Positions 1-64,000 of a stretch of 64,000 nt of DNA are shown here, one piece after another (the first letter of the stretch is position 1; the number at the start of each line of letters is the position of its first letter). This stretch comes from Haloactinomyces albus (GTDB lineage Bacteria > Actinomycetota > Actinomycetes > Mycobacteriales > Pseudonocardiaceae). Where the stretch lies: positions 186,001 through 250,000 of the forward strand of contig NZ_JAVDXW010000001.1 of assembly GCF_031458135.1 (NCBI RefSeq), read 5' to 3'. Position numbers and translations under genes: made by a program. Under the pieces are notes generated by a model. It was not told the DNA's origin. It saw nothing but the letters and a program-made list of their open reading frames with translations, and did no database searches.

Positions 1-140
1 TCCGGCGGCGGCACGTTCAACGCGGTGAGATGGCCGATGCCCAACCGGCGACGCTCGTTCGTCGGAGGTTCTCCCGCCAGGGGGTGATCCGACCGGGATT
101 CCTCCGGCAGGAAACCGTCCTGCGAGGACTGGTGGAACAT
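1..140 (-). CDS. Sugar-phosphate isomerase/epimerase-like protein, N-terminal part only
   Basis: The start codon is ATG at 140-138, preceded by AGGAG, and 46 codons are visible before the gene leaves the window on the left. After about 32 probably disordered residues the protein reads RRLGIGHLTALNVPPP. This resembles the first beta strand of AP-endonuclease-2/xylose-isomerase-type TIM barrels, where 'LT-LD-PPELV' is common. It lies 62 bp downstream of the zinc alcohol dehydrogenase on the same strand, so the two are probably co-transcribed. A TIM-barrel of this fold can be a 3-dehydroshikimate dehydratase feeding protocatechuate, which would fit the pca genes beyond, but that is inference. 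The family call rests on a short motif. Confidence 0.5.
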   Translation of the reverse strand, partial: MFHQSSQDGFLPEESRSDHPLAGEPPTNERRRLGIGHLTALNVPPP

Positions 141-202
141 GGAATTCTCCTGTACGGCCCTGTGCGGATCTCGCTTCGGGCCGGTGTCGGCGTCGATGGC
201 CG

Positions 203-1195
203 TCACGGTTCGGCGGACCATCGAGTGAGGTCGATCCAGGACTTTCCGGGCACATCGCGGGCGGCGTCCATCGCACTCGCGGCATGGGCAGCCGTGGCAC
301 TGGCCTGAAGGATGCGCTCGGGCTTCAGGTCCCTCTCGTGCAGCCAATCCCTGGTTCGGGCGAAGTCCACGGGATGGTCGTAGATGAGAGCTCCCCGCAG
401 CGTGAGTTGGCGTTGCACGATTTCCTGCGTGACCACCGGGTACGGTGCGGCGCTCTGCCCGATGAGAGACACCACGGCGAGCTTGTCGGCTGCCCGCATG
501 GCGTCGTGGAAGCCCTGCTCCACCCCGGAGCACTCGAACACGTGGGAATAGCATCGTTCGGCGCTGTCGGCCGTGGTCGCTCCCAACGACAGCGCGAGAG
601 CGAGTCGACCGGGATGGGGTTCGCTGACCACGGGCTGCACCCCGGCGGCGAGCAGGCACAGGCAGATCAACAGCCCCTGCGATCCTGCTCCGATGACCAG
701 GCAGGTCTCTCCCGACCGGATTCCGGAGCGCCGGACGGCGGCCTGGGCCACCGCCAGGGGCTCGAAGCACACCAGTCGTTCCACGGGCCATTCCTGCGGT
801 ACGGGCCAGGCGAAGCGCGCGGGCACGGCTGCGTATTCCGACAGCAGACCGAGCCGGTTGATGCCGACGATGCCGCGGTGTTCGCACGCCGAGGTGTACC
901 CGGCCCGGCACTGCTCGCACTCCAGGCAGCAGTAGTTGGGTTCGATGACCACGGTCTCACCGACGCGGCGATCGGTGACCGCCGAACCCACCGCCACGAT
1001 CTCGCCGCATCCCTCGTGGCCGAGTACCCACGGCATTTCGGCCGGGGCTCGCTTGCCGTCGTACAGGGTGAGGTCGGAGCCGCAGAGGCCGACCCCACGC
1101 ATCTGCACGACCACCTCGTGCTCCCCGCAGGCAGGGTCGGGCCAGTCGTCGACGAGTTCCAGTGTGCGGGGCGCGGTGAACGTGAGAGCCCTCAT
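203..1195 (-). CDS. Zinc-dependent medium-chain alcohol dehydrogenase
   Basis: A 330-residue MDR-superfamily dehydrogenase. The catalytic zinc site is visible as GLCGSD (Cys near 38) and LGHEGCGE (His and Glu near 60). The structural zinc lobe is a four-Cys run, CLECEQCRAGYTSAC, near residues 89-104. The Rossmann glycine motif GAGSQG lies in the second half. The family oxidises alcohols or polyols with NAD(P); the substrate cannot be read from sequence. It is followed by a partial TIM-barrel isomerase gene and preceded by 455 bp carrying two GTTC-N7-GAAC palindromes, so IclR-type control together with the pca genes is likely. A sugar, polyol or quinate/shikimate-type substrate is possible. 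Confidence 0.85.
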   Translation of the reverse strand: MRALTFTAPRTLELVDDWPDPACGEHEVVVQMRGVGLCGSDLTLYDGKRAPAEMPWVLGHEGCGEIVAVGSAVTDRRVGETVVIEPNYCCLECEQCRAGYTSACEHRGIVGINRLGLLSEYAAVPARFAWPVPQEWPVERLVCFEPLAVAQAAVRRSGIRSGETCLVIGAGSQGLLICLCLLAAGVQPVVSEPHPGRLALALSLGATTADSAERCYSHVFECSGVEQGFHDAMRAADKLAVVSLIGQSAAPYPVVTQEIVQRQLTLRGALIYDHPVDFARTRDWLHERDLKPERILQASATAAHAASAMDAARDVPGKSWIDLTRWSAEP

Positions 1196-1413
1196 CGCCG
1201 CGACTCACCTTGCCCACGCACCTCACCGGTACTGAAAAGCCGCAGCTCGATACGGCTCGAGGGTGCTTGCATCATCCACCGCCTTGTTCCGCAACCACAT
1301 CACCGCGAAGGAAACCCCCGCAGGAGCCCGTGTCCGCAATGGATCTTGCCCGCACGATGGGTACCCCGCCGCACAGTGGTCGCTGTGCCACTTTGGTCGG
1401 AATACGAACTTTA

Positions 1414-1428
1414 GTTCTTCATCCGAAC
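1414..1428. promoter_or_regulatory. Putative IclR-type operator (GTTCTTCATCCGAAC)
   Basis: A 15-bp imperfect palindrome with GTTC/GAAC arms, matching the more perfect site at 1486 in arm sequence and length. It also overlaps GAACTTTAGTTC at 1406-1417. It lies about 220 bp upstream of the dehydrogenase start. Confidence 0.45.
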
Positions 1429-1485
1429 AACAGGCTAGCCGTCGCGACATACCCGGTCAACGGCGGCCCTCACCGCGATGGCCAT

Positions 1486-1500
1486 GTTCGCATTGCGAAC
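1486..1500. promoter_or_regulatory. Putative PcaR operator (GTTCGCATTGCGAAC)
   Basis: A perfect 7-1-7 inverted repeat. IclR-family pca regulators are known to bind short GTTCG-type palindromes, and near-identical 15-mers occur upstream of pcaI at 9351 and 9572. Confidence 0.6.
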
Positions 1501-1650
1501 ACAACTGGCGAACACGGGTCATGCGCGCGGACCGTGCACGGAGATCATGAGCACAGGCTCGAACAACGGTCACGACCGAAAGCGGTCACGCACGGGCGAC
1601 TTCCTCACCCACGGCTGAAGCCGGGAACCTGCACGCTACATTTCTCCTGA

Positions 1651-2460
1651 TCAGCGCGGTATGCCACCCGAACGTGCATCCGGCGCGACCTGGAGATCCG
1701 CCTCGATACGCGCCGCCGTTTCCAGCAGCGGCGGGAGGAGCACGCGCCGGGCATGCTCACCACTGGTGCGGCTGGCGTGGGAGGAGACGTTCATCGCCGC
1801 CACGACCTGTTCGGAGCGGCCCCGTATCGGTGCGGCCAACGAGCGAAGGCCCGCCTCCAGTTCCTGGTCGACCAGGCACCAGCCCTGCGCCCGGACCCGA
1901 TCGAGCTCACCACGCAGGGCATCCCGGGTCTTCAGGGTGTGCGGGGCCAACGGCTCGGGCTGCACCCGATGCAGGTAGTCCTCCAGTTCGGCCTCGGGAA
2001 GGTGCGCCAGCAGCACGCGACCCATGGAGGTGGCGTAGGCGGGAAACCGGGTACCGATGTTGATGGACACCGTCATGATGCGGGAGGTGGGCACGCGGGC
2101 CACGTACACGATGTCGTCTCCGTCGAGCACCGAGACCGACACCGACTCGTGCACCTGTGCGACCAGCTTTTCCAGGTGCGGCTGCGCGATCTCGGGCAGC
2201 GACACGCTCGACAGGTACGAAAAACCCAGCTCCAGCACCCGTGGGGTGAGCGCAAAAACCCGGCCGTCGGTCCACACGTAACCGAGCTGGACCAGGGTGT
2301 GCAGAAACCGACGCGCGGCGGCGCGCGACAGGTCGGTGACGCGCGCCACCTCGCTGAGCGTCATCTCCGGGCGGGACTCGTTGAAGGCCCGAATCACCGC
2401 CAGGCCCCGGGCGAGCGACTGCACCGAACCGACTCCGGGCTCGTTCATCGGCTCCGTCAC
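1651..2460 (-). CDS. pcaR: IclR-family regulator of the beta-ketoadipate genes (PcaR type)
   Basis: A 269-residue IclR protein. The N-terminal winged helix-turn-helix starts at about residue 12 (SVQSLARGLAVIRAF) with recognition helix LSRAAARRFLHTL. The C-terminal IclR effector domain includes SVSVLDGDDIVYVARVPT, the YATSMGRVLLA segment and the final AAMNVSSHASR strand. The sequence is typical of PcaR/PobR regulators, which respond to beta-ketoadipate or protocatechuate. It lies 48 bp behind pcaC on the same strand and so ends the pca operon. The GTG start at 2460 has GGAGGG just upstream; ATG four codons later is an alternative. Confidence 0.88.
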   Translation of the reverse strand: MTEPMNEPGVGSVQSLARGLAVIRAFNESRPEMTLSEVARVTDLSRAAARRFLHTLVQLGYVWTDGRVFALTPRVLELGFSYLSSVSLPEIAQPHLEKLVAQVHESVSVSVLDGDDIVYVARVPTSRIMTVSINIGTRFPAYATSMGRVLLAHLPEAELEDYLHRVQPEPLAPHTLKTRDALRGELDRVRAQGWCLVDQELEAGLRSLAAPIRGRSEQVVAAMNVSSHASRTSGEHARRVLLPPLLETAARIEADLQVAPDARSGGIPR

Positions 2461-2508
2461 ATACCCTCCGCTCGAGCTCCGACGACGCCACGAGCCGCGA
2501 AACCCGAT

Positions 2509-2925
2509 TCAGTGTGTCGAATCGCCGGCATCGTCGGCTTCCTCGGTCAGGATCGCATCGGCGATCCGGAAAGCACTGTTGGCCCTCGGCACACCCGCGT
2601 AGATGGCCACGTGCATCAGGACTTCGCGAATCTGGCCGGGTTCGACACCGTTGCGGCGAGCGGCACGCACATGCATCGCGAACTCGTCCTCCAGCCCCGT
2701 GGCCGCCAGGATCGCCAGCGTCAGACAACTGCGAGTGCGCCGGTCCGTACCGTCACCTGCCCACAGCTCACCCCACGCGTAGCGGGTGATGAAATCCTGA
2801 AACCCCTCGGTGAACTCGGTTTTGCGGGACTCGGCTCGATCCACGTGCGCGTCACCGAGAACCTCCCGGCGTACCGTCATCCCCGTGGCGCGACGTGTCA
2901 CATCGTCTCCAGCACCTTCGGACAT
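2509..2925 (-). CDS. pcaC: 4-carboxymuconolactone decarboxylase
   Basis: 138 residues, the usual size for stand-alone PcaC. It converts gamma-carboxymuconolactone to 3-oxoadipate enol-lactone. Family signatures are FQDFITRYAWGELWAG, RTRSCLTLAILAATG, EFAMHVRAARRNGV and the C-terminal EVLMHVAIYAGVPRANSAFRIA. The ATG at 2925 shares its A with the TGA of pcaD (TGATG), so I prefer it to the GTG one codon upstream. Many actinobacteria carry a fused PcaL (PcaD-PcaC); here the two are separate but translationally coupled. Confidence 0.95.
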   Translation of the reverse strand: MSEGAGDDVTRRATGMTVRREVLGDAHVDRAESRKTEFTEGFQDFITRYAWGELWAGDGTDRRTRSCLTLAILAATGLEDEFAMHVRAARRNGVEPGQIREVLMHVAIYAGVPRANSAFRIADAILTEEADDAGDSTH

Positions 2926-3689
2926 CACACGCTCCTTGCTCCGAAGTGCTCGACCAGCAGACGGTTCACGGCCTCGGATTGTTCCACGTTGGCCAGATGG
3001 GCCGCCGCAGGCAGCACCTCCGTCCGGGCTCCGTCCACTGCGGAAACGATACGTTCCGCATGCTCCGGTGGAGTGGCCGGGTCGTCGGCACCGGCCACGG
3101 CCAGCGTCGGTGCCGCGATCTCACCCAGGCGCGGCAGGATGTCCATGCTCGCGATCGACTCCGCACAGCTTGCGTATCCCTCGTCGTCGCAGGCACGGAG
3201 CATGCTTCCGAACTTGTCGACGATGTCCGCGCGCCCGGCCGTGCCCGGAGTGAACCAGGTGGCCAGGGACGACTCCACGATCGCGGCGGTGCCCTGTGCA
3301 CGGACCAGTGCGGCCCGGTCGGTCCACTTCGACGGTGGTCCCAGCTGAGCCGAGGTGCAGATCAACGCCAGCCGGTCGATGCGGTCCGGTGCGTGCTCGG
3401 CCAGCCACATCCCGGTCATGCCGCCGAGCGAGACACCCGCGAAGTGCACCCGTTCCAGGCCGAGTTCGTCGAGCAGTTCGAGCACGTCACCGCCGAGCTG
3501 CTCCAGGGTGTAGGGACCGGGCTTGGCGTTCGTGCCGCCGTGGCCGCGCTGGTCGTAGCGCAGCACCCGGAAGTGCTCGGTGAGTGCGGGCACTTGTTCG
3601 TCCCACAGCGTCAGGTCGGTGCCCAGCGAGTTGGACAGCACGACCACCGGGGCCTGCTCGGGCCCGGTCAGCTCATGATGCACGGTCAC
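2925..3689 (-). CDS. pcaD: 3-oxoadipate enol-lactonase
   Basis: A 254-residue alpha/beta hydrolase that opens 3-oxoadipate enol-lactone to beta-ketoadipate. The nucleophile elbow is GVSLGG (Ser87), the oxyanion region is SNSLGTDLTLWD, DQRGHGGTNA follows, and the catalytic His is in AAAHLANVEQ (His231). The GTG start overlaps the pcaB stop (GTGA), and the stop overlaps the pcaC start. It therefore lies within the tightly packed pca operon. Confidence 0.94.
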   Translation of the reverse strand: MTVHHELTGPEQAPVVVLSNSLGTDLTLWDEQVPALTEHFRVLRYDQRGHGGTNAKPGPYTLEQLGGDVLELLDELGLERVHFAGVSLGGMTGMWLAEHAPDRIDRLALICTSAQLGPPSKWTDRAALVRAQGTAAIVESSLATWFTPGTAGRADIVDKFGSMLRACDDEGYASCAESIASMDILPRLGEIAAPTLAVAGADDPATPPEHAERIVSAVDGARTEVLPAAAHLANVEQSEAVNRLLVEHFGARSV

Positions 3690-5086
3690 TGATCGTTTCC
3701 TCCTGCATTCTGCGCGTGGGCGTCCAGCGCCCGATCGACGAAGGCGCCCGCCGAGCCGAGGTAGTCGGCGGGCTCGGTCGCGGCGAGGATGTCCTGCTCG
3801 GACAGCACCGCACGTACCGAGGAGTCGGCCAGCAACTCGGCACGCAAGGTGGTGCTCCGCTCGACCACCCGGTGCGAGACCTCGGTAATCAGGTCCTGGG
3901 CCCGAGTGCGCCCGAGTGCTTCCATCAGAGCCGAGGCCGCGTTCTCGGCCATGAGCACTCCGCCGGTGAGGTCGAGATTGCTACGCATCCGATCGGTGTG
4001 CACGCGCAGATCGGCGAGCAGTTCGCGAGTGGCCGCGGCGGCAGCCCCCACCAGGCGCAGCAGCTCGATCAGTGGCTCCCATTCGGACTGCCACGCTCCC
4101 GCCGCCCGTTCGTGCTCCTGCGGCATCGCCGCGAGCAGCCCGCTGACCAGTGTGGGCACCCGCTGGGTGGTTGCGGTGATCACGACCGACCGAACGGGAT
4201 TGCGTTTGTGGGGCATCGCCGAGGAACCACCGGATGCCCCCTCGGCGAGTTCGCCCACTTCGGTCTGCGCGTGCAATTTCACGTCGAGGGCGATCTTGCC
4301 CAGTGTTCCGGCGACCGTGCCGAGCACCCCCGCGAGCTCACCGACGCGGTTACGGTCGGTGTGCCACGGCACGACCGGTTCGGTCAGTCCCAGCTCCTCG
4401 GCCAGCAAGCCGCTCACCCGCACCCCGTCGGCGCCGAGGGAGGCAAGCGTGCCTGCCGGTCCGCCGAATTGCACGGCCAGCCGCTCACGCCGCACTCGTT
4501 CCAGCCCGGCGGTGGCCTCGGTCAGCGCGGTGAGCCAGCCCGCGCACTTGCGGCCGAAGGTCGTCGGCAAGGCCTGCTGCAGGAGGCTGCGCGCGACCAT
4601 CAGGGTGTCCCGATGCCGCCCGGCCAGCCCGGCGCACTGCTCGGCCGCCGACCGCAGATCCGCCAGGACGGGGTCCGTCGACCGGCGAACAACGAGCATG
4701 GCAGCGGTGTCGACGATGTCCTGGCTGGTGGCTCCACGATGCACATACGGCGCGGCCGGCTCGTCCACGAGAGCGGTCAGATCGCGGACCAGGGCGATCA
4801 CCGGCGTTGCCGAGGACGCGGCACGTTCGCCGATCGAGGCCGCATCGAAGTACTCGGCGTGACAGTGCCGCGCGATCTCCTCGGCCGCTGCTTCCGGGAT
4901 GAGCCCTGCCCTCGCCTGCACTCGTGCGAGTGCGTTCTCGACATCCAGCATCGCCTGCAACCACGCCTGCCCGGACAGGGCAGCCGTGGTCGCAGGCGTG
5001 CTGAACATCGGGCCGAACAGGCCGTCGGGAGTGTCCACGCCCTGGTCGGTATGCGACTCAGACGGCGAAAAAGAGGGTTTCGTCAT
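3686..5086 (-). CDS. pcaB: 3-carboxy-cis,cis-muconate cycloisomerase
   Basis: A 466-residue member of the fumarase/aspartase superfamily that lactonises beta-carboxymuconate. The superfamily signature SGGSSAMPHKRNPV is near the middle (about residue 285), with GATSQDIVDTA and the CAGWLTALTEA region before it. The first ATG gives a 29-bp overlap with the end of pcaG. The following residues (about 20) look poorly conserved, so a start near GLFGPMF is possible. It lies between pcaG and pcaD. Confidence 0.94.
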   Translation of the reverse strand: MTKPSFSPSESHTDQGVDTPDGLFGPMFSTPATTAALSGQAWLQAMLDVENALARVQARAGLIPEAAAEEIARHCHAEYFDAASIGERAASSATPVIALVRDLTALVDEPAAPYVHRGATSQDIVDTAAMLVVRRSTDPVLADLRSAAEQCAGLAGRHRDTLMVARSLLQQALPTTFGRKCAGWLTALTEATAGLERVRRERLAVQFGGPAGTLASLGADGVRVSGLLAEELGLTEPVVPWHTDRNRVGELAGVLGTVAGTLGKIALDVKLHAQTEVGELAEGASGGSSAMPHKRNPVRSVVITATTQRVPTLVSGLLAAMPQEHERAAGAWQSEWEPLIELLRLVGAAAAATRELLADLRVHTDRMRSNLDLTGGVLMAENAASALMEALGRTRAQDLITEVSHRVVERSTTLRAELLADSSVRAVLSEQDILAATEPADYLGSAGAFVDRALDAHAQNAGGNDQ

Positions 5087-5648
5087 CGCCTTGCAATCGG
5101 ATGTCGAGCTGGTACCCGCCGTCCTCGGCGGTCGCGATCAGGGTACCGCGCCGATCGGCATCCACTGTGGAAAGAACCGGGTCGGCCGCGTTGGCCTCCT
5201 GCTCGTCCGGGAAGTAGATCCGGGTCACCACCCGGTTGAGCAGTCCCCGAGCGAGCACGGTGACGTTGATGTGCGGGGCTTCGGTCGCACCATCCGGCGT
5301 CGGCAGGGTTCCGGGCTTGACGGTGCGGATCCAGTAGCGGCCTTCGACGTCGGTGCCGCAGCGACCGAATCCGCGAAACGACGTGCTGGTGCCACGGGAG
5401 TCGTCGAAGTGATCGAACCGACCCTGCGAGTCGGCCTGCCAGGTCTCGACGATCGCGTCCGGCACCGGGTTGCCGTTGCCGTCGAGCACGCGACCGTGCA
5501 CGACGATCGCGCCCGGTGCACCGTCACCGACGACCTCGGGGCCGTCCTCCCAGAGGATGCCACCGGGGAGGGCGAAGAACGGGCCCACCGTCTGTGACGG
5601 GGTGGTACCGACAGGGGTATCGGTGGTTTCCGTGTTCGGGGTGGCCAT
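5058..5648 (-). CDS. pcaG: Protocatechuate 3,4-dioxygenase, alpha subunit
   Basis: A 196-residue intradiol dioxygenase alpha chain. It begins with TPSQTVGPFFALPGG, the typical TxxQTxGPFF entry motif, and contains VETWQADSQGRFDHFDD and the C-terminal IYFPDEQEANAADPVL. The alpha chain lacks the full iron ligand set: the tyrosine of the beta-chain GRYEH motif is Phe here (GRFDH). It pairs with PcaH to cleave protocatechuate between the hydroxyls. Its ATG shares a base with the pcaH stop (TGATG). Confidence 0.95.
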   Translation of the reverse strand: MATPNTETTDTPVGTTPSQTVGPFFALPGGILWEDGPEVVGDGAPGAIVVHGRVLDGNGNPVPDAIVETWQADSQGRFDHFDDSRGTSTSFRGFGRCGTDVEGRYWIRTVKPGTLPTPDGATEAPHINVTVLARGLLNRVVTRIYFPDEQEANAADPVLSTVDADRRGTLIATAEDGGYQLDIRLQGDDETLFFAV

Positions 5649-6421
5649 CAGTCGTCGTCCTCCTCGTCGTCCTCGAACGGCGTGGCCTCACGACCGCGCA
5701 GCACGATGTCGAACTTGTAGCTCAACGCCCACTCCGGCACCGTGGTGTCGAGGTCGAACCGGGAGATCATCCGCTCGCGCGCCTTCGGATCCCGCACCGA
5801 GTTGAAGATCGGGTCCTGGTAGAACAGCGGATCACCCGGGAAGTACATCTGGGTGATCAGTCGCTGGGTGAAGGCCTGACCGAACAGGGACAGGTGAATA
5901 TGGGCCGGACGCCAGGCGTTGTCGTGGTTCCGCCACGGGTAGGCACCGGGCTTGATGGTGATGAACTTGTAGAACCCGTCGGAGTCGGTCATACACCGGC
6001 CGGTACCCGAGAAGTTCGGGTCCAACGGAGCCGGGTGCCGGTCGCCGGAGTGCTCGTACCGTCCCGCGGAGTTGGCCTGCCAGATCTCCACCAGGGTGTT
6101 CGGCACCGGCTTGCCGTCGGAGTCGAGCACCCGGCCACTGACGATGATGCGCTCGCCGAGGGGTTCACCCTCGTGCTGGACGGTGAGGTCGTGGTCGGTC
6201 TCGCCGACCCGGTCATGTCCCAGCAGCGGACCGGTGACCTCGGTGAGGTAGTGCGGCAGCACCTGCAGGGGTTGCTTCGGTGCCCGCAGGTGGGTGGAGT
6301 TGTACTCCTCCGTGTCCAGCGCCGGATGGCTGGCCTCGTCGCGCGTGTAGGAGGGCAGGACCAAGCCGGAGGGTGCCGGTGTGGTCGCCGCCACATCATA
6401 GGCGGTGTCTTTCGGGTACAT
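5648..6421 (-). CDS. pcaH: Protocatechuate 3,4-dioxygenase, beta subunit
   Basis: A 257-residue catalytic chain. The non-heme Fe(III) ligands are visible: Tyr in AGRYEH, Tyr in PGAYPWRN, and the two His of RPAHIHLSLFG. The N-terminal PcaH extension and LPHYLTEVTGPLLG are typical of the family. The enzyme converts protocatechuate to beta-carboxy-cis,cis-muconate. The gene lies 22 bp behind pcaF and overlaps pcaG by one base. A C-terminal acidic tail (EDDEEDDD) is a little unusual. Confidence 0.96.
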   Translation of the reverse strand: MYPKDTAYDVAATTPAPSGLVLPSYTRDEASHPALDTEEYNSTHLRAPKQPLQVLPHYLTEVTGPLLGHDRVGETDHDLTVQHEGEPLGERIIVSGRVLDSDGKPVPNTLVEIWQANSAGRYEHSGDRHPAPLDPNFSGTGRCMTDSDGFYKFITIKPGAYPWRNHDNAWRPAHIHLSLFGQAFTQRLITQMYFPGDPLFYQDPIFNSVRDPKARERMISRFDLDTTVPEWALSYKFDIVLRGREATPFEDDEEDDD

Positions 6422-6443
6422 GGTTGCTCCTGGTGATTACCGA

Positions 6444-7625
6444 TCACGCGTGCAGGACGACGGCGAGGCCCTGGCCGACGCCGATACAGATCGCGGCGAG
6501 CCCCCACCCACCGCCGGCGCGGTGCAGCTGGTGGGCCAGCGTACCGAGGATGCGGGCCCCGGAAGCGCCGAGCGGGTGACCGATGGCGATCGCACCACCC
6601 TGTACGTTGACGATCTCGGGATCGAGTTCGGGCCACTCGGCCAGGCAGGCCAGCGACTGGGAGGCGAAGGCCTCGTTCAGTTCGACCGCGGTGAGGTCGT
6701 CCCAGCCGATGCCCGCCCGCCGCAGCGCCGTGTTGGCGGCCTCGACCGGGCCGATCCCGAACACGTCGGGGTCGACTCCGGCCACACCCCGGCTGACGAT
6801 CCGCGCCAGTGGGTCCGTGCCCAGTTGCTCGGCGGCGCTCTCGCTGCCGATGAGCATTCCCGCCGCGCCATCGTTCATCGGCGAGGAGTTCCCCGCGGTG
6901 ACCGTTCCCCCGCTGCGGAAGACGGGCTTGAGCTTGGCCAGCGACTCCGGTGAGCTGTCGGCGCGGACCCCCTCGTCGCGGGTCACCTCCGTTCCGGGAA
7001 CGGGCACGACCTCCTTGTCGAAGGCCCCGGCCTCCCAGGCGGCCGCCGCACGCGTATGACTGCGCAGCGCGAAGGCGTCCTGGTCCTCACGGCTGATCTT
7101 GTAGCGATCGGCGAGGATCTCGGCGCTCTCGCCCAGCGGGATGGTCCACTCCTGCGGCATCTCGGGGTTGACCATGCGCCAACCCAGAGTCGTGGAGTGC
7201 AGCGTCTCGTGACCGCGCGGGTAAGCACGCTCGGGCTTGGGCAGCACCCACGGGGCACGGCTCATCGACTCGACACCGCCTGCGATGAGCAGGTCGGCAT
7301 CACCGGTCTGGACCGTGCGGCTGGCCTCCATGGCCGCTTCCAGCCCCGAGCCGCACAGTCGGTTCACCGTCGCACCGGTCACGCTGGTGGGCAGCCCGGC
7401 CAACAGCGCGGCCATCCTGGCCACGTTGCGGTTGTCCTCGCCGGCACCGTTGGCATCGCCGAACAGGACGTCCTCGATCCGCGCCGGGTCGAGATTCGGC
7501 GCGCGCTGAACCAGCGAGCGGATGACGTGGGACGCGAGATCGTCGGGACGCACCTCGGCCAGCCCCTTGCCATAGCGGCCGATCGGGGTGCGCAGCGCGT
7601 CGAGCACATAGACGCCGTTGGTCAC
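6444..7625 (-). CDS. pcaF: Beta-ketoadipyl-CoA thiolase / acetyl-CoA acyltransferase
   Basis: A 393-residue thiolase. The acyl-enzyme Cys is in VNRLCGSGLEA (Cys91), the His motif is GGAIAIGHPLGASGAR, and the second active-site Cys is in AAICIGVGQG near the C-terminus. In this operon it most likely splits beta-ketoadipyl-CoA into succinyl-CoA and acetyl-CoA, the last step of the pathway. The start overlaps the pcaJ stop (ATGA). Placing pcaF directly after pcaIJ and before pcaHG supports the function over a general fatty-acid thiolase. Confidence 0.92.
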   Translation of the reverse strand: MTNGVYVLDALRTPIGRYGKGLAEVRPDDLASHVIRSLVQRAPNLDPARIEDVLFGDANGAGEDNRNVARMAALLAGLPTSVTGATVNRLCGSGLEAAMEASRTVQTGDADLLIAGGVESMSRAPWVLPKPERAYPRGHETLHSTTLGWRMVNPEMPQEWTIPLGESAEILADRYKISREDQDAFALRSHTRAAAAWEAGAFDKEVVPVPGTEVTRDEGVRADSSPESLAKLKPVFRSGGTVTAGNSSPMNDGAAGMLIGSESAAEQLGTDPLARIVSRGVAGVDPDVFGIGPVEAANTALRRAGIGWDDLTAVELNEAFASQSLACLAEWPELDPEIVNVQGGAIAIGHPLGASGARILGTLAHQLHRAGGGWGLAAICIGVGQGLAVVLHA

Positions 7626-8443
7626 TGGGAGTCTCCCTTCCCGGTGGTTGCCTTGAGTTCGCGCAGCACCGACAGCTCCGCCTCGGTCGGCGGCTGCTGC
7701 ACGGTGAGCTCCTCGGCCACCCGCAACGACCAGCCGGTGGCCGCGCGCGCCTGCTCCACGTCGACACCCGGGCCGAGGTGCGTCAGGGTCAGCTCCCGGG
7801 TCTGCGGGTCGGGTTCGAGCACACCCATGTCGGTGATGACCTTGACCGGGCCGCGGCCGGGCAGGCCGAGGCGGTCACGCTCACCGCCGTCACGGCCGTA
7901 GCCGATCGAGGTCACGAAATCCACGGACTCGACGAACGAGCGGGGGCTCTGCCGCATCACGATGAGCACTTCCTGGCAGGAGGCCGCGATCTCCGGGGCG
8001 CCACCGGCTCCGGGCAGCCGCACCTTCGGATCGTCGTAGTCGCCACCGATGACGGTGGTGTTGATGTTGCCGTACTTGTCGACCTGGGCGCCGCCGAGAA
8101 AGCCGGTGTTCACCCGGCCGGGCTGCAGCCAGTAGTTGAAGATCTCGGGCACGCTGACCACGGAGTCGGCAGTGTCGGCAAGAATTCCATCGCCGATGGA
8201 CAGCGGCAACTGGTCCGGCTTCGCACCGAGTGTGCCGGACTCGTAGATCAGCACCAGCTCGGGCGCGTGTGTGCGGCGGGCCAGATTGGCCGCCGTACTC
8301 GGCAGCCCGATCCCCACGAAGCACGCGGTGCCGTCGCGCAGGGATCGCGAAGCGGCAATCGTCATCATTTCGTCCGCCGTGAATTCCCGGCTTGCGGACT
8401 CGGCGGTACCGGCCGTGGAAGCCGTCTCTGCTCCGACGCTCAT
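7622..8443 (-). CDS. pcaJ: 3-oxoadipate CoA-transferase, beta subunit
   Basis: A 273-residue CoA-transferase family I B subunit. The catalytic glutamate lies in LVLIYESGTLGAKP, preceded by GIGLPSTAANLARR. GGAQVDKYGNINTTVIG and PGAGGAPEIAASCQEVLIVM follow. It activates beta-ketoadipate with CoA from succinyl-CoA, together with PcaI. I start it at the ATG at 8443, whose ATGA overlaps the pcaI stop. An upstream in-frame ATG adding 14 residues would run into pcaI and has no family support. Confidence 0.93.
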   Translation of the reverse strand: MSVGAETASTAGTAESASREFTADEMMTIAASRSLRDGTACFVGIGLPSTAANLARRTHAPELVLIYESGTLGAKPDQLPLSIGDGILADTADSVVSVPEIFNYWLQPGRVNTGFLGGAQVDKYGNINTTVIGGDYDDPKVRLPGAGGAPEIAASCQEVLIVMRQSPRSFVESVDFVTSIGYGRDGGERDRLGLPGRGPVKVITDMGVLEPDPQTRELTLTHLGPGVDVEQARAATGWSLRVAEELTVQQPPTEAELSVLRELKATTGKGDSQ

Positions 8444-9261
8444 CGCGCGCTCCTCTCCACGTCGAGGACTTCGGTGTCCACCCATTGCCGGAACTGCTCA
8501 CGGTCCCGGCCGATCGGATCCCACCGCTGGTAGTAGTCGTTGTCGCGCTCGTAGTAGCCCTGGGCATAGGACGGGTGCGCCCCACCGGGAACCTCGGCCA
8601 CGGCGCTGACCACCCACTTGGGCAGTACGACCGCGCCCGGCCGCGGTTCGAGCTCGTCCACGACCTCCTCGACCGTCACCAGCGACCGCTTCGACGCCAG
8701 CACCGTCTCCTTCTGCACCCCGGTGATCCCCCACATCTGCACGTTGCCCTGGCGGTCGGCCTGCTGTGCGTGCACGATGCCGACATCGGGATTCAACGCG
8801 GAAACGGCGGCCAAGGACTCACCGGTGAAGGGGCATTCGATCGTCTTGATCGACTCGGTGTGGGCGGGCAGGTCGGTACCCGCGTAACCGCGCAGCACCG
8901 CGAACGGGAGACCGGAGGCTCCGGCGGTGTAGCGGTTGGCCATACCGGCGTGACTGTGTTCCTCGATCTCCAGCGGTACCGGCCAGGAGTGCTGGATCGC
9001 ATCGCGGAACCGGTGCAGGGACCCCACCCCCGGGTTGCCACCCCAGGAGAACACCAGTTTACGCGCACAGCCGGCGCCGATCATCTGATCGTAGATCACA
9101 TCCGGCGTCATCCGGCACAGCGTCAAATCCCGCCGTCCCTGGCGGATGATCTCGTGACCCGCGGCGACCGGGATCAGATGCGTGAAGCCCTCCAGGGCCA
9201 CGACGTCACCGTCACCGACCAGTTCCGAGACAGCCTCATCGAGTTGCCGTATGGGAGACAC
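8440..9261 (-). CDS. pcaI: 3-oxoadipate CoA-transferase, alpha subunit
   Basis: A 273-residue CoA-transferase A subunit: RQLDEAVSELVGDGDVVALEGFTHLIPVAAGHEIIRQ, then the VFSWGGNPGVGSLHRFRDA and HSHAGMANRYTAGASGLPF motifs. I choose the GTG at 9261, which has GGAG seven bases upstream. The open frame continues to an ATG at 9339, but those 26 residues are not family-like and would run up to the operator at 9351. It is the first gene of the pca operon. Confidence 0.9.
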   Translation of the reverse strand: MSPIRQLDEAVSELVGDGDVVALEGFTHLIPVAAGHEIIRQGRRDLTLCRMTPDVIYDQMIGAGCARKLVFSWGGNPGVGSLHRFRDAIQHSWPVPLEIEEHSHAGMANRYTAGASGLPFAVLRGYAGTDLPAHTESIKTIECPFTGESLAAVSALNPDVGIVHAQQADRQGNVQMWGITGVQKETVLASKRSLVTVEEVVDELEPRPGAVVLPKWVVSAVAEVPGGAHPSYAQGYYERDNDYYQRWDPIGRDREQFRQWVDTEVLDVERSAR

Positions 9262-9350
9262 CCACCAACTCCGTTCCTTCACGGTGCTCTTCCACGGCGT
9301 TCTTTCGCAGTGTCCCCATGTGGTGCCCACGTACAGCACTCACATGCGGT

Positions 9351-9384
9351 GTTCACATAAAGAACGTACGTGCTACATGCGAAC
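9351..9384. promoter_or_regulatory. Tandem putative PcaR sites upstream of pcaI
   Basis: GTTCACATAAAGAAC at 9351-9365 matches the GTTC-N7-GAAC frame. GTGCTACATGCGAAC at 9370-9384 keeps the right arm. The centres are 19 bp apart, about two helical turns, as expected for paired dimers. Confidence 0.5.
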
Positions 9385-9571
9385 GATAGCCAAAGAGCGG
9401 ATTTCGGTCAATGCACTCCCTCACATGCTCGCGACCGGCACAGGCTCCACCCCATTGCCGGCAAGAAACGGGAATCGTGCCCCGGGCTCGCCACCGGAAG
9501 GCCCCGACAGTGACCGGTGACACATCTCCATCGAGGGCTATCGTTCACGAAAATTCACGATCGTAACAACT

Positions 9572-9586
9572 GTTCGTAATGCGAAC
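9572..9586. promoter_or_regulatory. Putative PcaR operator (GTTCGTAATGCGAAC)
   Basis: A palindrome differing from the 1486 site at only two of 15 positions. It is about 310 bp upstream of the pcaI GTG start and 155 bp beyond the end of the PPOX gene. Confidence 0.55.
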
Positions 9587-9740
9587 TAGGATGATCGTGG
9601 CGTTCCCGAGCGATCACGACGCCGAGTGGGACGGGGCCGAGTGGGACGGGGCAGCATCGAGGGGACGCTTCGGTACCGACGTGCACGGTTTCCGACGCGG
9701 GCCGGTGGCCGGCACCGTGAGTGAGGGGCGGCGAACGGGC

Positions 9741-10181
9741 TCACACGCCGTAGATGCGCTCCGGGTCGATCAGCACGGCTGCCCGCTGCTCCCTGGCCAT
9801 CGCACGGTCGTACTCCTGCCAGTCCTCGTGCTCACCACCCGCACCCGCGAAGACCTCCCGCAGCAGCAACCGCAGCCCTTCGGCGTCCACCCCCTCCAGG
9901 GGATCCTTCGGCCCGACGATCTCCGCGGAACCTTCGACGGTGATCCACGACCATCCCGCACGAAATGTCAGCGCCGTGCGCGGCCTCGCACGCAGATGCG
10001 TGAGCTTGGCCCGCCCGTAGGTCACGAAGGCCACGACCGACCGCCCGGTGATCGGATGCCGGGCAACACCCGCGTTGACCACCGAGGACTGCACGCTGCC
10101 GTCGGCGCGAGTCGTGGCCACGGTGGCCAAGTGGTTGTCCCGAGCAGCGATCCGCTCGACGACCGGGAGATCGACTACCAC
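9741..10181 (-). CDS. PPOX-class (split-barrel) probable F420-dependent protein
   Basis: A 146-residue split-barrel flavin/F420-binding protein of the pyridoxamine-phosphate-oxidase-like superfamily. It has HLATVATTRADGSVQSSVVNAG, then VAFVTYGRAKLTHLRARPRTALTF and a WSWITVEGSAEIVG strand. In actinobacteria this pattern belongs to F420-binding oxidoreductases of about 140 residues. The natural substrate is unknown. The GTG start lies inside the last codons of the SRPBCC gene (7-bp overlap), so the two form an operon. Confidence 0.75.
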   Translation of the reverse strand: MVVDLPVVERIAARDNHLATVATTRADGSVQSSVVNAGVARHPITGRSVVAFVTYGRAKLTHLRARPRTALTFRAGWSWITVEGSAEIVGPKDPLEGVDAEGLRLLLREVFAGAGGEHEDWQEYDRAMAREQRAAVLIDPERIYGV

Positions 10182-10633
10182 GCCCGCAGCACTCCTGCCT
10201 GCGGTGCCGCGACCTCGCCGACGGAAGAGAGCTCGTCCGGCATCACCAGAGTCCTGCGCAGTCGTTGCATCCCTTCGCGCAGTACCCGTCTGACTTCGTC
10301 GCCCGCGATGGCGAAGTCCTCCGGGGCATAACAGATTCGCACCTCGACACGACTGCGCTCACCCCCCAGGGGACGGCAATGCACGCTGCCGGAGTGCGCG
10401 CGAGCCAGTGCATGCCAGTGCGTACCTTCGGCATTGTTGCTCTCGGTGATATGAATGACGAGGCAGTCGCGCTGTCCCGCGATCTCGACACCACACTGGT
10501 ACAGCCCGTAACCGACTCTGCGGACGGTGCTCAGTACCGGAAACACCTCAGACAGGAATCCGAACTGCCGACACCGCTGCCGAGTGGCTTCAGCCGATGC
10601 CGCAACATCCACGACTTCGGTAATCACACCCAC
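10175..10633 (-). CDS. SRPBCC (START-like) family protein
   Basis: 152 residues with the order typical of polyketide-cyclase/START-like proteins. There is an N-terminal strand (GVITEVVDVAASAEATRQRCRQF), a middle sheet (YQCGVEIAGQRDCLVIHITESN) and a long C-terminal helix (EVRRVLREGMQRLRRTL). The fold binds hydrophobic ligands; no specific role can be read. The GTG start has GAGGTG seven bases upstream. It is co-transcribed with the PPOX gene. Confidence 0.55.
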   Translation of the reverse strand: MGVITEVVDVAASAEATRQRCRQFGFLSEVFPVLSTVRRVGYGLYQCGVEIAGQRDCLVIHITESNNAEGTHWHALARAHSGSVHCRPLGGERSRVEVRICYAPEDFAIAGDEVRRVLREGMQRLRRTLVMPDELSSVGEVAAPQAGVLRAW

Positions 10634-10840
10634 GGCGATTCACCTCGCAGCGCTCATTGCTGACTGCGACATTCCCGGTCACGGCGCTGACAAAACCGGC
10701 AATTCCGCGAGAATGCGTGATGTCCACCGAGCTCCCGTCCGCTGCGCGACACGCTGCCCGAGGATCTCGATTGCCACGTGTGCCGTCATCGGGTGCCGGG
10801 TACCTGAGCGGCTGAACACGCCGGTAACAGGGAGGTCGTC

Positions 10841-11059
10841 TTGTCCGAACGTCATGTGGTTCCCGACCGCGCCACCGGAGGTGGCTGGAAGGTGACCGGT
10901 GCCGATTCAGCGGAATCGCAGACCGCCACCCAGGCCGATGCGATCGACGAGGCCGAGCAGGAGCTTCGCCACAGCGGCGGTGGCGAACTCCTGATCCACG
11001 GACTTCGCGGCCAGGTCTGCGACAAGCGCCTGGTGCAGTCGAGAACCGAGGAAGCCTGA
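10841..11059 (+). CDS. DUF2188 family small protein
   Basis: A 72-residue protein matching the DUF2188 pattern: HVVPDRATGGGWKVTGADSAES, then TQADAIDEAEQELRHSGGGELLIHGLRGQVCDKRLV. The start is TTG with GGGAGG five bases upstream. The function of the family is unknown. It is divergent from the SRPBCC operon across about 200 bp. Confidence 0.75.
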   Translation: MSERHVVPDRATGGGWKVTGADSAESQTATQADAIDEAEQELRHSGGGELLIHGLRGQVCDKRLVQSRTEEA

Positions 11060-11119
11060 CGGACACGTCGCCGGTCACGGCAGTGCCCGGCGGCTCGGTC
11101 CGGCGGTCGGTCCGGCGGC

Positions 11120-12076
11120 TCACCGCCGCTGTAGCCGGGGGCGTAGTTCGCGGGACCAGGCCTCGAAAAACTTCTCCTGCTCGGGGCCGATCTGTTGCAG
11201 GTACACCTCATCGAAGCCCGCGTCCTCGAACTGCTGCACGGTATCGAGCACCCGCTGGGGGTCGGAACCGCAGGGGAACTGCTCGCCCACCATCCGTTCG
11301 GTGATCAGCGTGGTGGCCGGGTCGAAATCACGAGGGGTGGGCAGGGTCTGTCCCAGCGTGCCGGGCAGCAACTCGTTGCGCCACAACCGGTGCGCGGTGG
11401 CTTTGCCCTCCTCCTCGGTATCGGCCCAGCACAGCTTCACGCCGACCTGAGCCGGTTTGTTCCCGGCCCTGTCGCGAAAGGTGTTCACCAGGTCCGGGTC
11501 GGGCATGGCCGAGCAGAAACCATCCCCGATACGGCCGGCCAACCGCGCCGCCTGCGGCCCGAACGCGGAAACGTAGATCGGCACCGGCTGCTCCGGGAGC
11601 GTGTAGAGCCGGGCGTTTTCCACGGTGTAGTGCTGTCCGCGGTGCGTGATTTCCTCTCCGGTGAACAACTTGCGGATGATCTCGCAGGCTTCGTCCAGCA
11701 TCGACAGTCGCAACTCGGCCGGAGGCCAGCGATCACCGGTGATGTGCTCGTTGAGCGCCTCGCCGGAACCGACCCCGAGCACGAACCCACCCTGGCACTG
11801 CACCGCCGCCGTGGCGGCAGCCTGGGCGATCACCGCCGGATGCGTGCGTATCGTCGGGCAGGTGACCGCTGTGGTGATCGGCAACGAGGTGACCTGCGAC
11901 AGGGCCCCGATCACCGACCACACGAAAGGGCTGTTGCCCTGTTCGTCCAGCCACGGATGGAAGTGGTCCGAAATCCACAGCCGTTCGAAACCCGCCTGCT
12001 CGGCCATCCGGGCCTGCCGCAGCAGTTCGTGCGGCCCGAAGGACTCGCAGGACAGAAAATAACCAACACTGACCAT
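11120..12076 (-). CDS. F420-dependent LLM-class oxidoreductase (G6PD-like)
   Basis: A 318-residue luciferase-like monooxygenase fold: VGYFLSCESFGPHELLRQARMAEQAGFERLWISDHFHPW, then the LGVGSGEALNEHITGDRWP segment that marks F420-dependent glucose-6-phosphate dehydrogenase-like proteins. GRIGDGFCSAMPDPDLV and a C-terminal YLQQIGPEQEKFFEAW follow. The start is placed at ATG 12076; about 50 residues of upstream open frame do not resemble the family. The substrate cannot be assigned. It is divergent from the molybdenum hydroxylase operon. Confidence 0.85.
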   Translation of the reverse strand: MVSVGYFLSCESFGPHELLRQARMAEQAGFERLWISDHFHPWLDEQGNSPFVWSVIGALSQVTSLPITTAVTCPTIRTHPAVIAQAAATAAVQCQGGFVLGVGSGEALNEHITGDRWPPAELRLSMLDEACEIIRKLFTGEEITHRGQHYTVENARLYTLPEQPVPIYVSAFGPQAARLAGRIGDGFCSAMPDPDLVNTFRDRAGNKPAQVGVKLCWADTEEEGKATAHRLWRNELLPGTLGQTLPTPRDFDPATTLITERMVGEQFPCGSDPQRVLDTVQQFEDAGFDEVYLQQIGPEQEKFFEAWSRELRPRLQRR

Positions 12077-12255
12077 TTCGCCGCCGTACCCGACGGAGAC
12101 CCTGCTCAATCGTCGACCGCACCGGGCGCCGCAGCCCGCCGATGCCCGGAGCCGACCGGTCCCTTCGAGTGTTCTCGATGCTCGTCCTGTTTGACCGGCG
12201 CATTCTCCTGGGCAATCCCGAAGCAACCAATGTGCGGCTGGGAAAGGCTGACCGA

Positions 12256-12786
12256 ATGGATACCCGGATCGACCTGCGGGTGGACGGTGAGCAGCGCTCG
12301 CTCACCGTCGACACGCGCACGACACTGCTGGATGCCCTGCGCGAACGGCTGGGAGTGACCTCCCCGAAGAAGGGGTGCGATCACGGGCAGTGCGGTTCGT
12401 GCACGGTCCTGCTCGATGGACGACGCGCCACCACGTGCCTGGCCCTGGCCGTGGCCCACACCGGCTCGGAGATCACCACAGCGGCCGGTTTGTCCGACGG
12501 CGACGACCTGCATCCCGTGGCACGGGCGTTCCTCGACCACGACGGCCTGCAGTGCGGGTACTGCACGCCGGGCCAGATCTGCTCGGCGGTGGGCATGCTC
12601 GACGAAGCCAAGGCCGGATGGCCGAGCCTGGTCACCGAACATGCCGAGGACAGTGCCGCACTCGACGAGTCGGAACTCGACGACGAGGAGATCCGCGAAC
12701 GCATGAGCGGGAACCTGTGCCGCTGCGGGGCCTACACGAACATCGTCACGGCCATCCGCGAAGCATCGAACGGAGGGAACCGATGA
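12256..12786 (+). CDS. Molybdenum hydroxylase, 2Fe-2S subunit
   Basis: 176 residues with two [2Fe-2S] domains. The N-terminal plant-ferredoxin-type cluster is in KKGCDHGQCGSCTVLLDGRRATTCL. The C-terminal alpha-helical cluster has CGYCTPGQICS and SGNLCRCGAYTNIV. It shuttles electrons from Moco to FAD. The ATG at 12256 has GGAAAGG eight bases upstream; the longer open frame from 12142 has no family support. The stop overlaps the next start (ATGA). The layout resembles E. coli PaoA/YagT, but no Tat signal is seen, so the complex is probably cytosolic. Confidence 0.93.
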   Translation: MDTRIDLRVDGEQRSLTVDTRTTLLDALRERLGVTSPKKGCDHGQCGSCTVLLDGRRATTCLALAVAHTGSEITTAAGLSDGDDLHPVARAFLDHDGLQCGYCTPGQICSAVGMLDEAKAGWPSLVTEHAEDSAALDESELDDEEIRERMSGNLCRCGAYTNIVTAIREASNGGNR

Positions 12787-13775
12787 TTCCCTTCGACTAC
12801 CAGCGGGCCGACCACGCCGAGGGAGCCGTGGCCGCCGTGGGGGACCGTTCCGGAGCGACCTTCCTCGGTGGCGGCACCAACCTCGTCGATCATCTCAAAC
12901 TCGGCATCACCGAGCCCGAACTCCTCATCGACATCACCCGACTGCCCTTCGATGCCATCGACCCGCTGCCCGACGGCGGAGTGCGGATCGGCGCGACCGT
13001 GCGCAACAGCGATCTCGCGGCCGAGGCGATCATCCGGCAGCGCTATCCGGTGCTGTCCCAGGCGCTGCTGTCGGGGGCTTCCGGGCAGTTGCGCAACCTC
13101 GCCACCACGGGTGGCAACCTGCTGCAGCGCACCCGCTGCCCGTACTTCCAGGACGTCACCACGCCGTGCAACAAGCGCGAGCCCGGATCGGGATGCTCGG
13201 CGCTGAACGGCTATACGCGCAACCACGCCATTCTCGGTGCCTCCGAGCACTGCGTGGCCACCCATCCCTCGGACATGGCGGTCGCTCTGGCCGCACTGGA
13301 CGCGACCGTGCAAGTCACGGGCCCGAACGGGCAACGCGGTATTCCGGTCACCGACCTGCACCGGCTGCCCGGCGACGAGCCGCACCGGGACACGGTGCTC
13401 GAGCACGGCGAATTGATCACCTCGGTGGACCTGCCGGAACTGCCGAGATCCACGCGCTCGCGCTACCGCAAGGTACGAGATCGCGCTTCGTACGCGTTCG
13501 CGCTGGTGTCGGTGGCTGCCGTGCTCGAGATCGAGGGCGACACCGTGCGCGAGGCACGCATCGCACTGGGCGGCGTCGCCCACAAGCCGTGGCGCGCGAG
13601 CACGGCCGAGCAGGCACTGCGCGGCGCACCGACGACCGAAGAGTCCTTCCGCTCGGCAGCCGAAGCGGAAATCGCCCAGGCACAGCCACTGGCCGACAAC
13701 GAATTCAAACTGCCCATGGCCCGCAACACGCTCACGGCCACGCTACGGGACCTTGCCGGGAAGGAATCGCGATGA
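12783..13775 (+). CDS. Molybdenum hydroxylase, FAD subunit with extra Fe-S motif
   Basis: A 330-residue xanthine-dehydrogenase FAD-binding subunit: FLGGGTNLVDHLKLG and ASGQLRNLATTGGNLLQRTRCPY are the FAD motifs. An insertion following them holds Cys residues in RTRCPYFQ, TPCNKREPGSGCSAL and SEHCVATHPSDMA. This matches PaoB/YagS-type subunits, which bind an additional [4Fe-4S] cluster. The gene overlaps both neighbours by ATGA. Confidence 0.92.
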   Translation: MIPFDYQRADHAEGAVAAVGDRSGATFLGGGTNLVDHLKLGITEPELLIDITRLPFDAIDPLPDGGVRIGATVRNSDLAAEAIIRQRYPVLSQALLSGASGQLRNLATTGGNLLQRTRCPYFQDVTTPCNKREPGSGCSALNGYTRNHAILGASEHCVATHPSDMAVALAALDATVQVTGPNGQRGIPVTDLHRLPGDEPHRDTVLEHGELITSVDLPELPRSTRSRYRKVRDRASYAFALVSVAAVLEIEGDTVREARIALGGVAHKPWRASTAEQALRGAPTTEESFRSAAEAEIAQAQPLADNEFKLPMARNTLTATLRDLAGKESR

Positions 13776-15883
13776 CCACCGCGGAAGAGGCTCTGCTCCG
13801 GCCGAATGCGATCGGCACACCGCTGGTTCGCCTCGAGGGCTCGGACAAAGTCACCGGCACGGCGCCGTATGCCGTCGAGCACCCGGTCGACAACCCCACC
13901 CACTTCCATCCCCTGCAGTCCAGGATCGCGGTCGGGCGCGTGCACAGCATCGATACGAGCGCCGCGCACGCCGAGCCGGGAGTGCTCGCGATACTCACCC
14001 CCGACAACGCCCCGCGGCTGGCCTCGACGGGCAACGGTGAACTGGAGATCCTGCAATCCGACGAGATCGCCTACCGCGGCCAGTTCCTCGGCGGCGTGAT
14101 CGCCGAAACACCCGAGATCGCCCGCCATGCCGCGAGTCTGATTCGGCTGGAATACGAGCAACGCAGCCATGACGTGAAGCTGCGTGCCGACCGAGGCGAC
14201 CTCTACAAGCCGGAGCAGGTCAATCCGACCTTCGAAACCGACACCGCGCAGGGCGATGTCGATGGAGCGCTGGCTTCGGCGGCGGTGACGCTGGATGCGA
14301 CCTACTCCACGCCGATGGAGCACAACAATCCGATGGAGCCGCACGCCACCATCGCCTGCTGGACCGACGATGGTGAACTCACCCTCTACGACTCCACACA
14401 AGGTGTGTACTGGACACAAGGGACCGTGGCACCGTTGTTCGGGCTCGAGCAGCAGCAGGTGCACGTGATCTCGCCGCATGTCGGAGGCGGTTTCGGGTCC
14501 AAGGGAATACCGCACCCGAACGTGGTGCTGGCCGCGATGGCCGCCCGGCTCGTACCGGGACGGCCGGTGAAATTCCCGCTGACCCGACAGCAGATGTTCT
14601 CCGTGGTCGGCTACCGCACACCGACGATCCAGCACGTGCGGCTCGGTGCCGACGAGCAGGGCAGGCTCTCCGCGATCGCGCAGGACGTCGTCGAGCAGTC
14701 CTCGAAGGTCAAGGAGTTCGCCGAGCAGACGGCTGTTCCGGCCCGCACGATGTATGCCGCGCCCCATCGCCGGACCTCGCATCGGCTCGCGGCGCTGGAC
14801 GTGCCGGTGCCCTCGTGGATGCGTGCTCCCGGTGAATGCCCGGGCATGTTCGGTCCCGAGGTGGCCATGGACGAAATGGCCCTGGCGTGTGGTCTGGACC
14901 CGATCGAGTTCCGAGTACGCAACGAGCCGGAGACCGATCCGGAGTCCGGCCTGCCGTTTTCCAGCCGCAATCTGGTGGCCTGCCTGCACGAGGGCGCCCG
15001 CCGATTCGGATGGCACGACCGCGATCCCGATCCGGGCGTCCGGCGGCGCGGCGACTGGCTGGTCGGTACCGGCGTGGCCGCCTCCACCTACCCCGTCTTC
15101 GCGATGCCGGGTTCGCAGGCCACCATCCGGACCACTCCCGAGGGGCGCTACACCGTGCTGATCGGTGCGTCCGACATCGGTACCGGGACCTGGACGACAC
15201 TGACCCAGATCGCCGCCGATGCGCTGGAGGTCCCCGTCTCCGAGGTCGACCTGGAGATCGGAAGCACCACACTGCCCACCGCCTCGGGGGCGGGGGGCTC
15301 CTCCGGCATCAACTCGTGGGGTTCGACGATCGTCGATGCGGCCCGCAGGCTGCGTACCCGGCTGGACGAGCACGGTGGCACCGTCCCCTCGGAAGGAATC
15401 GAGGTCACCGGGGAGATACCCGAAAACCCCTACACCAGCCAATACGCGATGTACAGTTTCGGTGCCCAGTTCGCCGAGGCGTGGGTCAACACCGACACCG
15501 GAGAGGTCTCGGTCCCCCGGCTGCTGGGTATCTTCGCCGCGGGCCGGATCATCAACGCCCGGACCGGTCGGTCACAACTGCTCGGCGGAATGACCATGGG
15601 ACTGTCCATGGCCCTGCACGAGGAAAGCGTGCTCGATCCCCAGTTCGGGCACGTGGTCAATCACGACCTCGCCGAGTACCATATCGCCACCAACGCCGAT
15701 ATCGGCTCCATCGAGGTGGATTGGCTGGACGAGCACGATCCGTACGTCAATCCCATGGGTGCCAAGGGCATCGGGGAACTCGGGATCACCGGTACCGCGG
15801 CGGCCGTCACCAACGCCGCCCACCACGCCACCGGCATCCGTGTCCGCGATCTCCCCTTGAGCCCCGACAAGTTCCTCCGGTGA
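13772..15883 (+). CDS. Molybdenum hydroxylase, molybdopterin-binding catalytic subunit
   Basis: 703 residues, the PaoC/YagR size. It contains VRLEGSDKVTGTAPYAVEH at the N-terminus, the Moco motifs HVGGGFGSKG and RAPGECPGMFGPEVAMDE, and GASDIGTGTWTTLTQ. The catalytic Glu is in MGAKGIGELGITG near the C-terminus. The family oxidises aldehydes or N-heterocycles, and the substrate is open. No XdhC/MocA-type maturation gene adjoins it. Confidence 0.93.
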   Translation: MTTAEEALLRPNAIGTPLVRLEGSDKVTGTAPYAVEHPVDNPTHFHPLQSRIAVGRVHSIDTSAAHAEPGVLAILTPDNAPRLASTGNGELEILQSDEIAYRGQFLGGVIAETPEIARHAASLIRLEYEQRSHDVKLRADRGDLYKPEQVNPTFETDTAQGDVDGALASAAVTLDATYSTPMEHNNPMEPHATIACWTDDGELTLYDSTQGVYWTQGTVAPLFGLEQQQVHVISPHVGGGFGSKGIPHPNVVLAAMAARLVPGRPVKFPLTRQQMFSVVGYRTPTIQHVRLGADEQGRLSAIAQDVVEQSSKVKEFAEQTAVPARTMYAAPHRRTSHRLAALDVPVPSWMRAPGECPGMFGPEVAMDEMALACGLDPIEFRVRNEPETDPESGLPFSSRNLVACLHEGARRFGWHDRDPDPGVRRRGDWLVGTGVAASTYPVFAMPGSQATIRTTPEGRYTVLIGASDIGTGTWTTLTQIAADALEVPVSEVDLEIGSTTLPTASGAGGSSGINSWGSTIVDAARRLRTRLDEHGGTVPSEGIEVTGEIPENPYTSQYAMYSFGAQFAEAWVNTDTGEVSVPRLLGIFAAGRIINARTGRSQLLGGMTMGLSMALHEESVLDPQFGHVVNHDLAEYHIATNADIGSIEVDWLDEHDPYVNPMGAKGIGELGITGTAAAVTNAAHHATGIRVRDLPLSPDKFLR

Positions 15884-16059
15884 CGCGGCGAAGTCGGCCG
15901 CTGTACTGCAGCGGCCGAGCCACCGGTGGAAAACCGGGACGTTATTCGCAGGTCCGTGCCGGGTAGACCGAAGAGTGGACGTTGTCCTGGGCGCCCAAGA
16001 CGTACTCGAGACTCGAAAACGGGCGACCCGAGCGGCACCCCTTCAGGGAGGCACCGGCT

Positions 16060-16749
16060 ATGAACAGCACACGTACACGGCCCGGCACGCATCCGGTGCA
16101 TATCGTGCACCGGGTCAGTGCCGCGGTATTCGGGCTCGGCCTGTGGGTCTTCGCCGGATTGGGTTTCGCCAACGGCCTGGCGTACTTTTCCACCCAGGGC
16201 CAGGAGGTCCTCGGCTTGTCCAGCAACGGTGCCCTGTCGACCGTTTCGGTCGTCGCCGGGGCGATCCTGCTCGGTGCGGCAGCCTGGGGTGGCCCCACCG
16301 CCTCGACCGTCACCGCGGGAATCGGCGTGGTGTTCCTCATCTCCGGCATCGTGCACCTGGGCATCCTGGACACCAACTTCAATATTCTCGCGTTCCAGCT
16401 GTCGAACGTGTTCTTCAGTCTGATCGCAGGCTTGCTGCTGCTGATCGTGGGCATGTACGGCCGTGTCTCCGGAGGTCTTCCGCCGGACAACCCCTACCGG
16501 CAGGCCCACCCCATGCGAAACCGGCCGTATCCGGAGGAACAGCTCAACATTCCCGCCCAGGGCGAGGACGAACGGGAACAGGAGCAGTTGGAAGCCGAAG
16601 TGGCCATGGGAGAAGGGCATCCGACACCGGAGCAACAGGCGATGGTCGAGCAGGAGCAAGCCCGGCGGCAAGGCCGGGAACGGGCTCGCGCGTACGAGCA
16701 GGCTCGCCACGCGGAGGAGAGGACATCGCCCCGCCGTACCGAAACCTGA
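16060..16749 (+). CDS. DUF4383 family membrane protein
   Basis: 229 residues with four predicted membrane helices in the first 145, starting at PVHIVHRVSAAVFGLGLWVFAGLGFA and including FNILAFQLSNVFFSLIAGLLLLIVGMYG. A long charged cytosolic tail follows, rich in Glu, Gln and Arg. The start ATG at 16060 has GGGAGG eight bases before it. The family is of unknown function and common in actinobacteria. The C-terminal tail could be a coiled coil. Confidence 0.8.
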   Translation: MNSTRTRPGTHPVHIVHRVSAAVFGLGLWVFAGLGFANGLAYFSTQGQEVLGLSSNGALSTVSVVAGAILLGAAAWGGPTASTVTAGIGVVFLISGIVHLGILDTNFNILAFQLSNVFFSLIAGLLLLIVGMYGRVSGGLPPDNPYRQAHPMRNRPYPEEQLNIPAQGEDEREQEQLEAEVAMGEGHPTPEQQAMVEQEQARRQGRERARAYEQARHAEERTSPRRTET

Positions 16750-16774
16750 GATCTCCGAACACCTCCGACACGAA

Positions 16775-16811
16775 CGGGGTGGGCCGGTTCCACGAAAACC
16801 GGCCCACCCCG
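16775..16811. terminator. Bidirectional hairpin terminator
   Basis: A perfect 15-bp stem (16775-16789 with 16797-16811) and a 7-base loop between the convergent DUF4383 and whiB genes. Confidence 0.85.
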
Positions 16812-16821
16812 ATACATGCGA

Positions 16822-17124
16822 TCAGGCCGACAGGCTCAATCCGCCGGTTTTGCCGGTGCGGAGCAGGTGTCGCCGCTCGTCCTCGGTCAATCCGCCCCAT
16901 ACGCCATAGGGCTCTTCGACATTCAACGCGTGCTCCAGGCATGCCTGTGCCACCGGACACCGCGCGCATACCTGTTTGGCCTGAGACTCACGCGCCTGAC
17001 GGGCACCGCCGCGTTCGTTCTCCGGGTGGAAGAAGACCTCACTTCCCATCCTCCGGCAGGCGGCATCCCGTTGCCAGTCGTAATTATTCGCATGCGGAAC
17101 CGGAAGTCGAGTCGTCGTCGTCAC
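16822..17124 (-). CDS. WhiB-family redox-sensing regulator (WhiB3/WhiD-like)
   Basis: 100 residues. The four [4Fe-4S] cysteines are visible in WQRDAACRR, QVCARCPVAQACLEHA, followed by the GVWGGL turn and a basic tail. FFHPENERG and EEPYGVWGGLTEDERRHLL are closest in my recollection to the WhiB3/WhiD group. I choose the GTG at 17124, which has AGGAGA just upstream; an upstream ATG at 17241 would add 39 unrelated residues. Such proteins bind the sigma factor and respond to NO and O2. Confidence 0.88.
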   Translation of the reverse strand: MTTTTRLPVPHANNYDWQRDAACRRMGSEVFFHPENERGGARQARESQAKQVCARCPVAQACLEHALNVEEPYGVWGGLTEDERRHLLRTGKTGGLSLSA

Positions 17125-17346
17125 CGCTCTCCTCACTACCCCGCGCTCCGTGTACGCCGGTGTGCGCAGAAACCGCCAACCGGCATACGTGGCGCTGTCG
17201 AATATCAATACTCGATGGTTCCCCGTCGAACCTCCCTTCACTTTCCCGGCACCGCGTGGGCTCTAAACATGGTTCAGCGGACAGGAGCTCCCGATTTGCG
17301 GGAGAACTGCGAAACCACCACAGGAACAGGCCGACCGGGCACACGC

Positions 17347-18765
17347 TCAGGGCAGCAGCGACCCTGTGAGCAGGGGAAGAACGATCCCGCCTGCGAGACC
17401 GAGAGCCAGGGAGGCGGCTCCGGCGGTGTAGGCACCCACCGCCGACCAGCGTCCTGCAGGCACGAGGGTGTCGCTTGCCGTCTCGGGGACCGCGACGAGG
17501 GCGGGGGCGATCCAGCGCAGGTAGTAGAAGAGACTGGCCACGGTGTTGGCGACGGCGACGACGGCCAGCCAGGTGTAGCCGCCGTCGATGGCGGCGCTGA
17601 ACACCTCCAGTTTTCCGAGGAACACCCCGGTGGGGGGTGTGCCCACCAGTCCGAGCAGACACACGACCAGGACCGCGGCAAGTCCCGGATGCCTGCGGGC
17701 GAGGCCGCGGTAATCGACCAGCCGGGGTGCGTGCGGCAGCTCGGCAACGACGGCGAAGGCACCGAGGTTGGTCACCGCGTAGGCGGCGAGATAGAACAGC
17801 AGGGCCGGTAGCGCGATCTCGCTGCGAGTCGCGACGGCGACGGCCAGCAGGATGTAGCCGACCTGACCGATGGTCGAGTAGGCCAGCAGGCGACGAACGG
17901 TGTCCTGGAAGAACGCCGCGAGATTGCCCAGGGTCATCGACGCGACGGCCAGGACGGCCACGAGCAGCGACCAGTTCACGCCGACCGTGGGCAGCGCTTC
18001 GGCCACCAACCGGTAAACGGCGATCAGCCCCCCGATTTTGGGCACGGTGGTGACGAACGCGGCCACCGGCGTGCTCGCCCCTTCGGTCACATCGGGCACC
18101 CAGAAGTGAGCGGGCACCGCGCCGATTTTGAACAGCAGCCCGGCGAGTACGGCCACGATCCCGACGGCGACCGCTGCCCGTGGGGCGGCGGGCAGGTTCT
18201 GGGCCAGCGTCGCGTAGCCGGTGGATCGACCGGTTCCGTAGAGGATGGTGATGCCGGTGAGCATGGTGACGCCGAGCAGAGCCCCCATGAGGTAGTACTT
18301 CAGGGATGCCTCGGTTCCCGGTGCGTCCTTGACGAATCCGGCCAAGGCATACAGCGGTACCGACGCCAGCAGGTAGCCGGCGACCAGCAGCAGCAGGTCG
18401 GCCGCGCCGGTGAGCGTGATCGTGCCGAGTGCCGCGAGCTGCATCAGGACGTAGAACTCGGTTTCCCGCTGGTGGGACTCGACCGTCTCGATGGACAAGC
18501 AGATCGTCAGCAAGGTGGCGGCGAGCACGATGATCCGGCCGGCGTTGGTGGCGACGTCCACGGCATAGCTGCCACCGAAGACCATCCGCGGCCCGTTGCC
18601 CATCGCCACGGCGGTGGCGGCCAGGCCCGCCAGGCAGGCCAGCGCGGCCAGCAGCCGCACCAGCCACTGCCGGTGCCGGGGAAGCCAGGCTCCGAGCAGC
18701 AGTCCGAGTACGGCCCCGGCCACGAGTGTCAGTTCGGGGATCAGGGCAGCAGGATGCATGTTCAT
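17347..18765 (-). CDS. nuoN: NADH-quinone oxidoreductase subunit N-like antiporter protein
   Basis: A 472-residue polytopic membrane protein, last gene of the eight-gene complex-I-like operon. The proton-channel core is visible: LLFKIGAVPAHFWVPDVTEGASTPVAAFVTTVPKIGG, with conserved Lys in TM7 and acidic residues, and LLAYSTIGQVGYILL. It is one of three Mrp-like subunits (L, M, N). It starts 3 bp behind nuoM. Real complex I activity is doubtful because the operon lacks electron-input subunits. Confidence 0.88.
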   Translation of the reverse strand: MNMHPAALIPELTLVAGAVLGLLLGAWLPRHRQWLVRLLAALACLAGLAATAVAMGNGPRMVFGGSYAVDVATNAGRIIVLAATLLTICLSIETVESHQRETEFYVLMQLAALGTITLTGAADLLLLVAGYLLASVPLYALAGFVKDAPGTEASLKYYLMGALLGVTMLTGITILYGTGRSTGYATLAQNLPAAPRAAVAVGIVAVLAGLLFKIGAVPAHFWVPDVTEGASTPVAAFVTTVPKIGGLIAVYRLVAEALPTVGVNWSLLVAVLAVASMTLGNLAAFFQDTVRRLLAYSTIGQVGYILLAVAVATRSEIALPALLFYLAAYAVTNLGAFAVVAELPHAPRLVDYRGLARRHPGLAAVLVVCLLGLVGTPPTGVFLGKLEVFSAAIDGGYTWLAVVAVANTVASLFYYLRWIAPALVAVPETASDTLVPAGRWSAVGAYTAGAASLALGLAGGIVLPLLTGSLLP

Positions 18766-18767
18766 GA

Positions 18768-20273
18768 TCAGCGAGCAACCATCTCGATCAGTGTCGTCGA
18801 GGCCGGTTCGATCACGTTCAGCAGGAAACGCGGCAGCACGCCGATCACGACGGCGATCGCGAGCAGCGGCATGATCGAGGCGGCCTCACTCGGCCTCAGG
18901 TCGGTGAAGTCGCGGGCGGCGCCGGGTGCGTCGGGGATCCGCAGTGGACCGAGGAAAACCCGGTGCAGTGCCCGCAACAGCAGGCCTGCGGTGATCAGGA
19001 TGCCCAGCAGCGCCAGCGCGGTGGCCACGGTTGCCGAGGACAGGCTGCCGGTGAAGATCTGGAACTCGGCGATGAACCCGGAAAAACCGGGCAATCCGAG
19101 CGAGGCGAACACGGCCACCGCGGTCACTCCGGCGAAGACCGGTGCGGGCCCGGCCAGGCCGGAGTAGGTGCTCATGTCGTAGCTGCGCCTGCGGTCGTGC
19201 AGGACCCCGGCGAGCAGGAACAGCGCCCCGGTGAGCAGCCCGTGGCTGACCATTTGGGTGACCGCGCCGGTGATGGCCAGCGAACGGGCCTGCTCGTCGC
19301 TGCCTGCCACGATGCCCGCCGCTCCGACCGCCAGGATGATGTAGCCCATGTGGTTGACCGAGGTGTAGGCGATCATGCGCTTGAAGTCCTCCTGGGCCAG
19401 CGCCACCAGTGCGCCGTAGAGCACCGAGACCACCCCGATGATCACGACCACTCCGGCGTACTGGCGCCAAGTGGCAGGCAGCAGCGGCATCGCGATGCGC
19501 ACGAAGCCGTAGGTGCCCATCTTCAGCAGGACCCCGGCCAGGATCGCCGAGCCCGCAGCGGGGGCGTCGGTGTGCGCGGGCGGCAGCCAGGTGTGAAACG
19601 GCACGGTCGGAGTCTTGACCGCGAGTCCGATGCCGACGGCCAGCAGCACCAGGGCTCCGTAGGTGCCGCTGCCCGCCAGTGGATTGGCCCGGCTGAGCGC
19701 GACGATGTCGAAGGTGTGCGGCTCGGCGGCCAGGTACAGCCCGATGAAGCCCAGCAGCAGTGCCAGCGACCCGATGAAGGTGTACAGGAAGAACTTCAGC
19801 GCAGACTGCCTGGCCTGCCCATGGCCCCAGCGGGCGATGACGAAGTACATGCCCACGATGGACAGATCGAAGTAGACGAAGAACAGGATCAGATCCAGCG
19901 CGGTGAACAACCCCAGGCTCACCGTCTGCAGGAACAAAAACAGCAGCACGAAGCTCTTGACCCGGTGGGGCTGGCGCAGCGAGTGGATCGCACACGCCAG
20001 GAACAGTCCCGAGGTGACCGCCACCATCGGCAGTGACAGGCCGTCGAGGCCCACGTGATAACTCGCCCCCGCGCTCGGGATCCAGCGCAGTTGCTGCTCG
20101 TAGGCCATCCCGCCGCCTGCGTCGTAACCGAGCCAGGCGGCCACGACCAGGGCGAGATCGGCCGCGGCCACGGCCACCCAACTTCCCGTGAACATCCGCC
20201 CGCCCACGGAGGCGGGTACCACGGCGAGCACCACAGCCGCCGCCAGCGGCAGGAACACGATCAACGACAGCAC
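18768..20273 (-). CDS. nuoM: NADH-quinone oxidoreductase subunit M-like antiporter protein
   Basis: 501 residues and about 14 membrane helices. Signatures are DGLSLPMVAVTSGLFLACA, FFVYFDLSIVGMYFVIARWG, TPTVPFHTWLPPAHTDAPAAGSAILAGVLLKMGTYG and FKRMIAYTSVNHMGYIILA. It would translocate one proton per cycle in a complete complex. The gene is packed between nuoL and nuoN with 2-3 bp gaps. Confidence 0.92.
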   Translation of the reverse strand: MLSLIVFLPLAAAVVLAVVPASVGGRMFTGSWVAVAAADLALVVAAWLGYDAGGGMAYEQQLRWIPSAGASYHVGLDGLSLPMVAVTSGLFLACAIHSLRQPHRVKSFVLLFLFLQTVSLGLFTALDLILFFVYFDLSIVGMYFVIARWGHGQARQSALKFFLYTFIGSLALLLGFIGLYLAAEPHTFDIVALSRANPLAGSGTYGALVLLAVGIGLAVKTPTVPFHTWLPPAHTDAPAAGSAILAGVLLKMGTYGFVRIAMPLLPATWRQYAGVVVIIGVVSVLYGALVALAQEDFKRMIAYTSVNHMGYIILAVGAAGIVAGSDEQARSLAITGAVTQMVSHGLLTGALFLLAGVLHDRRRSYDMSTYSGLAGPAPVFAGVTAVAVFASLGLPGFSGFIAEFQIFTGSLSSATVATALALLGILITAGLLLRALHRVFLGPLRIPDAPGAARDFTDLRPSEAASIMPLLAIAVVIGVLPRFLLNVIEPASTTLIEMVAR

Positions 20274-20276
20274 GGG

Positions 20277-22148
20277 CTACCTCACGAAGACGAGGAACAG
20301 GGCAAGCACGGCGAGTCCCGCCGCGACCTGGGCGTAGTACTGGTGCACCTGGCCGGTCTGCGGGCGGCGCGCGAATGCCCCGAGCCGCCGGGCGCCCGTG
20401 GACACAGCACGCACCACCCCGTCGACGCCGAACTCGGCACCGCGGTCGACCAGGCGCGCCAGCCACCGTCCCGCATTCGGCACGGCCATGACGGTCCGAT
20501 CCAGCACCCGGTCGTCGAAGACAGCCAGCCCACGAGCCAGCACCATCGTCGGCCGCACCACGAGCAGTTCGGCAACTCGTTCGGTTCGCAGCCACTCCCG
20601 CAGCAATCGGCTCACCGGAGCCGGTATCGGCAGCGACCGGCTACCCCACCACCAGGCAACGGACGCGGCGGCGAGGGCCAGCAGCGCGGAAAGCACGAGT
20701 TCCCACGCCTCCGGTGCAGCTGCACCTTCCGCACCGACGAGCGACTGCACGGCGTGCGCCACCGGCGGAAGGCCCAGCAGCCCGAGCAGGGCCGCACATC
20801 CGGCCAGCACCACCAGCACGGGCCGTGCGAGTGTGGACACTGCGCGAGTACCGGCCTGCTCGGTGTCCCACCCTGCTGCCGCGTCCTCCGGCTCCGGCTG
20901 CCAGACGGACCAGGCCGCCTTGGCGCTGTAGATCGCGGCGACCACCGCAGCGGCGAGCCCCGTGGCGTAGAGGGCTGGACTGCGGTGCAAGGCGGCGGCA
21001 AGTACCTCGTCCTTGGTGACCCACAGCGACAGCGGTGGCAGGCCCGCAAGCGCTGCGGCGGCGACCGTGAACATCATGCCGACCAACCGGTACCGGCGCG
21101 CGGCGCCGCGCAACGCGGGCAGCGCCTTGGTACCCAACGCACTCAGCCAGGCCCCGGCAGCCAGGAACAGGGCCGACTTGGTGGCCGCGTGCGCCACGAG
21201 CTGCATGGTGCCGCCCGCCACGCCACCCACCCCGGCAGCCAGCACCATGAAACCGACCTGGGCGGAGGTGGATGCGGCCAGCAACTGCTTGAGGTCGGTT
21301 TGAGCAACGGCGACCAGGCCGAGCACCAGCGCCGTGGCCACCCCTGTCCAGGCCACCACGGGTCCGCCCCAGCCGGAGGCAGCCAGCAGCGGCCACAGCC
21401 GCAGCAGCAGGTAGGCCCCGGCGGCGACCATCGTCGCCGAGTGCAGCAAGGCCGACACGGGGCTGGGGCCTTCCATCGCGCGCGAGAGCCAGAAGTGAAA
21501 CGGCAACTGGGCCGACTTGCCCAGTGCTGCGACCACGATCCCGGCGGTGACCAGGTGCAGCCATGGACCGGCCGTGTCGGGCAGGTCGACCAGTGCGAGG
21601 GAACCGACCCCGCCTGCCAACGCCGCCCCGGCTGCGAGGTACAGCCCGAGATCGGCCGCGCGGGTGGTCACAAAGGCGACGTTGGCAGCCCGGACGCGAT
21701 GCGGCTCGTGCCACCAGAACCCGATCAGGGCCCAACTCATGGCGCCCATGACCTCCCAGCCCATGAGCAGTGTCGCCAGCCCCGTGGCGGTGACGGTGAC
21801 CAGCATTGCTCCGGAAAACAGCAGCATCAGCCCCGTGAACCGGGCCCGCGACCGGCCGGCGGTGGACTCGCCTGCGGCGAAGAGCAACACCGCCAGGGTG
21901 ACCGCAGCGACCGTGACCACGAGAATCGCCGAGAGCCCGTCGACGGCCAGGCCCGCGTCGATTCCGGCGAACAGCGGTACCGACACGGCAGGGCGCAGCA
22001 CCGCAGCCTGTACGGCCAGTATCAGGGTCGTCACCGTCGCGGCGATTCCCACCGCGGGAGCAGGCCGGTCACCGCGGCGACCGGTGCAGGCCAATACCGC
22101 CCCGGTGCCCAGCGGCACCGCGACCAGCAGCCACACCAGCACATCCAT
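20277..22148 (-). CDS. nuoL: NADH-quinone oxidoreductase subunit L-like antiporter protein
   Basis: 623 residues, the usual NuoL size. It includes GLSAILVVTVAAVTLAVLLF, WEVMGAMSWALIGFWWHE, GKSAQLPFHFWLSRAMEGPSPVSALLHSATMVAAGAYLL and DLKQLLAASTSAQVGFMVLAAG, plus a C-terminal extension consistent with the lateral helix. It lies 4 bp upstream of nuoM in the transcript and 4 bp behind nuoK. Confidence 0.92.
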   Translation of the reverse strand: MDVLVWLLVAVPLGTGAVLACTGRRGDRPAPAVGIAATVTTLILAVQAAVLRPAVSVPLFAGIDAGLAVDGLSAILVVTVAAVTLAVLLFAAGESTAGRSRARFTGLMLLFSGAMLVTVTATGLATLLMGWEVMGAMSWALIGFWWHEPHRVRAANVAFVTTRAADLGLYLAAGAALAGGVGSLALVDLPDTAGPWLHLVTAGIVVAALGKSAQLPFHFWLSRAMEGPSPVSALLHSATMVAAGAYLLLRLWPLLAASGWGGPVVAWTGVATALVLGLVAVAQTDLKQLLAASTSAQVGFMVLAAGVGGVAGGTMQLVAHAATKSALFLAAGAWLSALGTKALPALRGAARRYRLVGMMFTVAAAALAGLPPLSLWVTKDEVLAAALHRSPALYATGLAAAVVAAIYSAKAAWSVWQPEPEDAAAGWDTEQAGTRAVSTLARPVLVVLAGCAALLGLLGLPPVAHAVQSLVGAEGAAAPEAWELVLSALLALAAASVAWWWGSRSLPIPAPVSRLLREWLRTERVAELLVVRPTMVLARGLAVFDDRVLDRTVMAVPNAGRWLARLVDRGAEFGVDGVVRAVSTGARRLGAFARRPQTGQVHQYYAQVAAGLAVLALFLVFVR

Positions 22149-22152
22149 CGGC

Positions 22153-22458
22153 CTACTCCTTGAGGTCGGCGGCCATGTCGGTCATGTCCACGTCCCGGCT
22201 CCGGAAGAGTGCCGTGACCACGGCGAAGCCGACCGCCATCTCCACCGCCATCGCCGTGATCACCACGACGATGAGGACCTGTCCGTCCACAGCGGATGGA
22301 GCGACGTAGTACCAGAACGCGGCCGCAGCGACGATGATGCCGCCCAACATGAGCTCCAGCCCCATCATCAGCATCACGATGGACTGTTGCGACATCGCAC
22401 CGTAGAGCCCGATCGCCACCAGACCGGTGCCGAGCAGCAAAAACAACTCCAGACTCAC
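22153..22458 (-). CDS. nuoK: NADH-quinone oxidoreductase subunit K
   Basis: 101 residues with three membrane helices. The conserved Glu pair region is MLMMGLELMLGGIIVAAAAF and VVITAMAVEMAVGFAVVTALF. The start ATG overlaps the nuoJ stop (ATGA). The acidic residues used for proton transfer in complex I are retained. Confidence 0.92.
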   Translation of the reverse strand: MSLELFLLLGTGLVAIGLYGAMSQQSIVMLMMGLELMLGGIIVAAAAFWYYVAPSAVDGQVLIVVVITAMAVEMAVGFAVVTALFRSRDVDMTDMAADLKE

Positions 22459-23045
22459 CGTGGACCCCGCATTTCCGTCCGCTGTGGACCGACTCCGCCC
22501 GGGACCGGGTCCTCGGGGCGCCGCGCACGCAGATCATCACCGAAACGGTCGTAGCGACCCCGCTGGGTGGACAGCATCACCGTCGCGACGATCGTCGCGA
22601 ACAGCACGAGCCCGAGGGTCATCATCGTCAGCATCTGCGGCCCCATGAGCGCCGTGCCGAGTGCGACCGTGGGCTCGGCCGGAGGACCGCCTGCCCGCTC
22701 GGGCCAGTCGACGAGAAAGATCCCGGCACCGAGCACGACGAACGTACCCACGGAGATCGACATCGCCCCGGCCTTGTTGTGATACATCGCCATCGGCATC
22801 AACCCGGCCGGATTCATCATGTACATGATCATGAACACGGCCATGATGACCATCTCCATGACCATCATGAGCACGATGACCAATCCCAGGTACCCCAGAC
22901 CGAGCAGCAGCACCTCGGCGGCCACGCACAGGAACGAAGCCAGCAGCGCGAACGTCACCTGAGCCATCGAATCCAGCCGGAACACCAGGAAGCCGAAGAC
23001 CACGGCCGCCACCCCGAAGACCCAGAACAGCACGGTGGTCACCAA
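22455..23045 (-). CDS. nuoJ: NADH-quinone oxidoreductase subunit J
   Basis: 196 residues with five membrane helices. It shows ASFLCVAAEVLLLGLGYLGLVIVLMMVMEMVIMAVFMIMYM, where NuoJ usually has the pi-bulge helix, and then a variable C-terminal cytosolic part. The segment is unusually Met-rich (MVMEMVIMAVFMIMYMMNPAGLMPMAMY). It ends in the nuoK start. Confidence 0.85.
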   Translation of the reverse strand: MVTTVLFWVFGVAAVVFGFLVFRLDSMAQVTFALLASFLCVAAEVLLLGLGYLGLVIVLMMVMEMVIMAVFMIMYMMNPAGLMPMAMYHNKAGAMSISVGTFVVLGAGIFLVDWPERAGGPPAEPTVALGTALMGPQMLTMMTLGLVLFATIVATVMLSTQRGRYDRFGDDLRARRPEDPVPGGVGPQRTEMRGPR

Positions 23046-23058
23046 CCGTGATACCTCC

Positions 23059-23988
23059 TCACCAAGCCAGCACGGCCACCGAGACGACCAGGGCCTGCAG
23101 GACGGTCAACGGCACCAGCACCACCCAGGCGAACTCGGCGAACCGCTCCATCCGCACGGTGGGAAACCGGCGGGCCAGCCACACCAGGCCGGCCAGTACC
23201 GCCGCCGTCTTGACCAGCGTCCACAACCACGGCGGCAGCACAGGCCCATGACTTCCACCCAAAAACAGCGGTACCGCCATCGCGGCCGCGACCACGAGCA
23301 GCAACCAGCGTCCACCGAGGAACACCAAGCGGTCCACCCCGGACAGTTCACCAGCCGCACCACCGGCCAGGTCCCGGCCGACCGGCGCGTCGAACGGACC
23401 CCAGAACGCCATCGCCATGGCGCTGAGCAGATACACCACGAAGGCCACCGGCATCCAGACGACGAACCACACCCCGGACTGCGCCTCGACAATGCCGCCC
23501 ACCCGCAGCGTTCCCGCCGCCGTGGCCGCGGTGATCAGTGCGAACATGTGCGGCAGTTCGTAGGCCAGCCCCTGAGCGACGAATCGATAGCCGCCCACCA
23601 GCGACAGCGGCGCGTTCGGCCCCCACCCGGCCGTCCACACCGCCGCCCAGGCCAGGATTTCCATCGCGTTGAACCACACGACCCCGACATCGAGATCGGC
23701 CACAGCAGCCCCGCCCAGTGGCAGGACCAGAGCCGCCAGCAGCGCCGCGACCGGAACGGTCAGCACGCCGACCCGCCACAGCACGCCATCGGCGGTCACG
23801 GTCGTGCGACGCTGGGTCACGAGCAACCGTGCCACTTCGCGCAGTGGAGCCGTGGCCACCTGCGACGGTGCACCCACCGCACCTGCGGCGCGTGCCGCCA
23901 GCACCGCATCGAACGCGATCGTGCCCACGGTGATCACCGCCAGCACCACCGGCAGCACCAGCACCGACCAGAGTGGAGTCTCAGTCAC
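23059..23988 (-). CDS. nuoH: NADH-quinone oxidoreductase subunit H-like protein
   Basis: A 309-residue membrane protein of the NuoH family, seen from GWGPNAPLSLVGGYRFVAQGLAYELPHMFALITAA and FWGPFDAPVGRDLAGGAAGELSGVDRL. The cytosolic loop normally reads PFDLPEAE-E with several acidic residues near the quinone chamber; here it reads PFDAPVGRD, so two Glu appear lost. This fits an operon lacking quinone-reducing Fe-S subunits. It overlaps the upstream NuoB/D-like gene by 8 bp. Confidence 0.85.
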   Translation of the reverse strand: MTETPLWSVLVLPVVLAVITVGTIAFDAVLAARAAGAVGAPSQVATAPLREVARLLVTQRRTTVTADGVLWRVGVLTVPVAALLAALVLPLGGAAVADLDVGVVWFNAMEILAWAAVWTAGWGPNAPLSLVGGYRFVAQGLAYELPHMFALITAATAAGTLRVGGIVEAQSGVWFVVWMPVAFVVYLLSAMAMAFWGPFDAPVGRDLAGGAAGELSGVDRLVFLGGRWLLLVVAAAMAVPLFLGGSHGPVLPPWLWTLVKTAAVLAGLVWLARRFPTVRMERFAEFAWVVLVPLTVLQALVVSVAVLAW

Positions 23989-25219
23989 CGGACACCTCCG
24001 TGACCACCCGGTCCTCCAATGCTGTGACGTCCGGATCGAGACTGGCCACGATCAGCCGCGCCGCGGCAAGCTCGACGCCCTCCAGCAACTCGGGAAGCAC
24101 GGCCAGAACGGACGCCGAGCGCGGGTCCTCATCGAAAGATCCCTGCACCAGCGCTTCCTCGGCAGGCAGTGCAGCGGGGTCGTCGATCGCCGGGAGTGTC
24201 CGCTCGATTTCGGCCAGCCACGCCTGCCAGCGCGCGGTAACGTCCCCACCGGAGTGACTCGCTCGCAGCACAGGCCCTGTGACCCCGGCCTCTTCGGCCC
24301 TCCCGGCGGAGAGCGAACCGAGCCCGTCGGTGAGCCACCGCAGCGTCCGCGCTCGGCGCAGTCGCCGGGCCAGCAGCCGCAGCCGGGGCGTCACCTGGTC
24401 AGCGCGTGCTCCAGCGAGTACCTCGTCGCGCAGCCTTCCGGCGCCGACCGCAGGGTCGGACCAACCAGCCACCCGTAAGAGCTTGGCGAGGCCATCCAGG
24501 TATGCAGCGACGCAGCGCCGGATCCCCTCACCACGAGTTGCCTCCTGCCCGGCCGCAGCACGACGCCAGGGTTCGTTCCAGAAGTCCTCATCGACGCCGT
24601 TCCCTCGGAGAACGTCCACCTGGGCCTCCTGGACGACGTCGCCCTGCAGGGTCAGTTGCACCCGCAGCCCGGCAGGCCAGTCCGGCAACAGCGGCCCCAG
24701 GGGAACGTGCAGCCGATCAAGCTGGAGACCGTCGCGGTCCGGGCCACGACCGGCCATCGACAGCCCGCCGGGCATCTCCATGCCATGACCGTGGTCGTGC
24801 CCGCCCTCGTCACCGTGCCCGCCCTCGTCATCGGGCTCACCGCTGCGGTGATCGTCACCGGGCACGTTGCTGTCCTGCTCCTCGCTGCCGATGACCTCTC
24901 CCGTGTCTCCCCCCTCGGCCAGTCGGCGGCGGGCGTCGTCGAGAACCTCCGAAGCAGCCACCGCGCCGAGACCGTGCACGAACACCCGCGGTTTCGGCAC
25001 CTGCCGCCACAGGCGATCCACCATGGGCGTCAGCCGCGCACCGATGGGGCCGGTGAGGACCAGAATGTCGGCATCGGCCGGACTCACGGCATCCGGCCAG
25101 CCGCGGCGGCGCAGTTCGGCCTCCACTGCGAGGCGTTCCGCGGTGCCACCCGGCACGCAGGCCAGCAGCACGTGCGGACGTCCCGCACCGAAGCGCAACA
25201 GGGAACCGGTCAAGCCCAT
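23981..25219 (-). CDS. Degenerate NuoB/NuoD-like fusion with His/Asp-rich linker
   Basis: A 412-residue protein. Residues 14-90 resemble NuoB (HVLLACVPGG, ADADILVLTGPIGARLTPMVDRLW, VPKPRVFVHGLGAV), but the paired Cys and the GSC Cys that bind cluster N2 are absent: only Cys21 remains. Residues about 110-150 form a linker rich in Asp, Glu, Gly and His (HGDEGGHDHGHGMEM). The C-terminal half (LHVPLGPLLPDWPAGLRVQLTLQGDVVQEAQ onward) resembles the start of a NuoD/hydrogenase large chain, then becomes helical. It sits where nuoB-C-D lie in complex I operons. I start at ATG 25219, which gives a 10-bp overlap with nuoA. The domain reading is by eye. Confidence 0.6.
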   Translation of the reverse strand: MGLTGSLLRFGAGRPHVLLACVPGGTAERLAVEAELRRRGWPDAVSPADADILVLTGPIGARLTPMVDRLWRQVPKPRVFVHGLGAVAASEVLDDARRRLAEGGDTGEVIGSEEQDSNVPGDDHRSGEPDDEGGHGDEGGHDHGHGMEMPGGLSMAGRGPDRDGLQLDRLHVPLGPLLPDWPAGLRVQLTLQGDVVQEAQVDVLRGNGVDEDFWNEPWRRAAAGQEATRGEGIRRCVAAYLDGLAKLLRVAGWSDPAVGAGRLRDEVLAGARADQVTPRLRLLARRLRRARTLRWLTDGLGSLSAGRAEEAGVTGPVLRASHSGGDVTARWQAWLAEIERTLPAIDDPAALPAEEALVQGSFDEDPRSASVLAVLPELLEGVELAAARLIVASLDPDVTALEDRVVTEVSGD

Positions 25220-25605
25220 CGCAACGCCCCCTCGCGCCACGCATAGGCGACACCGGCAAGCAGGATCCCGAGGAACACGAACATCTCGATCACCGCGCTC
25301 GCGCCTTGCGAGGAGACGACCAACGTCCACGGGTACATGAACAGCATCTCCATCTCGAAGGCCAGGTAGACCATCGTCAGCGTGTACCAGCGCACGTGGA
25401 ATCGGGAGAACGCATGCTCGACCGGTTCGTCACCCGACAGGAACGGATCGAGTTCCGAGGTCGTCGGAGCCGCCGCCACCAGCCACGCGAGCCCGTACGC
25501 TCCGATGGCGAGCACCACGCAGACACCGAACAGCGCCAGCGCCGCGGCGAAACCGCTCAACAGGAGTACACCTCCGCACGAATCGCTCCCCGTCGCGCGG
25601 GACAA
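25210..25605 (-). CDS. nuoA: NADH-quinone oxidoreductase subunit A-like protein
   Basis: 131 residues with three membrane helices. The NuoA signature region ELDPFLSGDEPVEHAFSRFHVRWYTLTMVYLAFEMEMLFMYPWTLVV is clear, although the usual ECG of ExxEC is not seen: YECG is replaced by SGDEP. It is the first gene of the complex-I-like operon. The upstream 190 bp hold its promoter and that of the divergent copper protein. Confidence 0.85.
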   Translation of the reverse strand: MSRATGSDSCGGVLLLSGFAAALALFGVCVVLAIGAYGLAWLVAAAPTTSELDPFLSGDEPVEHAFSRFHVRWYTLTMVYLAFEMEMLFMYPWTLVVSSQGASAVIEMFVFLGILLAGVAYAWREGALRWA

Positions 25606-25797
25606 CGGTGTATCCGGCGGATGCGCACAGTCGGCTCCTTCCGTGGCGGCACGGTGTCCTCATCCTGAACCACTAACCGCAGCGGCGCTCGTTCAAACTC
25701 CCGCACCACCGATGGCCACGGTGCGCCTCGCCACACCGAATATCCGGGGCCGCACGTGGGTATTCGAAACGGAGGTCACCGTCCAAAGGAGGAACGC

Positions 25798-26199
25798 ATG
25801 CCCGCCCGAGAAATGATCGATACTCATCCGACTGGTCCCGACCTCGATCGAGACCTGCTTGCCGACGTGGTGCAGTCAGCGGTCCAATGTGCTCAAACCT
25901 GCACCGCCTGCGCCGACGCGTGTCTGAGCGAGCAGCAAGTGGACCGGTTGCGTAAGTGCATTCGCAGCAACCTGGACTGCGCCGATATCTGCGACACCAC
26001 CGCTCGCGTGCTGTCCCGGCACACCAGCTATGACGCCAATATCACCCGCGCACAGCTGCAGTCCTGCATCCAGGCCTGCACCAGTTGCGGCAACGAGTGC
26101 GATCAGCACGCGAGCATGCACGAGCACTGCCGCGTCTGCGCCGAGGAATGTCGACGCTGCGCCGAGTCCTGCCAGTCACTCCTCAGCACAATCAGCTGA
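25798..26199 (+). CDS. Four-helix-bundle copper-storage-type protein (Csp/DUF326)
   Basis: 133 residues with 16 cysteines spaced as CxxC/CxxxC along helices: CAQTCTACADAC, CIRSNLDCADIC, CIQACTSCGNEC, CRVCAEECRRCAESC. This is the pattern of cytosolic copper-storage proteins, which bind many Cu(I) ions inside a helical bundle. There is no signal peptide, so a cytosolic (Csp3-like) role is likely. The ATG follows AAAGGAGGAACGC, a near-ideal ribosome site. It is divergent from nuoA. Confidence 0.85.
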   Translation: MPAREMIDTHPTGPDLDRDLLADVVQSAVQCAQTCTACADACLSEQQVDRLRKCIRSNLDCADICDTTARVLSRHTSYDANITRAQLQSCIQACTSCGNECDQHASMHEHCRVCAEECRRCAESCQSLLSTIS

Positions 26200-26301
26200 C
26201 AGGGCGCTTCCTGGCACACTGCGCTCGCGACGAGATCGCGGAGCACCGGACCACCCCCGAACGACAGTCGGGCTCGGCCGGATGGATGCGGAGCAAACAA
26301 C

Positions 26302-27282
26302 GTGGCACAGCGAATCGCAGGCTCGGTCGCGGTCATCACCGGCGCTTCCAGCGGCATCGGTCGAGCGGCGGCGCTCGCCTTCGCCGAGCGCGGAGCGAGC
26401 GTCGTCCTCGCCGCCCGCAGTGCGGACTCCCTGCACGAAGTGGCCCGGGAATGCGAGAAATGCGGCGGTCGCGCCCTCGCCGTCCGCACGGATGTCACCG
26501 ACGACACGGCGGTGCGGGCACTGGCCGGGCAGGCGAAGGAAGCGTTCGGGCGGATCGATGTATGGGTCAACGGTGCCGCTGTGATCGTCTACGGCGAGTT
26601 CGAGGACGTTCCCCTGGAGGTCTACCGGCGTGTTCTGGAGACCAACCTGTTCGGGCAGATCCACGGTGCCCGTGCTGTGCTGCCTCACTTCCGCGAGCAG
26701 GGCAGCGGGAGACTGATCAACATCAGCTCGGTGTGGGGGAGCATCACGGCTCCCTACGTCAGCGCCTACGTGGTGAGCAAGTTCGGCATCCGCGCCTTCT
26801 CGGAATCGCTGCAGGAGGGACTTCGCCTCCGACCGGAAGCACGGGACATACATGTCTGCACGATCCTGCCGCAGTCGGTGGACACGCCCATCTTCCGGCA
26901 TGCGGGCCGCTACACCGCTCGCAGTCCCAAACCCGTACCGCTGATCGTCGACCCGTCCCGGGTCGTACGCGCGATCCTCCGCTCGGTCGAGCACCCACGT
27001 CGGCAGCGCATCGTCGGCTGGTGGGGCCGCCTCCTGGAAGTCGGGCACACCGTGGCTCCCGGCTTCTACAGCCGGTTGGTGCCCGGTGTGATGAACCGGA
27101 CTGCTTTCACCCGCCGGCCCACGGCGCCCGGCCCCGGAAACATCTTCGAACCGATGCCCGAATGGAACCGGGTCAGCGGGGACTGGCGGTACGGCCGGGC
27201 AAAGCTCGCCACGGGTACGGCGGCGATCACCGCGGCCGCGGCCGCGGTGATCGCGGCGGCACGGCGCCGTTCAGCCGACTAG
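26302..27282 (+). CDS. Short-chain dehydrogenase/reductase
   Basis: A 326-residue SDR. The cofactor motif is ITGASSGIGRAAALAFAERGASVVLAARS. NG-type NNAG is NGAA, the catalytic Ser is in NISSVWGS, and the Tyr/Lys motif is SAYVVSKFG. The C-terminal extension of about 90 residues ends in an alanine-rich hydrophobic stretch (TAAITAAAAAVIAAA) that may be a membrane anchor. The GTG start has GGAG eight bases upstream. The substrate is unknown. The last codons hold a 32-bp perfect palindrome. Confidence 0.85.
   Translation: MAQRIAGSVAVITGASSGIGRAAALAFAERGASVVLAARSADSLHEVARECEKCGGRALAVRTDVTDDTAVRALAGQAKEAFGRIDVWVNGAAVIVYGEFEDVPLEVYRRVLETNLFGQIHGARAVLPHFREQGSGRLINISSVWGSITAPYVSAYVVSKFGIRAFSESLQEGLRLRPEARDIHVCTILPQSVDTPIFRHAGRYTARSPKPVPLIVDPSRVVRAILRSVEHPRRQRIVGWWGRLLEVGHTVAPGFYSRLVPGVMNRTAFTRRPTAPGPGNIFEPMPEWNRVSGDWRYGRAKLATGTAAITAAAAAVIAAARRRSAD
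27223..27254. repeat. 32-bp perfect palindrome inside the SDR 3' end
   Basis: The sequence from GCGATCACCGCGG to its mirror CCGCGGTGATCGC is fully self-complementary over 32 bp. It may form a transcript hairpin for the convergent genes, while also encoding the Ala-rich tail. Confidence 0.7.
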
Positions 27283-27515
27283 AAGCGGTGCTGGGCGGCG
27301 CCCTTGGTGGGCGCCGAGACCATGACGTGCAGTCCGTTGCAGCCACAAGGGCACACACAGTGCTGCCGAAGCACCGCGACGGCATCGACCTCCTCCACCG
27401 AGGGCGCCGACCAGGGATGCTCATCGGCATCACAGTGGCAGTCGCCCCCGACCACCGACACCGGATCGGAGTCGCTCTCGGAGGTGTGGAGGGTGTTGCC
27501 GGACAACATGCTCAC
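27279..27515 (-). CDS. Cys-rich small protein, unknown
   Basis: 78 residues beginning at GTG 27515 with GGAG seven bases upstream. Six cysteines lie in two clusters, GGDCHCDADEHPW and LRQHCVCPCGCNGLHVM. This arrangement suggests metal binding, but I do not recognise a family. It converges with the SDR gene, overlapping its stop by four bases. It is downstream of the 194-residue unknown gene on the same strand. Confidence 0.5.
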   Translation of the reverse strand: MSMLSGNTLHTSESDSDPVSVVGGDCHCDADEHPWSAPSVEEVDAVAVLRQHCVCPCGCNGLHVMVSAPTKGAAQHRF

Positions 27516-27670
27516 GTCAGGTCTCCTCTCGGCGTCGATGGGCGGGAACCCATCAGGCACATCCGAAACACGACGTAGTGCTGTTGGAGCAGGTAGCGAT
27601 ATTCTGCGGCGATCACCCGGCGCACGCAGCGCCGTTTCGCTCATCGGACACGAAAGTGGCGGGCCGTCGA

Positions 27671-28255
27671 TCAGCCCACCGAGCAAATCCCCGGAAATCC
27701 CCGCTGCGAACGACAGGTGCCTGCGCGCAGAGCAGCCAGCAACCGATCCAACAAGGCGCCGTCGACTCCCTCTTCCCGAAGCCTCGTCGAGGTATCCTGC
27801 TCCGACCTGTCCCCCTCCGATTCGCACAGCTCATGGGCGAGGCGCCAGTACGTCAAGCACCGCGGGCAGGGATCACCGTGCAGCGTGAACTCCGCCTTCT
27901 GCTGCGGCACCTGCGCTCCGCAGCAGGCGGGCACCTCGCCACCGACGGTGTGGCCGGTCGTCAGAAGTGCCAGATGCACGGCTCCGGCCTGGTCGCCGTG
28001 CGTCGCCTGATACCGCACGAACACCTGCACCGGCCACGGCCGACCGTCCGAGCTCGTGGTGGGCCCCCACTGCGCACGGCACCGGGGATCCCGGCTCAGC
28101 AGTTGCCCGGTGATCTCCGCAGCAGCTTGCGGGTTCGGTGCCGGGATCCGCTGTGGCGCGCCGCCGGAGCGGTCGAGAACGGCCGTGACGGTGAACGCCG
28201 CGTCGTGCGGGGACCACGTGTCGACATCCGCACAGACGCCGGCGGGGCGTGTCAC
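27671..28255 (-). CDS. Hypothetical Cys-containing protein divergent from the XRE regulator
   Basis: 194 residues from the GTG at 28255, which has GGAG seven bases upstream. A first half with beta-rich character (HDAAFTVTAVLDRSGGAPQRIPAPNPQAAAEITGQLL, AQWGPTTSSDGRPWPVQVFVRYQ) is followed by a GEVPACCGAQVP...GDPCPRCLTYW zinc-ribbon-like part and an acidic helical end. I do not recognise the family. Codon use and the ribosome site support a real gene. It is divergent from the XRE/DUF397 pair and could share their regulation. Confidence 0.55.
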   Translation of the reverse strand: MTRPAGVCADVDTWSPHDAAFTVTAVLDRSGGAPQRIPAPNPQAAAEITGQLLSRDPRCRAQWGPTTSSDGRPWPVQVFVRYQATHGDQAGAVHLALLTTGHTVGGEVPACCGAQVPQQKAEFTLHGDPCPRCLTYWRLAHELCESEGDRSEQDTSTRLREEGVDGALLDRLLAALRAGTCRSQRGFPGICSVG

Positions 28256-28548
28256 TGAATCACTCCGAACTCGGTGTTGACGGTGGTGGCTCCAGCCGGG
28301 TCGGGGGCCGGGCCGGAGCCACCGTTCTCGTTCCCCGGCAAAGCGAGCGCCATCACCGCCGAAAGCGATGCTGCCGTACTTGGCCGGGGAAAGCCATTTC
28401 TTCCGCGCGGTCTGCATCTCCCCACAGACTGTCTGCAATATTTATGCAATTTGCACGATCTTGTCATCCGCCGATCGAGTGAGCATGAGATGATCTTGTG
28501 CGGAGAGTATCGGAAGCGAGCACTCGACGGACGAGGGAGCAGCGAAAC
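28256..28548. promoter_or_regulatory. Divergent promoter with palindrome TGCAATTTGCA
   Basis: An AT-rich island around 28434-28455 carries TGCAAT twice (28434, 28445) and the perfect palindrome TGCAATTTGCA at 28445-28455. It lies about 100 bp upstream of the XRE start and is the likely operator of that regulator. No gene is seen here. Confidence 0.5.
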
Positions 28549-29424
28549 ATGGCCTTGCGGAAGACCGCACGGAGCCGCCGACTGGGAGGTCAGCTACGTC
28601 GGCTTCGCGAAGACGTCCGGCTCAACCAGGAGGAGATGGCCGAGCACATCAACGCGGGCGAGCACGTCCGTCCCATGTCCGCCTCACACCTGTCCCGGGT
28701 CGAATCCGGTCTGGCCCGCATCGAGTCCGGGCAACTCGCCCGCATCATCACCGTCCTCGGAGTCGGCGAAGCGACTGCCGCCCAGCTCAATGAGCTGCAA
28801 CGCCGTGCGAACGAGAACGGCTACTGGCAGGAGTACCGCGACATCGTCCCCGAACCGGTCGAGATGCTCGCCGAGCTCGGTGAGGACGCCGTTGCCGCAC
28901 GCAGCTTCGACTACGCCTTCATCCAGGGACTCCTGCAGACCCGTGCCTACGCCGAAGAAGTCATCGACAACGGGCGTGCGTTCGTGCGCCCGATCGACAT
29001 CGATCGCCTCGTGGAACTGCGCATGCAGCGGCAGAAGCGCCTCAGCGATCCGGACTTCGAGGGGCTGACGGCGGTCATGACCGAGGACGTCCTGCGCAGA
29101 GTGGTCGGCGGGCCGGCTGTCATGCGTGCCCAGCTACAGCATCTGACCGAGATGGCACGCACTGCCAAGGTCACGATCCACATCTATCCCCGCGAGGCCG
29201 GAGCCCTGCCCGGCGGCGACAACCTCGTGATCTTCTCCTTTGCCGACGCAGGCGACGGATCGGCGGTGTTCGTGGACTCCGACACGGCCTCGCGCATCTA
29301 CGAGCACGAGCGTGACCCGATCAGGCAGTGCACTTACACCTTCGACGCAGCGTTGGCCCGAGCACTCTCCGCTCGTGAATCTCTGGACCTCATCGCCAGC
29401 ACCGAGAAGGAGTACCGCCAGTGA
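28549..29424 (+). CDS. XRE-family regulator with DUF5753 C-terminal domain
   Basis: 291 residues. An N-terminal helix-turn-helix (RLGGQLRRLREDVRLNQEEMAEHINAG ... MSASHLSRVESGLARIESGQLARII) is followed by a DUF5753-type domain: DIVPEPVEMLAELGEDAVAARSFDYAFIQGLLQTRAYAEEVI, ending in DPIRQCTYTFDAALARALSARESLDLI. These regulators pair with a small DUF397 protein in actinomycetes (WhiJ-like). The ATG at 28549 has GGGAGC upstream. The stop overlaps the DUF397 start (ATGA). Confidence 0.9.
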   Translation: MALRKTARSRRLGGQLRRLREDVRLNQEEMAEHINAGEHVRPMSASHLSRVESGLARIESGQLARIITVLGVGEATAAQLNELQRRANENGYWQEYRDIVPEPVEMLAELGEDAVAARSFDYAFIQGLLQTRAYAEEVIDNGRAFVRPIDIDRLVELRMQRQKRLSDPDFEGLTAVMTEDVLRRVVGGPAVMRAQLQHLTEMARTAKVTIHIYPREAGALPGGDNLVIFSFADAGDGSAVFVDSDTASRIYEHERDPIRQCTYTFDAALARALSARESLDLIASTEKEYRQ

Positions 29425-29681
29425 TCCCAGCACACAACCCCTACGAAGGATTGGACGAGAGCCAATACACGGCCATCGTCGAGGGCACCTACATCAAGTC
29501 CCGCTTCAGTTCGGCCAACGGCGGCTGCCTGTCGTTGACCACGGTCGGCGAGTACATCGGCCTGCAGGACGACAAGCTGCCCGAGGCCGACCGCAAGGCC
29601 CGCACCCACATCTACACCCGGGACGAGCTGCGAGCCTTCATCGAAGGTGCCAAGGCAGGCGAATTCGACCACCTGCTCTGA
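29421..29681 (+). CDS. DUF397 family protein
   Basis: 86 residues with the DUF397 core YIKSRFSSANGGCLSLTTVGEYIGLQDDKLPEADRK and the closing IYTRDELRAFIEGAKAGEFDHLL. DUF397 proteins act with the adjacent XRE regulator, probably as antagonist or partner. It is coupled by ATGA to that gene. Its 3' end overlaps the convergent decarboxylase-like gene by 44 bp. Confidence 0.9.
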   Translation: MIPAHNPYEGLDESQYTAIVEGTYIKSRFSSANGGCLSLTTVGEYIGLQDDKLPEADRKARTHIYTRDELRAFIEGAKAGEFDHLL

Positions 29682-30285
29682 TGGCCGAGTCCCCACCGAA
29701 CCACATCCCGAAGTCGCGCATCGCGACACTGGCAAAGGGCCGATGGCCGTGCAGCCTGCCCAGCGGGCCGGACGGATCGACCTGCCACGAAGCGGTGCAC
29801 ATGGTCAGGCGCGTGCGCACGCGCACTCGGCTTTCCCCGACGCCGCCCGCCACCGGTTGGGCGACCGTGTAGCGCAGTGGCCAGGTCCCCGGGAGCGTGC
29901 CCCGATCGCTCGTGCTCACCGAAGCGATCCCCGGTGCCCGAGCCCGCAACGGCACCGTGGCGGGGACCTCGAACGTCGCCATGTCCTTGGGAATCCCCCA
30001 CAGGGCGCGACCGCCCTGCCGGGACGCTTCGCTGTCCACCCAGATCTGTGTGATGCACGCGCGCAGCCGGGCGCCCCGCCGCACGAGCACGGCGACGAGC
30101 AACTCGTTGTATTCCAGCACGCTACCGGACTGATAGACGACCCACGCCGTGCCGAGAATGCCCGCACCGCCCACCAGTACCGGCGACAACCCCTCGGCAA
30201 CGGCGGGGAGCTGCTGCTTCGGCAGGCGCCACAGGGACAACGACAGCTGCCCGCACAGCCGCCAGGGTTCCGGCGGATACGTCAT
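29638..30285 (-). CDS. Acetoacetate decarboxylase-like family protein
   Basis: 215 residues: PPEPWRLCGQLSLSLWRLP, then GTAWVVYQSGSVLEYNELLVAVLVRR and RALWGIPKDMATFEV, which are typical of ADC-like beta-barrel proteins. The catalytic lysine of true acetoacetate decarboxylases corresponds to the GIPKDMA Lys. Many family members are not decarboxylases, so the reaction is open. The end overlaps DUF397 on the opposite strand. Confidence 0.7.
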   Translation of the reverse strand: MTYPPEPWRLCGQLSLSLWRLPKQQLPAVAEGLSPVLVGGAGILGTAWVVYQSGSVLEYNELLVAVLVRRGARLRACITQIWVDSEASRQGGRALWGIPKDMATFEVPATVPLRARAPGIASVSTSDRGTLPGTWPLRYTVAQPVAGGVGESRVRVRTRLTMCTASWQVDPSGPLGRLHGHRPFASVAMRDFGMWFGGDSAIRAGGRIRLPWHLR

Positions 30286-30340
30286 GTCCGCTCCATGGAG
30301 GCCCGCGCCGAGTGAAACCCCAACGAATGTACAGGTGAGT

Positions 30341-30640
30341 TCAACGGCCGAGAAGCTCGCGAGCCAAGGACAGCGCGTTCGGGTCGAGCTGACCGTCCTG
30401 GCAGGCAGCGGACCGCAACCAACCGGCCAGTGCAGGCGCTATGGCCGGGGACAGTGTGCTGATCCAGCGAACGGAGCCCGCACGGGCTTCCGCGACATGC
30501 TCCGTACTGCCATCCGCGCGCCGGGCGACGATCTCCGGGCGCGTGGCCAGCAGCCCACGGCGTTGCCACTGGCCACGCGTCGAGCTCTCCGCCAGTTGCT
30601 CGATCAGCTCGGCCGCTTCGAGTAACTCATCGTGCTCCAT
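30341..30640 (-). CDS. Conserved small hypothetical protein
   Basis: 99 residues from ATG 30640: MEHDELLEAAELIEQLAESS, then EIVARRADGSTEHVAEARAGSVRWISTLSPAIAPALAGWLRSAA and DPNALSLARELLG. The last part resembles small actinobacterial and phage proteins annotated only as hypothetical. An upstream ATG at 30730 exists but lacks support. It is downstream of DUF2267 on the same strand. Confidence 0.5.
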   Translation of the reverse strand: MEHDELLEAAELIEQLAESSTRGQWQRRGLLATRPEIVARRADGSTEHVAEARAGSVRWISTLSPAIAPALAGWLRSAACQDGQLDPNALSLARELLGR

Positions 30641-30748
30641 CGCCCGCAATCCGGTCGTTCGTGGTGCGGCGGACTCGCTCCCCGGCATTGTTGACATAGC
30701 GCTCGGGATTCTGGTCCCGCACCACCGCAACGGGCAACCAGAAACCGG

Positions 30749-31162
30749 TCACGTCTGCATTTCGCCGCTGCTGCCCGCATCGACCAGCTCGCGCAGTTGC
30801 TCGGGCAGCGCATCCCGAACCTTGTCCATCACCCCGCCCTGGGTGGCCTCGCGCAGTACCTCGAACACCACGCGAGCAGCATAGGTCGCCTTCGGCTCGT
30901 CCATTCCCGAACGCTCGCTCATGCGCTGGATGAACTCGTTGAGATCGAACCGCTCTCCGGTACCCGCGCCGCTGAACACCTCTGTTCTCCGGAAGTTCTC
31001 CCCGATCTCCTGCGGCAGTTGCGAGGCCACGTGATCGGCGAGCTGCTCCGGTACTCGCTCCCCCAGCGTTTCCATAGCGGCACGAGTCGCGGCCTCGGCC
31101 TCTCCCCTGCTGGCGAGCTGGGCCCGTTGCTGTACCTGTCCGATGAATGCGTCGTGTTGCAT
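30749..31162 (-). CDS. DUF2267 domain protein
   Basis: 137 residues matching DUF2267: HDAFIGQVQQRAQLASRGEAEAATRAAMETLGERVPEQLADHVASQLPQEI, then FDLNEFIQRMSERSG and ATYAARVVFEVLREATQGGVMDKVRDALPEQLRELVD. The ATG at 31162 has GGGAGG five bases upstream. The family is linked to stress responses in other actinobacteria. The function is unknown. Confidence 0.85.
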   Translation of the reverse strand: MQHDAFIGQVQQRAQLASRGEAEAATRAAMETLGERVPEQLADHVASQLPQEIGENFRRTEVFSGAGTGERFDLNEFIQRMSERSGMDEPKATYAARVVFEVLREATQGGVMDKVRDALPEQLRELVDAGSSGEMQT

Positions 31163-31263
31163 GGAATCCTCCCGGTCCATCTCGGTGGCCACTCGCGGAC
31201 CGGTGGCCACAGGGACTTACACATCGGGTTCGTTCGGCGCTGCGCGATGCCCACGTTTGCGCA

Positions 31264-31494
31264 TCAGCCTGCTTCCCGCTGCAGACGGTCGCGTAGGAGC
31301 TGCTTACCCCGTTCCCCGGCCCGCAGGTTTTCCTCCTGAAGCTGGCGGAGCCACTCGGACAGCTCCGTGTCGTTCTGGCTTTCCGCATCCTCCAGGTACG
31401 TCTGCAGCTGCCAGGCCTGCTCCAGCGATCGCTGCAGCACCGCGACAAGGTTGTAGTTCTTGTCCTTCACCGGGCTTCGGGCTTGCTCAACCAT
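31264..31494 (-). CDS. Small conserved actinobacterial protein
   Basis: 76 residues from ATG 31494, preceded by AGGAGGGGAC. It reads VEQARSPVKDKNYNLVAVLQRSLEQAWQLQTYLEDAESQNDTELSEWLRQLQEENLRAGERGKQLL and is probably all-helical. I recognise the 'SPVKDKNY' pattern from actinobacterial hypothetical proteins without known function. It lies between DUF2267 and the metallophosphoesterase. Confidence 0.7.
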   Translation of the reverse strand: MVEQARSPVKDKNYNLVAVLQRSLEQAWQLQTYLEDAESQNDTELSEWLRQLQEENLRAGERGKQLLRDRLQREAG

Positions 31495-31580
31495 GTCCCC
31501 TCCTGACCGGACGATCCGTCCACACTCGTATTTCCACATCACAGACAGGAGTAAACGCCCGCGCCACGGCCGATCTCTCC

Positions 31581-32321
31581 TCACGAAGAGATGTCGAGCG
31601 GTTCCCCTTCCCTATCGAGCCGATATACCGCGAACGCCGAACCCAGAACCGGTCGGGCGACATTGCGCACGGGAACGCCCCGGGGGGTTGCGCCCCGTTC
31701 GGTGCCGTAGTGGGCGTGCCCGTGCAGGGCGAGATCGACCTCGGCCGCATCGATGGCATCCGCCAACATGTGCGAACCGAGGAAGGGATAGAGCTCGGGC
31801 GGTTCACCCCGCACCGTGTCCGGCACCGGAGCATAGTGCGTCAGGGCCAATCGATACTCCGCGTCGAGCGCGTGCAGGGCGTGCTCCAACGACTCCGCCA
31901 GAACCCTCGAGTGATCGATGAACGCCTTCATCTCGCGCTCGCCGAACGCGCTCCCACATCGCCCGGCGAAGCCCCCACCGAAGCCCTTGACCCCCGCCAC
32001 TCCCAGCCGTTGCTCCCCCACGGAGACCACGGCGGTATCTCCCTCGAGCACCTGGATACCGGCGTCGCGGAGCACGGTTGCGAACTCCTCGGGGCGAGCA
32101 TCCTGGTGATCATGGTTACCGAGGACACCGATCACCGGGACCGGAAGGTCCCGGAATTCCTCGACAACCTCCCGTGCTTCCTCGATCGTGCCGTAGTTGC
32201 TCAGGTCTCCCGCAAGCAGCAGCACATCCGCGTGCTCGTCGATCCGCTCCATCGCAGGACGGAATGCGCCCCGCGCCCCCCGGTCCATATGCACGTCACC
32301 CACGGCTGCGATCCTGATCAA
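31581..32321 (-). CDS. Metallophosphoesterase
   Basis: 246 residues of the calcineurin-like phosphoesterase fold. All signature blocks are visible: GDVHMD, LLLAGDLSNYG, VLGNHDHQD, LTHYAPV and LHGHAHYG. It needs a dinuclear metal site; the substrate is unknown. The start overlaps the stop of the nucleotidyltransferase gene (ATGA), so the two are co-translated. Confidence 0.88.
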   Translation of the reverse strand: MIRIAAVGDVHMDRGARGAFRPAMERIDEHADVLLLAGDLSNYGTIEEAREVVEEFRDLPVPVIGVLGNHDHQDARPEEFATVLRDAGIQVLEGDTAVVSVGEQRLGVAGVKGFGGGFAGRCGSAFGEREMKAFIDHSRVLAESLEHALHALDAEYRLALTHYAPVPDTVRGEPPELYPFLGSHMLADAIDAAEVDLALHGHAHYGTERGATPRGVPVRNVARPVLGSAFAVYRLDREGEPLDISS

Positions 32322-32914
32322 CTCAGGTCCTTTCGCGTCTCGGTCTTCCCCGCGGCCACGTGCGTCCGCTCCTCGGTAATCCCCAACCGCTCCACCAGCA
32401 ACAGGAAAGCCTCGGCATACGGAGAGTGCTCGGTTTCCCGCCGGACGGCATCCCAGTCGATCTGCTCCCGCAGAGCCCGTGCCGTGGGGAGAAGCTCACT
32501 CATGTCGCACCGGTGCGGCCCCAGCACCAGCAGCTTGTCGACGAGGAGATGCGTTGCGGGCATCACCGGCATGCTGGCGGGGCCGACCCGCAACTCCTCC
32601 GCCCCGCTCAAGATCGCATCGGTGACCTCGAACTCGTTCGGCCGGTAGATAATGTCAATCATCCGGTCGCCGTCGAATGCCTTGACCAGCCAGTTTTCTG
32701 CAGGATCCACCGTGCTCATGCCCCAGTCCTCCAGCGCGTGCAGGGCTCCGTCGATGTCCTGGGGCCGCACCAGAACATCGACATCGTGCTCGGAAACCGG
32801 GCCGCCGCGCGCGTAGATCGCACACCCTCCGGTGAGAGCAAACGGCACCTCCCCGTCGTACAGAGCGCTGCTCACCCGGGTCAGCGTCCGCAATAACTCT
32901 TCGCTCCCCTCCAC
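32318..32914 (-). CDS. Nucleotidyltransferase-fold protein
   Basis: About 198 residues. The N-terminal part has the minimal nucleotidyltransferase pattern: PFALTGGCAIYARGGPVSEHDVDVLV (GG followed by DxD), then RMIDIIYRPNEFEVTDAILSGAEE. A C-terminal helical segment follows. The start is uncertain: GTG 32914 or GTG 32923, both near the AAGGAGG at about 32930. Fold resemblance to DUF6036/AbiEii-type proteins is possible. It is paired with a phosphoesterase, which may act on the same product; that is inference. Confidence 0.65.
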   Translation of the reverse strand: MEGSEELLRTLTRVSSALYDGEVPFALTGGCAIYARGGPVSEHDVDVLVRPQDIDGALHALEDWGMSTVDPAENWLVKAFDGDRMIDIIYRPNEFEVTDAILSGAEELRVGPASMPVMPATHLLVDKLLVLGPHRCDMSELLPTARALREQIDWDAVRRETEHSPYAEAFLLLVERLGITEERTHVAAGKTETRKDLS

Positions 32915-33102
32915 CGGATGCACCACCTCCTTGCCGCATGCCGCTGTCTTCTGCCCTGCCCTCCGGCACAACCGTCTTCCCGTGCAGGTACCCCGGATCT
33001 TGCGCTTCCAACCGACCACCGCTGTTGCGACGATGTGTACTTGAGCACACACTGCCAGTGCACGAGGCATCAGGCGGAAACGGACCCGAAGGAGGTGGCG
33101 GG

Positions 33103-34026
33103 GTGACCGTGGACATGGCCCGCGCCGTGGCCGACGCCGTACTGTTCGAGGGCTACCTCCTCTACCCGTACCGCGCCTCGGCGCTGAAGAACCGGATGCG
33201 CTGGCAGTTCGGGGTTCTCGCGCCACGCACCGCCGATTCCTCGGAAACGTGGTACGCGCGCACCGAGTGCCTGGTCGAGCCCGCTGTGGAGCCGACACTC
33301 GACCTCCTGGTGCGCTTCCTGCAGCTACGCTGCCGGGACAATGGATCCGTCCCCGACGAGGGGGTGGTCCGGGAAGTCGACGTGTCCGTGCGTCTCGATC
33401 GGTTCGACGCGGAGCACGAGGTGCCCTTCGAACTCCCCGGTGGGGAGGACACCGACGGCAACATCACCTGCCGTACGTGGCCGTTGTCCGGGATGATCCG
33501 CCTCGGCGTCGAGGGGTTCGAGGAACTCGGCGAACTGCAGAAGGTGCGGATCACGGTGGAGAACCACACGCCGTGGGACCAGGGGCCCTCGGTGGAACGG
33601 GATGTCATGCTGCGCCGTTCGTTGGTCTCGGCGCACACATTGCTGGCCATGCGTGGTGGCTCGTTCGTCTCCCTGCTCGAGCCTCCGGACTGGGCGAGCC
33701 CTGCCGCCGAATCCTGCCGCAACAAGCACACCTGGCCCGTTCTGGTCGGTGAGCACGGGAAACGCGATGTCATGCTGTCCTCACCGATCATCCTCTACGA
33801 CTACCCTGCCGTGGCGCCGGAAAGCCCCGGTGACCTGTTCGACGCCGCCGAGATCGACGAGATACTCACGCTGCGCACGATGACGCTGACCGACGAGGAG
33901 AAGCGGGAGGCCAGGGCCACCGATCCGAGGGCGGCGGCGATCATCGACCGCACCGAGAACCTGCCGAGCGAGGTCCTCGAGCAACTGCACGGCTCGGCGC
34001 GGATTCTCCCCGGAGACGAGACATGA
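33103..34026 (+). CDS. Hydrogenase-cluster protein of unknown function, 307 aa
   Basis: The GTG at 33103 has AGGAGG seven bases upstream. The protein reads DMARAVADAVLFEGYLLYPYRASALKNRMRWQFGVLAP, then SLLEPPDWA and a C-terminal SPIILYDYPAVAPESPGDLFDAAEIDEILTLRTMTLTDEEKREARATDP. No cofactor motif is visible. The gene overlaps the maturation protease by ATGA and converges on the hydrogenase operon. I recall similar proteins in group 1h/5 hydrogenase clusters, where their role is unknown. Confidence 0.7.
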   Translation: MTVDMARAVADAVLFEGYLLYPYRASALKNRMRWQFGVLAPRTADSSETWYARTECLVEPAVEPTLDLLVRFLQLRCRDNGSVPDEGVVREVDVSVRLDRFDAEHEVPFELPGGEDTDGNITCRTWPLSGMIRLGVEGFEELGELQKVRITVENHTPWDQGPSVERDVMLRRSLVSAHTLLAMRGGSFVSLLEPPDWASPAAESCRNKHTWPVLVGEHGKRDVMLSSPIILYDYPAVAPESPGDLFDAAEIDEILTLRTMTLTDEEKREARATDPRAAAIIDRTENLPSEVLEQLHGSARILPGDET

Positions 34027-34529
34027 GCACACGCGTTCTCGCTGCGGGAATCGGCAACGTGTTCCTCGGCGATGATGGCTTCGGCGTGGAGGTCGCCGGG
34101 CGATTGACGGCGGAACCGATGCCCGAGGGCGTGTATGCCGCGGACTTCGGAATCCGCGGCATGCACCTGGCTTATGAACTGCTGCAGGGATACGACGGCG
34201 TGCTCCTCGTCGATGCACTGCCCCGCGGCGGTGAACCGGGGACCCTGTACGTGCTCGAACCCGACCTCGATGCCGTCGAACCCATCGGGCCGGAAACGAA
34301 CGGTCCCGCTATGGACGCGCACGGGATGACTCCGGACGCCGTGCTGTCCTTGTGCAAAACACTCGGAGGCAACATCGGCCGGGCTCTCGTGGTCGGTTGC
34401 GAGCCTGCCGACTGCTCGGAACGCATGGAACTGTCCGAACCGGTCGCGGCAGCGGTCGACACAGCGGTGGCGAAGGTACACGAGTTGCTCACCGAACTCG
34501 TCGGAACAGCACACCGTGTGGCAGGCTGA
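34023..34529 (+). CDS. [NiFe] hydrogenase maturation protease
   Basis: A 168-residue HybD/HyaD-type endopeptidase that would remove the C-terminal extension of HhyL after nickel insertion. The nickel-binding ligands seen in HybD (Glu16, Asp62, His93) have counterparts here: GIGNVFLGDDGFG (Asp), LLVDALPRGG (Asp) and MDAHGMTPD (His). It overlaps the upstream gene by four bases. Compare the degenerate paralogue at 34795-35619. Confidence 0.9.
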   Translation: MSTRVLAAGIGNVFLGDDGFGVEVAGRLTAEPMPEGVYAADFGIRGMHLAYELLQGYDGVLLVDALPRGGEPGTLYVLEPDLDAVEPIGPETNGPAMDAHGMTPDAVLSLCKTLGGNIGRALVVGCEPADCSERMELSEPVAAAVDTAVAKVHELLTELVGTAHRVAG

Positions 34530-34584
34530 CCGAAAGCCACGGACCGGCCCGCCCGTTCTCCCGAACGTGTTCTTCCGACCGCAC

Positions 34585-34621
34585 GTGCTGCGGCGTGATG
34601 CCGGGCATCACGCCGCAGCAC
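34585..34621. terminator. Strong hairpin between convergent hydrogenase operons
   Basis: A perfect 16-bp stem (34585-34600 with 34606-34621) and a 5-base loop between the end of the protease gene and the end of the small membrane peptide gene. Confidence 0.85.
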
Positions 34622-34656
34622 GGTCTCGTTCTTCGCATTGACGGCGAGTGCCCCGC

Positions 34657-34788
34657 TCACATGGTTTCCGCCTTCACATACCGCGTGATTTCCGGCATCT
34701 GGACCGCAATCGACGCCACGAAGGCAAGAGTGAGGGCACCGACCGCGACACGCACGGCGACGGGCGAAATGTAAATGCCGTTTTTCAT
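34657..34788 (-). CDS. 43-aa DUF6893-type membrane peptide
   Basis: An ATG at 34788 opens 43 codons ending in TGA at 34657. The peptide has one hydrophobic helix (ISPVAVRVAVGALTLAFVASIAVQ) followed by PEITRYVKAETM. I recognise the PxLxRYxKxxxM ending as that of DUF6893 peptides in hydrogenase clusters. It lies 6 bp behind the protease-like gene and just before the terminator. The upstream ribosome site is weak (GTGAG), which suggests translational coupling. Confidence 0.65.
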   Translation of the reverse strand: MKNGIYISPVAVRVAVGALTLAFVASIAVQMPEITRYVKAETM

Positions 34789-34794
34789 GGAAGC

Positions 34795-35619
34795 TCACTT
34801 CCCAACTTTCGATTCTCGAACGGCCAGTAGCTCGTCCAGGAGCGACTCGACGAGTGGGACCGAGTCGTCGAGGGCTTCGCGGACCGGCGTGCTCATCTTC
34901 GTATCCACGTCGTTGTCCCCGCTGTTCACGGACGACACCGGTGCACAGTCGACGAGGAGGATGCGCCGGCATCGGGTTCCCAACCGGTGGGCAAGCGCGA
35001 GAGCCCGGAGGGAATCGGGCGCGCCGGATGCCGCGGCGGCTTCCTCGATCTCGGACGCGCCCGGTTCGGTGACGGACAAGGTGCCCGGCACGCACCCCCG
35101 CGATGCCGTGGAGAGCAGCACCGCGGCGTCGTAGTCATCCTGCAGGGACCGGGCCAGATCCGCCATGCGGATGCCGAAGTCCACGACGTGCACTCCCTGC
35201 GGAAGGTGCCGTTGACGCATCCGGTCGATCACTTCCGGGCCGAAGGCGCAGTCGGCGAGGAACGTGTCCCCGAGTCCTGCCACCAGAATCCGCGAGCCGG
35301 GAGGCCCCCCACCGGAGACCTCACCCAGCGGCTCCAGCTCCTCCGGAGTGAAGAAGAAGCGGTGCCCGATCTGACTCATCGCCCCGAGGTCGCGTCCCGG
35401 GTCACCGTCGAGCATGACCACCACGTATGTCCGCCCTTCGGCGTCCCGCTCGACTCGCTCGACCTCGGCGGTCCGGTCGACGAGTGTCAGGTCGACGATA
35501 TCGGCACGGTGCAGCGGTCGCAGTCGAACGCGGCTTCCTCTGCCCAGCGCGACTCCGTTCACCACCACGGTGGCCGGTCCGGGCTCCTGCAGGTCGGCCC
35601 AGTCTCCCATGGTGTTCAT
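34795..35619 (-). CDS. Hydrogenase-maturation-protease-like pseudoenzyme with N-terminal extension
   Basis: 274 residues. Residues about 1-110 form an extra domain (TVVVNGVALGRGSRVRLRPLHRADIVDLTLVDRTAEVERVERDAEGRTYVVVMLDGDPGRD, GHRFFFTPEELEPL). The rest aligns with maturation proteases: RILVAGLGDTFLADCAFGPEVIDRM, VHVVDFGIRMADLARSL, VLLSTASRGCVPGTLSVTEP. At the three metal-ligand positions it has Cys, Thr and Ser instead of Asp/Glu, Asp and His, so protease activity is unlikely. ATGA-overlapped by DUF6084. A scaffold or chaperone role is inference. Confidence 0.75.
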   Translation of the reverse strand: MNTMGDWADLQEPGPATVVVNGVALGRGSRVRLRPLHRADIVDLTLVDRTAEVERVERDAEGRTYVVVMLDGDPGRDLGAMSQIGHRFFFTPEELEPLGEVSGGGPPGSRILVAGLGDTFLADCAFGPEVIDRMRQRHLPQGVHVVDFGIRMADLARSLQDDYDAAVLLSTASRGCVPGTLSVTEPGASEIEEAAAASGAPDSLRALALAHRLGTRCRRILLVDCAPVSSVNSGDNDVDTKMSTPVREALDDSVPLVESLLDELLAVRESKVGK

Positions 35620-36350
35620 TCCGTCTCGATTCTTCCTGCTGCGCCGGTGTCGGACTCGGCCTGCGCAAGCAGGACGTCGACAGTCTCGTTCCAGCTTGCC
35701 AGCGCATGGCCTGTTTTGTAGGCATACAGCCGCTCGAAGGTGTCTCCGGACAGCCGCAGCCAGGAATGCCCGGGTGAGCACTGCTCCATCACTTCCTGCC
35801 ACAGTCGCCCCGGCATCGAGAACGTCGTGTCGCTGGACCAGGAGATCTGCGCGGTACGCAGTTGCCCGCCCTCGCCGGTGTGGAAAATGGTGCCACTGAA
35901 CAGGAAATCGAGCGGTACGTCACCGTCGCGCACAGCGTGGAAATACTTGGTGACGGCCAACTCCACGTCGTGGCTGCACGCCACCGGCAGGTCCACGACC
36001 GTGCTGTCGGTGAACGGTGGGACGACGATGGTCGTACGCGTCCACGGCAGCGCCCGCATCGTGGTGCCCCATTGCTGTGGCTGCCCGAAGAGCTCGGCCA
36101 GCATCTCCTTCTGCACAGTGTCGTAGCGCCGCCGCGCGGCGGCGACCCGAACCTCCGTGGTGAGGGTGATGGACCGGATCGGGCCACCACCGTATCGACT
36201 GATGTCGAGCCCGAAGTTGAGCGTGGGCACGGCCGCGAAGCGCACCGGCTCCACACCGGTGACCGTGAAGGACAGTTCCGGCACACTGGGTTCGCCGCCC
36301 GGCCCCGATGGGGCCGGGGCCGGTCCGGCGTGGTGCTGTCCGGCTGTCAT
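35616..36350 (-). CDS. DUF6084 family protein (hydrogenase cluster)
   Basis: 244 residues: VPELSFTVTGVEPVRFAAVPTLNFGLDIS, then RSITLTTEVRVAAARRRYD, LFGQPQQWGTTMRALPWTRTTIVVPPFTDSTVVDLPVACSHDVELAVTKYFHAV and a C-terminal GRLWQEVMEQCSPGHSWLRLSGDTFERLYAYKTGHALASW. I recognise the family as DUF6084, regular in HhySL-type clusters. No catalytic motif is visible. It overlaps both neighbours by ATGA. Confidence 0.75.
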   Translation of the reverse strand: MTAGQHHAGPAPAPSGPGGEPSVPELSFTVTGVEPVRFAAVPTLNFGLDISRYGGGPIRSITLTTEVRVAAARRRYDTVQKEMLAELFGQPQQWGTTMRALPWTRTTIVVPPFTDSTVVDLPVACSHDVELAVTKYFHAVRDGDVPLDFLFSGTIFHTGEGGQLRTAQISWSSDTTFSMPGRLWQEVMEQCSPGHSWLRLSGDTFERLYAYKTGHALASWNETVDVLLAQAESDTGAAGRIETE

Positions 36351-36556
36351 GGTGGCGACAGGTTCGGCATGACCGACAGGATCGGGTTCTTCGGCTTCGG
36401 CCGGACACCGGTGGACCGCCTGGCCGTCGATTTCCCGTTGGGCAGATGCCCCGGTTGCTTCCGGTAATTGCCCTCCGCATTTCCCTCCCGGACACCACGG
36501 GTGTGCGATGGCTTGTCGTGGCTCACGTGGGGTTTGCCCACTTTGATCGATGCCAT
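36347..36556 (-). CDS. Small basic hydrogenase-operon protein, 69 aa
   Basis: The ATG at 36556 has GGAAAGG upstream. The protein is rich in Lys, His and Pro and probably disordered: ASIKVGKPHVSHDKPSHTRGVREGN, then KQPGHLPNGKSTARRSTG and a conserved-looking NPILSVMPNLSPP end. Similar short proteins occur in actinobacteria without assigned function. It sits between DUF5947 and DUF6084, coupled to the latter by ATGA. Confidence 0.7.
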   Translation of the reverse strand: MASIKVGKPHVSHDKPSHTRGVREGNAEGNYRKQPGHLPNGKSTARRSTGVRPKPKNPILSVMPNLSPP

Positions 36557-36595
36557 GTCATTCCTTTCCATGACAGCGGGAATACTTCTCCGCCG

Positions 36596-37237
36596 TCACT
36601 GGGGCAGATCCTCGAAGAACCGCTCGACGTGCTGCCAGACCTCCGTCCCTCCGGTGAAGCCCTTCCAGTGCGTGCGCACCAGTGCCACCAGCCGATAGCA
36701 ATCGTCCACGGGAAGCAGCCAATGCTGCCGTGCTTCGCCGAGGCGATTGATCAGCAACGCCTCCACATCGCTGTCCATACCGGACAAAACGGGGTTGGAG
36801 GCTGTGATCTCCTGCCATGTTTCGGCTTCCAGGACCGACTGCATCATCCCCATGGGGTTGGGGTAGAAGGCCGTGACCTGATCCGCGGCACTGCTGTGGA
36901 CGAGGAAAGCAAGACCGACCGGGATGCCCAGACTCGCCCACATCACGTCGTCGAGGTCGAATTCGTCCAGCCGACGCGGCCGGGAGCGAATGAGCCGATA
37001 ATGTCCACCACCGGCTGCCTGATGATCGAACAGGATTCCGCAGGCTCGGCATGCGCAGGAGACGGTTCCCGTGGAAACGTCGAGCAGGTGCCGGTGGGTG
37101 GCGGTGGGCATCGGCTCGGCGCACAAGTCACAGTGTTCCTCGGAACTCTCCGCCGAGGAGCCCCGGACCGAGGTGACGGGCCGTTGCGCGAACTGGCGCA
37201 GCCGGGACGTGGCGAGTGGGCTCGGCATCACGATCAC
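36596..37237 (-). CDS. DUF5947 family protein (hydrogenase cluster)
   Basis: 213 residues. An N-terminal zinc-ribbon-like part (EHCDLCAEPMPTATHRHLLDVSTGTVSCACRACGILFD) has two CxxC-type pairs that could bind a metal. LIRSRPRRLDEFDLDDVMWASLGIPVGLAFLV and ITASNPVLSGMDSDVEALLINRLG follow. This is the DUF5947 pattern, linked to group 1h/5 hydrogenase operons. It overlaps the NifU-like gene by ATGA. A role in Fe-S or nickel handling is possible but unproven. Confidence 0.8.
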   Translation of the reverse strand: MIVMPSPLATSRLRQFAQRPVTSVRGSSAESSEEHCDLCAEPMPTATHRHLLDVSTGTVSCACRACGILFDHQAAGGGHYRLIRSRPRRLDEFDLDDVMWASLGIPVGLAFLVHSSAADQVTAFYPNPMGMMQSVLEAETWQEITASNPVLSGMDSDVEALLINRLGEARQHWLLPVDDCYRLVALVRTHWKGFTGGTEVWQHVERFFEDLPQ

Positions 37238-37782
37238 CCGGTCTCCGCGACCCGTCCGCCCGAAAAGAGCGCCTCGACCGGGATCACCGCGGCCGTCTCC
37301 GATGTCGCTTCCTCGGCCTCGACCCGTTCGATGTCGGGGGCCGCCTTGGCGATCGCCTCTTCCACGGCGAGTCGCAGCTTCTCGACCGTGGACGGACAGC
37401 CCTGGACCTCGATGCGAACCCGGACCACCCCGTCGGCCACCTCGGCCAGGTGTATCTCGCCACCGTGGGACCCGAGCGAGTGACGCACCTCCTCCAGCGC
37501 CTGCTGTACCCGGGTCTCGGTGTCCACGGGGTGCAGATCGTGGACCAAAAGCAGGTGGGAGACCAGTTCGTCGGTGGCCAGCGCCTCGGTCACCTCACCG
37601 TGGCCGGATTCCTCGATACACTGCATCACCCGAGCGAGGCAGTCGCCGTAGACGGCGACGAGCGTCTCCACCGCCTCCACGGCCCGGGCACCGGTGATCG
37701 CTTCCGGCTGGGACTCGAGCGCGGAGAGCGCCGATTCGACTCGGCGCACCTGCTCCCTGGCTTGCTCATTGTCCCACGGCAT
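37234..37782 (-). CDS. NifU-like Fe-S protein of the hydrogenase operon
   Basis: 182 residues. The C-terminal half is a NifU-type domain: VQQALEEVRHSLGSHGGEIHLAEVADGVVRVRIEVQGCPSTVEKLRLAVEEAIAKAAPDI. The usual CxxC of this domain is reduced to a single Cys (VQGCPST), so cluster scaffolding in the classical way is doubtful. The N-terminal half is helical. The start is ATG 37782, 16 bp behind hhyL; the longer upstream frame overlaps hhyL and lacks support. Confidence 0.85.
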   Translation of the reverse strand: MPWDNEQAREQVRRVESALSALESQPEAITGARAVEAVETLVAVYGDCLARVMQCIEESGHGEVTEALATDELVSHLLLVHDLHPVDTETRVQQALEEVRHSLGSHGGEIHLAEVADGVVRVRIEVQGCPSTVEKLRLAVEEAIAKAAPDIERVEAEEATSETAAVIPVEALFSGGRVAETG

Positions 37783-37798
37783 CGCCAACCACCTTCCG

Positions 37799-39589
37799 CT
37801 ACGCGCCTGCGCCGAACATCGGCGAGTGGCTCTGCTGATCGAGGAGCCTGCCCTCGCCGGTGTACATGTGCACACCGCAGGGCAGGCACGGGTCGAAGCT
37901 GCGGACCGTGCGCATGATGTCGATGCCCTTGAAGTTGTCCGGCCCGTTCTCCTCGAAGATGGGCTGTCCCTGCACGGCGTCCTCGTAGGGGCCGGGCGTG
38001 CCGTAGTTGTCCCGAGGGCTGCCGTTCCACGGTGTCGGCGGGTACGGGTGGTAGTTCGCGATCTTGCCGTCCTTGATCACGAGGTGGTGCGAGAGCACTC
38101 CGCGCACGGCCTCGTGGAACCCGACCCCGATGGCCTCGTCCGGCACGGTGAAGTCCTCGAACACCTTGGTGTTCCCGGACCGCACCTCCGCCATTGCCTT
38201 GTCCAGGAAGTGCTGGGCCATCGCCGCAGCGTAGGCGACGAAGTACAACCGGGCGCGGTTTCGTTCGAGGGTGTTCGGGAACGACGGCGGCCGCCATTCC
38301 AGCTGCATGTCCGGCAGCGACTGGCCCTTGGGCACGTCGATCTCGACGCTGTGCCCGGTCGAGCGCACGTAGGGAGTGTTGACCAGGCCGGACAGCGCGG
38401 TGGACCACAGCCGCGCCAGCGGACCGCCACCACTGTCCAGGGCCAGGTGGTCGCCGGTGCGCTGGTCGTACCAGCGGGGGGACATCACCCAGCTGTACTT
38501 GCCGCCCTCGAGGTCTCGCTTCTGCGGTGCGGGCAACGTGGTCTGGTTCCAGGGGTGATGCTGGTCGACCGGGTTACCGACCGGGTCGCGGGAAACGAAG
38601 GTTTCCTCGTTCGTCCAGTCCTCGTAATAGGAGTTGCCGACCAGAATCCGCATCCCGAGGTTGATGTCGATCAGATTGTTGGTGACGAGTTCGTTGTCGA
38701 CGATGATCCCGGGGGTGACGTACATGTCCTTACCCCAGTTGTTCATGGTCCGGTACTGATAGTCGACCGAATCGGGGTTCTGGAAGCATCCCCAGCAGCC
38801 GAGCAGGGTACGTCGTCTGCCGACCTCCTCGTAGCCGGGCAGCGCCTCGTAGAAGAAGTCGAAGACATCGTCGTTCATGGCGACGCCCTGCTTGACGAAG
38901 TCCAGAACGCGAACCAGCCGGACCTGGTAGTCGGTGAACACCTGTGGCGTGGCCACCGTGCCGACCCCGCCTGGATACAAGGTCGAGGGGTGCACGTGCC
39001 GCCCCTCCATCAGGCAGCACATCTCGCGGGTCACGCGGCTCATTTCCAGTGCCTGCTTGTACATCGCGCCCTCGAAAGGATTGAACGAGCGCATGATGTC
39101 GGCGATGGTCCGGTAGCCGTGAATGTGGCCGCGCGGAGCCTCGGTCTGCTCGGCCCGGGCGAGCACGCTCGGGTTGGTTTCGGAGACCATCTTCTCGGAG
39201 TAGTCGATGAAGACCATGTTGTCCTGGAAGATGGTGTGGTCGAACATGAACTCGGCCGCCTCCCCGAGATTCATGATCCATTCGCCCAGGGGCGGCGTCT
39301 TGACGCCGTAGGCCATGTTCTGCGCATAGATCGAGCAGACAGCGTGATTGTCACCGCAGATACCGCAGATCCGACTGGTGATGAAATGCGAATCGCGCGG
39401 GTCCTTCCCCTTCATGAAGACGCTGTAACCGCGGAAGAGCGAGGATGTGCTCTTGCATTCCTCGACTCGCTGATTCGCAAAATCGACCTTCGTGTAGATC
39501 CCGAGGTTGCCGATGATGCGAGTGATCGGATCGAACGCCACATCCACGAGGTTGCGCTGATCGGATCCTGCGGTCTTCTGCTGGGTCAT
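37799..39589 (-). CDS. hhyL: [NiFe] hydrogenase large subunit (group 1h/5, HhyL)
   Basis: 596 residues. The two Ni-binding Cys pairs are in TSRICGICGDNHAVCS near the N-terminus and FDPCLPCGVHMY at the C-terminus. About 24 residues follow the CGVH, the extension removed by the maturation protease. FDPITRIIGNLGIYTKVD is the N-terminal family start. Such enzymes oxidise atmospheric H2 during starvation. The ATG at 39589 overlaps the hhyS stop. Confidence 0.95.
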   Translation of the reverse strand: MTQQKTAGSDQRNLVDVAFDPITRIIGNLGIYTKVDFANQRVEECKSTSSLFRGYSVFMKGKDPRDSHFITSRICGICGDNHAVCSIYAQNMAYGVKTPPLGEWIMNLGEAAEFMFDHTIFQDNMVFIDYSEKMVSETNPSVLARAEQTEAPRGHIHGYRTIADIMRSFNPFEGAMYKQALEMSRVTREMCCLMEGRHVHPSTLYPGGVGTVATPQVFTDYQVRLVRVLDFVKQGVAMNDDVFDFFYEALPGYEEVGRRRTLLGCWGCFQNPDSVDYQYRTMNNWGKDMYVTPGIIVDNELVTNNLIDINLGMRILVGNSYYEDWTNEETFVSRDPVGNPVDQHHPWNQTTLPAPQKRDLEGGKYSWVMSPRWYDQRTGDHLALDSGGGPLARLWSTALSGLVNTPYVRSTGHSVEIDVPKGQSLPDMQLEWRPPSFPNTLERNRARLYFVAYAAAMAQHFLDKAMAEVRSGNTKVFEDFTVPDEAIGVGFHEAVRGVLSHHLVIKDGKIANYHPYPPTPWNGSPRDNYGTPGPYEDAVQGQPIFEENGPDNFKGIDIMRTVRSFDPCLPCGVHMYTGEGRLLDQQSHSPMFGAGA

Positions 39590-40653
39590 ACCTGGTTCCT
39601 TCCTGGGGCCTGGTTCGGCCACCGCGGCTGGTAACCGCTGGTCAGTTCGGGGCCGTTGTGATGCCACTTGGGCTCTCGGTTCGCGTTTTTGTTGGTGAAC
39701 CCGCGCATCGCTCGAATGAAGGGGCCGTATGCCTTCAACAGCGCCGAGGACAGGGTTCCGCCGGGTGGCTCGTCCATGAAGGGCATGAACTTGTCCGGGA
39801 ACCCCGGCATCGTGCAGGCGATGCAGATACCGCCGACGTTCGGGCAGCCACCGATTCCGTCCATCCAGCCACGCTTGGTGACGTTGCAGTTGACCACCGG
39901 ACCCCAGCAGCCGATCTTCACCTGACACTTCGGCGAGTTGTAATCCCCGGCGAAGTCCGCCTGCTCGTAGTAGGCAGCACGATCGCAGCCTTCGTGTACC
40001 GTCTTGCCGAACAGCCAGGTCGGGCGCAGTTGAGCGTCCAGCGGGATCGGCGGTGCCAGCCCGGCAGCCTGGTGCAGGACCCACAACAGGGTCTCCATGA
40101 AGTTGTCCGGCTGGATCGGGCACCCCGGTACATTCACGATCGGGAGCCCGCCCGCCGAGCGGAAGTTCTCACCGAGGTAATCCGCGAGGCCCATGCAGCC
40201 GGTGGGATTGCCCGCCATCGCATGGATGCCGCCGTAGGTGGCACAGGTACCGGCCGCCACCACCGCCCAGGCCTGGGGCGCGAGCCGATCGATCCACTCG
40301 TTGACGGTGATCGGTTCCCCGGTATCGGGATCGTTGCCCATCGCCGTCCAGTACCCGTCGCCATTGATCCTCTCGTTGGGGATCGACCCCTCCATCACGA
40401 AGATGAACGGCCCCAATTCCCCGCGGGCGGCCTGGTGGAACGCGTCCATGAAGTCGTCCCCGGTCTCGTAGGCCAGCACCTTGTTGTGCAGATGCACCTT
40501 CGGCAGCCCCGGAACCGTCCCCAGCACCACGTCTTCGATACTCGGCAACGACGCGTTGGTCATCGAGACCGTGTCGCCATCGCAGCTCATGCCCTCCGAG
40601 GTCCACAGAATGTGGATCTCGTCATAGCCCGGCGTCATCGGTTCAACGCTCAT
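39586..40653 (-). CDS. hhyS: [NiFe] hydrogenase small subunit (group 1h/5, HhyS)
   Basis: 355 residues with Fe-S cluster ligands for three clusters. The proximal site has the sequence EGMSCDGDTVSM, so the second Cys of the usual CTGC is Asp, a known trait of group 1h/5 enzymes. Further ligands lie in GTCATYGGIHAMAGNPTGCMG, NVPGCPIQPDNF, GCDRAAYYE, KIGCWGPVVNCNV and GGCPNVGGICIACTMPGFPD. There is no Tat signal, consistent with a cytosolic membrane-associated enzyme. The ATG at 40653 follows AAGGAGC. Confidence 0.95.
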   Translation of the reverse strand: MSVEPMTPGYDEIHILWTSEGMSCDGDTVSMTNASLPSIEDVVLGTVPGLPKVHLHNKVLAYETGDDFMDAFHQAARGELGPFIFVMEGSIPNERINGDGYWTAMGNDPDTGEPITVNEWIDRLAPQAWAVVAAGTCATYGGIHAMAGNPTGCMGLADYLGENFRSAGGLPIVNVPGCPIQPDNFMETLLWVLHQAAGLAPPIPLDAQLRPTWLFGKTVHEGCDRAAYYEQADFAGDYNSPKCQVKIGCWGPVVNCNVTKRGWMDGIGGCPNVGGICIACTMPGFPDKFMPFMDEPPGGTLSSALLKAYGPFIRAMRGFTNKNANREPKWHHNGPELTSGYQPRWPNQAPGRNQV

Positions 40654-40950
40654 GTGCCGCTCCTTACGATCATGGGGCCTCGCGCTGTCCGCTTCCTGAT
40701 GGTTCCGCGGGGACGGCGATATCCGACCGGCCGCGGCGGCGACCTCGCTTTTCAACCGTAGAACCGAAAAGACCACACCGCAGCGCGATTCGTCGATTGT
40801 GGATACCATTCGCGAAAAACGAAGTCTGCTGTGCGACAGTGATCTTTGCGATGTTCTCATCGAACCGGCATTCGACGCCGCGATCGCGATACGCGGACTT
40901 TTCTCGAAAATTTTCGGTACACAGTGCTCGCTGCCGCGAACGTCGGACTC
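40654..40950. promoter_or_regulatory. Hydrogenase operon promoter region with palindromes
   Basis: About 300 bp without a gene. It holds the perfect palindromes CGAAAATTTTCG (40905-40916) and CGCGATCGCG (40879-40888), and an AT-richer stretch at 40795-40920. Transcription of hhySL should start here. Confidence 0.45.
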
Positions 40951-41133
40951 CTACCCTGCGAACAGGTGCCGGAAGAACGTGGTCAGCGCTTCCGTGATCA
41001 TCGTCAGTGTCCCGACGAGCAGATCCCATCCACGGTGCACGGTGTCGGCGGCACCGATCGGGTCGCGGACCACCAGAAATCCGACCACGACCACGGCAAG
41101 GGCACTCAGCACGAGCGCGCTCTTACGATCCAC
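40951..41133 (-). CDS. Small membrane protein, 60 aa
   Basis: The GTG at 41133 has GGAGG seven bases upstream. One N-terminal helix (SALVLSALAVVVVGFLVV) is followed by an amphipathic C-terminus (GWDLLVGTLTMITEALTTFFRHLFAG). Peptides with this shape, ending in a TFFRxLF-like segment, are common in actinobacteria and of unknown function. It lies upstream of hhyS on the same strand, separated by about 300 bp. Confidence 0.65.
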   Translation of the reverse strand: MDRKSALVLSALAVVVVGFLVVRDPIGAADTVHRGWDLLVGTLTMITEALTTFFRHLFAG

Positions 41134-41352
41134 GTCGGATCCTCCCTACCTGGTGAGCGGATGATGCTTCGGTACGGCACGCACGAGACGACGATAACCG
41201 TGCCGGGCCCCGATCATCCGGCAGGCCGCACCGATCGGGGTGTGTGCGACACGCCTTCGCAAGTGAAGCAGCCTTGCGTCCCGACATCGCTTCCCGGTAC
41301 GACACGGCGAATCAGCACCGACCGAGGTGCTCTTCCCGAGACCTTGATGACA

Positions 41353-41368
41353 TACCGACCAGACGGTA
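41353..41368. promoter_or_regulatory. Putative TetR-type operator upstream of the acyl-CoA ligase
   Basis: TACCG-N6-CGGTA inverted repeat (TACCGACCAGACGGTA), 40 bp before the TTG start of the ligase. TetR operators often have this form; no TetR gene is in the window. Confidence 0.4.
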
Positions 41369-41408
41369 CGTTATATGACGCACATCACCTTACACACCGG
41401 GAGCAGTC

Positions 41409-42932
41409 TTGACCTTCAACCTAGCCACGATGCTGCGCGAGTCGGCACAGGCCACTCCCGAGAAGGCCTGCGTCATCGCCAACGAGGCGACGCTGTCCTA
41501 TGCGCAGGTCGACGAGATCTCCGGCCGCATCGCAACCAGCCTGCTCGGGCTCGGCCTTCAACCCGGGGACAAGGTGGCGGTGCAGCTACCGAACCTGCCG
41601 CAGTTCCTCTTCACCTACTTCGGGGCGATGAAGGCCGGTCTGGTCATGGTCCCGCTCAATCCGCTGCTGCGGGCACCGGAGATCGCCTATCACCTGCAGG
41701 ATTCCGACGCGAGGGTCCTCATCACGTTCGAGACGTTCGCCGAGGAAGCACTCCAGGGCGCGCAACAGGCCGACGGCATGCCCACCTACGTCGTCAACCT
41801 CCCCGGCAGCGACCGGCGTCCCGAGGGCACCAGGCACTTCGACGAACTGTACTTCGCCGACGACAACCGCGACATCGCCCCGACGAACGCCGACGACACC
41901 GCGGTTCTGCTCTACACCAGCGGTACCACCGGCAATCCCAAGGGAGCCGAGCTCACCCACTTCCAACTGTTCATGAATTGCACGACGGCGGGTGAACTGT
42001 TCGGCTTCCGAGACGACGACATCGGCCTGGCCGTGCTGCCGTTCTTCCACGTCTTCGGCCTGTCCAGCGTGCTCAACACCACGATTCGCTTCGGCGGCAC
42101 GATGGTGTTGGTGCCTCGCTTCGAGATCGAACCGGTCGTCGACGCCATCGAAAAGCACCGCTGCACCATCTTCTCCGGTGTCCCGACGATGTACCTCGGG
42201 TTGCTGCAGACCGACACCAGCGACCGCGATCTGAGCTCGCTGCGCGTCGGCGTCAGCGGAGGTGCCGCGATCCCCGGACAGGCCATCAAGGCATTCGAGG
42301 AGAAGTTCCCGGGGGTGGTGGTCCTCGAGGGCTACGGGCTGTCGGAGAGCGCGAGCACGACGACGTTCAATGTCAGCGCCGAGCAGCGCAAGGTGCTGTC
42401 GATCGGCAAGCCGATCTGGGGCGTCGAGGTCAGGATCGTCGACGATGACGGCAAGGAACTTCCTGCCGGTGAGGAGCACGTCGGCGAGATCGTCATCCGC
42501 GGGCACAACATGATGAAGGGCTACTACAAGAAGCCGGAGGCGACCGCGGAGGCCTTCCGCAACGGCTGGTTTCACACCGGCGATCTCGCCCACGCCGACT
42601 CCGACGGCTACCTGTTCGTCGTCGACCGCAAGAAGGACCTGGTCATCCGCGGTGGATACAACGTCTATCCGCGCGAAGTCGAGGAGGTCCTCTACGCACA
42701 CCCGTCCATCTCCGAGGCCGCCGTCATCGGCAAGCCGGACGAGAAACTCGGCGAAGAGATCGTGGCCGTGGTCGCGCTCGAGTCCGATGCGACCACGGCA
42801 CCGGATGAGATCATCGCATACTGCCGGGAACGGATCGCGGCCTACAAATACCCACGCGAGGTGCGCGTCCTCGATGCGCTGCCCAAGGGTCCGACCGGCA
42901 AGATCCTGAAGAAGCAGCTACGCGACTCGTGA
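41409..42932 (+). CDS. Acyl-CoA synthetase (AMP-forming, long-chain type)
   Basis: 507 residues of the ANL superfamily. AMP-binding motif is LLYTSGTTGNPKGAELTH; A5-type EGYGLSES and the hinge WFHTGDLAHADSDGYLFVVDRKKDLVIRGGYNVYPREVEE are clear; the catalytic Lys is in PTGKILKKQL. The family activates fatty or aromatic acids to CoA thioesters; the substrate is not set by sequence. The start is TTG with GGGAG five bases upstream. It is followed by a phosphotriesterase-family gene on the same strand. Confidence 0.93.
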   Translation: MTFNLATMLRESAQATPEKACVIANEATLSYAQVDEISGRIATSLLGLGLQPGDKVAVQLPNLPQFLFTYFGAMKAGLVMVPLNPLLRAPEIAYHLQDSDARVLITFETFAEEALQGAQQADGMPTYVVNLPGSDRRPEGTRHFDELYFADDNRDIAPTNADDTAVLLYTSGTTGNPKGAELTHFQLFMNCTTAGELFGFRDDDIGLAVLPFFHVFGLSSVLNTTIRFGGTMVLVPRFEIEPVVDAIEKHRCTIFSGVPTMYLGLLQTDTSDRDLSSLRVGVSGGAAIPGQAIKAFEEKFPGVVVLEGYGLSESASTTTFNVSAEQRKVLSIGKPIWGVEVRIVDDDGKELPAGEEHVGEIVIRGHNMMKGYYKKPEATAEAFRNGWFHTGDLAHADSDGYLFVVDRKKDLVIRGGYNVYPREVEEVLYAHPSISEAAVIGKPDEKLGEEIVAVVALESDATTAPDEIIAYCRERIAAYKYPREVRVLDALPKGPTGKILKKQLRDS

Positions 42933-43057
42933 CGGTGGTGCCGACTCCGCATCCCACCCCGCCTCGCTTTCCGTGAGCTCCGGGACGCGAGGCCGTTCCC
43001 GTCCCATTCCGGACAAGCCCCCACAGTGCTTCGTCTTTTCCCAAGGGGAGGTCTCCG

Positions 43058-44059
43058 TTGCCTCATGTCCAGACAGTCCGCGGCCCCGTGGACTCCGCTG
43101 AGCTCGGCCGCACCTACATGCACGAGCACGTCTTCGTGCTCAGTGCCGACGTACAGCAGAACCACCCCGACGAGTGGGGCCATGAGGACGATCGCGTTGT
43201 CGACGCCGTGCGAAGACTGAAGGAACTCGCAGCGCAGGGTGTGCGCACCATCGTCGATCCGACCGTCATCGGTCTCGGTCGCTACATCCCGCGCATTCAG
43301 CGCATCGCCGAGCAGGTGCCGGAGCTCAACATCGTCGTCGCGACCGGCTGTTACACCTACGACGACGTCCCGTTCTTCTTCCACCACCGCGGTCCCGCCC
43401 TCAGCGAGGCGCTCGGCACGGAGGTACCGGACCCGATGGTCGACATGTTCGTCGGCGATATCACCGACGGGATCGCCCGGACCGGGGTCAAGGCAGGTCT
43501 GCTGAAGTGCGCGATCGACAAGCAGGGACCGACAGCGGGTGTGGAACGGGTCATGCGTGCCGTTGCCGGGGCACACCTGCGGACCGGTACGCCGATCACC
43601 GTGCACACCCACCCCGGCTCCCACAGCGGCCGCGAGGTCAAGCGCGTGCTGTGCGAGGAGGAAGGCGTCGAACCTCGACGGATCGTGCTGGGTCACAGCG
43701 GGGACACCACCGACGCCGACCATCTCACCGAACTCGCAGAAGCAGGCTTTGTCCTGGGCATGGATCGCTTCGGGCTCAATCTCGAAACCACGTTCGAAGC
43801 TCGGGCCGACGTGGTCGTGGAGATGTGCCGGCGCGGTTTCGCCGAGAGCATGGTGCTGTCGCATGACGCATCCTGCTACATCGACTGGGTCGATCCGAAC
43901 GTCATGGCGCTTCTGCCGCAGTGGCATTACCTGCATCTTGAGCAGGATGTGCTGCCCTACCTGCGCGAGAGCGGCGTCACCGAGGAGCAGATCACCACCA
44001 TGCTCGTCGACAACCCGCGTCGCTACTTCGAGACCGCTTCGGTCAGCGAGGCCCGGTGA
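43058..44059 (+). CDS. Phosphotriesterase-family hydrolase (lactonase/PTE-like)
   Basis: 333 residues of the amidohydrolase superfamily. Metal-site motifs: YMHEHVF near residue 20, GLLKCAIDKQG (where PTE has the bridging Lys), TVHTHPG, VLGHSGD and MVLSHDASC near the C-terminus. The family cleaves lactones or phosphotriesters; lactonase is usual in actinobacteria. The start is TTG with GGGGAGG six bases upstream. It lies 125 bp behind the acyl-CoA ligase. Confidence 0.88.
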   Translation: MPHVQTVRGPVDSAELGRTYMHEHVFVLSADVQQNHPDEWGHEDDRVVDAVRRLKELAAQGVRTIVDPTVIGLGRYIPRIQRIAEQVPELNIVVATGCYTYDDVPFFFHHRGPALSEALGTEVPDPMVDMFVGDITDGIARTGVKAGLLKCAIDKQGPTAGVERVMRAVAGAHLRTGTPITVHTHPGSHSGREVKRVLCEEEGVEPRRIVLGHSGDTTDADHLTELAEAGFVLGMDRFGLNLETTFEARADVVVEMCRRGFAESMVLSHDASCYIDWVDPNVMALLPQWHYLHLEQDVLPYLRESGVTEEQITTMLVDNPRRYFETASVSEAR

Positions 44060-44084
44060 GAACACGACAAGCGGGACGGGCAGC

Positions 44085-44483
44085 TCAGGCGTCCTCGCGT
44101 TCCGGGTTTTCCAACTGGAAGAAGTTGCTCTGCTGCCCGTCCTTCTTCGTCTCCTGGTACAGGAAGTTCAGCTTGCGCTCGTCGAACGCGGCGAACCAGT
44201 CCTCCCAGTTCACCTCCTGCAGGTCCTGCCCGCCATAGCCGGGGAAATCGAACCGGAGCACTCCCGGATGATCATCGTGCTCGCTACCGGGCACCGTCGC
44301 CGGCTGCGCGTTGCGCTCATCGGCCCACTTGCGGATCACGTCGTGATTGGTCGTCACCAAGCTGCGCCCGTCGCGATCGGGGCGCTGATCGGTCGAGGTG
44401 ATCTCCTGGGCATAACTCAGCGACTTCGACGATTCGGGCCCTGTTCGCACTCCGCTTTCGGTGTCGTTGCGGTCGGCCATCAT
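44085..44483 (-). CDS. Conserved hypothetical protein, 132 aa
   Basis: The ATG at 44483 has AGGAGG five bases upstream. After a disordered N-terminus it reads TTNHDVIRKWADERNAQPATVPGSEHDDHPGVLRFDFPGYGGQDLQEVNWEDWFAAFDERKLNFLYQE and QSNFFQLENPERED. Such proteins are widespread and sometimes labelled '1,4-alpha-glucan branching enzyme', without evidence of that activity. It converges with the phosphotriesterase gene. Confidence 0.75.
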   Translation of the reverse strand: MMADRNDTESGVRTGPESSKSLSYAQEITSTDQRPDRDGRSLVTTNHDVIRKWADERNAQPATVPGSEHDDHPGVLRFDFPGYGGQDLQEVNWEDWFAAFDERKLNFLYQETKKDGQQSNFFQLENPEREDA

Positions 44484-44561
44484 GTGGACCTCCTCGTCAC
44501 TGTCGGGCTCACCGCTTCGCTTCCAGGGTTGCCCCCGGGGCCCGGAACCAACCATCGCCTC

Positions 44562-44963
44562 TCATTGTTGCCGGGCCTGGCGGGTCTGCTGACCGCTCTT
44601 CTTCTGCAGTGCCTCGACCAGTTGCTGCTTGTTCATCGAGGACCGCCCCGGCACGTCCAGCTCCTGGGCCCGGTCGTAGAGATGCTGCTTGCTGGCCCGA
44701 GCATCCACTCCGCCGCTGGTCGGTTTCTCACGTTTGCCCGCTCCCCGGCGTGCTTGCTCGTCCGAGGGGCCGCGCTCGGGCTTGGGCTTCCAGCGATCAC
44801 CCACCTTCTCGAAGTTGTGCTTCAACGCCGCAAAAGCGGTCCGGTGGGCTCGTTGGCCCTCTCCGTACTCCTGCACAGCACTGTCGTGGGTTTTGATCCA
44901 CGTTTCTTGTGCTTCCTTCGGGGACCGTTGCAAGGTCGAAGGTAATTCATCACGGGCGGGCAC
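44562..44963 (-). CDS. ChaB-family protein with SAP/Rho-N-like C-terminus
   Basis: 133 residues from GTG 44963, which has GGAGG eight bases upstream. The ChaB-like part is ARDELPSTLQRSPKEAQETWIKTHDSAVQEYGEGQRAHRTAFAALKHNFEKVGDRW. A basic linker and a C-terminal SKQHLYDRAQELDVPGRSSMNKQQLVEALQKKS, like a Rho-N/SAP helix-extended helix, follow. The C-terminus suggests nucleic-acid binding. It is divergent from the RecQ gene. Confidence 0.75.
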   Translation of the reverse strand: MPARDELPSTLQRSPKEAQETWIKTHDSAVQEYGEGQRAHRTAFAALKHNFEKVGDRWKPKPERGPSDEQARRGAGKREKPTSGGVDARASKQHLYDRAQELDVPGRSSMNKQQLVEALQKKSGQQTRQARQQ

Positions 44964-45102
44964 GGCGTTCACCTCCATTCCTGCTGTTTGCACAGGGTTT
45001 GCCCAACCCTCCCCGGCAGTAAACAGTCCGGACCGACCGGACGAAGCGTTCCGAGCCTGCGAGCACAGGTGTGGGCTCCGGACCTGCGGGTAGGAGAATC
45101 GT

Positions 45103-46740
45103 GTGTGCAGTGACAGGCAGGACCGCCGGAAACGTGCCGACACCGCGGAGGCCAGAAGCACCGCCCGCAGTCTGGAAGGAGTCGAACTCCGCAATGAGCA
45201 GGAGGAAGCGCTTCGCTCCCTGCTCGAGCGCGACACGCTGGTGATGCTCGCTCCGGCCGCGGGCAAGACATTGATCTACGAAGTGGCCGGTGAGCTGCTT
45301 TCCGGTCCCACCCTGGTCGTCTCCCCGACCCTGTCCCTGCAGCGCGACCAGGTAGCGACACTGCGGGAGGCCGGCTTGAGCGCCACCGCGGTCAACTCCA
45401 CCATCTCCGACGGTTCCCGCAGGCGAGCTTTCCGGCAGCTGCGCGACGGGACGCTGCAGTTCCTGCTGGTCGCCCCGGAGCAACTGGCCAAGAACGCGGT
45501 ACTGACCGAACTGCACCCGGCCGGTATCTCGCTGATCGTGGTCGATGAAGCGCACTGCGTCAGCGAGTGGGGACACGACTTCCGGCCCGACTATCTCGCG
45601 CTGAGCGGTGCTGCCGAGGAGCTCGGCGGCCCCCGCATGCTCGCGCTGACGGCCACGGCCTCGGAGCCGGTGCGTCAGGAGATCATCGACGGGCTCGGCA
45701 TGCGAGAGCCACTCGTGGTCGCACGGGCTGTCGACCTGCCGAGCCTGCACCTGTCGGTCCGGGTCCTGCACGAGGAGGCCAGGAAGTGGGAGCTGCTCAC
45801 CCAGGAGGTCGTCGAGTCGCAGGGCAGCGGCATCGTCTATGTCATCACCCGCAAGCACGCCGAGGAGTTCGCACAGTCGCTGGCCGACGCGGGAGTCGAG
45901 GCCGCCGTCTACCACGGTTCGATGCGGCGGGCCGAGCGCGATGCGGTGCAGGATGCGTTTTTCCGAGGCGAAGTGCGGGTCGTCGTGGCCACGAGCGCGT
46001 TCGGGATGGGCATCGACAAGCCCGATGTCCGCTTCGTCCTGCACGCCGATGCGCCGCCGTCGGTCGACTCCTATTACCAGCAGGTCAGCCGCGCGGGTCG
46101 GGACGGCGAACCGGCGCGAGGAGTGTTTTTCCACCGTCCCCAGGATCTGGCCTTGCCCACCCTGTTCGCCTCGGGAGGTCGGATCACCTCCGACCGGTTG
46201 GCCGAGGTGCTGCGCCTGCTGCGTTCGGAAGGTGCATCGTCGCGTTCCGAGCTGGCGCAGCGGATCGGGGTGTCCGCACGCAAGCTTGCACGCGCACTCG
46301 ATGCGCTGATCCGGGTGGGTGCGGTGACGGAACTCGCCCGCAATCGGCCGGCCGCGTCCGGGGATCGCAGAAGCGCCGAGGAGCTTGCCGAGGCTGCCGA
46401 GGAGTCGATCCGGCGGTGGCAGGCTCTGCAACGCAGCCGGGTGGACATGGTGCGCCGTTATGCCGAAACCACCGGCTGCCGGCGCAGGACGCTGCTGGAG
46501 CTGCTGGGCGACATGCGAAACGAGGCGTGCCAGCGCTGCGACAACTGCGATCGTGGTCATCCCGGCGACCGGCCGACGGAGACCCTGCGTCCCGGTGACC
46601 GGGTACGGCATCCGGAGTGGGGCGACGGGGTGGTGCAGACCGCGGAGGGTGACAGCGTCGTGGTTCTGTTCGAGCACGACGTGTACCGCACGCTGTCCAT
46701 TCCGGTGGTCCGCGAGCGCGGTCTGCTCACCGGCCGGTAG
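45103..46740 (+). CDS. RecQ-type DNA helicase
   Basis: 545 residues. Superfamily-2 motifs: LRNEQEEALRSLLERD, APAAGKTLIYE (Walker A), VSPTLSLQRDQV, VVDEAHCVSEWGHDFRPDYLAL (DEAH), LALTATASEPV, TSAFGMGIDKPDVRFVLHADAPPSVDSYYQQVSRAGRDG. The Walker A lacks the usual MPTGGGKS spacing. A zinc-binding Cys cluster (ACQRCDNCDRG) and a C-terminal domain of the GDRVRHPEWGDGVVQ type follow. No HRDC domain is seen. The GTG start has AGGAGA upstream. Confidence 0.9.
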   Translation: MCSDRQDRRKRADTAEARSTARSLEGVELRNEQEEALRSLLERDTLVMLAPAAGKTLIYEVAGELLSGPTLVVSPTLSLQRDQVATLREAGLSATAVNSTISDGSRRRAFRQLRDGTLQFLLVAPEQLAKNAVLTELHPAGISLIVVDEAHCVSEWGHDFRPDYLALSGAAEELGGPRMLALTATASEPVRQEIIDGLGMREPLVVARAVDLPSLHLSVRVLHEEARKWELLTQEVVESQGSGIVYVITRKHAEEFAQSLADAGVEAAVYHGSMRRAERDAVQDAFFRGEVRVVVATSAFGMGIDKPDVRFVLHADAPPSVDSYYQQVSRAGRDGEPARGVFFHRPQDLALPTLFASGGRITSDRLAEVLRLLRSEGASSRSELAQRIGVSARKLARALDALIRVGAVTELARNRPAASGDRRSAEELAEAAEESIRRWQALQRSRVDMVRRYAETTGCRRRTLLELLGDMRNEACQRCDNCDRGHPGDRPTETLRPGDRVRHPEWGDGVVQTAEGDSVVVLFEHDVYRTLSIPVVRERGLLTGR

Positions 46741-46751
46741 TCGACCGGCCG
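46731..46751. terminator. Small hairpin overlapping the RecQ stop codon
   Basis: CGGCCGGT (46731-46738) pairs with ACCGGCCG (46744-46751) across a 5-base loop. It includes the TAG stop codon. Confidence 0.4.
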
Positions 46752-46852
46752 AGCCGTACTCGAGACGGGCCACCGGCCCGCTGAGTGGTTCCAGGCACCT
46801 TCGTCGTCTGAGCAAACACGATGATCCTGCTCGGTATGGGTATCCCGGGGCC

Positions 46853-47311
46853 ATGACGACGTCGGAGGATCTGCCCGTGATACGCAGCCTCGACCGGCTC
46901 GCCGAGATCGTGCGACACGGCGATGGTGGACACGATCTCTACGTTCGCTGGTCACGGGGTCCGGACGTGGATGTGGGCTCGACGAGCCGGGACGCGCTGA
47001 CCGGGGTGGAGTTACCGGGGTTGTCGGCCAATCCGTTGCGCATCGAGTCGTGGTGGGGAGGTCGTTCGCTGCGGCTGTGGGTGGCACGGCGTCTCTACGA
47101 CTACGAGCATCTGCGGCGCCGCCAGCAGCAGCAGCCGAACGTGGAAGCCTGGTTGCTGCGGGGCCACGAGCTGGCTCGGGGACCGGACAACGAACCGCTG
47201 GTGCGATGCGAGGAGGCGCTGGCGTGGGTGGCCGAAGAGGCCATGCGGGAGGCGCACAGGCTCGTGGTGGAGCAGCACGGCGGTTGGCAACCGCTGAACC
47301 GGGAAGGGTGA
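46853..47311 (+). CDS. DUF6098 family protein
   Basis: 152 residues: PVIRSLDRLAEIVRHGDGGHDLYVRWSRGPDVDVGSTSRDALTGVELPGLSANPLRIESWWGGRSLRLWVARRLYDYEHLRRRQQQQPNVEAWLLRGHELARGPDNEPLVRCEEALAWVAEEAMREAHRL. I recognise the DUF6098 family; function unknown. The start is ATG 46853. Confidence 0.8.
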   Translation: MTTSEDLPVIRSLDRLAEIVRHGDGGHDLYVRWSRGPDVDVGSTSRDALTGVELPGLSANPLRIESWWGGRSLRLWVARRLYDYEHLRRRQQQQPNVEAWLLRGHELARGPDNEPLVRCEEALAWVAEEAMREAHRLVVEQHGGWQPLNREG

Positions 47312-47776
47312 GCCGGATCCGCGCGTATGACCGTGGGCAGTGCGGCCTCGGATGGGTGGTACGCAAGGATTCTCGCTGATCGAGGATGCCGGTGTCTCCG
47401 TTACGCGCGAGAATTTTGGCCGCCATGCGCACCGAGAAGCCACACTGGATACCGGTAGCTCGGCCTACGTCCACGCAGGCAAGACTGCCCGCGCGGGGAG
47501 GGAGTGGAGCATGCTGAGGAGGTTGGCGGCCATCATCCACGGCGCCGCCGGCTCGACGGACGCGGTGTACTGTACTTCGAGATCGCCGGTCACCGACCGG
47601 CACGCCAGGACAGTGCAGTCCGGTCCTCCGCCGGTGCCCGGCGGCCGGGCAACCGATCCCCCGTCCGTTGACGGTGCTGCGCATCGCCCGGCCGTCGGAT
47701 AATGGGTCCCGAGGAACCGAGGCACCGGGTATCGTGGACTTCGTCGCGTTGGCAGGGACTCTGGCGGACGGGGCCG
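47312..47776. other. Region upstream of nhaA with a possible small leader gene
   Basis: 465 bp without an established gene. An ATG at 47511 preceded by GGGAGGGAGTGGAGC opens 63 codons ending in TAA at 47700-47702, which overlaps an in-frame nhaA ATG (TAATG). It may be a leader peptide, or chance. I see no other feature. Confidence 0.4.
47511..47702 (+). CDS. Possible 63-aa leader gene before nhaA
   Basis: It starts MLRRLAAIIHGAAGSTDAVYC and has no recognised homologue. The ribosome site is good and the stop overlaps an nhaA start option by TAATG. Codon use in the second half is mixed, which argues against it. Confidence 0.25.
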   Translation: MLRRLAAIIHGAAGSTDAVYCTSRSPVTDRHARTVQSGPPPVPGGRATDPPSVDGAAHRPAVG

Positions 47777-49075
47777 ATGTGGCTCGCGAGCGATCACAAG
47801 CTCGCCAAGTTCGTCTTCCGCCCGCTCGTCACGTTTCTGCGTGTCGAGGCGGCCGGGGCGATCGTTCTGCTTGCGGCGACAGCCGTAGCGCTTGGGTGGG
47901 TCAACTCGCCGTGGGCCGACTCGTACCACGCACTGTTCGGTACGGAGATCGGGCTGAGCATAGGACCGTTCCAGCTGACCGGAGATCTGCACCACTGGAT
48001 CAACGACGCCTTGATGGTGATCTTCTTCTTCGTCGTCGGCATGGAGATCAAGCACCATATCGTCGCGGGAGAGCTACGGGATCGCAGAACGGCTGTTGTT
48101 CCGGCCGTCGCTGCGCTGGGAGGCATGATCGTCCCCGCCGTGATCTACGCGGCCTTCAATGCGGGGGGTCCGGGCTCGGCAGGCTGGGGCATTCCGATGG
48201 CCACCGACATCGCATTCGCCCTCGGGGTCATCGCGCTCCTCGGGCCCCGGATCCCCACGGCGGCCCGGGTGTTCCTGCTGACCCTGGCCATCGTCGACGA
48301 CATCGGCGCGATCACGGTCATCGCCGTCTTCTACACCGAGGACCTGTCCTTGGTCTGGTTGGCGGCTGCCGTGCTCGGCACGCTGGCCGTGGCGGGCCTG
48401 CGCCTCGTGCGTGTGTGGTCGGTGGTGCCCTATCTGCTGCTCGGCACCTTCGTCTGGTTGGCGACCTATGAATCAGGGGTGCACGCCACGATCGCGGGCG
48501 TGGTGATGGGGCTGCTGACACCGGCAGCACCACTGTTGAATCAGGAGCAGGCGCGCCGACGCGCCCGGGAAACCGCACCGGCCGAATTCGACGTCAACGA
48601 ATTACGCCGCCACCAATTCCTGCTCGCCGAGTCGGTGCCCGTAGCACAGCGGCTGCAGCGCGCGCTGCATCCCTGGAGCAGCTATGTCGTACTTCCGCTG
48701 TTCGCGCTCTCCAACGCCGGTATCCCTCTCTCCGGTGAGATCCTGTCCAGTGCACTGACCTCACCGGTGACGCGAGGCATTGTCGTCGGTCTCGTTCTCG
48801 GCAAGATCAGCGGTATCGTCGCCTTCTCGTGGCTGTCGGTACGCCTGGGTTTCGGGCAGCTTCCGGAAGGCTCGACGTGGGGCATCGTCACCGGTATCGC
48901 GATGGTCGCCGGGATCGGCTTCACGGTTTCGCTGTTCATCACGACGCTTGCCTTCACCGAGGAACCGATCCTCGCCGCCGACGCGAAGGTCGGCATCCTC
49001 GGCGGATCCGTGATCGCCGCATGTCTCGGTGCTGCGATCCTCGTCCTGGCTACTCACCGAAAACACGAAGTCTGA
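47777..49075 (+). CDS. nhaA: Na+/H+ antiporter NhaA
   Basis: 432 residues and about 12 membrane helices. NhaA marks: LTGDLHHWINDALMVIFFFVVGMEIKHHIVAGELR, ALGGMIVPAVIYAAFN, GWGIPMATDIAFALGVIALLG, LLTLAIVDDIGAITVIAVFY (the paired ion-binding Asp), and GIVTGIAMVAGIGFTVSLFITTLAF. It extrudes sodium in exchange for protons. The start at ATG 47777 has GGCGGA eight bases upstream. ATG 47702 gives 25 more residues and would be coupled to the small upstream frame. Confidence 0.93.
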   Translation: MWLASDHKLAKFVFRPLVTFLRVEAAGAIVLLAATAVALGWVNSPWADSYHALFGTEIGLSIGPFQLTGDLHHWINDALMVIFFFVVGMEIKHHIVAGELRDRRTAVVPAVAALGGMIVPAVIYAAFNAGGPGSAGWGIPMATDIAFALGVIALLGPRIPTAARVFLLTLAIVDDIGAITVIAVFYTEDLSLVWLAAAVLGTLAVAGLRLVRVWSVVPYLLLGTFVWLATYESGVHATIAGVVMGLLTPAAPLLNQEQARRRARETAPAEFDVNELRRHQFLLAESVPVAQRLQRALHPWSSYVVLPLFALSNAGIPLSGEILSSALTSPVTRGIVVGLVLGKISGIVAFSWLSVRLGFGQLPEGSTWGIVTGIAMVAGIGFTVSLFITTLAFTEEPILAADAKVGILGGSVIAACLGAAILVLATHRKHEV

Positions 49076-49148
49076 CGCAGACACACCGTCCGCTCCACAC
49101 TCCGAACAGGACGATTCGCCTGCGGCGCACGAGAGCTACCGGGGATTT

Positions 49149-49976
49149 CTAACCGAGGTGATCGTACGCTCCGCTTACCCAGGCGATGTAGCGCTCCGCA
49201 GAGCGGCGCACGGCCGCCTTGGCACCGCTGAGCACCGTGCCGCCCGCCAACCCGTGGAGACTCTCGAACTCGTACGGCTCGAGTCGATCCACGATCCGCC
49301 GCACCAGGTTGGCGGAGAGCGGAATCCGATTCGGATAGCTGCGCATGAACGTCACCCAACCCGTATCCGCCACAGGCGCGATGGTGTCTCCGACGAGCAG
49401 GCTGCCCCGGCCTTCCGCCCCGTCGGCGACATGCGCCACGGCAGCACCGGGGAAATGGCCACCCACTTCGACAACGGTCACCCCGGGCAGGACCTGTTCG
49501 GTATCGCGCCACTCGCGGATCACCGAGTCCTCCCGCTGCACCCACTGCCGGTCCGCGGAGTGCACCAGCACCGGAACGTTCCCGAATTGGTGGCTCACAC
49601 TGACCTGTGAACCGTACATGTGCGGATGACTGGCCACGATGACCGCGATCCCTCCGAGTTCGTCGATCCGGTTCACCAATGGCCGGTCGAGGTGGTTCGG
49701 CGGGTCCCACAGCAGATTGCCCTGCGGTGTTTGAACCAGGTACGTCCGCTGGCCGATGGCGAACCCCGGTTCCCGGTGGAGTCGGTGGATGGTGGGTTCC
49801 GGTCGCTCGTGCACCAGCTCATGTCCGTCCGCGGCGAGTTCCTCCAGCGTTGTCCACCACTGGCCGGTTTCGGGAACCCACTGTCGCTCGTCGGCACAGA
49901 TCGGGCATGTCGCACTGGGCGGATGATCGGAATCGGAGTGCTCGACTCCGCAGGTTCCGCAGATCCAGACCGTCAT
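49149..49976 (-). CDS. Rubredoxin-like/MBL-fold protein with a degenerate metal site
   Basis: 275 residues. The N-terminal zinc ribbon is WICGTCGVEHSDSDHPPSATCPICADE. The rest is a metallo-beta-lactamase fold: TYLVQTPQGNLLWDPPNHL, then VIVASHPHMYGSQ, VEVGGHFPGAAV, LLVGDTIAPV and FESLHGLAGG. The usual HxHxDH is here HPHMYG, so the Asp and His of the second metal are lost, while the later His and Asp positions remain. The function is unknown; it may bind one metal ion. Convergent with nhaA. Confidence 0.75.
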   Translation of the reverse strand: MTVWICGTCGVEHSDSDHPPSATCPICADERQWVPETGQWWTTLEELAADGHELVHERPEPTIHRLHREPGFAIGQRTYLVQTPQGNLLWDPPNHLDRPLVNRIDELGGIAVIVASHPHMYGSQVSVSHQFGNVPVLVHSADRQWVQREDSVIREWRDTEQVLPGVTVVEVGGHFPGAAVAHVADGAEGRGSLLVGDTIAPVADTGWVTFMRSYPNRIPLSANLVRRIVDRLEPYEFESLHGLAGGTVLSGAKAAVRRSAERYIAWVSGAYDHLG

Positions 49977-50173
49977 GGAAACAGTCTCGGGCTTGCCCCA
50001 AGCTCGGAGTCAAGGCCTGGACAACCATCGTGTCGGTGCAGAGCTACGGCAGTACCGCGATGCCCGAGTTCTGTCCGGTGATCCAGCATTATCGCTGACC
50101 ACAGGACCGCCAACGCATACGCGCCGCCATCCCGCTGTCCTCGCTGCTCCACTGCCGGGAACAGCGGGGAAGG

Positions 50174-50734
50174 CTATTCATCGACGTAGCGCATGACGAG
50201 TGTGCCGGATACATCGTCGTCCGGGGCTGCGTAGACGTGATCCGTTCCCCCGTCGAAGCGGATGTAGTCGCCAGGGCCGAGCGTTTCGGGGGTCGATTCC
50301 GGTCCGGTCACCAGCGTCCCGGAATGCACCAACAGTTGTTCGATCACCCTGGGGCGGTGTGCCGGGGACACGTACCGGTTCCCGGCACGCACATGAATCC
50401 GGTAGATCTCCAGTGTCCGGCCACCACTGACCGTCCGGTCCACGAGTTGCACGTCGACCGCTTGCCCGGAGAGTTCGGCCGCACCGGCCCTCCGCACCAC
50501 CAGTCCGGTCTCGACCGGCGCATCGGCTTCCGTAGCCAACAGCTGCCCCAGCGGCACGTCGAGCACGGTGGCCAGTGCGTAGAGCGTTTCCAGCGTCGGG
50601 TTGCGCTGCCCGGCCTCGAGTTCGGACAGGGTGCCCTTGCCGAGTTCGGCACGGCGGGCGACTTCGGACAACGACAGGCCGCGATGGGCACGTGCCGCGC
50701 GCAGGTTCAGGCCGACGAGCTTGACCATCTCCAT
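50174..50734 (-). CDS. XRE-cupin transcriptional regulator
   Basis: 186 residues. Helix-turn-helix LVGLNLRAARAHRGLSLSEVARRAELGKGTLSELEAGQRNPTLETLYALATVLDVPLGQLL is followed by a cupin domain with SPAHRPRVIEQLLVHSGTLVTGPESTPETLGPGDYIRFDGGTDHVYAA. The ATG at 50734 has GGAGG five bases upstream. It is divergent from benE and a likely regulator of it, through the palindrome at 50757. Confidence 0.88.
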   Translation of the reverse strand: MEMVKLVGLNLRAARAHRGLSLSEVARRAELGKGTLSELEAGQRNPTLETLYALATVLDVPLGQLLATEADAPVETGLVVRRAGAAELSGQAVDVQLVDRTVSGGRTLEIYRIHVRAGNRYVSPAHRPRVIEQLLVHSGTLVTGPESTPETLGPGDYIRFDGGTDHVYAAPDDDVSGTLVMRYVDE

Positions 50735-50756
50735 CACAGCCTCCTAGCATCACGGC

Positions 50757-50772
50757 GTTCTATAAACAGAAC
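50757..50772. promoter_or_regulatory. Putative operator between XRE-cupin regulator and benE
   Basis: GTTCT-N6-AGAAC inverted repeat (GTTCTATAAACAGAAC) in the 65-bp divergent promoter. It is 28 bp before the benE GTG start. Confidence 0.5.
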
Positions 50773-50799
50773 GAACTGCTCTCGACGATCGGACCTCCC

Positions 50800-52029
50800 G
50801 TGCCCCTACGTCAGCGTCTGCCGAACACGCTCCCGATCTCCGCAGTGGCAGCAGGAGGCGTGACGACGCTGGTCGGTGTCACGAGCTCTGCCGCCATCGT
50901 CTTCCAGGCAGCCAGAGCCGTTGGTGCGCGCCCGGCCGAGATCTCCTCGTGGATCCTCGCGCTCGGTATCGGCATCGGTGTCACCTCGATCGCGTTGTCC
51001 CTGCGCTATCGAGCGCCGGTCGTCATGGCCTGGTCGACGCCCGGCGCCGCGCTGCTCGCCACGAGCGCACACGGTACCCCGCTGCCCGAGGCGGTCGGAG
51101 CCTTCCTGATCACCTCGGCGCTGACCGTGCTCGTCGGAGTCACGGGGTGGTTCGAGCGTGCCGTGAACCTCATTCCTCCCTCGATCGCCTCGGCTCTGCT
51201 GGCCGGCATACTGCTGCAGTTCGGCATCGACGTGTTCACCGCGATGCGTACCCAGCCCTGGCTGGTTCTCGCGATGCTGGTGAGCTACCTGCTCTGCAAG
51301 AGGCTGCTACCGCGCTACGCGGTGCTCATCGCGCTCGCGGTGGGGACTTTGCTGACAGCCCTACGGGGATCGTTCCATCTCGACACCGTGCGCCTGGCCG
51401 TGGCTGCGCCGGTTTTCACGTGGCCGTCCTGGTCGCTGCACACGACGATCAGTCTCGCCATCCCCCTGTTCGTCATCACGATGACCTCCCAGAACCTGCC
51501 CGGTGTGGTGACGCTGCGCGCCCACGGATATCGAACCCCGGTCTCACCGATCCTGTCCTGGTCCGGCCTGACCAACCTGGTACTGGCCCCACTGGGCTGC
51601 TTCGGGATCAACCTCGCCGCGATCACGGCTGCCCTGTGCATGGGGCCCGACGCCCACGAGGACCCGGCCCAGCGCTACCGAGCCGGCATCGTCTCCGGCG
51701 TGTGCTACCTGGTACTCGGTCTGTTCGGCGCCACCCTCGGCAGTCTCATCGCCGCGTTTCCTCTCGCGCTTATCACCGCGATTGCCGGTATCGGCCTGCT
51801 GGACACCATCGGAGGATCGCTGGCGACCGCGACCGCCGAGCCCGCCACCAGGAACGCCGCACTGATTGCCTTCCTCGTCACCGCCTCCGGTGTATCGGTT
51901 CTCGGCATCGCCTCGGTCTTCTGGGGACTGATCGCAGGAATCGGCGCCCACCTGCTCCTCGGCCGCCCCACAAACCCCTCGGACACTCCGCGGAAAGGAG
52001 AGCATCAGACCACGCAGTACTTCCGATAA
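50800..52029 (+). CDS. benE: BenE family benzoate/H+ symporter-like transporter
   Basis: 409 residues, about 12 membrane helices. The family is recognised from GGVTTLVGVTSSAAIVFQAARAVGARPAEISSWILALGIGIGVTSIALSLRYRAPVVMAWSTPGAALL, and FVITMTSQNLPGVVTLRAHGYRTPVSPILSWSGLTNLVLAPLGCFGINLAAITAALCMGPDAHED. It imports benzoate or a related acid. No ben catabolic genes adjoin it, but the pca genes at 2.5-9.3 kb would handle protocatechuate. The GTG start follows a short untranslated leader. Confidence 0.9.
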   Translation: MPLRQRLPNTLPISAVAAGGVTTLVGVTSSAAIVFQAARAVGARPAEISSWILALGIGIGVTSIALSLRYRAPVVMAWSTPGAALLATSAHGTPLPEAVGAFLITSALTVLVGVTGWFERAVNLIPPSIASALLAGILLQFGIDVFTAMRTQPWLVLAMLVSYLLCKRLLPRYAVLIALAVGTLLTALRGSFHLDTVRLAVAAPVFTWPSWSLHTTISLAIPLFVITMTSQNLPGVVTLRAHGYRTPVSPILSWSGLTNLVLAPLGCFGINLAAITAALCMGPDAHEDPAQRYRAGIVSGVCYLVLGLFGATLGSLIAAFPLALITAIAGIGLLDTIGGSLATATAEPATRNAALIAFLVTASGVSVLGIASVFWGLIAGIGAHLLLGRPTNPSDTPRKGEHQTTQYFR

Positions 52030-52146
52030 TTCTCGATCCGTGTCCTCAGTAGCAGGTTTCCGAAGAGCCACGGACCATTTCGGACTCACCGCACAAGCCA
52101 ATACCACGTATTCGGCCGGAACCGAGACCACTGCAAGGAAACGCCA

Positions 52147-52443
52147 GTGCCAAACCTACGCATCCGCGCCCGAGCCGCGCTTGAACGGGTCCGCGAGTTC
52201 AATGCCACCAACATCGAACTCTGGAACCGTCACCTCCAGCGGCAACGTCCCTGGGAAGACGAGTGGCTGCACTGGACACAGCATCAAAACACCTGGAGAC
52301 TAGCCGGCTCGATCCTCCCGCCCGTACCGAGAGCCGACCGGCGGCGGCTCGAACGAGGAGAGTCCAAGCGGACTCAAAGCACTCCTCCAAGGGCACCCCG
52401 TGCCCGATCACACCACGTCAAACACAAGGGCTCCCAGAATTGA
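52147..52443 (+). CDS. Small hypothetical protein
   Basis: 98 residues from the GTG at 52147 with AAGGAA seven bases upstream. The core IRARAALERVREFNATNIELWNRHLQRQRPWEDEWLHWTQHQNTWRLAGSILPPVP resembles small actinobacterial proteins with an RPWEEELLHW-type motif, of unknown function. The C-terminus is basic and probably disordered. Confidence 0.55.
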   Translation: MPNLRIRARAALERVREFNATNIELWNRHLQRQRPWEDEWLHWTQHQNTWRLAGSILPPVPRADRRRLERGESKRTQSTPPRAPRARSHHVKHKGSQN

Positions 52444-52593
52444 CCCTTTCCAGCCGGACCGGGTATTCATCATAATCGGCGGCGGCCACGACAGGTCGAC
52501 GATCATACGAACTCGGAATTCGACCGTGCGGCCGGGGACGTGTCCAACGTATCCTGCTTGCGTGGAGGACCTCCTCCGTTTCCGGGGGTCACA

Positions 52594-53091
52594 GTGACCA
52601 GAACCAGGACGACGTCCAGGCGCCGCAGCGCTGCGGGAGCCGGCGTCTTCACCGGCCTCGTCACCGCGGCTGCCGCTGTCGGCTCGGTGGCGGCCGGCTC
52701 GGCCGACCGCACGTACTCCGCCCTGCGGCTGCCCGCGTGGGCCCCTCCCGCATGGCTGTTCGGACCGGTCTGGTCGGTGCTGTACGCGATGATCGCCGCG
52801 TCCGGGTGGTTGCTGTGGCGCAACGCCGGCGGCATCGCCCCCGCTCGGCCCGCGCTCGGTTGCTACGCCGGTCAGCTCGTGCTCAACGCCGTCTGGCCAC
52901 CGCTGTTCTTCGGTGCGCGCCGCTACGGCCTGGCTCTGATCGAGATCCTGCTGCTCGTGATGGTCCTGATCGCCACGCTCGTGCTGTTCGCGCGCCGGCA
53001 TCGCATCGCCGCCGGATTGCTGCTGCCCTATCTTGGGTGGACGATCTTCGCAGCGTGTTTGAACGCCGCGATCTGGAAGCTCAACCGCTAA
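52594..53091 (+). CDS. TspO/MBR family membrane protein
   Basis: 165 residues with five membrane helices: YSALRLPAWAPPAWLFGPVWSVLYAMIAASGWLLWRNAGG, GCYAGQLVLNAVWPPLFFGARRYGLALIEILLL and LLLPYLGWTIFAACLNAAIWKLNR. These are the TspO signatures (W-P-W, NxxWPPLFFG, PYxxWTxFAxxLN). The family binds tryptophan-derived and tetrapyrrole ligands. The start is GTG 52594; an earlier ATG at 52540 has no ribosome site. A 5-10 bp G-rich segment precedes it. Confidence 0.9.
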   Translation: MTRTRTTSRRRSAAGAGVFTGLVTAAAAVGSVAAGSADRTYSALRLPAWAPPAWLFGPVWSVLYAMIAASGWLLWRNAGGIAPARPALGCYAGQLVLNAVWPPLFFGARRYGLALIEILLLVMVLIATLVLFARRHRIAAGLLLPYLGWTIFAACLNAAIWKLNR

Positions 53092-53179
53092 GGACATCAG
53101 GGTCTTGGCCGCTGGCATGACCGGAAAGTCCGAGATGACATCCCACGATGTTGCGCTGCCGAGCGCGGCGGAAGGCGGG

Positions 53180-53210
53180 CAGCAACTCCCCTGAAGGGGT
53201 CCGGTTGCTG
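53180..53210. terminator. Two-part hairpin between tspO and helD
   Basis: CAGCAAC (53180-53186) pairs with GTTGCTG (53204-53210), with an inner CCCCT/AGGGG stem. It may be a tspO terminator or a leader structure of helD. No strong T-run follows. Confidence 0.5.
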
Positions 53211-53257
53211 ACTGACGGCCGCTGTCCGCGCACCGGCCAGCACCGCGTCTCCACCAC

Positions 53258-53280
53258 TACTCTACCCTAACGTGAGAGTA
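53258..53280. promoter_or_regulatory. Inverted repeat upstream of helD
   Basis: TACTCT (53258) and AGAGTA (53275) arms with an 11-base centre, lying about 35 bp before the preferred start. Confidence 0.35.
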
Positions 53281-53313
53281 GTTTCTACGCGGAAGCCTGA
53301 ACCGGAGGTGGCA

Positions 53314-55467
53314 TTGACGGACGCGCGGACACGAGAGGAAGAGCAAGAGCGCCGGCATCTGGCCGAGACGGTGCATCGGCTGACGACGGAGCTGGAGCAC
53401 CTGACCGGATATATCGACAAGTCCGCTCGAACCATCGAAGAGAAGAAGGAGCACCTGTGGGCGAACCTGCGTGACATGGATTTCGCCGAGAAGGCCAACT
53501 TCCGCCACGAGGTGGACCTGTCCGTTCTTTCGGCCGAGCATGCGGCGATGCGGCGGAAACGCATCGAGCGGCTTCTGGAGTCTCCCTACTTCGGGCGCGT
53601 CGACTTCCACGCGAGAGGCGACGCGGGGGGCGGGGCCTACTACATCGGTGTGCACAATTTCTCGGATCCCGCCACCCAGGAGATCCTGATTCACGACTGG
53701 CGGGCCCCGGTGTCCGGTCTCTTCTACGACTTCGAGTCGGGAGCAGCGTTCTTCGAGACCCCCGAGGGCACCGCCCATGGTGAGATCACGGGCAAACGCC
53801 AGTACAAGATCGTCGGCGGGCGTCTGGAGTACATGCTCGACAGCTCGCTGAACATCGGTGACGACGTCCTGCAGCGGGAGCTGAGTCAGTCCGCCGACGA
53901 CAGGATGAAAAACATCGTGGCGACCATCCAGCGAGAGCAGAACGCTGTGATTCGCAACGAGACAGCACGGGTGCTGATCCTGCAGGGTGTGGCGGGTTCC
54001 GGGAAGACCTCGATCGCCCTGCACCGGGTGGCATTCCTGCTCTACCGCTTCAAGGACACCCTCTCGTCCGACAACGTCATGATCCTCTCCCCCAACAGGG
54101 TCTTCGGCGACTACATCGCCGACGTGCTTCCCGAGCTGGGTGAGCAGCAGACCGCCGAGATCGACTTCGACAGAATCGCCGGCACGTTCCTCGCCGAAGT
54201 CGCCGACTACGAAACATTCGGCGAACAGGTGGTCAAGCTGATCGAGAACGTCGACGAAGCGGCGGCCGAGCGCATGCGCCACAAGGCGACGCCCGAGTTC
54301 GTCACCGACCTCGATGCATGGATCACCTCACGCGCAGACGAGGAATTCACGCCTGCCGAGATCAAGCAGAAGCACCATCGACTCCCCGCCGAATGGGTTG
54401 CCGAGACCTTCGACGAGTCGCGCAACCTTCCGGTCTTCACCCGACTCGACCACCTGGCCAACCGCGCTGTGTACCTGCTCAAACAGCAGGTCCTGGACCG
54501 GGGGCACAAGTGGGCGGCCGCCGACACCGCCGGCGTGCGCAGGCAGGTGCGCGCCATGTTCCCCCACAAAGACGCACTCGCCATGTACAAGGCGTTCTAC
54601 CAGGACCCGGACCGCCGCGGCATGTTCAAGCCACTCGGCCGGAAAAAGATCGAGTACGCCGACGTGTTCCCGCTGATTTACACCATGATCAGAACGGCCC
54701 GACAGGAGAACTACGGCCACATCCGTCATCTCCTGGTCGACGAGATGCAGGACTACACGCCCATCCAGTACGCCGTGCTGCGCGAGCTCTTCTCCTGCAC
54801 GATGACGATCTTGGGAGATTCCAACCAGTCGGTCAACCCGTTCAGCTCCTCGTCACTGTCGACCATCCACAACATCTTCCCGGAGGCCGACTGTCTGGAG
54901 TTGTGCAAGAGCTACCGCTCCACGACCGAGATCACCAACTTCGCCCAGAACATCTCCCGGAACGACAAGCTCGTCCCGATCGAGCGCCACGGACTGCCAC
55001 CTCAGGTCATCGCCTGCACAGACCAGCGGGACCAGCAGGCACGGATCCTGACCCTCATCGAGCAGCACTCCCGCAGCGAGCACCGATCCCTCGGCATCAT
55101 CTGCAAGACCGTCACCCAGGCGAAAACGCTCCACCACGCCCTGTCCGAGGCCGGTGTCGAGCCGACCTTCCTCGACTACGACAGCACAGCATTCGCCGGC
55201 GGCATCGTCCTCACCTCAGCGCACATCGCCAAGGGACTGGAGTTCGACACCGTGATCGTCCCGCACGCCGACGAGGAGAACTACACCACCGAGATGGACA
55301 GGTGCATGCTCTACATCGCCTGCACCAGGGCCATGCACGAACTCCACCTGACCCACCACGGCCCACTCTCGCGCTTCCTGGAGTTCGCCGAGGAGCCCCG
55401 GAGCCGCATCGTCGACACCGAGACGGCGGAAAGCCACGACCACGCGGCGGACGCACGAGTGAGCTGA
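53314..55467 (+). CDS. helD: HelD-like ATPase (RNA polymerase recycling, UvrD superfamily)
   Basis: About 717 residues. The N-terminal coiled coil (REEEQERRHLAETVHRLTTELEHL) and EKANFRHEV are typical of HelD, which releases stalled RNA polymerase. Walker A is LQGVAGSGKTSIALHRVAFLLYR; later motifs are HLLVDEMQDYTPIQYAVLRELF, LGDSNQSVNPFSSS, KSYRSTTEITNFAQNI and LTSAHIAKGLEFDTVIVPHADEENY. The TTG at 53314 with GGAGG five bases upstream is preferred over GTG 53272, which lacks a ribosome site. Some family members give rifamycin tolerance. Confidence 0.88.
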   Translation: MTDARTREEEQERRHLAETVHRLTTELEHLTGYIDKSARTIEEKKEHLWANLRDMDFAEKANFRHEVDLSVLSAEHAAMRRKRIERLLESPYFGRVDFHARGDAGGGAYYIGVHNFSDPATQEILIHDWRAPVSGLFYDFESGAAFFETPEGTAHGEITGKRQYKIVGGRLEYMLDSSLNIGDDVLQRELSQSADDRMKNIVATIQREQNAVIRNETARVLILQGVAGSGKTSIALHRVAFLLYRFKDTLSSDNVMILSPNRVFGDYIADVLPELGEQQTAEIDFDRIAGTFLAEVADYETFGEQVVKLIENVDEAAAERMRHKATPEFVTDLDAWITSRADEEFTPAEIKQKHHRLPAEWVAETFDESRNLPVFTRLDHLANRAVYLLKQQVLDRGHKWAAADTAGVRRQVRAMFPHKDALAMYKAFYQDPDRRGMFKPLGRKKIEYADVFPLIYTMIRTARQENYGHIRHLLVDEMQDYTPIQYAVLRELFSCTMTILGDSNQSVNPFSSSSLSTIHNIFPEADCLELCKSYRSTTEITNFAQNISRNDKLVPIERHGLPPQVIACTDQRDQQARILTLIEQHSRSEHRSLGIICKTVTQAKTLHHALSEAGVEPTFLDYDSTAFAGGIVLTSAHIAKGLEFDTVIVPHADEENYTTEMDRCMLYIACTRAMHELHLTHHGPLSRFLEFAEEPRSRIVDTETAESHDHAADARVS

Positions 55468-55492
55468 CCCCGACGAGGAGCAGCACCGGCAT

Positions 55493-55621
55493 GTGCACAT
55501 CGTCTCGGTGATGTTCGGCGAGCATCTCGAACTGCTCGGGGACATGGCCGAGCGCATCACCTTCCAACACCACTGGCCCAGCTGCACCGCCGGTCCCACC
55601 AACTCGACGGCGGCGATGTGA
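55493..55621 (+). CDS. Possible 42-aa reading frame behind helD
   Basis: Translates from a GTG as VHIVSVMFGEHLELLGDMAERITFQHHWP and ends at TGA 55619-55621. The composition looks protein-like but there is no close ribosome site. It may be a remnant of a former gene. I recognise no family. Confidence 0.25.
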   Translation: MHIVSVMFGEHLELLGDMAERITFQHHWPSCTAGPTNSTAAM

Positions 55622-55633
55622 GGTGTGGATGTC

Positions 55634-55668
55634 AAAGGGGCCGCCAGTGGATCACTGACGGCCCCTTT
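55634..55668. terminator. Bidirectional terminator between helD side and tRNA-Pro
   Basis: A 10-bp outer stem AAAGGGGCCG (55634-55643) with CGGCCCCTTT (55659-55668), an inner CAGTG/CACTG stem and a 3-base loop, with TTTT next to it on the plus strand. Confidence 0.85.
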
Positions 55669-55672
55669 TGCC

Positions 55673-55749
55673 TGGTCGGGACGGCGGGATTTGAACCCAC
55701 GACCCCCTGACCCCCAGTCAGGTGCGCTACCAAACTGCGCCACGTCCCG
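55673..55749 (-). tRNA. tRNA-Pro (GGG anticodon)
   Basis: On the minus strand the gene reads CGGGACGTGGCGCAGTTTGG at its start. The 7-bp acceptor stem is CGGGACG/CGTCCCG. The anticodon stem CCTGA/TCAGG encloses the loop CTGGGGG with anticodon GGG. The T-arm has GTTCAAATC. The discriminator is A, and CCA is encoded (55673-55675). A hairpin terminator lies just downstream (55634-55668). Confidence 0.95.
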
Positions 55750-55909
55750 GCCACACCCTCCGTGGTGTGTGTGATCAGCTTACAACACGGGTCCCAGCGG
55801 CTTGCGAACCGGGGGTCATGTTTGCGTTATCCCTGGCCATGGTGATCGTGCCCGGGAAACCCGGCATCCGGGTCCCCAGGCACGACGCACTTCGGCAAGC
55901 TTGCCACCG

Positions 55910-56254
55910 TCAGGGCCTACCTCGCTTGCCGTGCTGGCCGGGGTAAGCGACCGCCCCGTGCCGCGGCGGATGGATCGGATCCGCCGAACCGCCCGGCGAG
56001 ACCGAGGAGTCGCCGGACGTTCCCCGCGTCTCCACCGGCTCGTCGTCTTGGCGGCCGGGCGAGGGCGTGGCTCCGTTGTTGAGCTCGTCCATCCGGTGAC
56101 GCAGGATTTCCATCACGTGCGTTCGGTCGTTGTGCTCGGATTCGTAGTCGATCACCTGCTGCAGTTCCCCTGCATTCAGCGACCGGATCCGGTGCTGCAA
56201 GGAACCGACAGGCAGGTGATCGTAGTCGGGAAGAGGAAGGTCTTCGGCGTTCAT
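55910..56254 (-). CDS. DUF8129 domain protein
   Basis: 114 residues: NAEDLPLPDYDHLPVGSLQHRIRSLNAGELQQVIDYESEHNDRTHVMEILRHRMDELNNGA, which is the DUF8129 helical domain, followed by a disordered tail. The ATG at 56254 has AGGAGG upstream. Function is unknown. It sits behind the CBS gene on the same strand, separated by about 30 bp. Confidence 0.75.
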   Translation of the reverse strand: MNAEDLPLPDYDHLPVGSLQHRIRSLNAGELQQVIDYESEHNDRTHVMEILRHRMDELNNGATPSPGRQDDEPVETRGTSGDSSVSPGGSADPIHPPRHGAVAYPGQHGKRGRP

Positions 56255-56283
56255 GCCGGCCTCCTGACAGTGACGCGTGTGGC

Positions 56284-56700
56284 TCAATCGACCGAGAGAG
56301 CCTTCTCCAGGTCACCGACCTGGGGGTTGGGCAGAGCACGAGCGACATCGGAGATCGCCACCATGCCGACCAGCCGGTCCTGGTCGACGACGGGAAGCCG
56401 CTTCACCTTGTGGTGAGACATGGTTGCCAGCACCTCATCGACGGAGTCATCGGCGCCGATGGTGACCGCCTCGGTCTGGTTGAGGTCCCCCGCCGGGAAA
56501 GTACCGGCATCGCGGCCCTGTCCCATCACCTTGATCACAAGGTCCCGGTCGGTCACCACGCCCTTGATCTTGTTGTCGTTACCGGCAATCGGCAGCGCGC
56601 CCACGCTGCGCTCGCCCATCAGGCGCGCCGCGTCCGCTGCGGTCTGGTCGCTACGCACACACTCCGTGCCCGGGCTCATGATCTCGCGTGCCGTCGTCAT
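56284..56700 (-). CDS. CBS domain pair protein
   Basis: 138 residues with two CBS motifs: IMSPGTECVRSDQTAADAARLMGERSVGALPIAGNDNKIKGVVTDRDLVIKVM and QTEAVTIGADDSVDEVLATMSHHKVKRLPVVDQDRLVGMVAISDVARAL. Such stand-alone proteins bind adenine nucleotides and act as stress or energy sensors. The upstream strong terminator at 56840-56885 isolates it from the TauE gene. Confidence 0.92.
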   Translation of the reverse strand: MTTAREIMSPGTECVRSDQTAADAARLMGERSVGALPIAGNDNKIKGVVTDRDLVIKVMGQGRDAGTFPAGDLNQTEAVTIGADDSVDEVLATMSHHKVKRLPVVDQDRLVGMVAISDVARALPNPQVGDLEKALSVD

Positions 56701-56839
56701 CGCGAGTTCTCCTGTTCAACTCGGTGTGTCCCTGTGGATGATGCCGCTGCGAACGGAGCGGACAGCAGCTCCGCAACAGTGGTTTCAGCCTGTGTGATTC
56801 CCTGCCTCAGCGGTGCTGAAACCCGCTCGGGGACACGAA

Positions 56840-56885
56840 GAGAGCGTGCCCGGCCCACCTTGCCTGGCGGGCCGGGCACGCTCTC
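56840..56885. terminator. 17-bp-stem terminator after the TauE/SafE gene
   Basis: A perfect 17-bp stem (56840-56856 with 56869-56885) and a 12-base loop, 30 bp past the end of the exporter gene. Confidence 0.85.
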
Positions 56886-56914
56886 GCACGATTCTCACCG
56901 AGCGCGCGGCGGAG

Positions 56915-57875
56915 TCAGCGGGATCGGGACAGCACCTCTTCTTCCGAAACCGTCTCCGCAGCCGTCCCAGCCGTCTCCGCGGCCGTCTCCGCGCTCTGTT
57001 CGGGAGTGGGCCGCCGCCGGACGATGGCGTTGCGCACCACCCACCCCAGCGCCACGATCCAGGTCACTGCGGCCACCGCGAGCAGAACGGCACGAACCGG
57101 TCCGGCCAGCCCGGCCACGTCCAGCAGAACCTGCGTGTTGGTGAGGATGATGAGTCCACCGGCGCCGACTCCGAGGAGCCGGCTCGGCAGGAGTCGAACC
57201 AGCCATGCCGCCAGGGGCGCGGCGAGCATGCCACCGATCAGCAATCCCCCGATGACCACGCCCGACAGCGCTCCACCGCCGAGTGTCAGCAGGAATCCGG
57301 CACTGGCTCCCAGGGAGACCACCAGCTCGCTGGTGTTCACCGATCCGATGGTGCGGCGCGGGATCATCCGTCCGGTACTCAGCAGTGTCGAGGTGGTGAC
57401 CGGTCCCCAACCACCACCCCCGGTGGCGTCGACGAATCCGGCGATCGCTCCCAGCGGTAGCAGCCAGCGCCGTCCCGCCGGGGTGAGTTCGCGGTTGCGT
57501 ACCGGCTGCGCTCGTGCCGAGAACCGCAGCAGCACATACACCCCCAGCGCCAGCAGTAACGCGGCCATCCACGTCTTGCCTGCTGCCATGGCCACCGAGG
57601 AGAGCGCCGTCGCCCCGGCGAACCCGCCGATCGCCCCCGGAATGGCCAGCCAGGTGACCACCGACCAGTCGACGTTGTTCAGGCGCCAGTGCGAGGCCCC
57701 CCGACACCACGGCGGTGCCGATCTTGGCCAGGTGCACCGAAGCCGAGGCCACCACCGGGACGGTCCCCACGGCCAGCAGGCCGGTCGTGGCGGTCACGCC
57801 GAAGCCCATCCCCAGGGAGCCGTCCACCAGCTGCGCCAGGAAACCGGCCAGGGCAACGAGCACCAAAGCAGGCAT
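56915..57875 (-). pseudogene. TauE/SafE sulfite-exporter-family gene with a single-base frameshift
   Basis: An ATG at 57875 opens MPALVLVALAGFLAQLVDGSLGMGFGVTATTGLLAVGTVPVVASASVHLAKIGTAVVSG in one frame. The expected continuation ASHWRLNNVDWSVVTWLAIPGAIGGFAG is in another frame and runs to 56915. The switch lies in a run of six C (57697-57702). With five C the frame would be continuous and give about 319 residues of normal TauE length. This may be a true mutation, a phase-variable tract or a sequencing error. It lies in a likely operon with the Rrf2 regulator. Confidence 0.8.
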
Positions 57876-57937
57876 GTCGCTGTCTCCAGACCCTCTCGCC
57901 GTGCCGCTCCGGTGAGCCGCATCGACGTAATTCCAAA

Positions 57938-57964
57938 CAAAGTCTATCGGGACAGTACACTTTG
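57938..57964. promoter_or_regulatory. Inverted repeat between the Rrf2 and TauE genes
   Basis: CAAAGT (57938-57943) and ACTTTG (57959-57964) flank a 15-base centre, about 65-90 bp upstream of the TauE start. A candidate Rrf2 or promoter site. Confidence 0.4.
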
Positions 57965-58029
57965 CGTCCGGGTCGAGGACAGGCTTCTCAAGAACTGGGA
58001 AGGGTCGCGAAGCAGCGACGAGGAGAGGA

Positions 58030-58488
58030 TCAGCGGGATTCCCACACTCCGGTCTCACTGGTGCGTGCTGCGATCTCCGCGGGCAGTTGCCCGGCAACAA
58101 GCTGTGCGACGGTCACGTCCTCGAGAACCTCGCGCAGGCTGCTGCGCACCGCGATCCAGACTTCCTGCAGAACCGCCACCGAGGGGTCGTAGGACACCGC
58201 TTCCGGCCGTAGTCCGTGCACGCTGACCAGCGGTCCGTCGGTTGCCCGGATCACGTCCGCCACCGAGATCGACTCGGCGGACCGGGCCAGCACCCAACCC
58301 CCCGCCTGTCCTCGCCTGCTGGAGAGCACACCGGCACGCCGCAGATCCGACAGCACCGCCTGCAGGAAGTTGCGGGGAATCCGCTGCGCGACAGCCACGT
58401 CCTCCGCGCTGACCGCGTGCCCCGATTCCGCGCGCGCGATCTCCACGAGTGCGCGCACCGCGTAGTCCACCTTGGCCGAAATCCGCAT
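58030..58488 (-). CDS. Rrf2-family regulator without cysteines
   Basis: 152 residues from ATG 58488: RISAKVDYAVRALVEIARAESGHAVSAEDVAVAQRIPRNFLQAVLSDLRRAGVLSSRRGQAGGWVLARSAESISVADVIRATDGPLV. This is the Rrf2 winged helix. The usual three Cys after the recognition domain are missing; the protein has no Cys, so an Fe-S cluster is excluded. It is just upstream of the TauE gene on the same strand, and such pairs control sulfur export. Confidence 0.85.
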   Translation of the reverse strand: MRISAKVDYAVRALVEIARAESGHAVSAEDVAVAQRIPRNFLQAVLSDLRRAGVLSSRRGQAGGWVLARSAESISVADVIRATDGPLVSVHGLRPEAVSYDPSVAVLQEVWIAVRSSLREVLEDVTVAQLVAGQLPAEIAARTSETGVWESR

Positions 58489-58565
58489 ACGCTCGATTCT
58501 TCCCCACCAGCCACACCGAACTCGCAAGAGCCCGCCGAGATCACCACCGAGCAGGCCACCATGAC

Positions 58566-58603
58566 ACAGCGCCGGGCCCGAGCGCACTCGGACCCGGCGC
58601 TGT
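58566..58603. terminator. Terminator after gltD
   Basis: ACAGCGCCGGG (58566-58576) pairs with CCCGGCGCTGT (58593-58603), with inner CCGAG/CTCGG pairing. It follows the gltD stop by 36 bp. Confidence 0.8.
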
Positions 58604-58638
58604 CCCCACACCGTCCACCGGGACTCGGTTCACGGAGA

Positions 58639-60082
58639 TCAGTTCAGGGGACGATCGGTGGGCTTGATCGGTGACGGCAGCACGTCCCGACCGGTCAGGT
58701 AGCGGTCCACCCCGGCGGCGGCCGAGCGCCCCTCGGAGATGGCCCAGACGATCAGCGACTGACCCCGGCCCATGTCCCCGGCCGTGAACACGCCGTCCAC
58801 CGTGGTCATGAAGGAGCCATCGCGCACCACGTTGCCCCGGCCGTCGAGGTCGACACCGAGATCGTCGATCAGTCCCTCGCGTTCGGGACCGACGAAGCCC
58901 ATCGCCAGCAACGCCAGCTCACAGGGGATCTCCTGCTCGGTACCTTCCACCGGGACGAACCTGCCCTCCTCCTGGCGGACCTCCACCAGGCGCAGCGCGC
59001 GCAGCCTGCCCTGCTCGTCGCCGAGGAACTCCTGGGTGTTGACCGAGAACAGCCGCTCGCCACCCTCCTCGTGGGCCGAGGAGACGCGGTAGAGCATCGG
59101 GTAGGTCGGCCACGGCTGATTGTCGGGCCGCGACGACGGCGGCGTGGGCATGATCTCCAGCTGCGTCACCGACGCCGCACCCTGCCGGTGGGCGGTGCCG
59201 AGGCAGTCGGCGCCGGTGTCACCACCGCCGATGACCACCACGTGCTTGCCCTCGGCACTGATCGGCGACTCGGCCAGGTCACCTTCCTGCACCCGGTTGG
59301 ACGGGGGCAGGTACTCCATGGCCTGATGCACGCCGTCCAGTTCCCGGCCGGGAATCGGCAGTTCACGTGCCTTGGTCGAGCCACCGGCGAGCACCACGGC
59401 ATCGTGCTCCGACCGCAGTTGCTCGGCCGTGAGATCGGCACCGGCGTTGACGCCGGTGCGGAACTCGGTGCCTTCCGAGCGCATCTGCCCGAGCCGCCGG
59501 TCCAGCCGGTGCTTTTCCATCTTGAACTCGGGGATGCCGTAGCGCAGGAGCCCGCCGATACGGTCGGCCCGCTCGTAGACCACGACCTCGTGACCGGCAC
59601 GGGTCAACTGCTGCGCGGCGGCCAGACCGGCCGGTCCCGAGCCGACCACGGCGACCCGCCTGCCGGTGAGCGTGGCCGGCGGCTGCGGCTGCACCCAGCC
59701 CTCGTCCCAGGCACGGTCGATGATCTCGATCTCGACCTGCTTGATGGTCACCGGGTCCGAGTTGATGCCCAGCACGCACGCGGCCTCGCACGGCGCCGGG
59801 CACAGCGTGCCGGTGAACTCCGGGAAGTTGTTGGTGGCGTGCAGCCGTTCGATGGCCGACCGCCAGTCCTCCCGCCACACCAGGTCGTTCCACTCCGGGA
59901 TGAGGTTGCCCAGTGGGCAACCCTGGTGGCAGAACGGGATCCCGCAGTCCATGCAGCGACCCGCCTGCTTTTCCAGGTTGTCGCGGGCGAAGTCGTGATA
60001 GACCTCCCGCCAGTCGCTGATGCGGATGTCCACCGGCCGGCGCTGCGGCGTCTGGCGCGGCGTGGTCAGAAAGCCCTTCGGG

Positions 60083-60090
<8 letters not shown>
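58639..60090 (-). CDS. gltD: Glutamate synthase, small (FAD/Fe-S) subunit
   Basis: 483 residues. N-terminal Fe-S Cys motifs: [21 protein letters not shown] and [18 protein letters not shown]- and NADPH-binding glycine motifs are [17 protein letters not shown] and [41 protein letters not shown] closes the FAD domain. It passes electrons from NADPH to GltB. The ATG at 60090 overlaps the gltB stop by 8 bp. Confidence 0.95.

Positions 60091-64000
<3,910 letters not shown>

Follow-up and report, generated by a model that had tools for sequence, protein, structure and literature searches.

How the electron arm of respiratory complex I is coupled to its distant proton channels is a long-standing question, and relatives of the complex that work without electron carriers bear on it. 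In the Mrp antiporters, Na+ takes a path through MrpC and the C-terminal region of MrpA, and the E-channel of complex I corresponds to the exit part of this path (PMC7419157). Among copper exporters, CusA is powered by protons and passes Cu(I) down a ladder of methionines (PMC7558416). Seven nuo genes forming a partial NDH-1 operon were described by Penn and Jensen in 2012 (PMC3314556), and such an operon was also reported in a paper on Kocuria flava (PMC6002675); both papers interpret it as a Na+/H+ pump for marine life.

The window, by which we mean the whole 64-kb stretch of DNA analysed here, contains on its minus strand (positions 17347-25605) a cluster of eight open reading frames in the order A-[B/D]-H-J-K-L-M-N, which overlap or are separated by only a few bases (Table 1). 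The products of all seven of the genes A, H, J, K, L, M and N exceed their Pfam cut-offs, so a full membrane arm is present. Both the ORF positions and the Pfam matches agree with the initial annotation, which had described a tight operon without nuoC, E, F, G or I. In searches around the loci of this family we found no canonical B, C, D, E, F, G or I gene, apart from a weak NuoG-like match at a single locus (L068; 25% identity, 48 bits), and no nearby set that could form one complex with these subunits. A membrane arm beside NuoC, NuoI and the N-module (E, F, G), which is the arrangement of complex I, was not found at any family locus searched. By sequence and structure prediction, the module lacks electron carriers, has kept proton-channel residues, contains an invariant Met ladder and metal-binding insertions, and is associated with copper genes. 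We read it, with a probability of roughly 0.6, as a cofactor-free relative of complex I that would act as a proton-coupled Cu(I) transporter.

Table 1. Features of the eight-gene cluster and its divergent neighbor, in window coordinates.
Feature	Position	Strand	Evidence and remarks
NuoA-like, 131 aa	25210..25605	-	Pfam Oxidored_q4 E 5e-26; acids E84/E86 kept; family-specific H64, H70, M87, M90
Fused NuoB/NuoD-like, 412 aa, cofactor-free	23981..25219	-	AF2 pLDDT 86; Foldseek/VIA matches to NuoD and NuoB; hhalign to NuoB 95%
NuoB-like half, residues 1-105, without N2 cysteines	24905..25219	-	AF2 pLDDT 89; Foldseek top 20 all NuoB/PSST
Disordered His/Met/acid-rich linker between B/D halves, metal-binding-like	24755..24907	-	pLDDT <50 over most
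NuoD-like half, residues 156-403, without conserved His/Tyr/Cys	24011..24754	-	VIA-align Z 22.3 to 8e9h_D
NuoH-like, 309 aa	23059..23988	-	Pfam NADHdh E 1e-43
Degenerate NuoH quinone loop PFDAPVGRD	23371..23397	-	E216/E218 acids lost; D206, E214 kept in nearly all members
NuoJ-like, 196 aa, Met-rich	22455..23045	-	Pfam Oxidored_q3 over cut-off
NuoJ Met-ladder core M60 M61 E64 M65 M68 M72 M76 M77	22815..22868	-	Met sites 56/56 members, 0/17 canonical; E64 48/48
NuoJ M85, M87, H89, after ladder helix	22779..22793	-	56/56 members
NuoJ M27	22965..22967	-	56/56 members, 0/17 canonical
NuoK-like; E35, E73 kept; M29, M31, M70, M74 near them	22153..22458	-	Pfam Oxidored_q2
NuoL-like antiporter subunit, channel residues kept	20277..22148	-	Pfam Proton_antipo_M
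NuoM-like antiporter subunit, channel residues kept	18768..20273	-	TIGR01972 over cut-off
NuoN-like antiporter subunit, Glu133 to Leu	17347..18765	-	TIGR01770 at cut-off
DUF326 protein, divergently transcribed	25756..26199	+	PF03860 E 7e-12; relatives flank 6 loci

Like respiratory complex I, the module has homologous A, H, J, K, L, M and N subunits in the same order, the Lys and Glu residues of the proton channels, and the NuoB and NuoD folds, these two being joined here in one protein. Unlike complex I, it has no NuoC, E, F, G or I, no FeS ligands and no NuoH loop acids, and it has gained a Met ladder, with Met in place of NuoJ Tyr59 in every member. With the Mrp antiporters it shares antiporter-like, K-like and J-like subunits without electron carriers, and a proposed route for cations where complex I has its E-channel (PMC7419157), but it differs from them in having NuoH, NuoA, a NuoB/D cap and three antiporter subunits, and in having Met where Mrp has polar cation ligands. 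The Mrp hallmarks (an L+J fusion in MrpA, MrpB/E/F/G, and no NuoH) are not seen: L and J are separate, NuoH and NuoA are present, and the operon has no other Mrp genes. The exporters CusA (HME-RND) and CopA (P-type ATPase) resemble the module in their copper-gene context and, for proton-driven CusA, in the Cu(I) Met ladder, but their fold is unrelated and the module is multi-subunit. The 'partial NDH-1 operon' of Salinispora and Kocuria combines the same seven genes (A, H, J, K, L, M, N) in a single operon and very probably belongs to the same family as the window's cluster, although neither a B/D protein nor a link to copper is mentioned in the available portions of those papers. A literature search found no published report of the fused B/D protein or of the copper link, which is no proof of absence.

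The NuoB/NuoD-like character that had been proposed for the 412-residue protein is seen in structural models; its Pfam matches to both NuoD and NuoB lie below threshold in HMM searches. An AlphaFold2 model made from 33 family sequences has a pLDDT of 86. Residues 156-403 are folded like NuoD (Z 22.3 and rmsd 2.6 over 233 residues, with 21% identity, against the mycobacterial NuoD 8e9h_D) and residues 1-105 have the NuoB fold (pLDDT 89; all of the top 20 Foldseek matches are NuoB/PSST). By hhalign, the match to NuoB is 95% but that to NuoD is weak (53%); the assignment to NuoD is therefore based on fold similarity, together with distant B/D members that exceed the NuoD Pfam cut-off. The initial annotation counted one Cys in the NuoB half where cluster N2 needs four, and we can add that even this Cys is not conserved: the four N2 cysteines are missing, and no Cys, His or Tyr, hence no NuoB cysteine, is invariant among the 33 B/D sequences. 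The quinone-site His and Tyr of NuoD are also absent from the invariant and near-invariant positions. Because there is no invariant Cys, His or Tyr, we conclude that the protein has lost both cluster N2 and the quinone ligands of NuoD. Nor does B/D contain the conserved metal- or FeS-binding Cys of group 4 [NiFe] hydrogenases and Ehr complexes.

We compared the channel residues of the membrane subunits with those of E. coli and of 17-18 canonical operons from the same genomes (E. coli numbering is used here unless stated). NuoL E144, R175, K229 and K399 are invariant (E132, R163, K211 and K379 in the window; 54/54 members), as are NuoM K234 and K265 (window K220 and K251; 54/54). NuoN keeps K247 (window K243, 54/54) and K395 (window K385, 53/54), NuoK E36/E72 are essentially fixed, and NuoA D79/E81 are kept as either Asp or Glu. 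The earlier statement that L, M, N and K keep their charged channel residues thus holds for L, for K and for most of M and N, but not for NuoM E144, which is mostly Asp in the family, nor for NuoN Glu133, which is Leu in 50 of 54 members. Since NuoN lacks Glu133, one of the antiporter channels may be altered. The NuoH quinone loop (PFDAPVGRD) was also correctly noted to have lost acids: E216 and E218 are gone, E228 is kept, Asp replaces E220, and elsewhere in the protein R148 is kept. The retention of NuoA and NuoH, including E228 and R148, could be taken to suggest a copper redox enzyme, in which electrons from Cu(I) would pass to quinone in a remnant Q cavity with proton pumping. We consider this very unlikely, because B/D has no conserved His, Tyr or Cys, the NuoH loop acids are lost, and the Met ladder lies in NuoJ, distant from the Q pocket.

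The genome also has a full canonical nuo set, 2.5 Mb from the eight-gene cluster, and its only Pfam NuoD match is the intact one in this complete canonical operon, at 2.71 Mb (L035). Canonical NuoD is present in 32 of the 33 carriers, which is compatible with the module being a spare membrane arm to which the canonical peripheral arm would attach in copper stress, shielding complex I. However, the remaining carrier, a 100% complete genome (G431), lacks a canonical NuoD. The module thus need not depend on a canonical electron arm, and we rejected borrowing on this ground; the operon moreover has its own fused B/D protein, and we find the spare-arm proposal barely credible. Second NuoD-like loci exist in some carriers; of four considered as potential intermediates, three have no membrane-arm match to our queries.

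The most distinctive subunit is NuoJ, in which M27, M60, M61, M65, M68, M72, M76, M77, M85, M87, M138 and H89 are identical in 56 of 56 members, drawn from Actinomycetota, Alphaproteobacteria and Gammaproteobacteria; E64 is present in all 48 members examined (Actinomycetota). Canonical NuoJ proteins from the same genomes have none of these residues at the ladder sites, where Val, Tyr, Ile, Leu, Gly or Ala is found instead. The spacing from Met60 to Met76 would place these residues on one face of a helix. Met being encoded by a single codon, the ladder's DNA pattern is very specific. No chance occurrence (0) of it is expected in 64 kb; one stretch of a viral contig that matched the pattern (L149) codes for a Met-rich, repetitive phage-like protein and not for NuoJ. 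Met makes up 9.7% of NuoJ, compared to 2.5% in canonical NuoJ from the same genomes, and 9.1% of NuoK, compared to 5.4%. Its content is raised only in J and K, and slightly in A; H, L, M and N have less Met than their canonical counterparts, so a general Met bias is ruled out. In NuoK, M29, M31 and M70 are present in 56/56 members, and in NuoA, H70, M87 and M90 are present in 57/57; in the sequence, these residues and NuoK M74 lie near the acids of the E-channel. Met replacing the residues around the E-channel path would suit Cu(I).

A second potential metal-binding element is the B/D linker, which is rich in His, Met and acidic residues, with repeats such as MDHGGMDHGG. Of 35 relatives, 21 have 5 or more His in it, the maximum being 41. 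Three distant members have a heavy-metal-binding motif (CPMHPE...CGMDLVPRE) in B/D, before the NuoD-like part, and the two of these that were tested match Pfam HMBD with E-values of 1e-14 and 3e-11, in a chain that also has a Complex1_49kDa match. In Proteobacterial members, a His-rich tail on NuoJ takes the place of the His-rich B/D linker. Some members have a short His-rich linker or none at all, so it is not essential. The Met ladder, the His/Met linker and the HMBD domain together predict that the module probably binds or transports copper, and we regard some involvement of copper as highly likely. The involvement could be regulatory: metal-binding segments of cytosolic type and intact L and M channels would fit a copper-gated proton channel or pump regulator, in which Cu(I) on B/D and J switches H+ flow and no metal is transported. 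An unbroken, invariant Met ladder on a single transmembrane helix exceeds what a sensor needs, however, and we think gating quite unlikely.

Gene families flanking the clusters, which we collected without prior choice, include CsoR, CopZ, DUF305, DUF326/Csp, multicopper oxidase and CopA. Within 7 kb of the 34 loci we found CsoR at 8 (0.36 expected from genome-wide counts, P = 2e-9), DUF305 at 9 (0.41 expected, P = 1e-10), multicopper oxidase at 7 (0.19 expected, P = 3e-10) and HMA at 6 (0.36 expected, P = 1e-6), these P values being approximate because the loci share ancestry and are not phylogenetically independent. As a control, 32 canonical nuo operons from the same genomes gave 0 for every copper family within the same distance. 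Genes for copper regulation and export are thus enriched around the clusters (P 1e-6 to 1e-10). At least one of the four tested copper families occurs within 15 kb at 18 of the 34 class loci, and about half have none; on Gordonia p2 and in R. pyridinivorans, copper neighbors are absent within 15 kb. In the window, the DUF326 gene is the only copper-type gene close to the cluster, and we take its product to be a Cys-rich four-helix copper-binding protein of the Csp type. The plasmid loci agree with this–for example, a Curtobacterium plasmid has copZ-copA-A-B/D-H-J-K-L-M-N on a single strand, the Arthrobacter FB24 plasmid has a multicopper oxidase gene and then the cluster on the same strand, and a Roseivivax plasmid has cueR 9 bp after nuoN. 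Genes for CueR, CopA and a cupredoxin are near the cluster on an Acuticoccus plasmid, as are those for PcoA/B and CopD on a Halomonas plasmid, and the distant-class loci have CsoR, CopA and multicopper oxidase neighbors as well.

These neighborhoods bear on two other readings. PMC3314556 and PMC6002675 propose that what is apparently the same operon encodes a Na+ or H+ pump for adaptation to marine or saline conditions, and the window's closeness to Halopolyspora is in keeping with this, but such a pump leaves the Met ladder, the HMBD domain and the copper neighbors unexplained, and the cluster also occurs on soil and clinical plasmids; we regard it as highly improbable. The alternative of Cu(I) import, or of delivery to the membrane or periplasm for cuproenzymes instead of detoxification, has in its favor that a Met ladder could serve either direction and that multicopper oxidases, cupredoxins and cytochromes are common neighbors. 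It seems unlikely to us, because genes for efflux and resistance (CopA, CsoR/CueR, PcoA/B, CopC/D) predominate among the neighbors and the metal-binding linker is presumably cytoplasmic.

Since the electron carriers have been lost, a Met track has been gained, and copper-resistance neighbors are frequent, the module is probably a proton-driven copper transporter. It would consist of a complex I-type membrane arm (A, H, J, K, L, M, N) with the fused, cofactor-free NuoB/NuoD relic as a cap, assembled as one complex. The His/Met-rich B/D linker, or elsewhere in the family the His-rich NuoJ tail or the HMBD domain, would gather Cu(I), probably in the cytoplasm. The Cu(I) would then move along the Met ladder of NuoJ and the Met residues beside the E-channel acids of K and A, and inward H+ flow through L, M and N would pay for its export. 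We infer passage through J, coupling to H+ and the direction of transport from the features above. Export is favored because of the efflux and resistance neighbors and the presumed cytoplasmic side of the B/D cap, and we hold it with slightly less confidence than transport itself. Energy would probably flow in the opposite direction to that in a metal-driven pump, with the proton gradient driving transport of the metal. The initial annotation suggested an ion pump or leak not driven by quinone reduction; it was right in that there is no electron path and the proton channels are kept, but it missed the probable copper substrate, and the copper signature (the NuoJ Met ladder, the metal-binding linker and the copper-gene neighbors) was absent from its reading.

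An electron-free complex I run by the proton gradient, in which three antiporter modules push Cu(I) through a methionine-lined E-channel, would be a new class of metal transporter, and we give this somewhat better than even odds. If true, it is a kind of copper transporter without earlier description and a metal-coupled counterpart of complex I, spread on plasmids over at least two phyla, and a copper-resistance mechanism has been hidden under the annotation 'NADH-quinone oxidoreductase', including on clinical mycobacterial plasmids. A relative in which the channels and the acids of the E-channel survive, while the driving reaction has been swapped for what is probably a metal ion, would indicate that coupling is separable from redox chemistry.

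Our survey of genomes found the same gene order at more than 45 loci, in many Actinomycetota of several classes and on plasmids of Alphaproteobacteria and Gammaproteobacteria. The order A-B/D-H-J-K-L-M-N is identical at the 34 class loci and at nearly all of the more than 10 divergent loci. This recurrence, extending to plasmids in two phyla, excludes chance, and we rejected pseudogene decay because the order and the residues are conserved across phyla. Among genomes sampled from the class, 27 of 395 have a strong match to the fused protein; among those sampled from the phylum, 17 of 396 do, and these include divergent members from other classes. A scan of contigs with the single B/D protein as query found two close relatives only. 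Plasmid-borne clusters, on both soil and clinical plasmids, occur in Arthrobacter, Curtobacterium, Mycobacterium, Pseudonocardia, Gordonia, Rhodococcus, Halomonas, Roseivivax and Acuticoccus. A tree of NuoM places the family in a single clade (support 100/99), apart from canonical NuoM. The close relative of the window is Halopolyspora.

The substitution of Leu for the key Glu133 of NuoN (residue 132) is found throughout the family of module relatives, and because of it one of the three antiporter channels, that of NuoN, may be altered or silent.

The WhiB-family gene in the window directly follows nuoN and is read in the same direction; Halopolyspora (L023), a close relative, likewise has a WhiB-family gene next to its copy of the cluster. 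The three ORFs on the other strand look like the small FeS, medium FAD and large molybdenum subunits of a single enzyme type (see table).

Genes flanking the cluster in the window
Feature	Position	Strand	Remarks
Three ORFs, xanthine dehydrogenase/CO dehydrogenase-type subunits by appearance	12142-15883	+	Close to cluster
WhiB-family regulator	16822-17241	-	PF02467, E = 4e-26

The module has plasmid copies in clinical Mycobacterium avium, M. intracellulare and M. paragordonae (loci L099 and L107 among them), and these are annotated as NADH-quinone oxidoreductase. Two other plasmid copies are apparently broken: A and part of B/D remain in Streptomyces NBC_00080 (L104), and A and B/D in Rhodococcus pRB29 (L100), where they adjoin recombinases and no further nuo genes are annotated. 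A second, shorter B/D-like gene occurs together with an H-like gene in L030 (G025:C3:121000-140000), with no further module subunits detectable nearby.

One match to the Met-ladder pattern, the DNA query for the conserved Met residues of family NuoJ, was rejected as due to composition: L149:936-3083, on a phage-like contig, encodes a protein of long Met/Lys-rich repeats.
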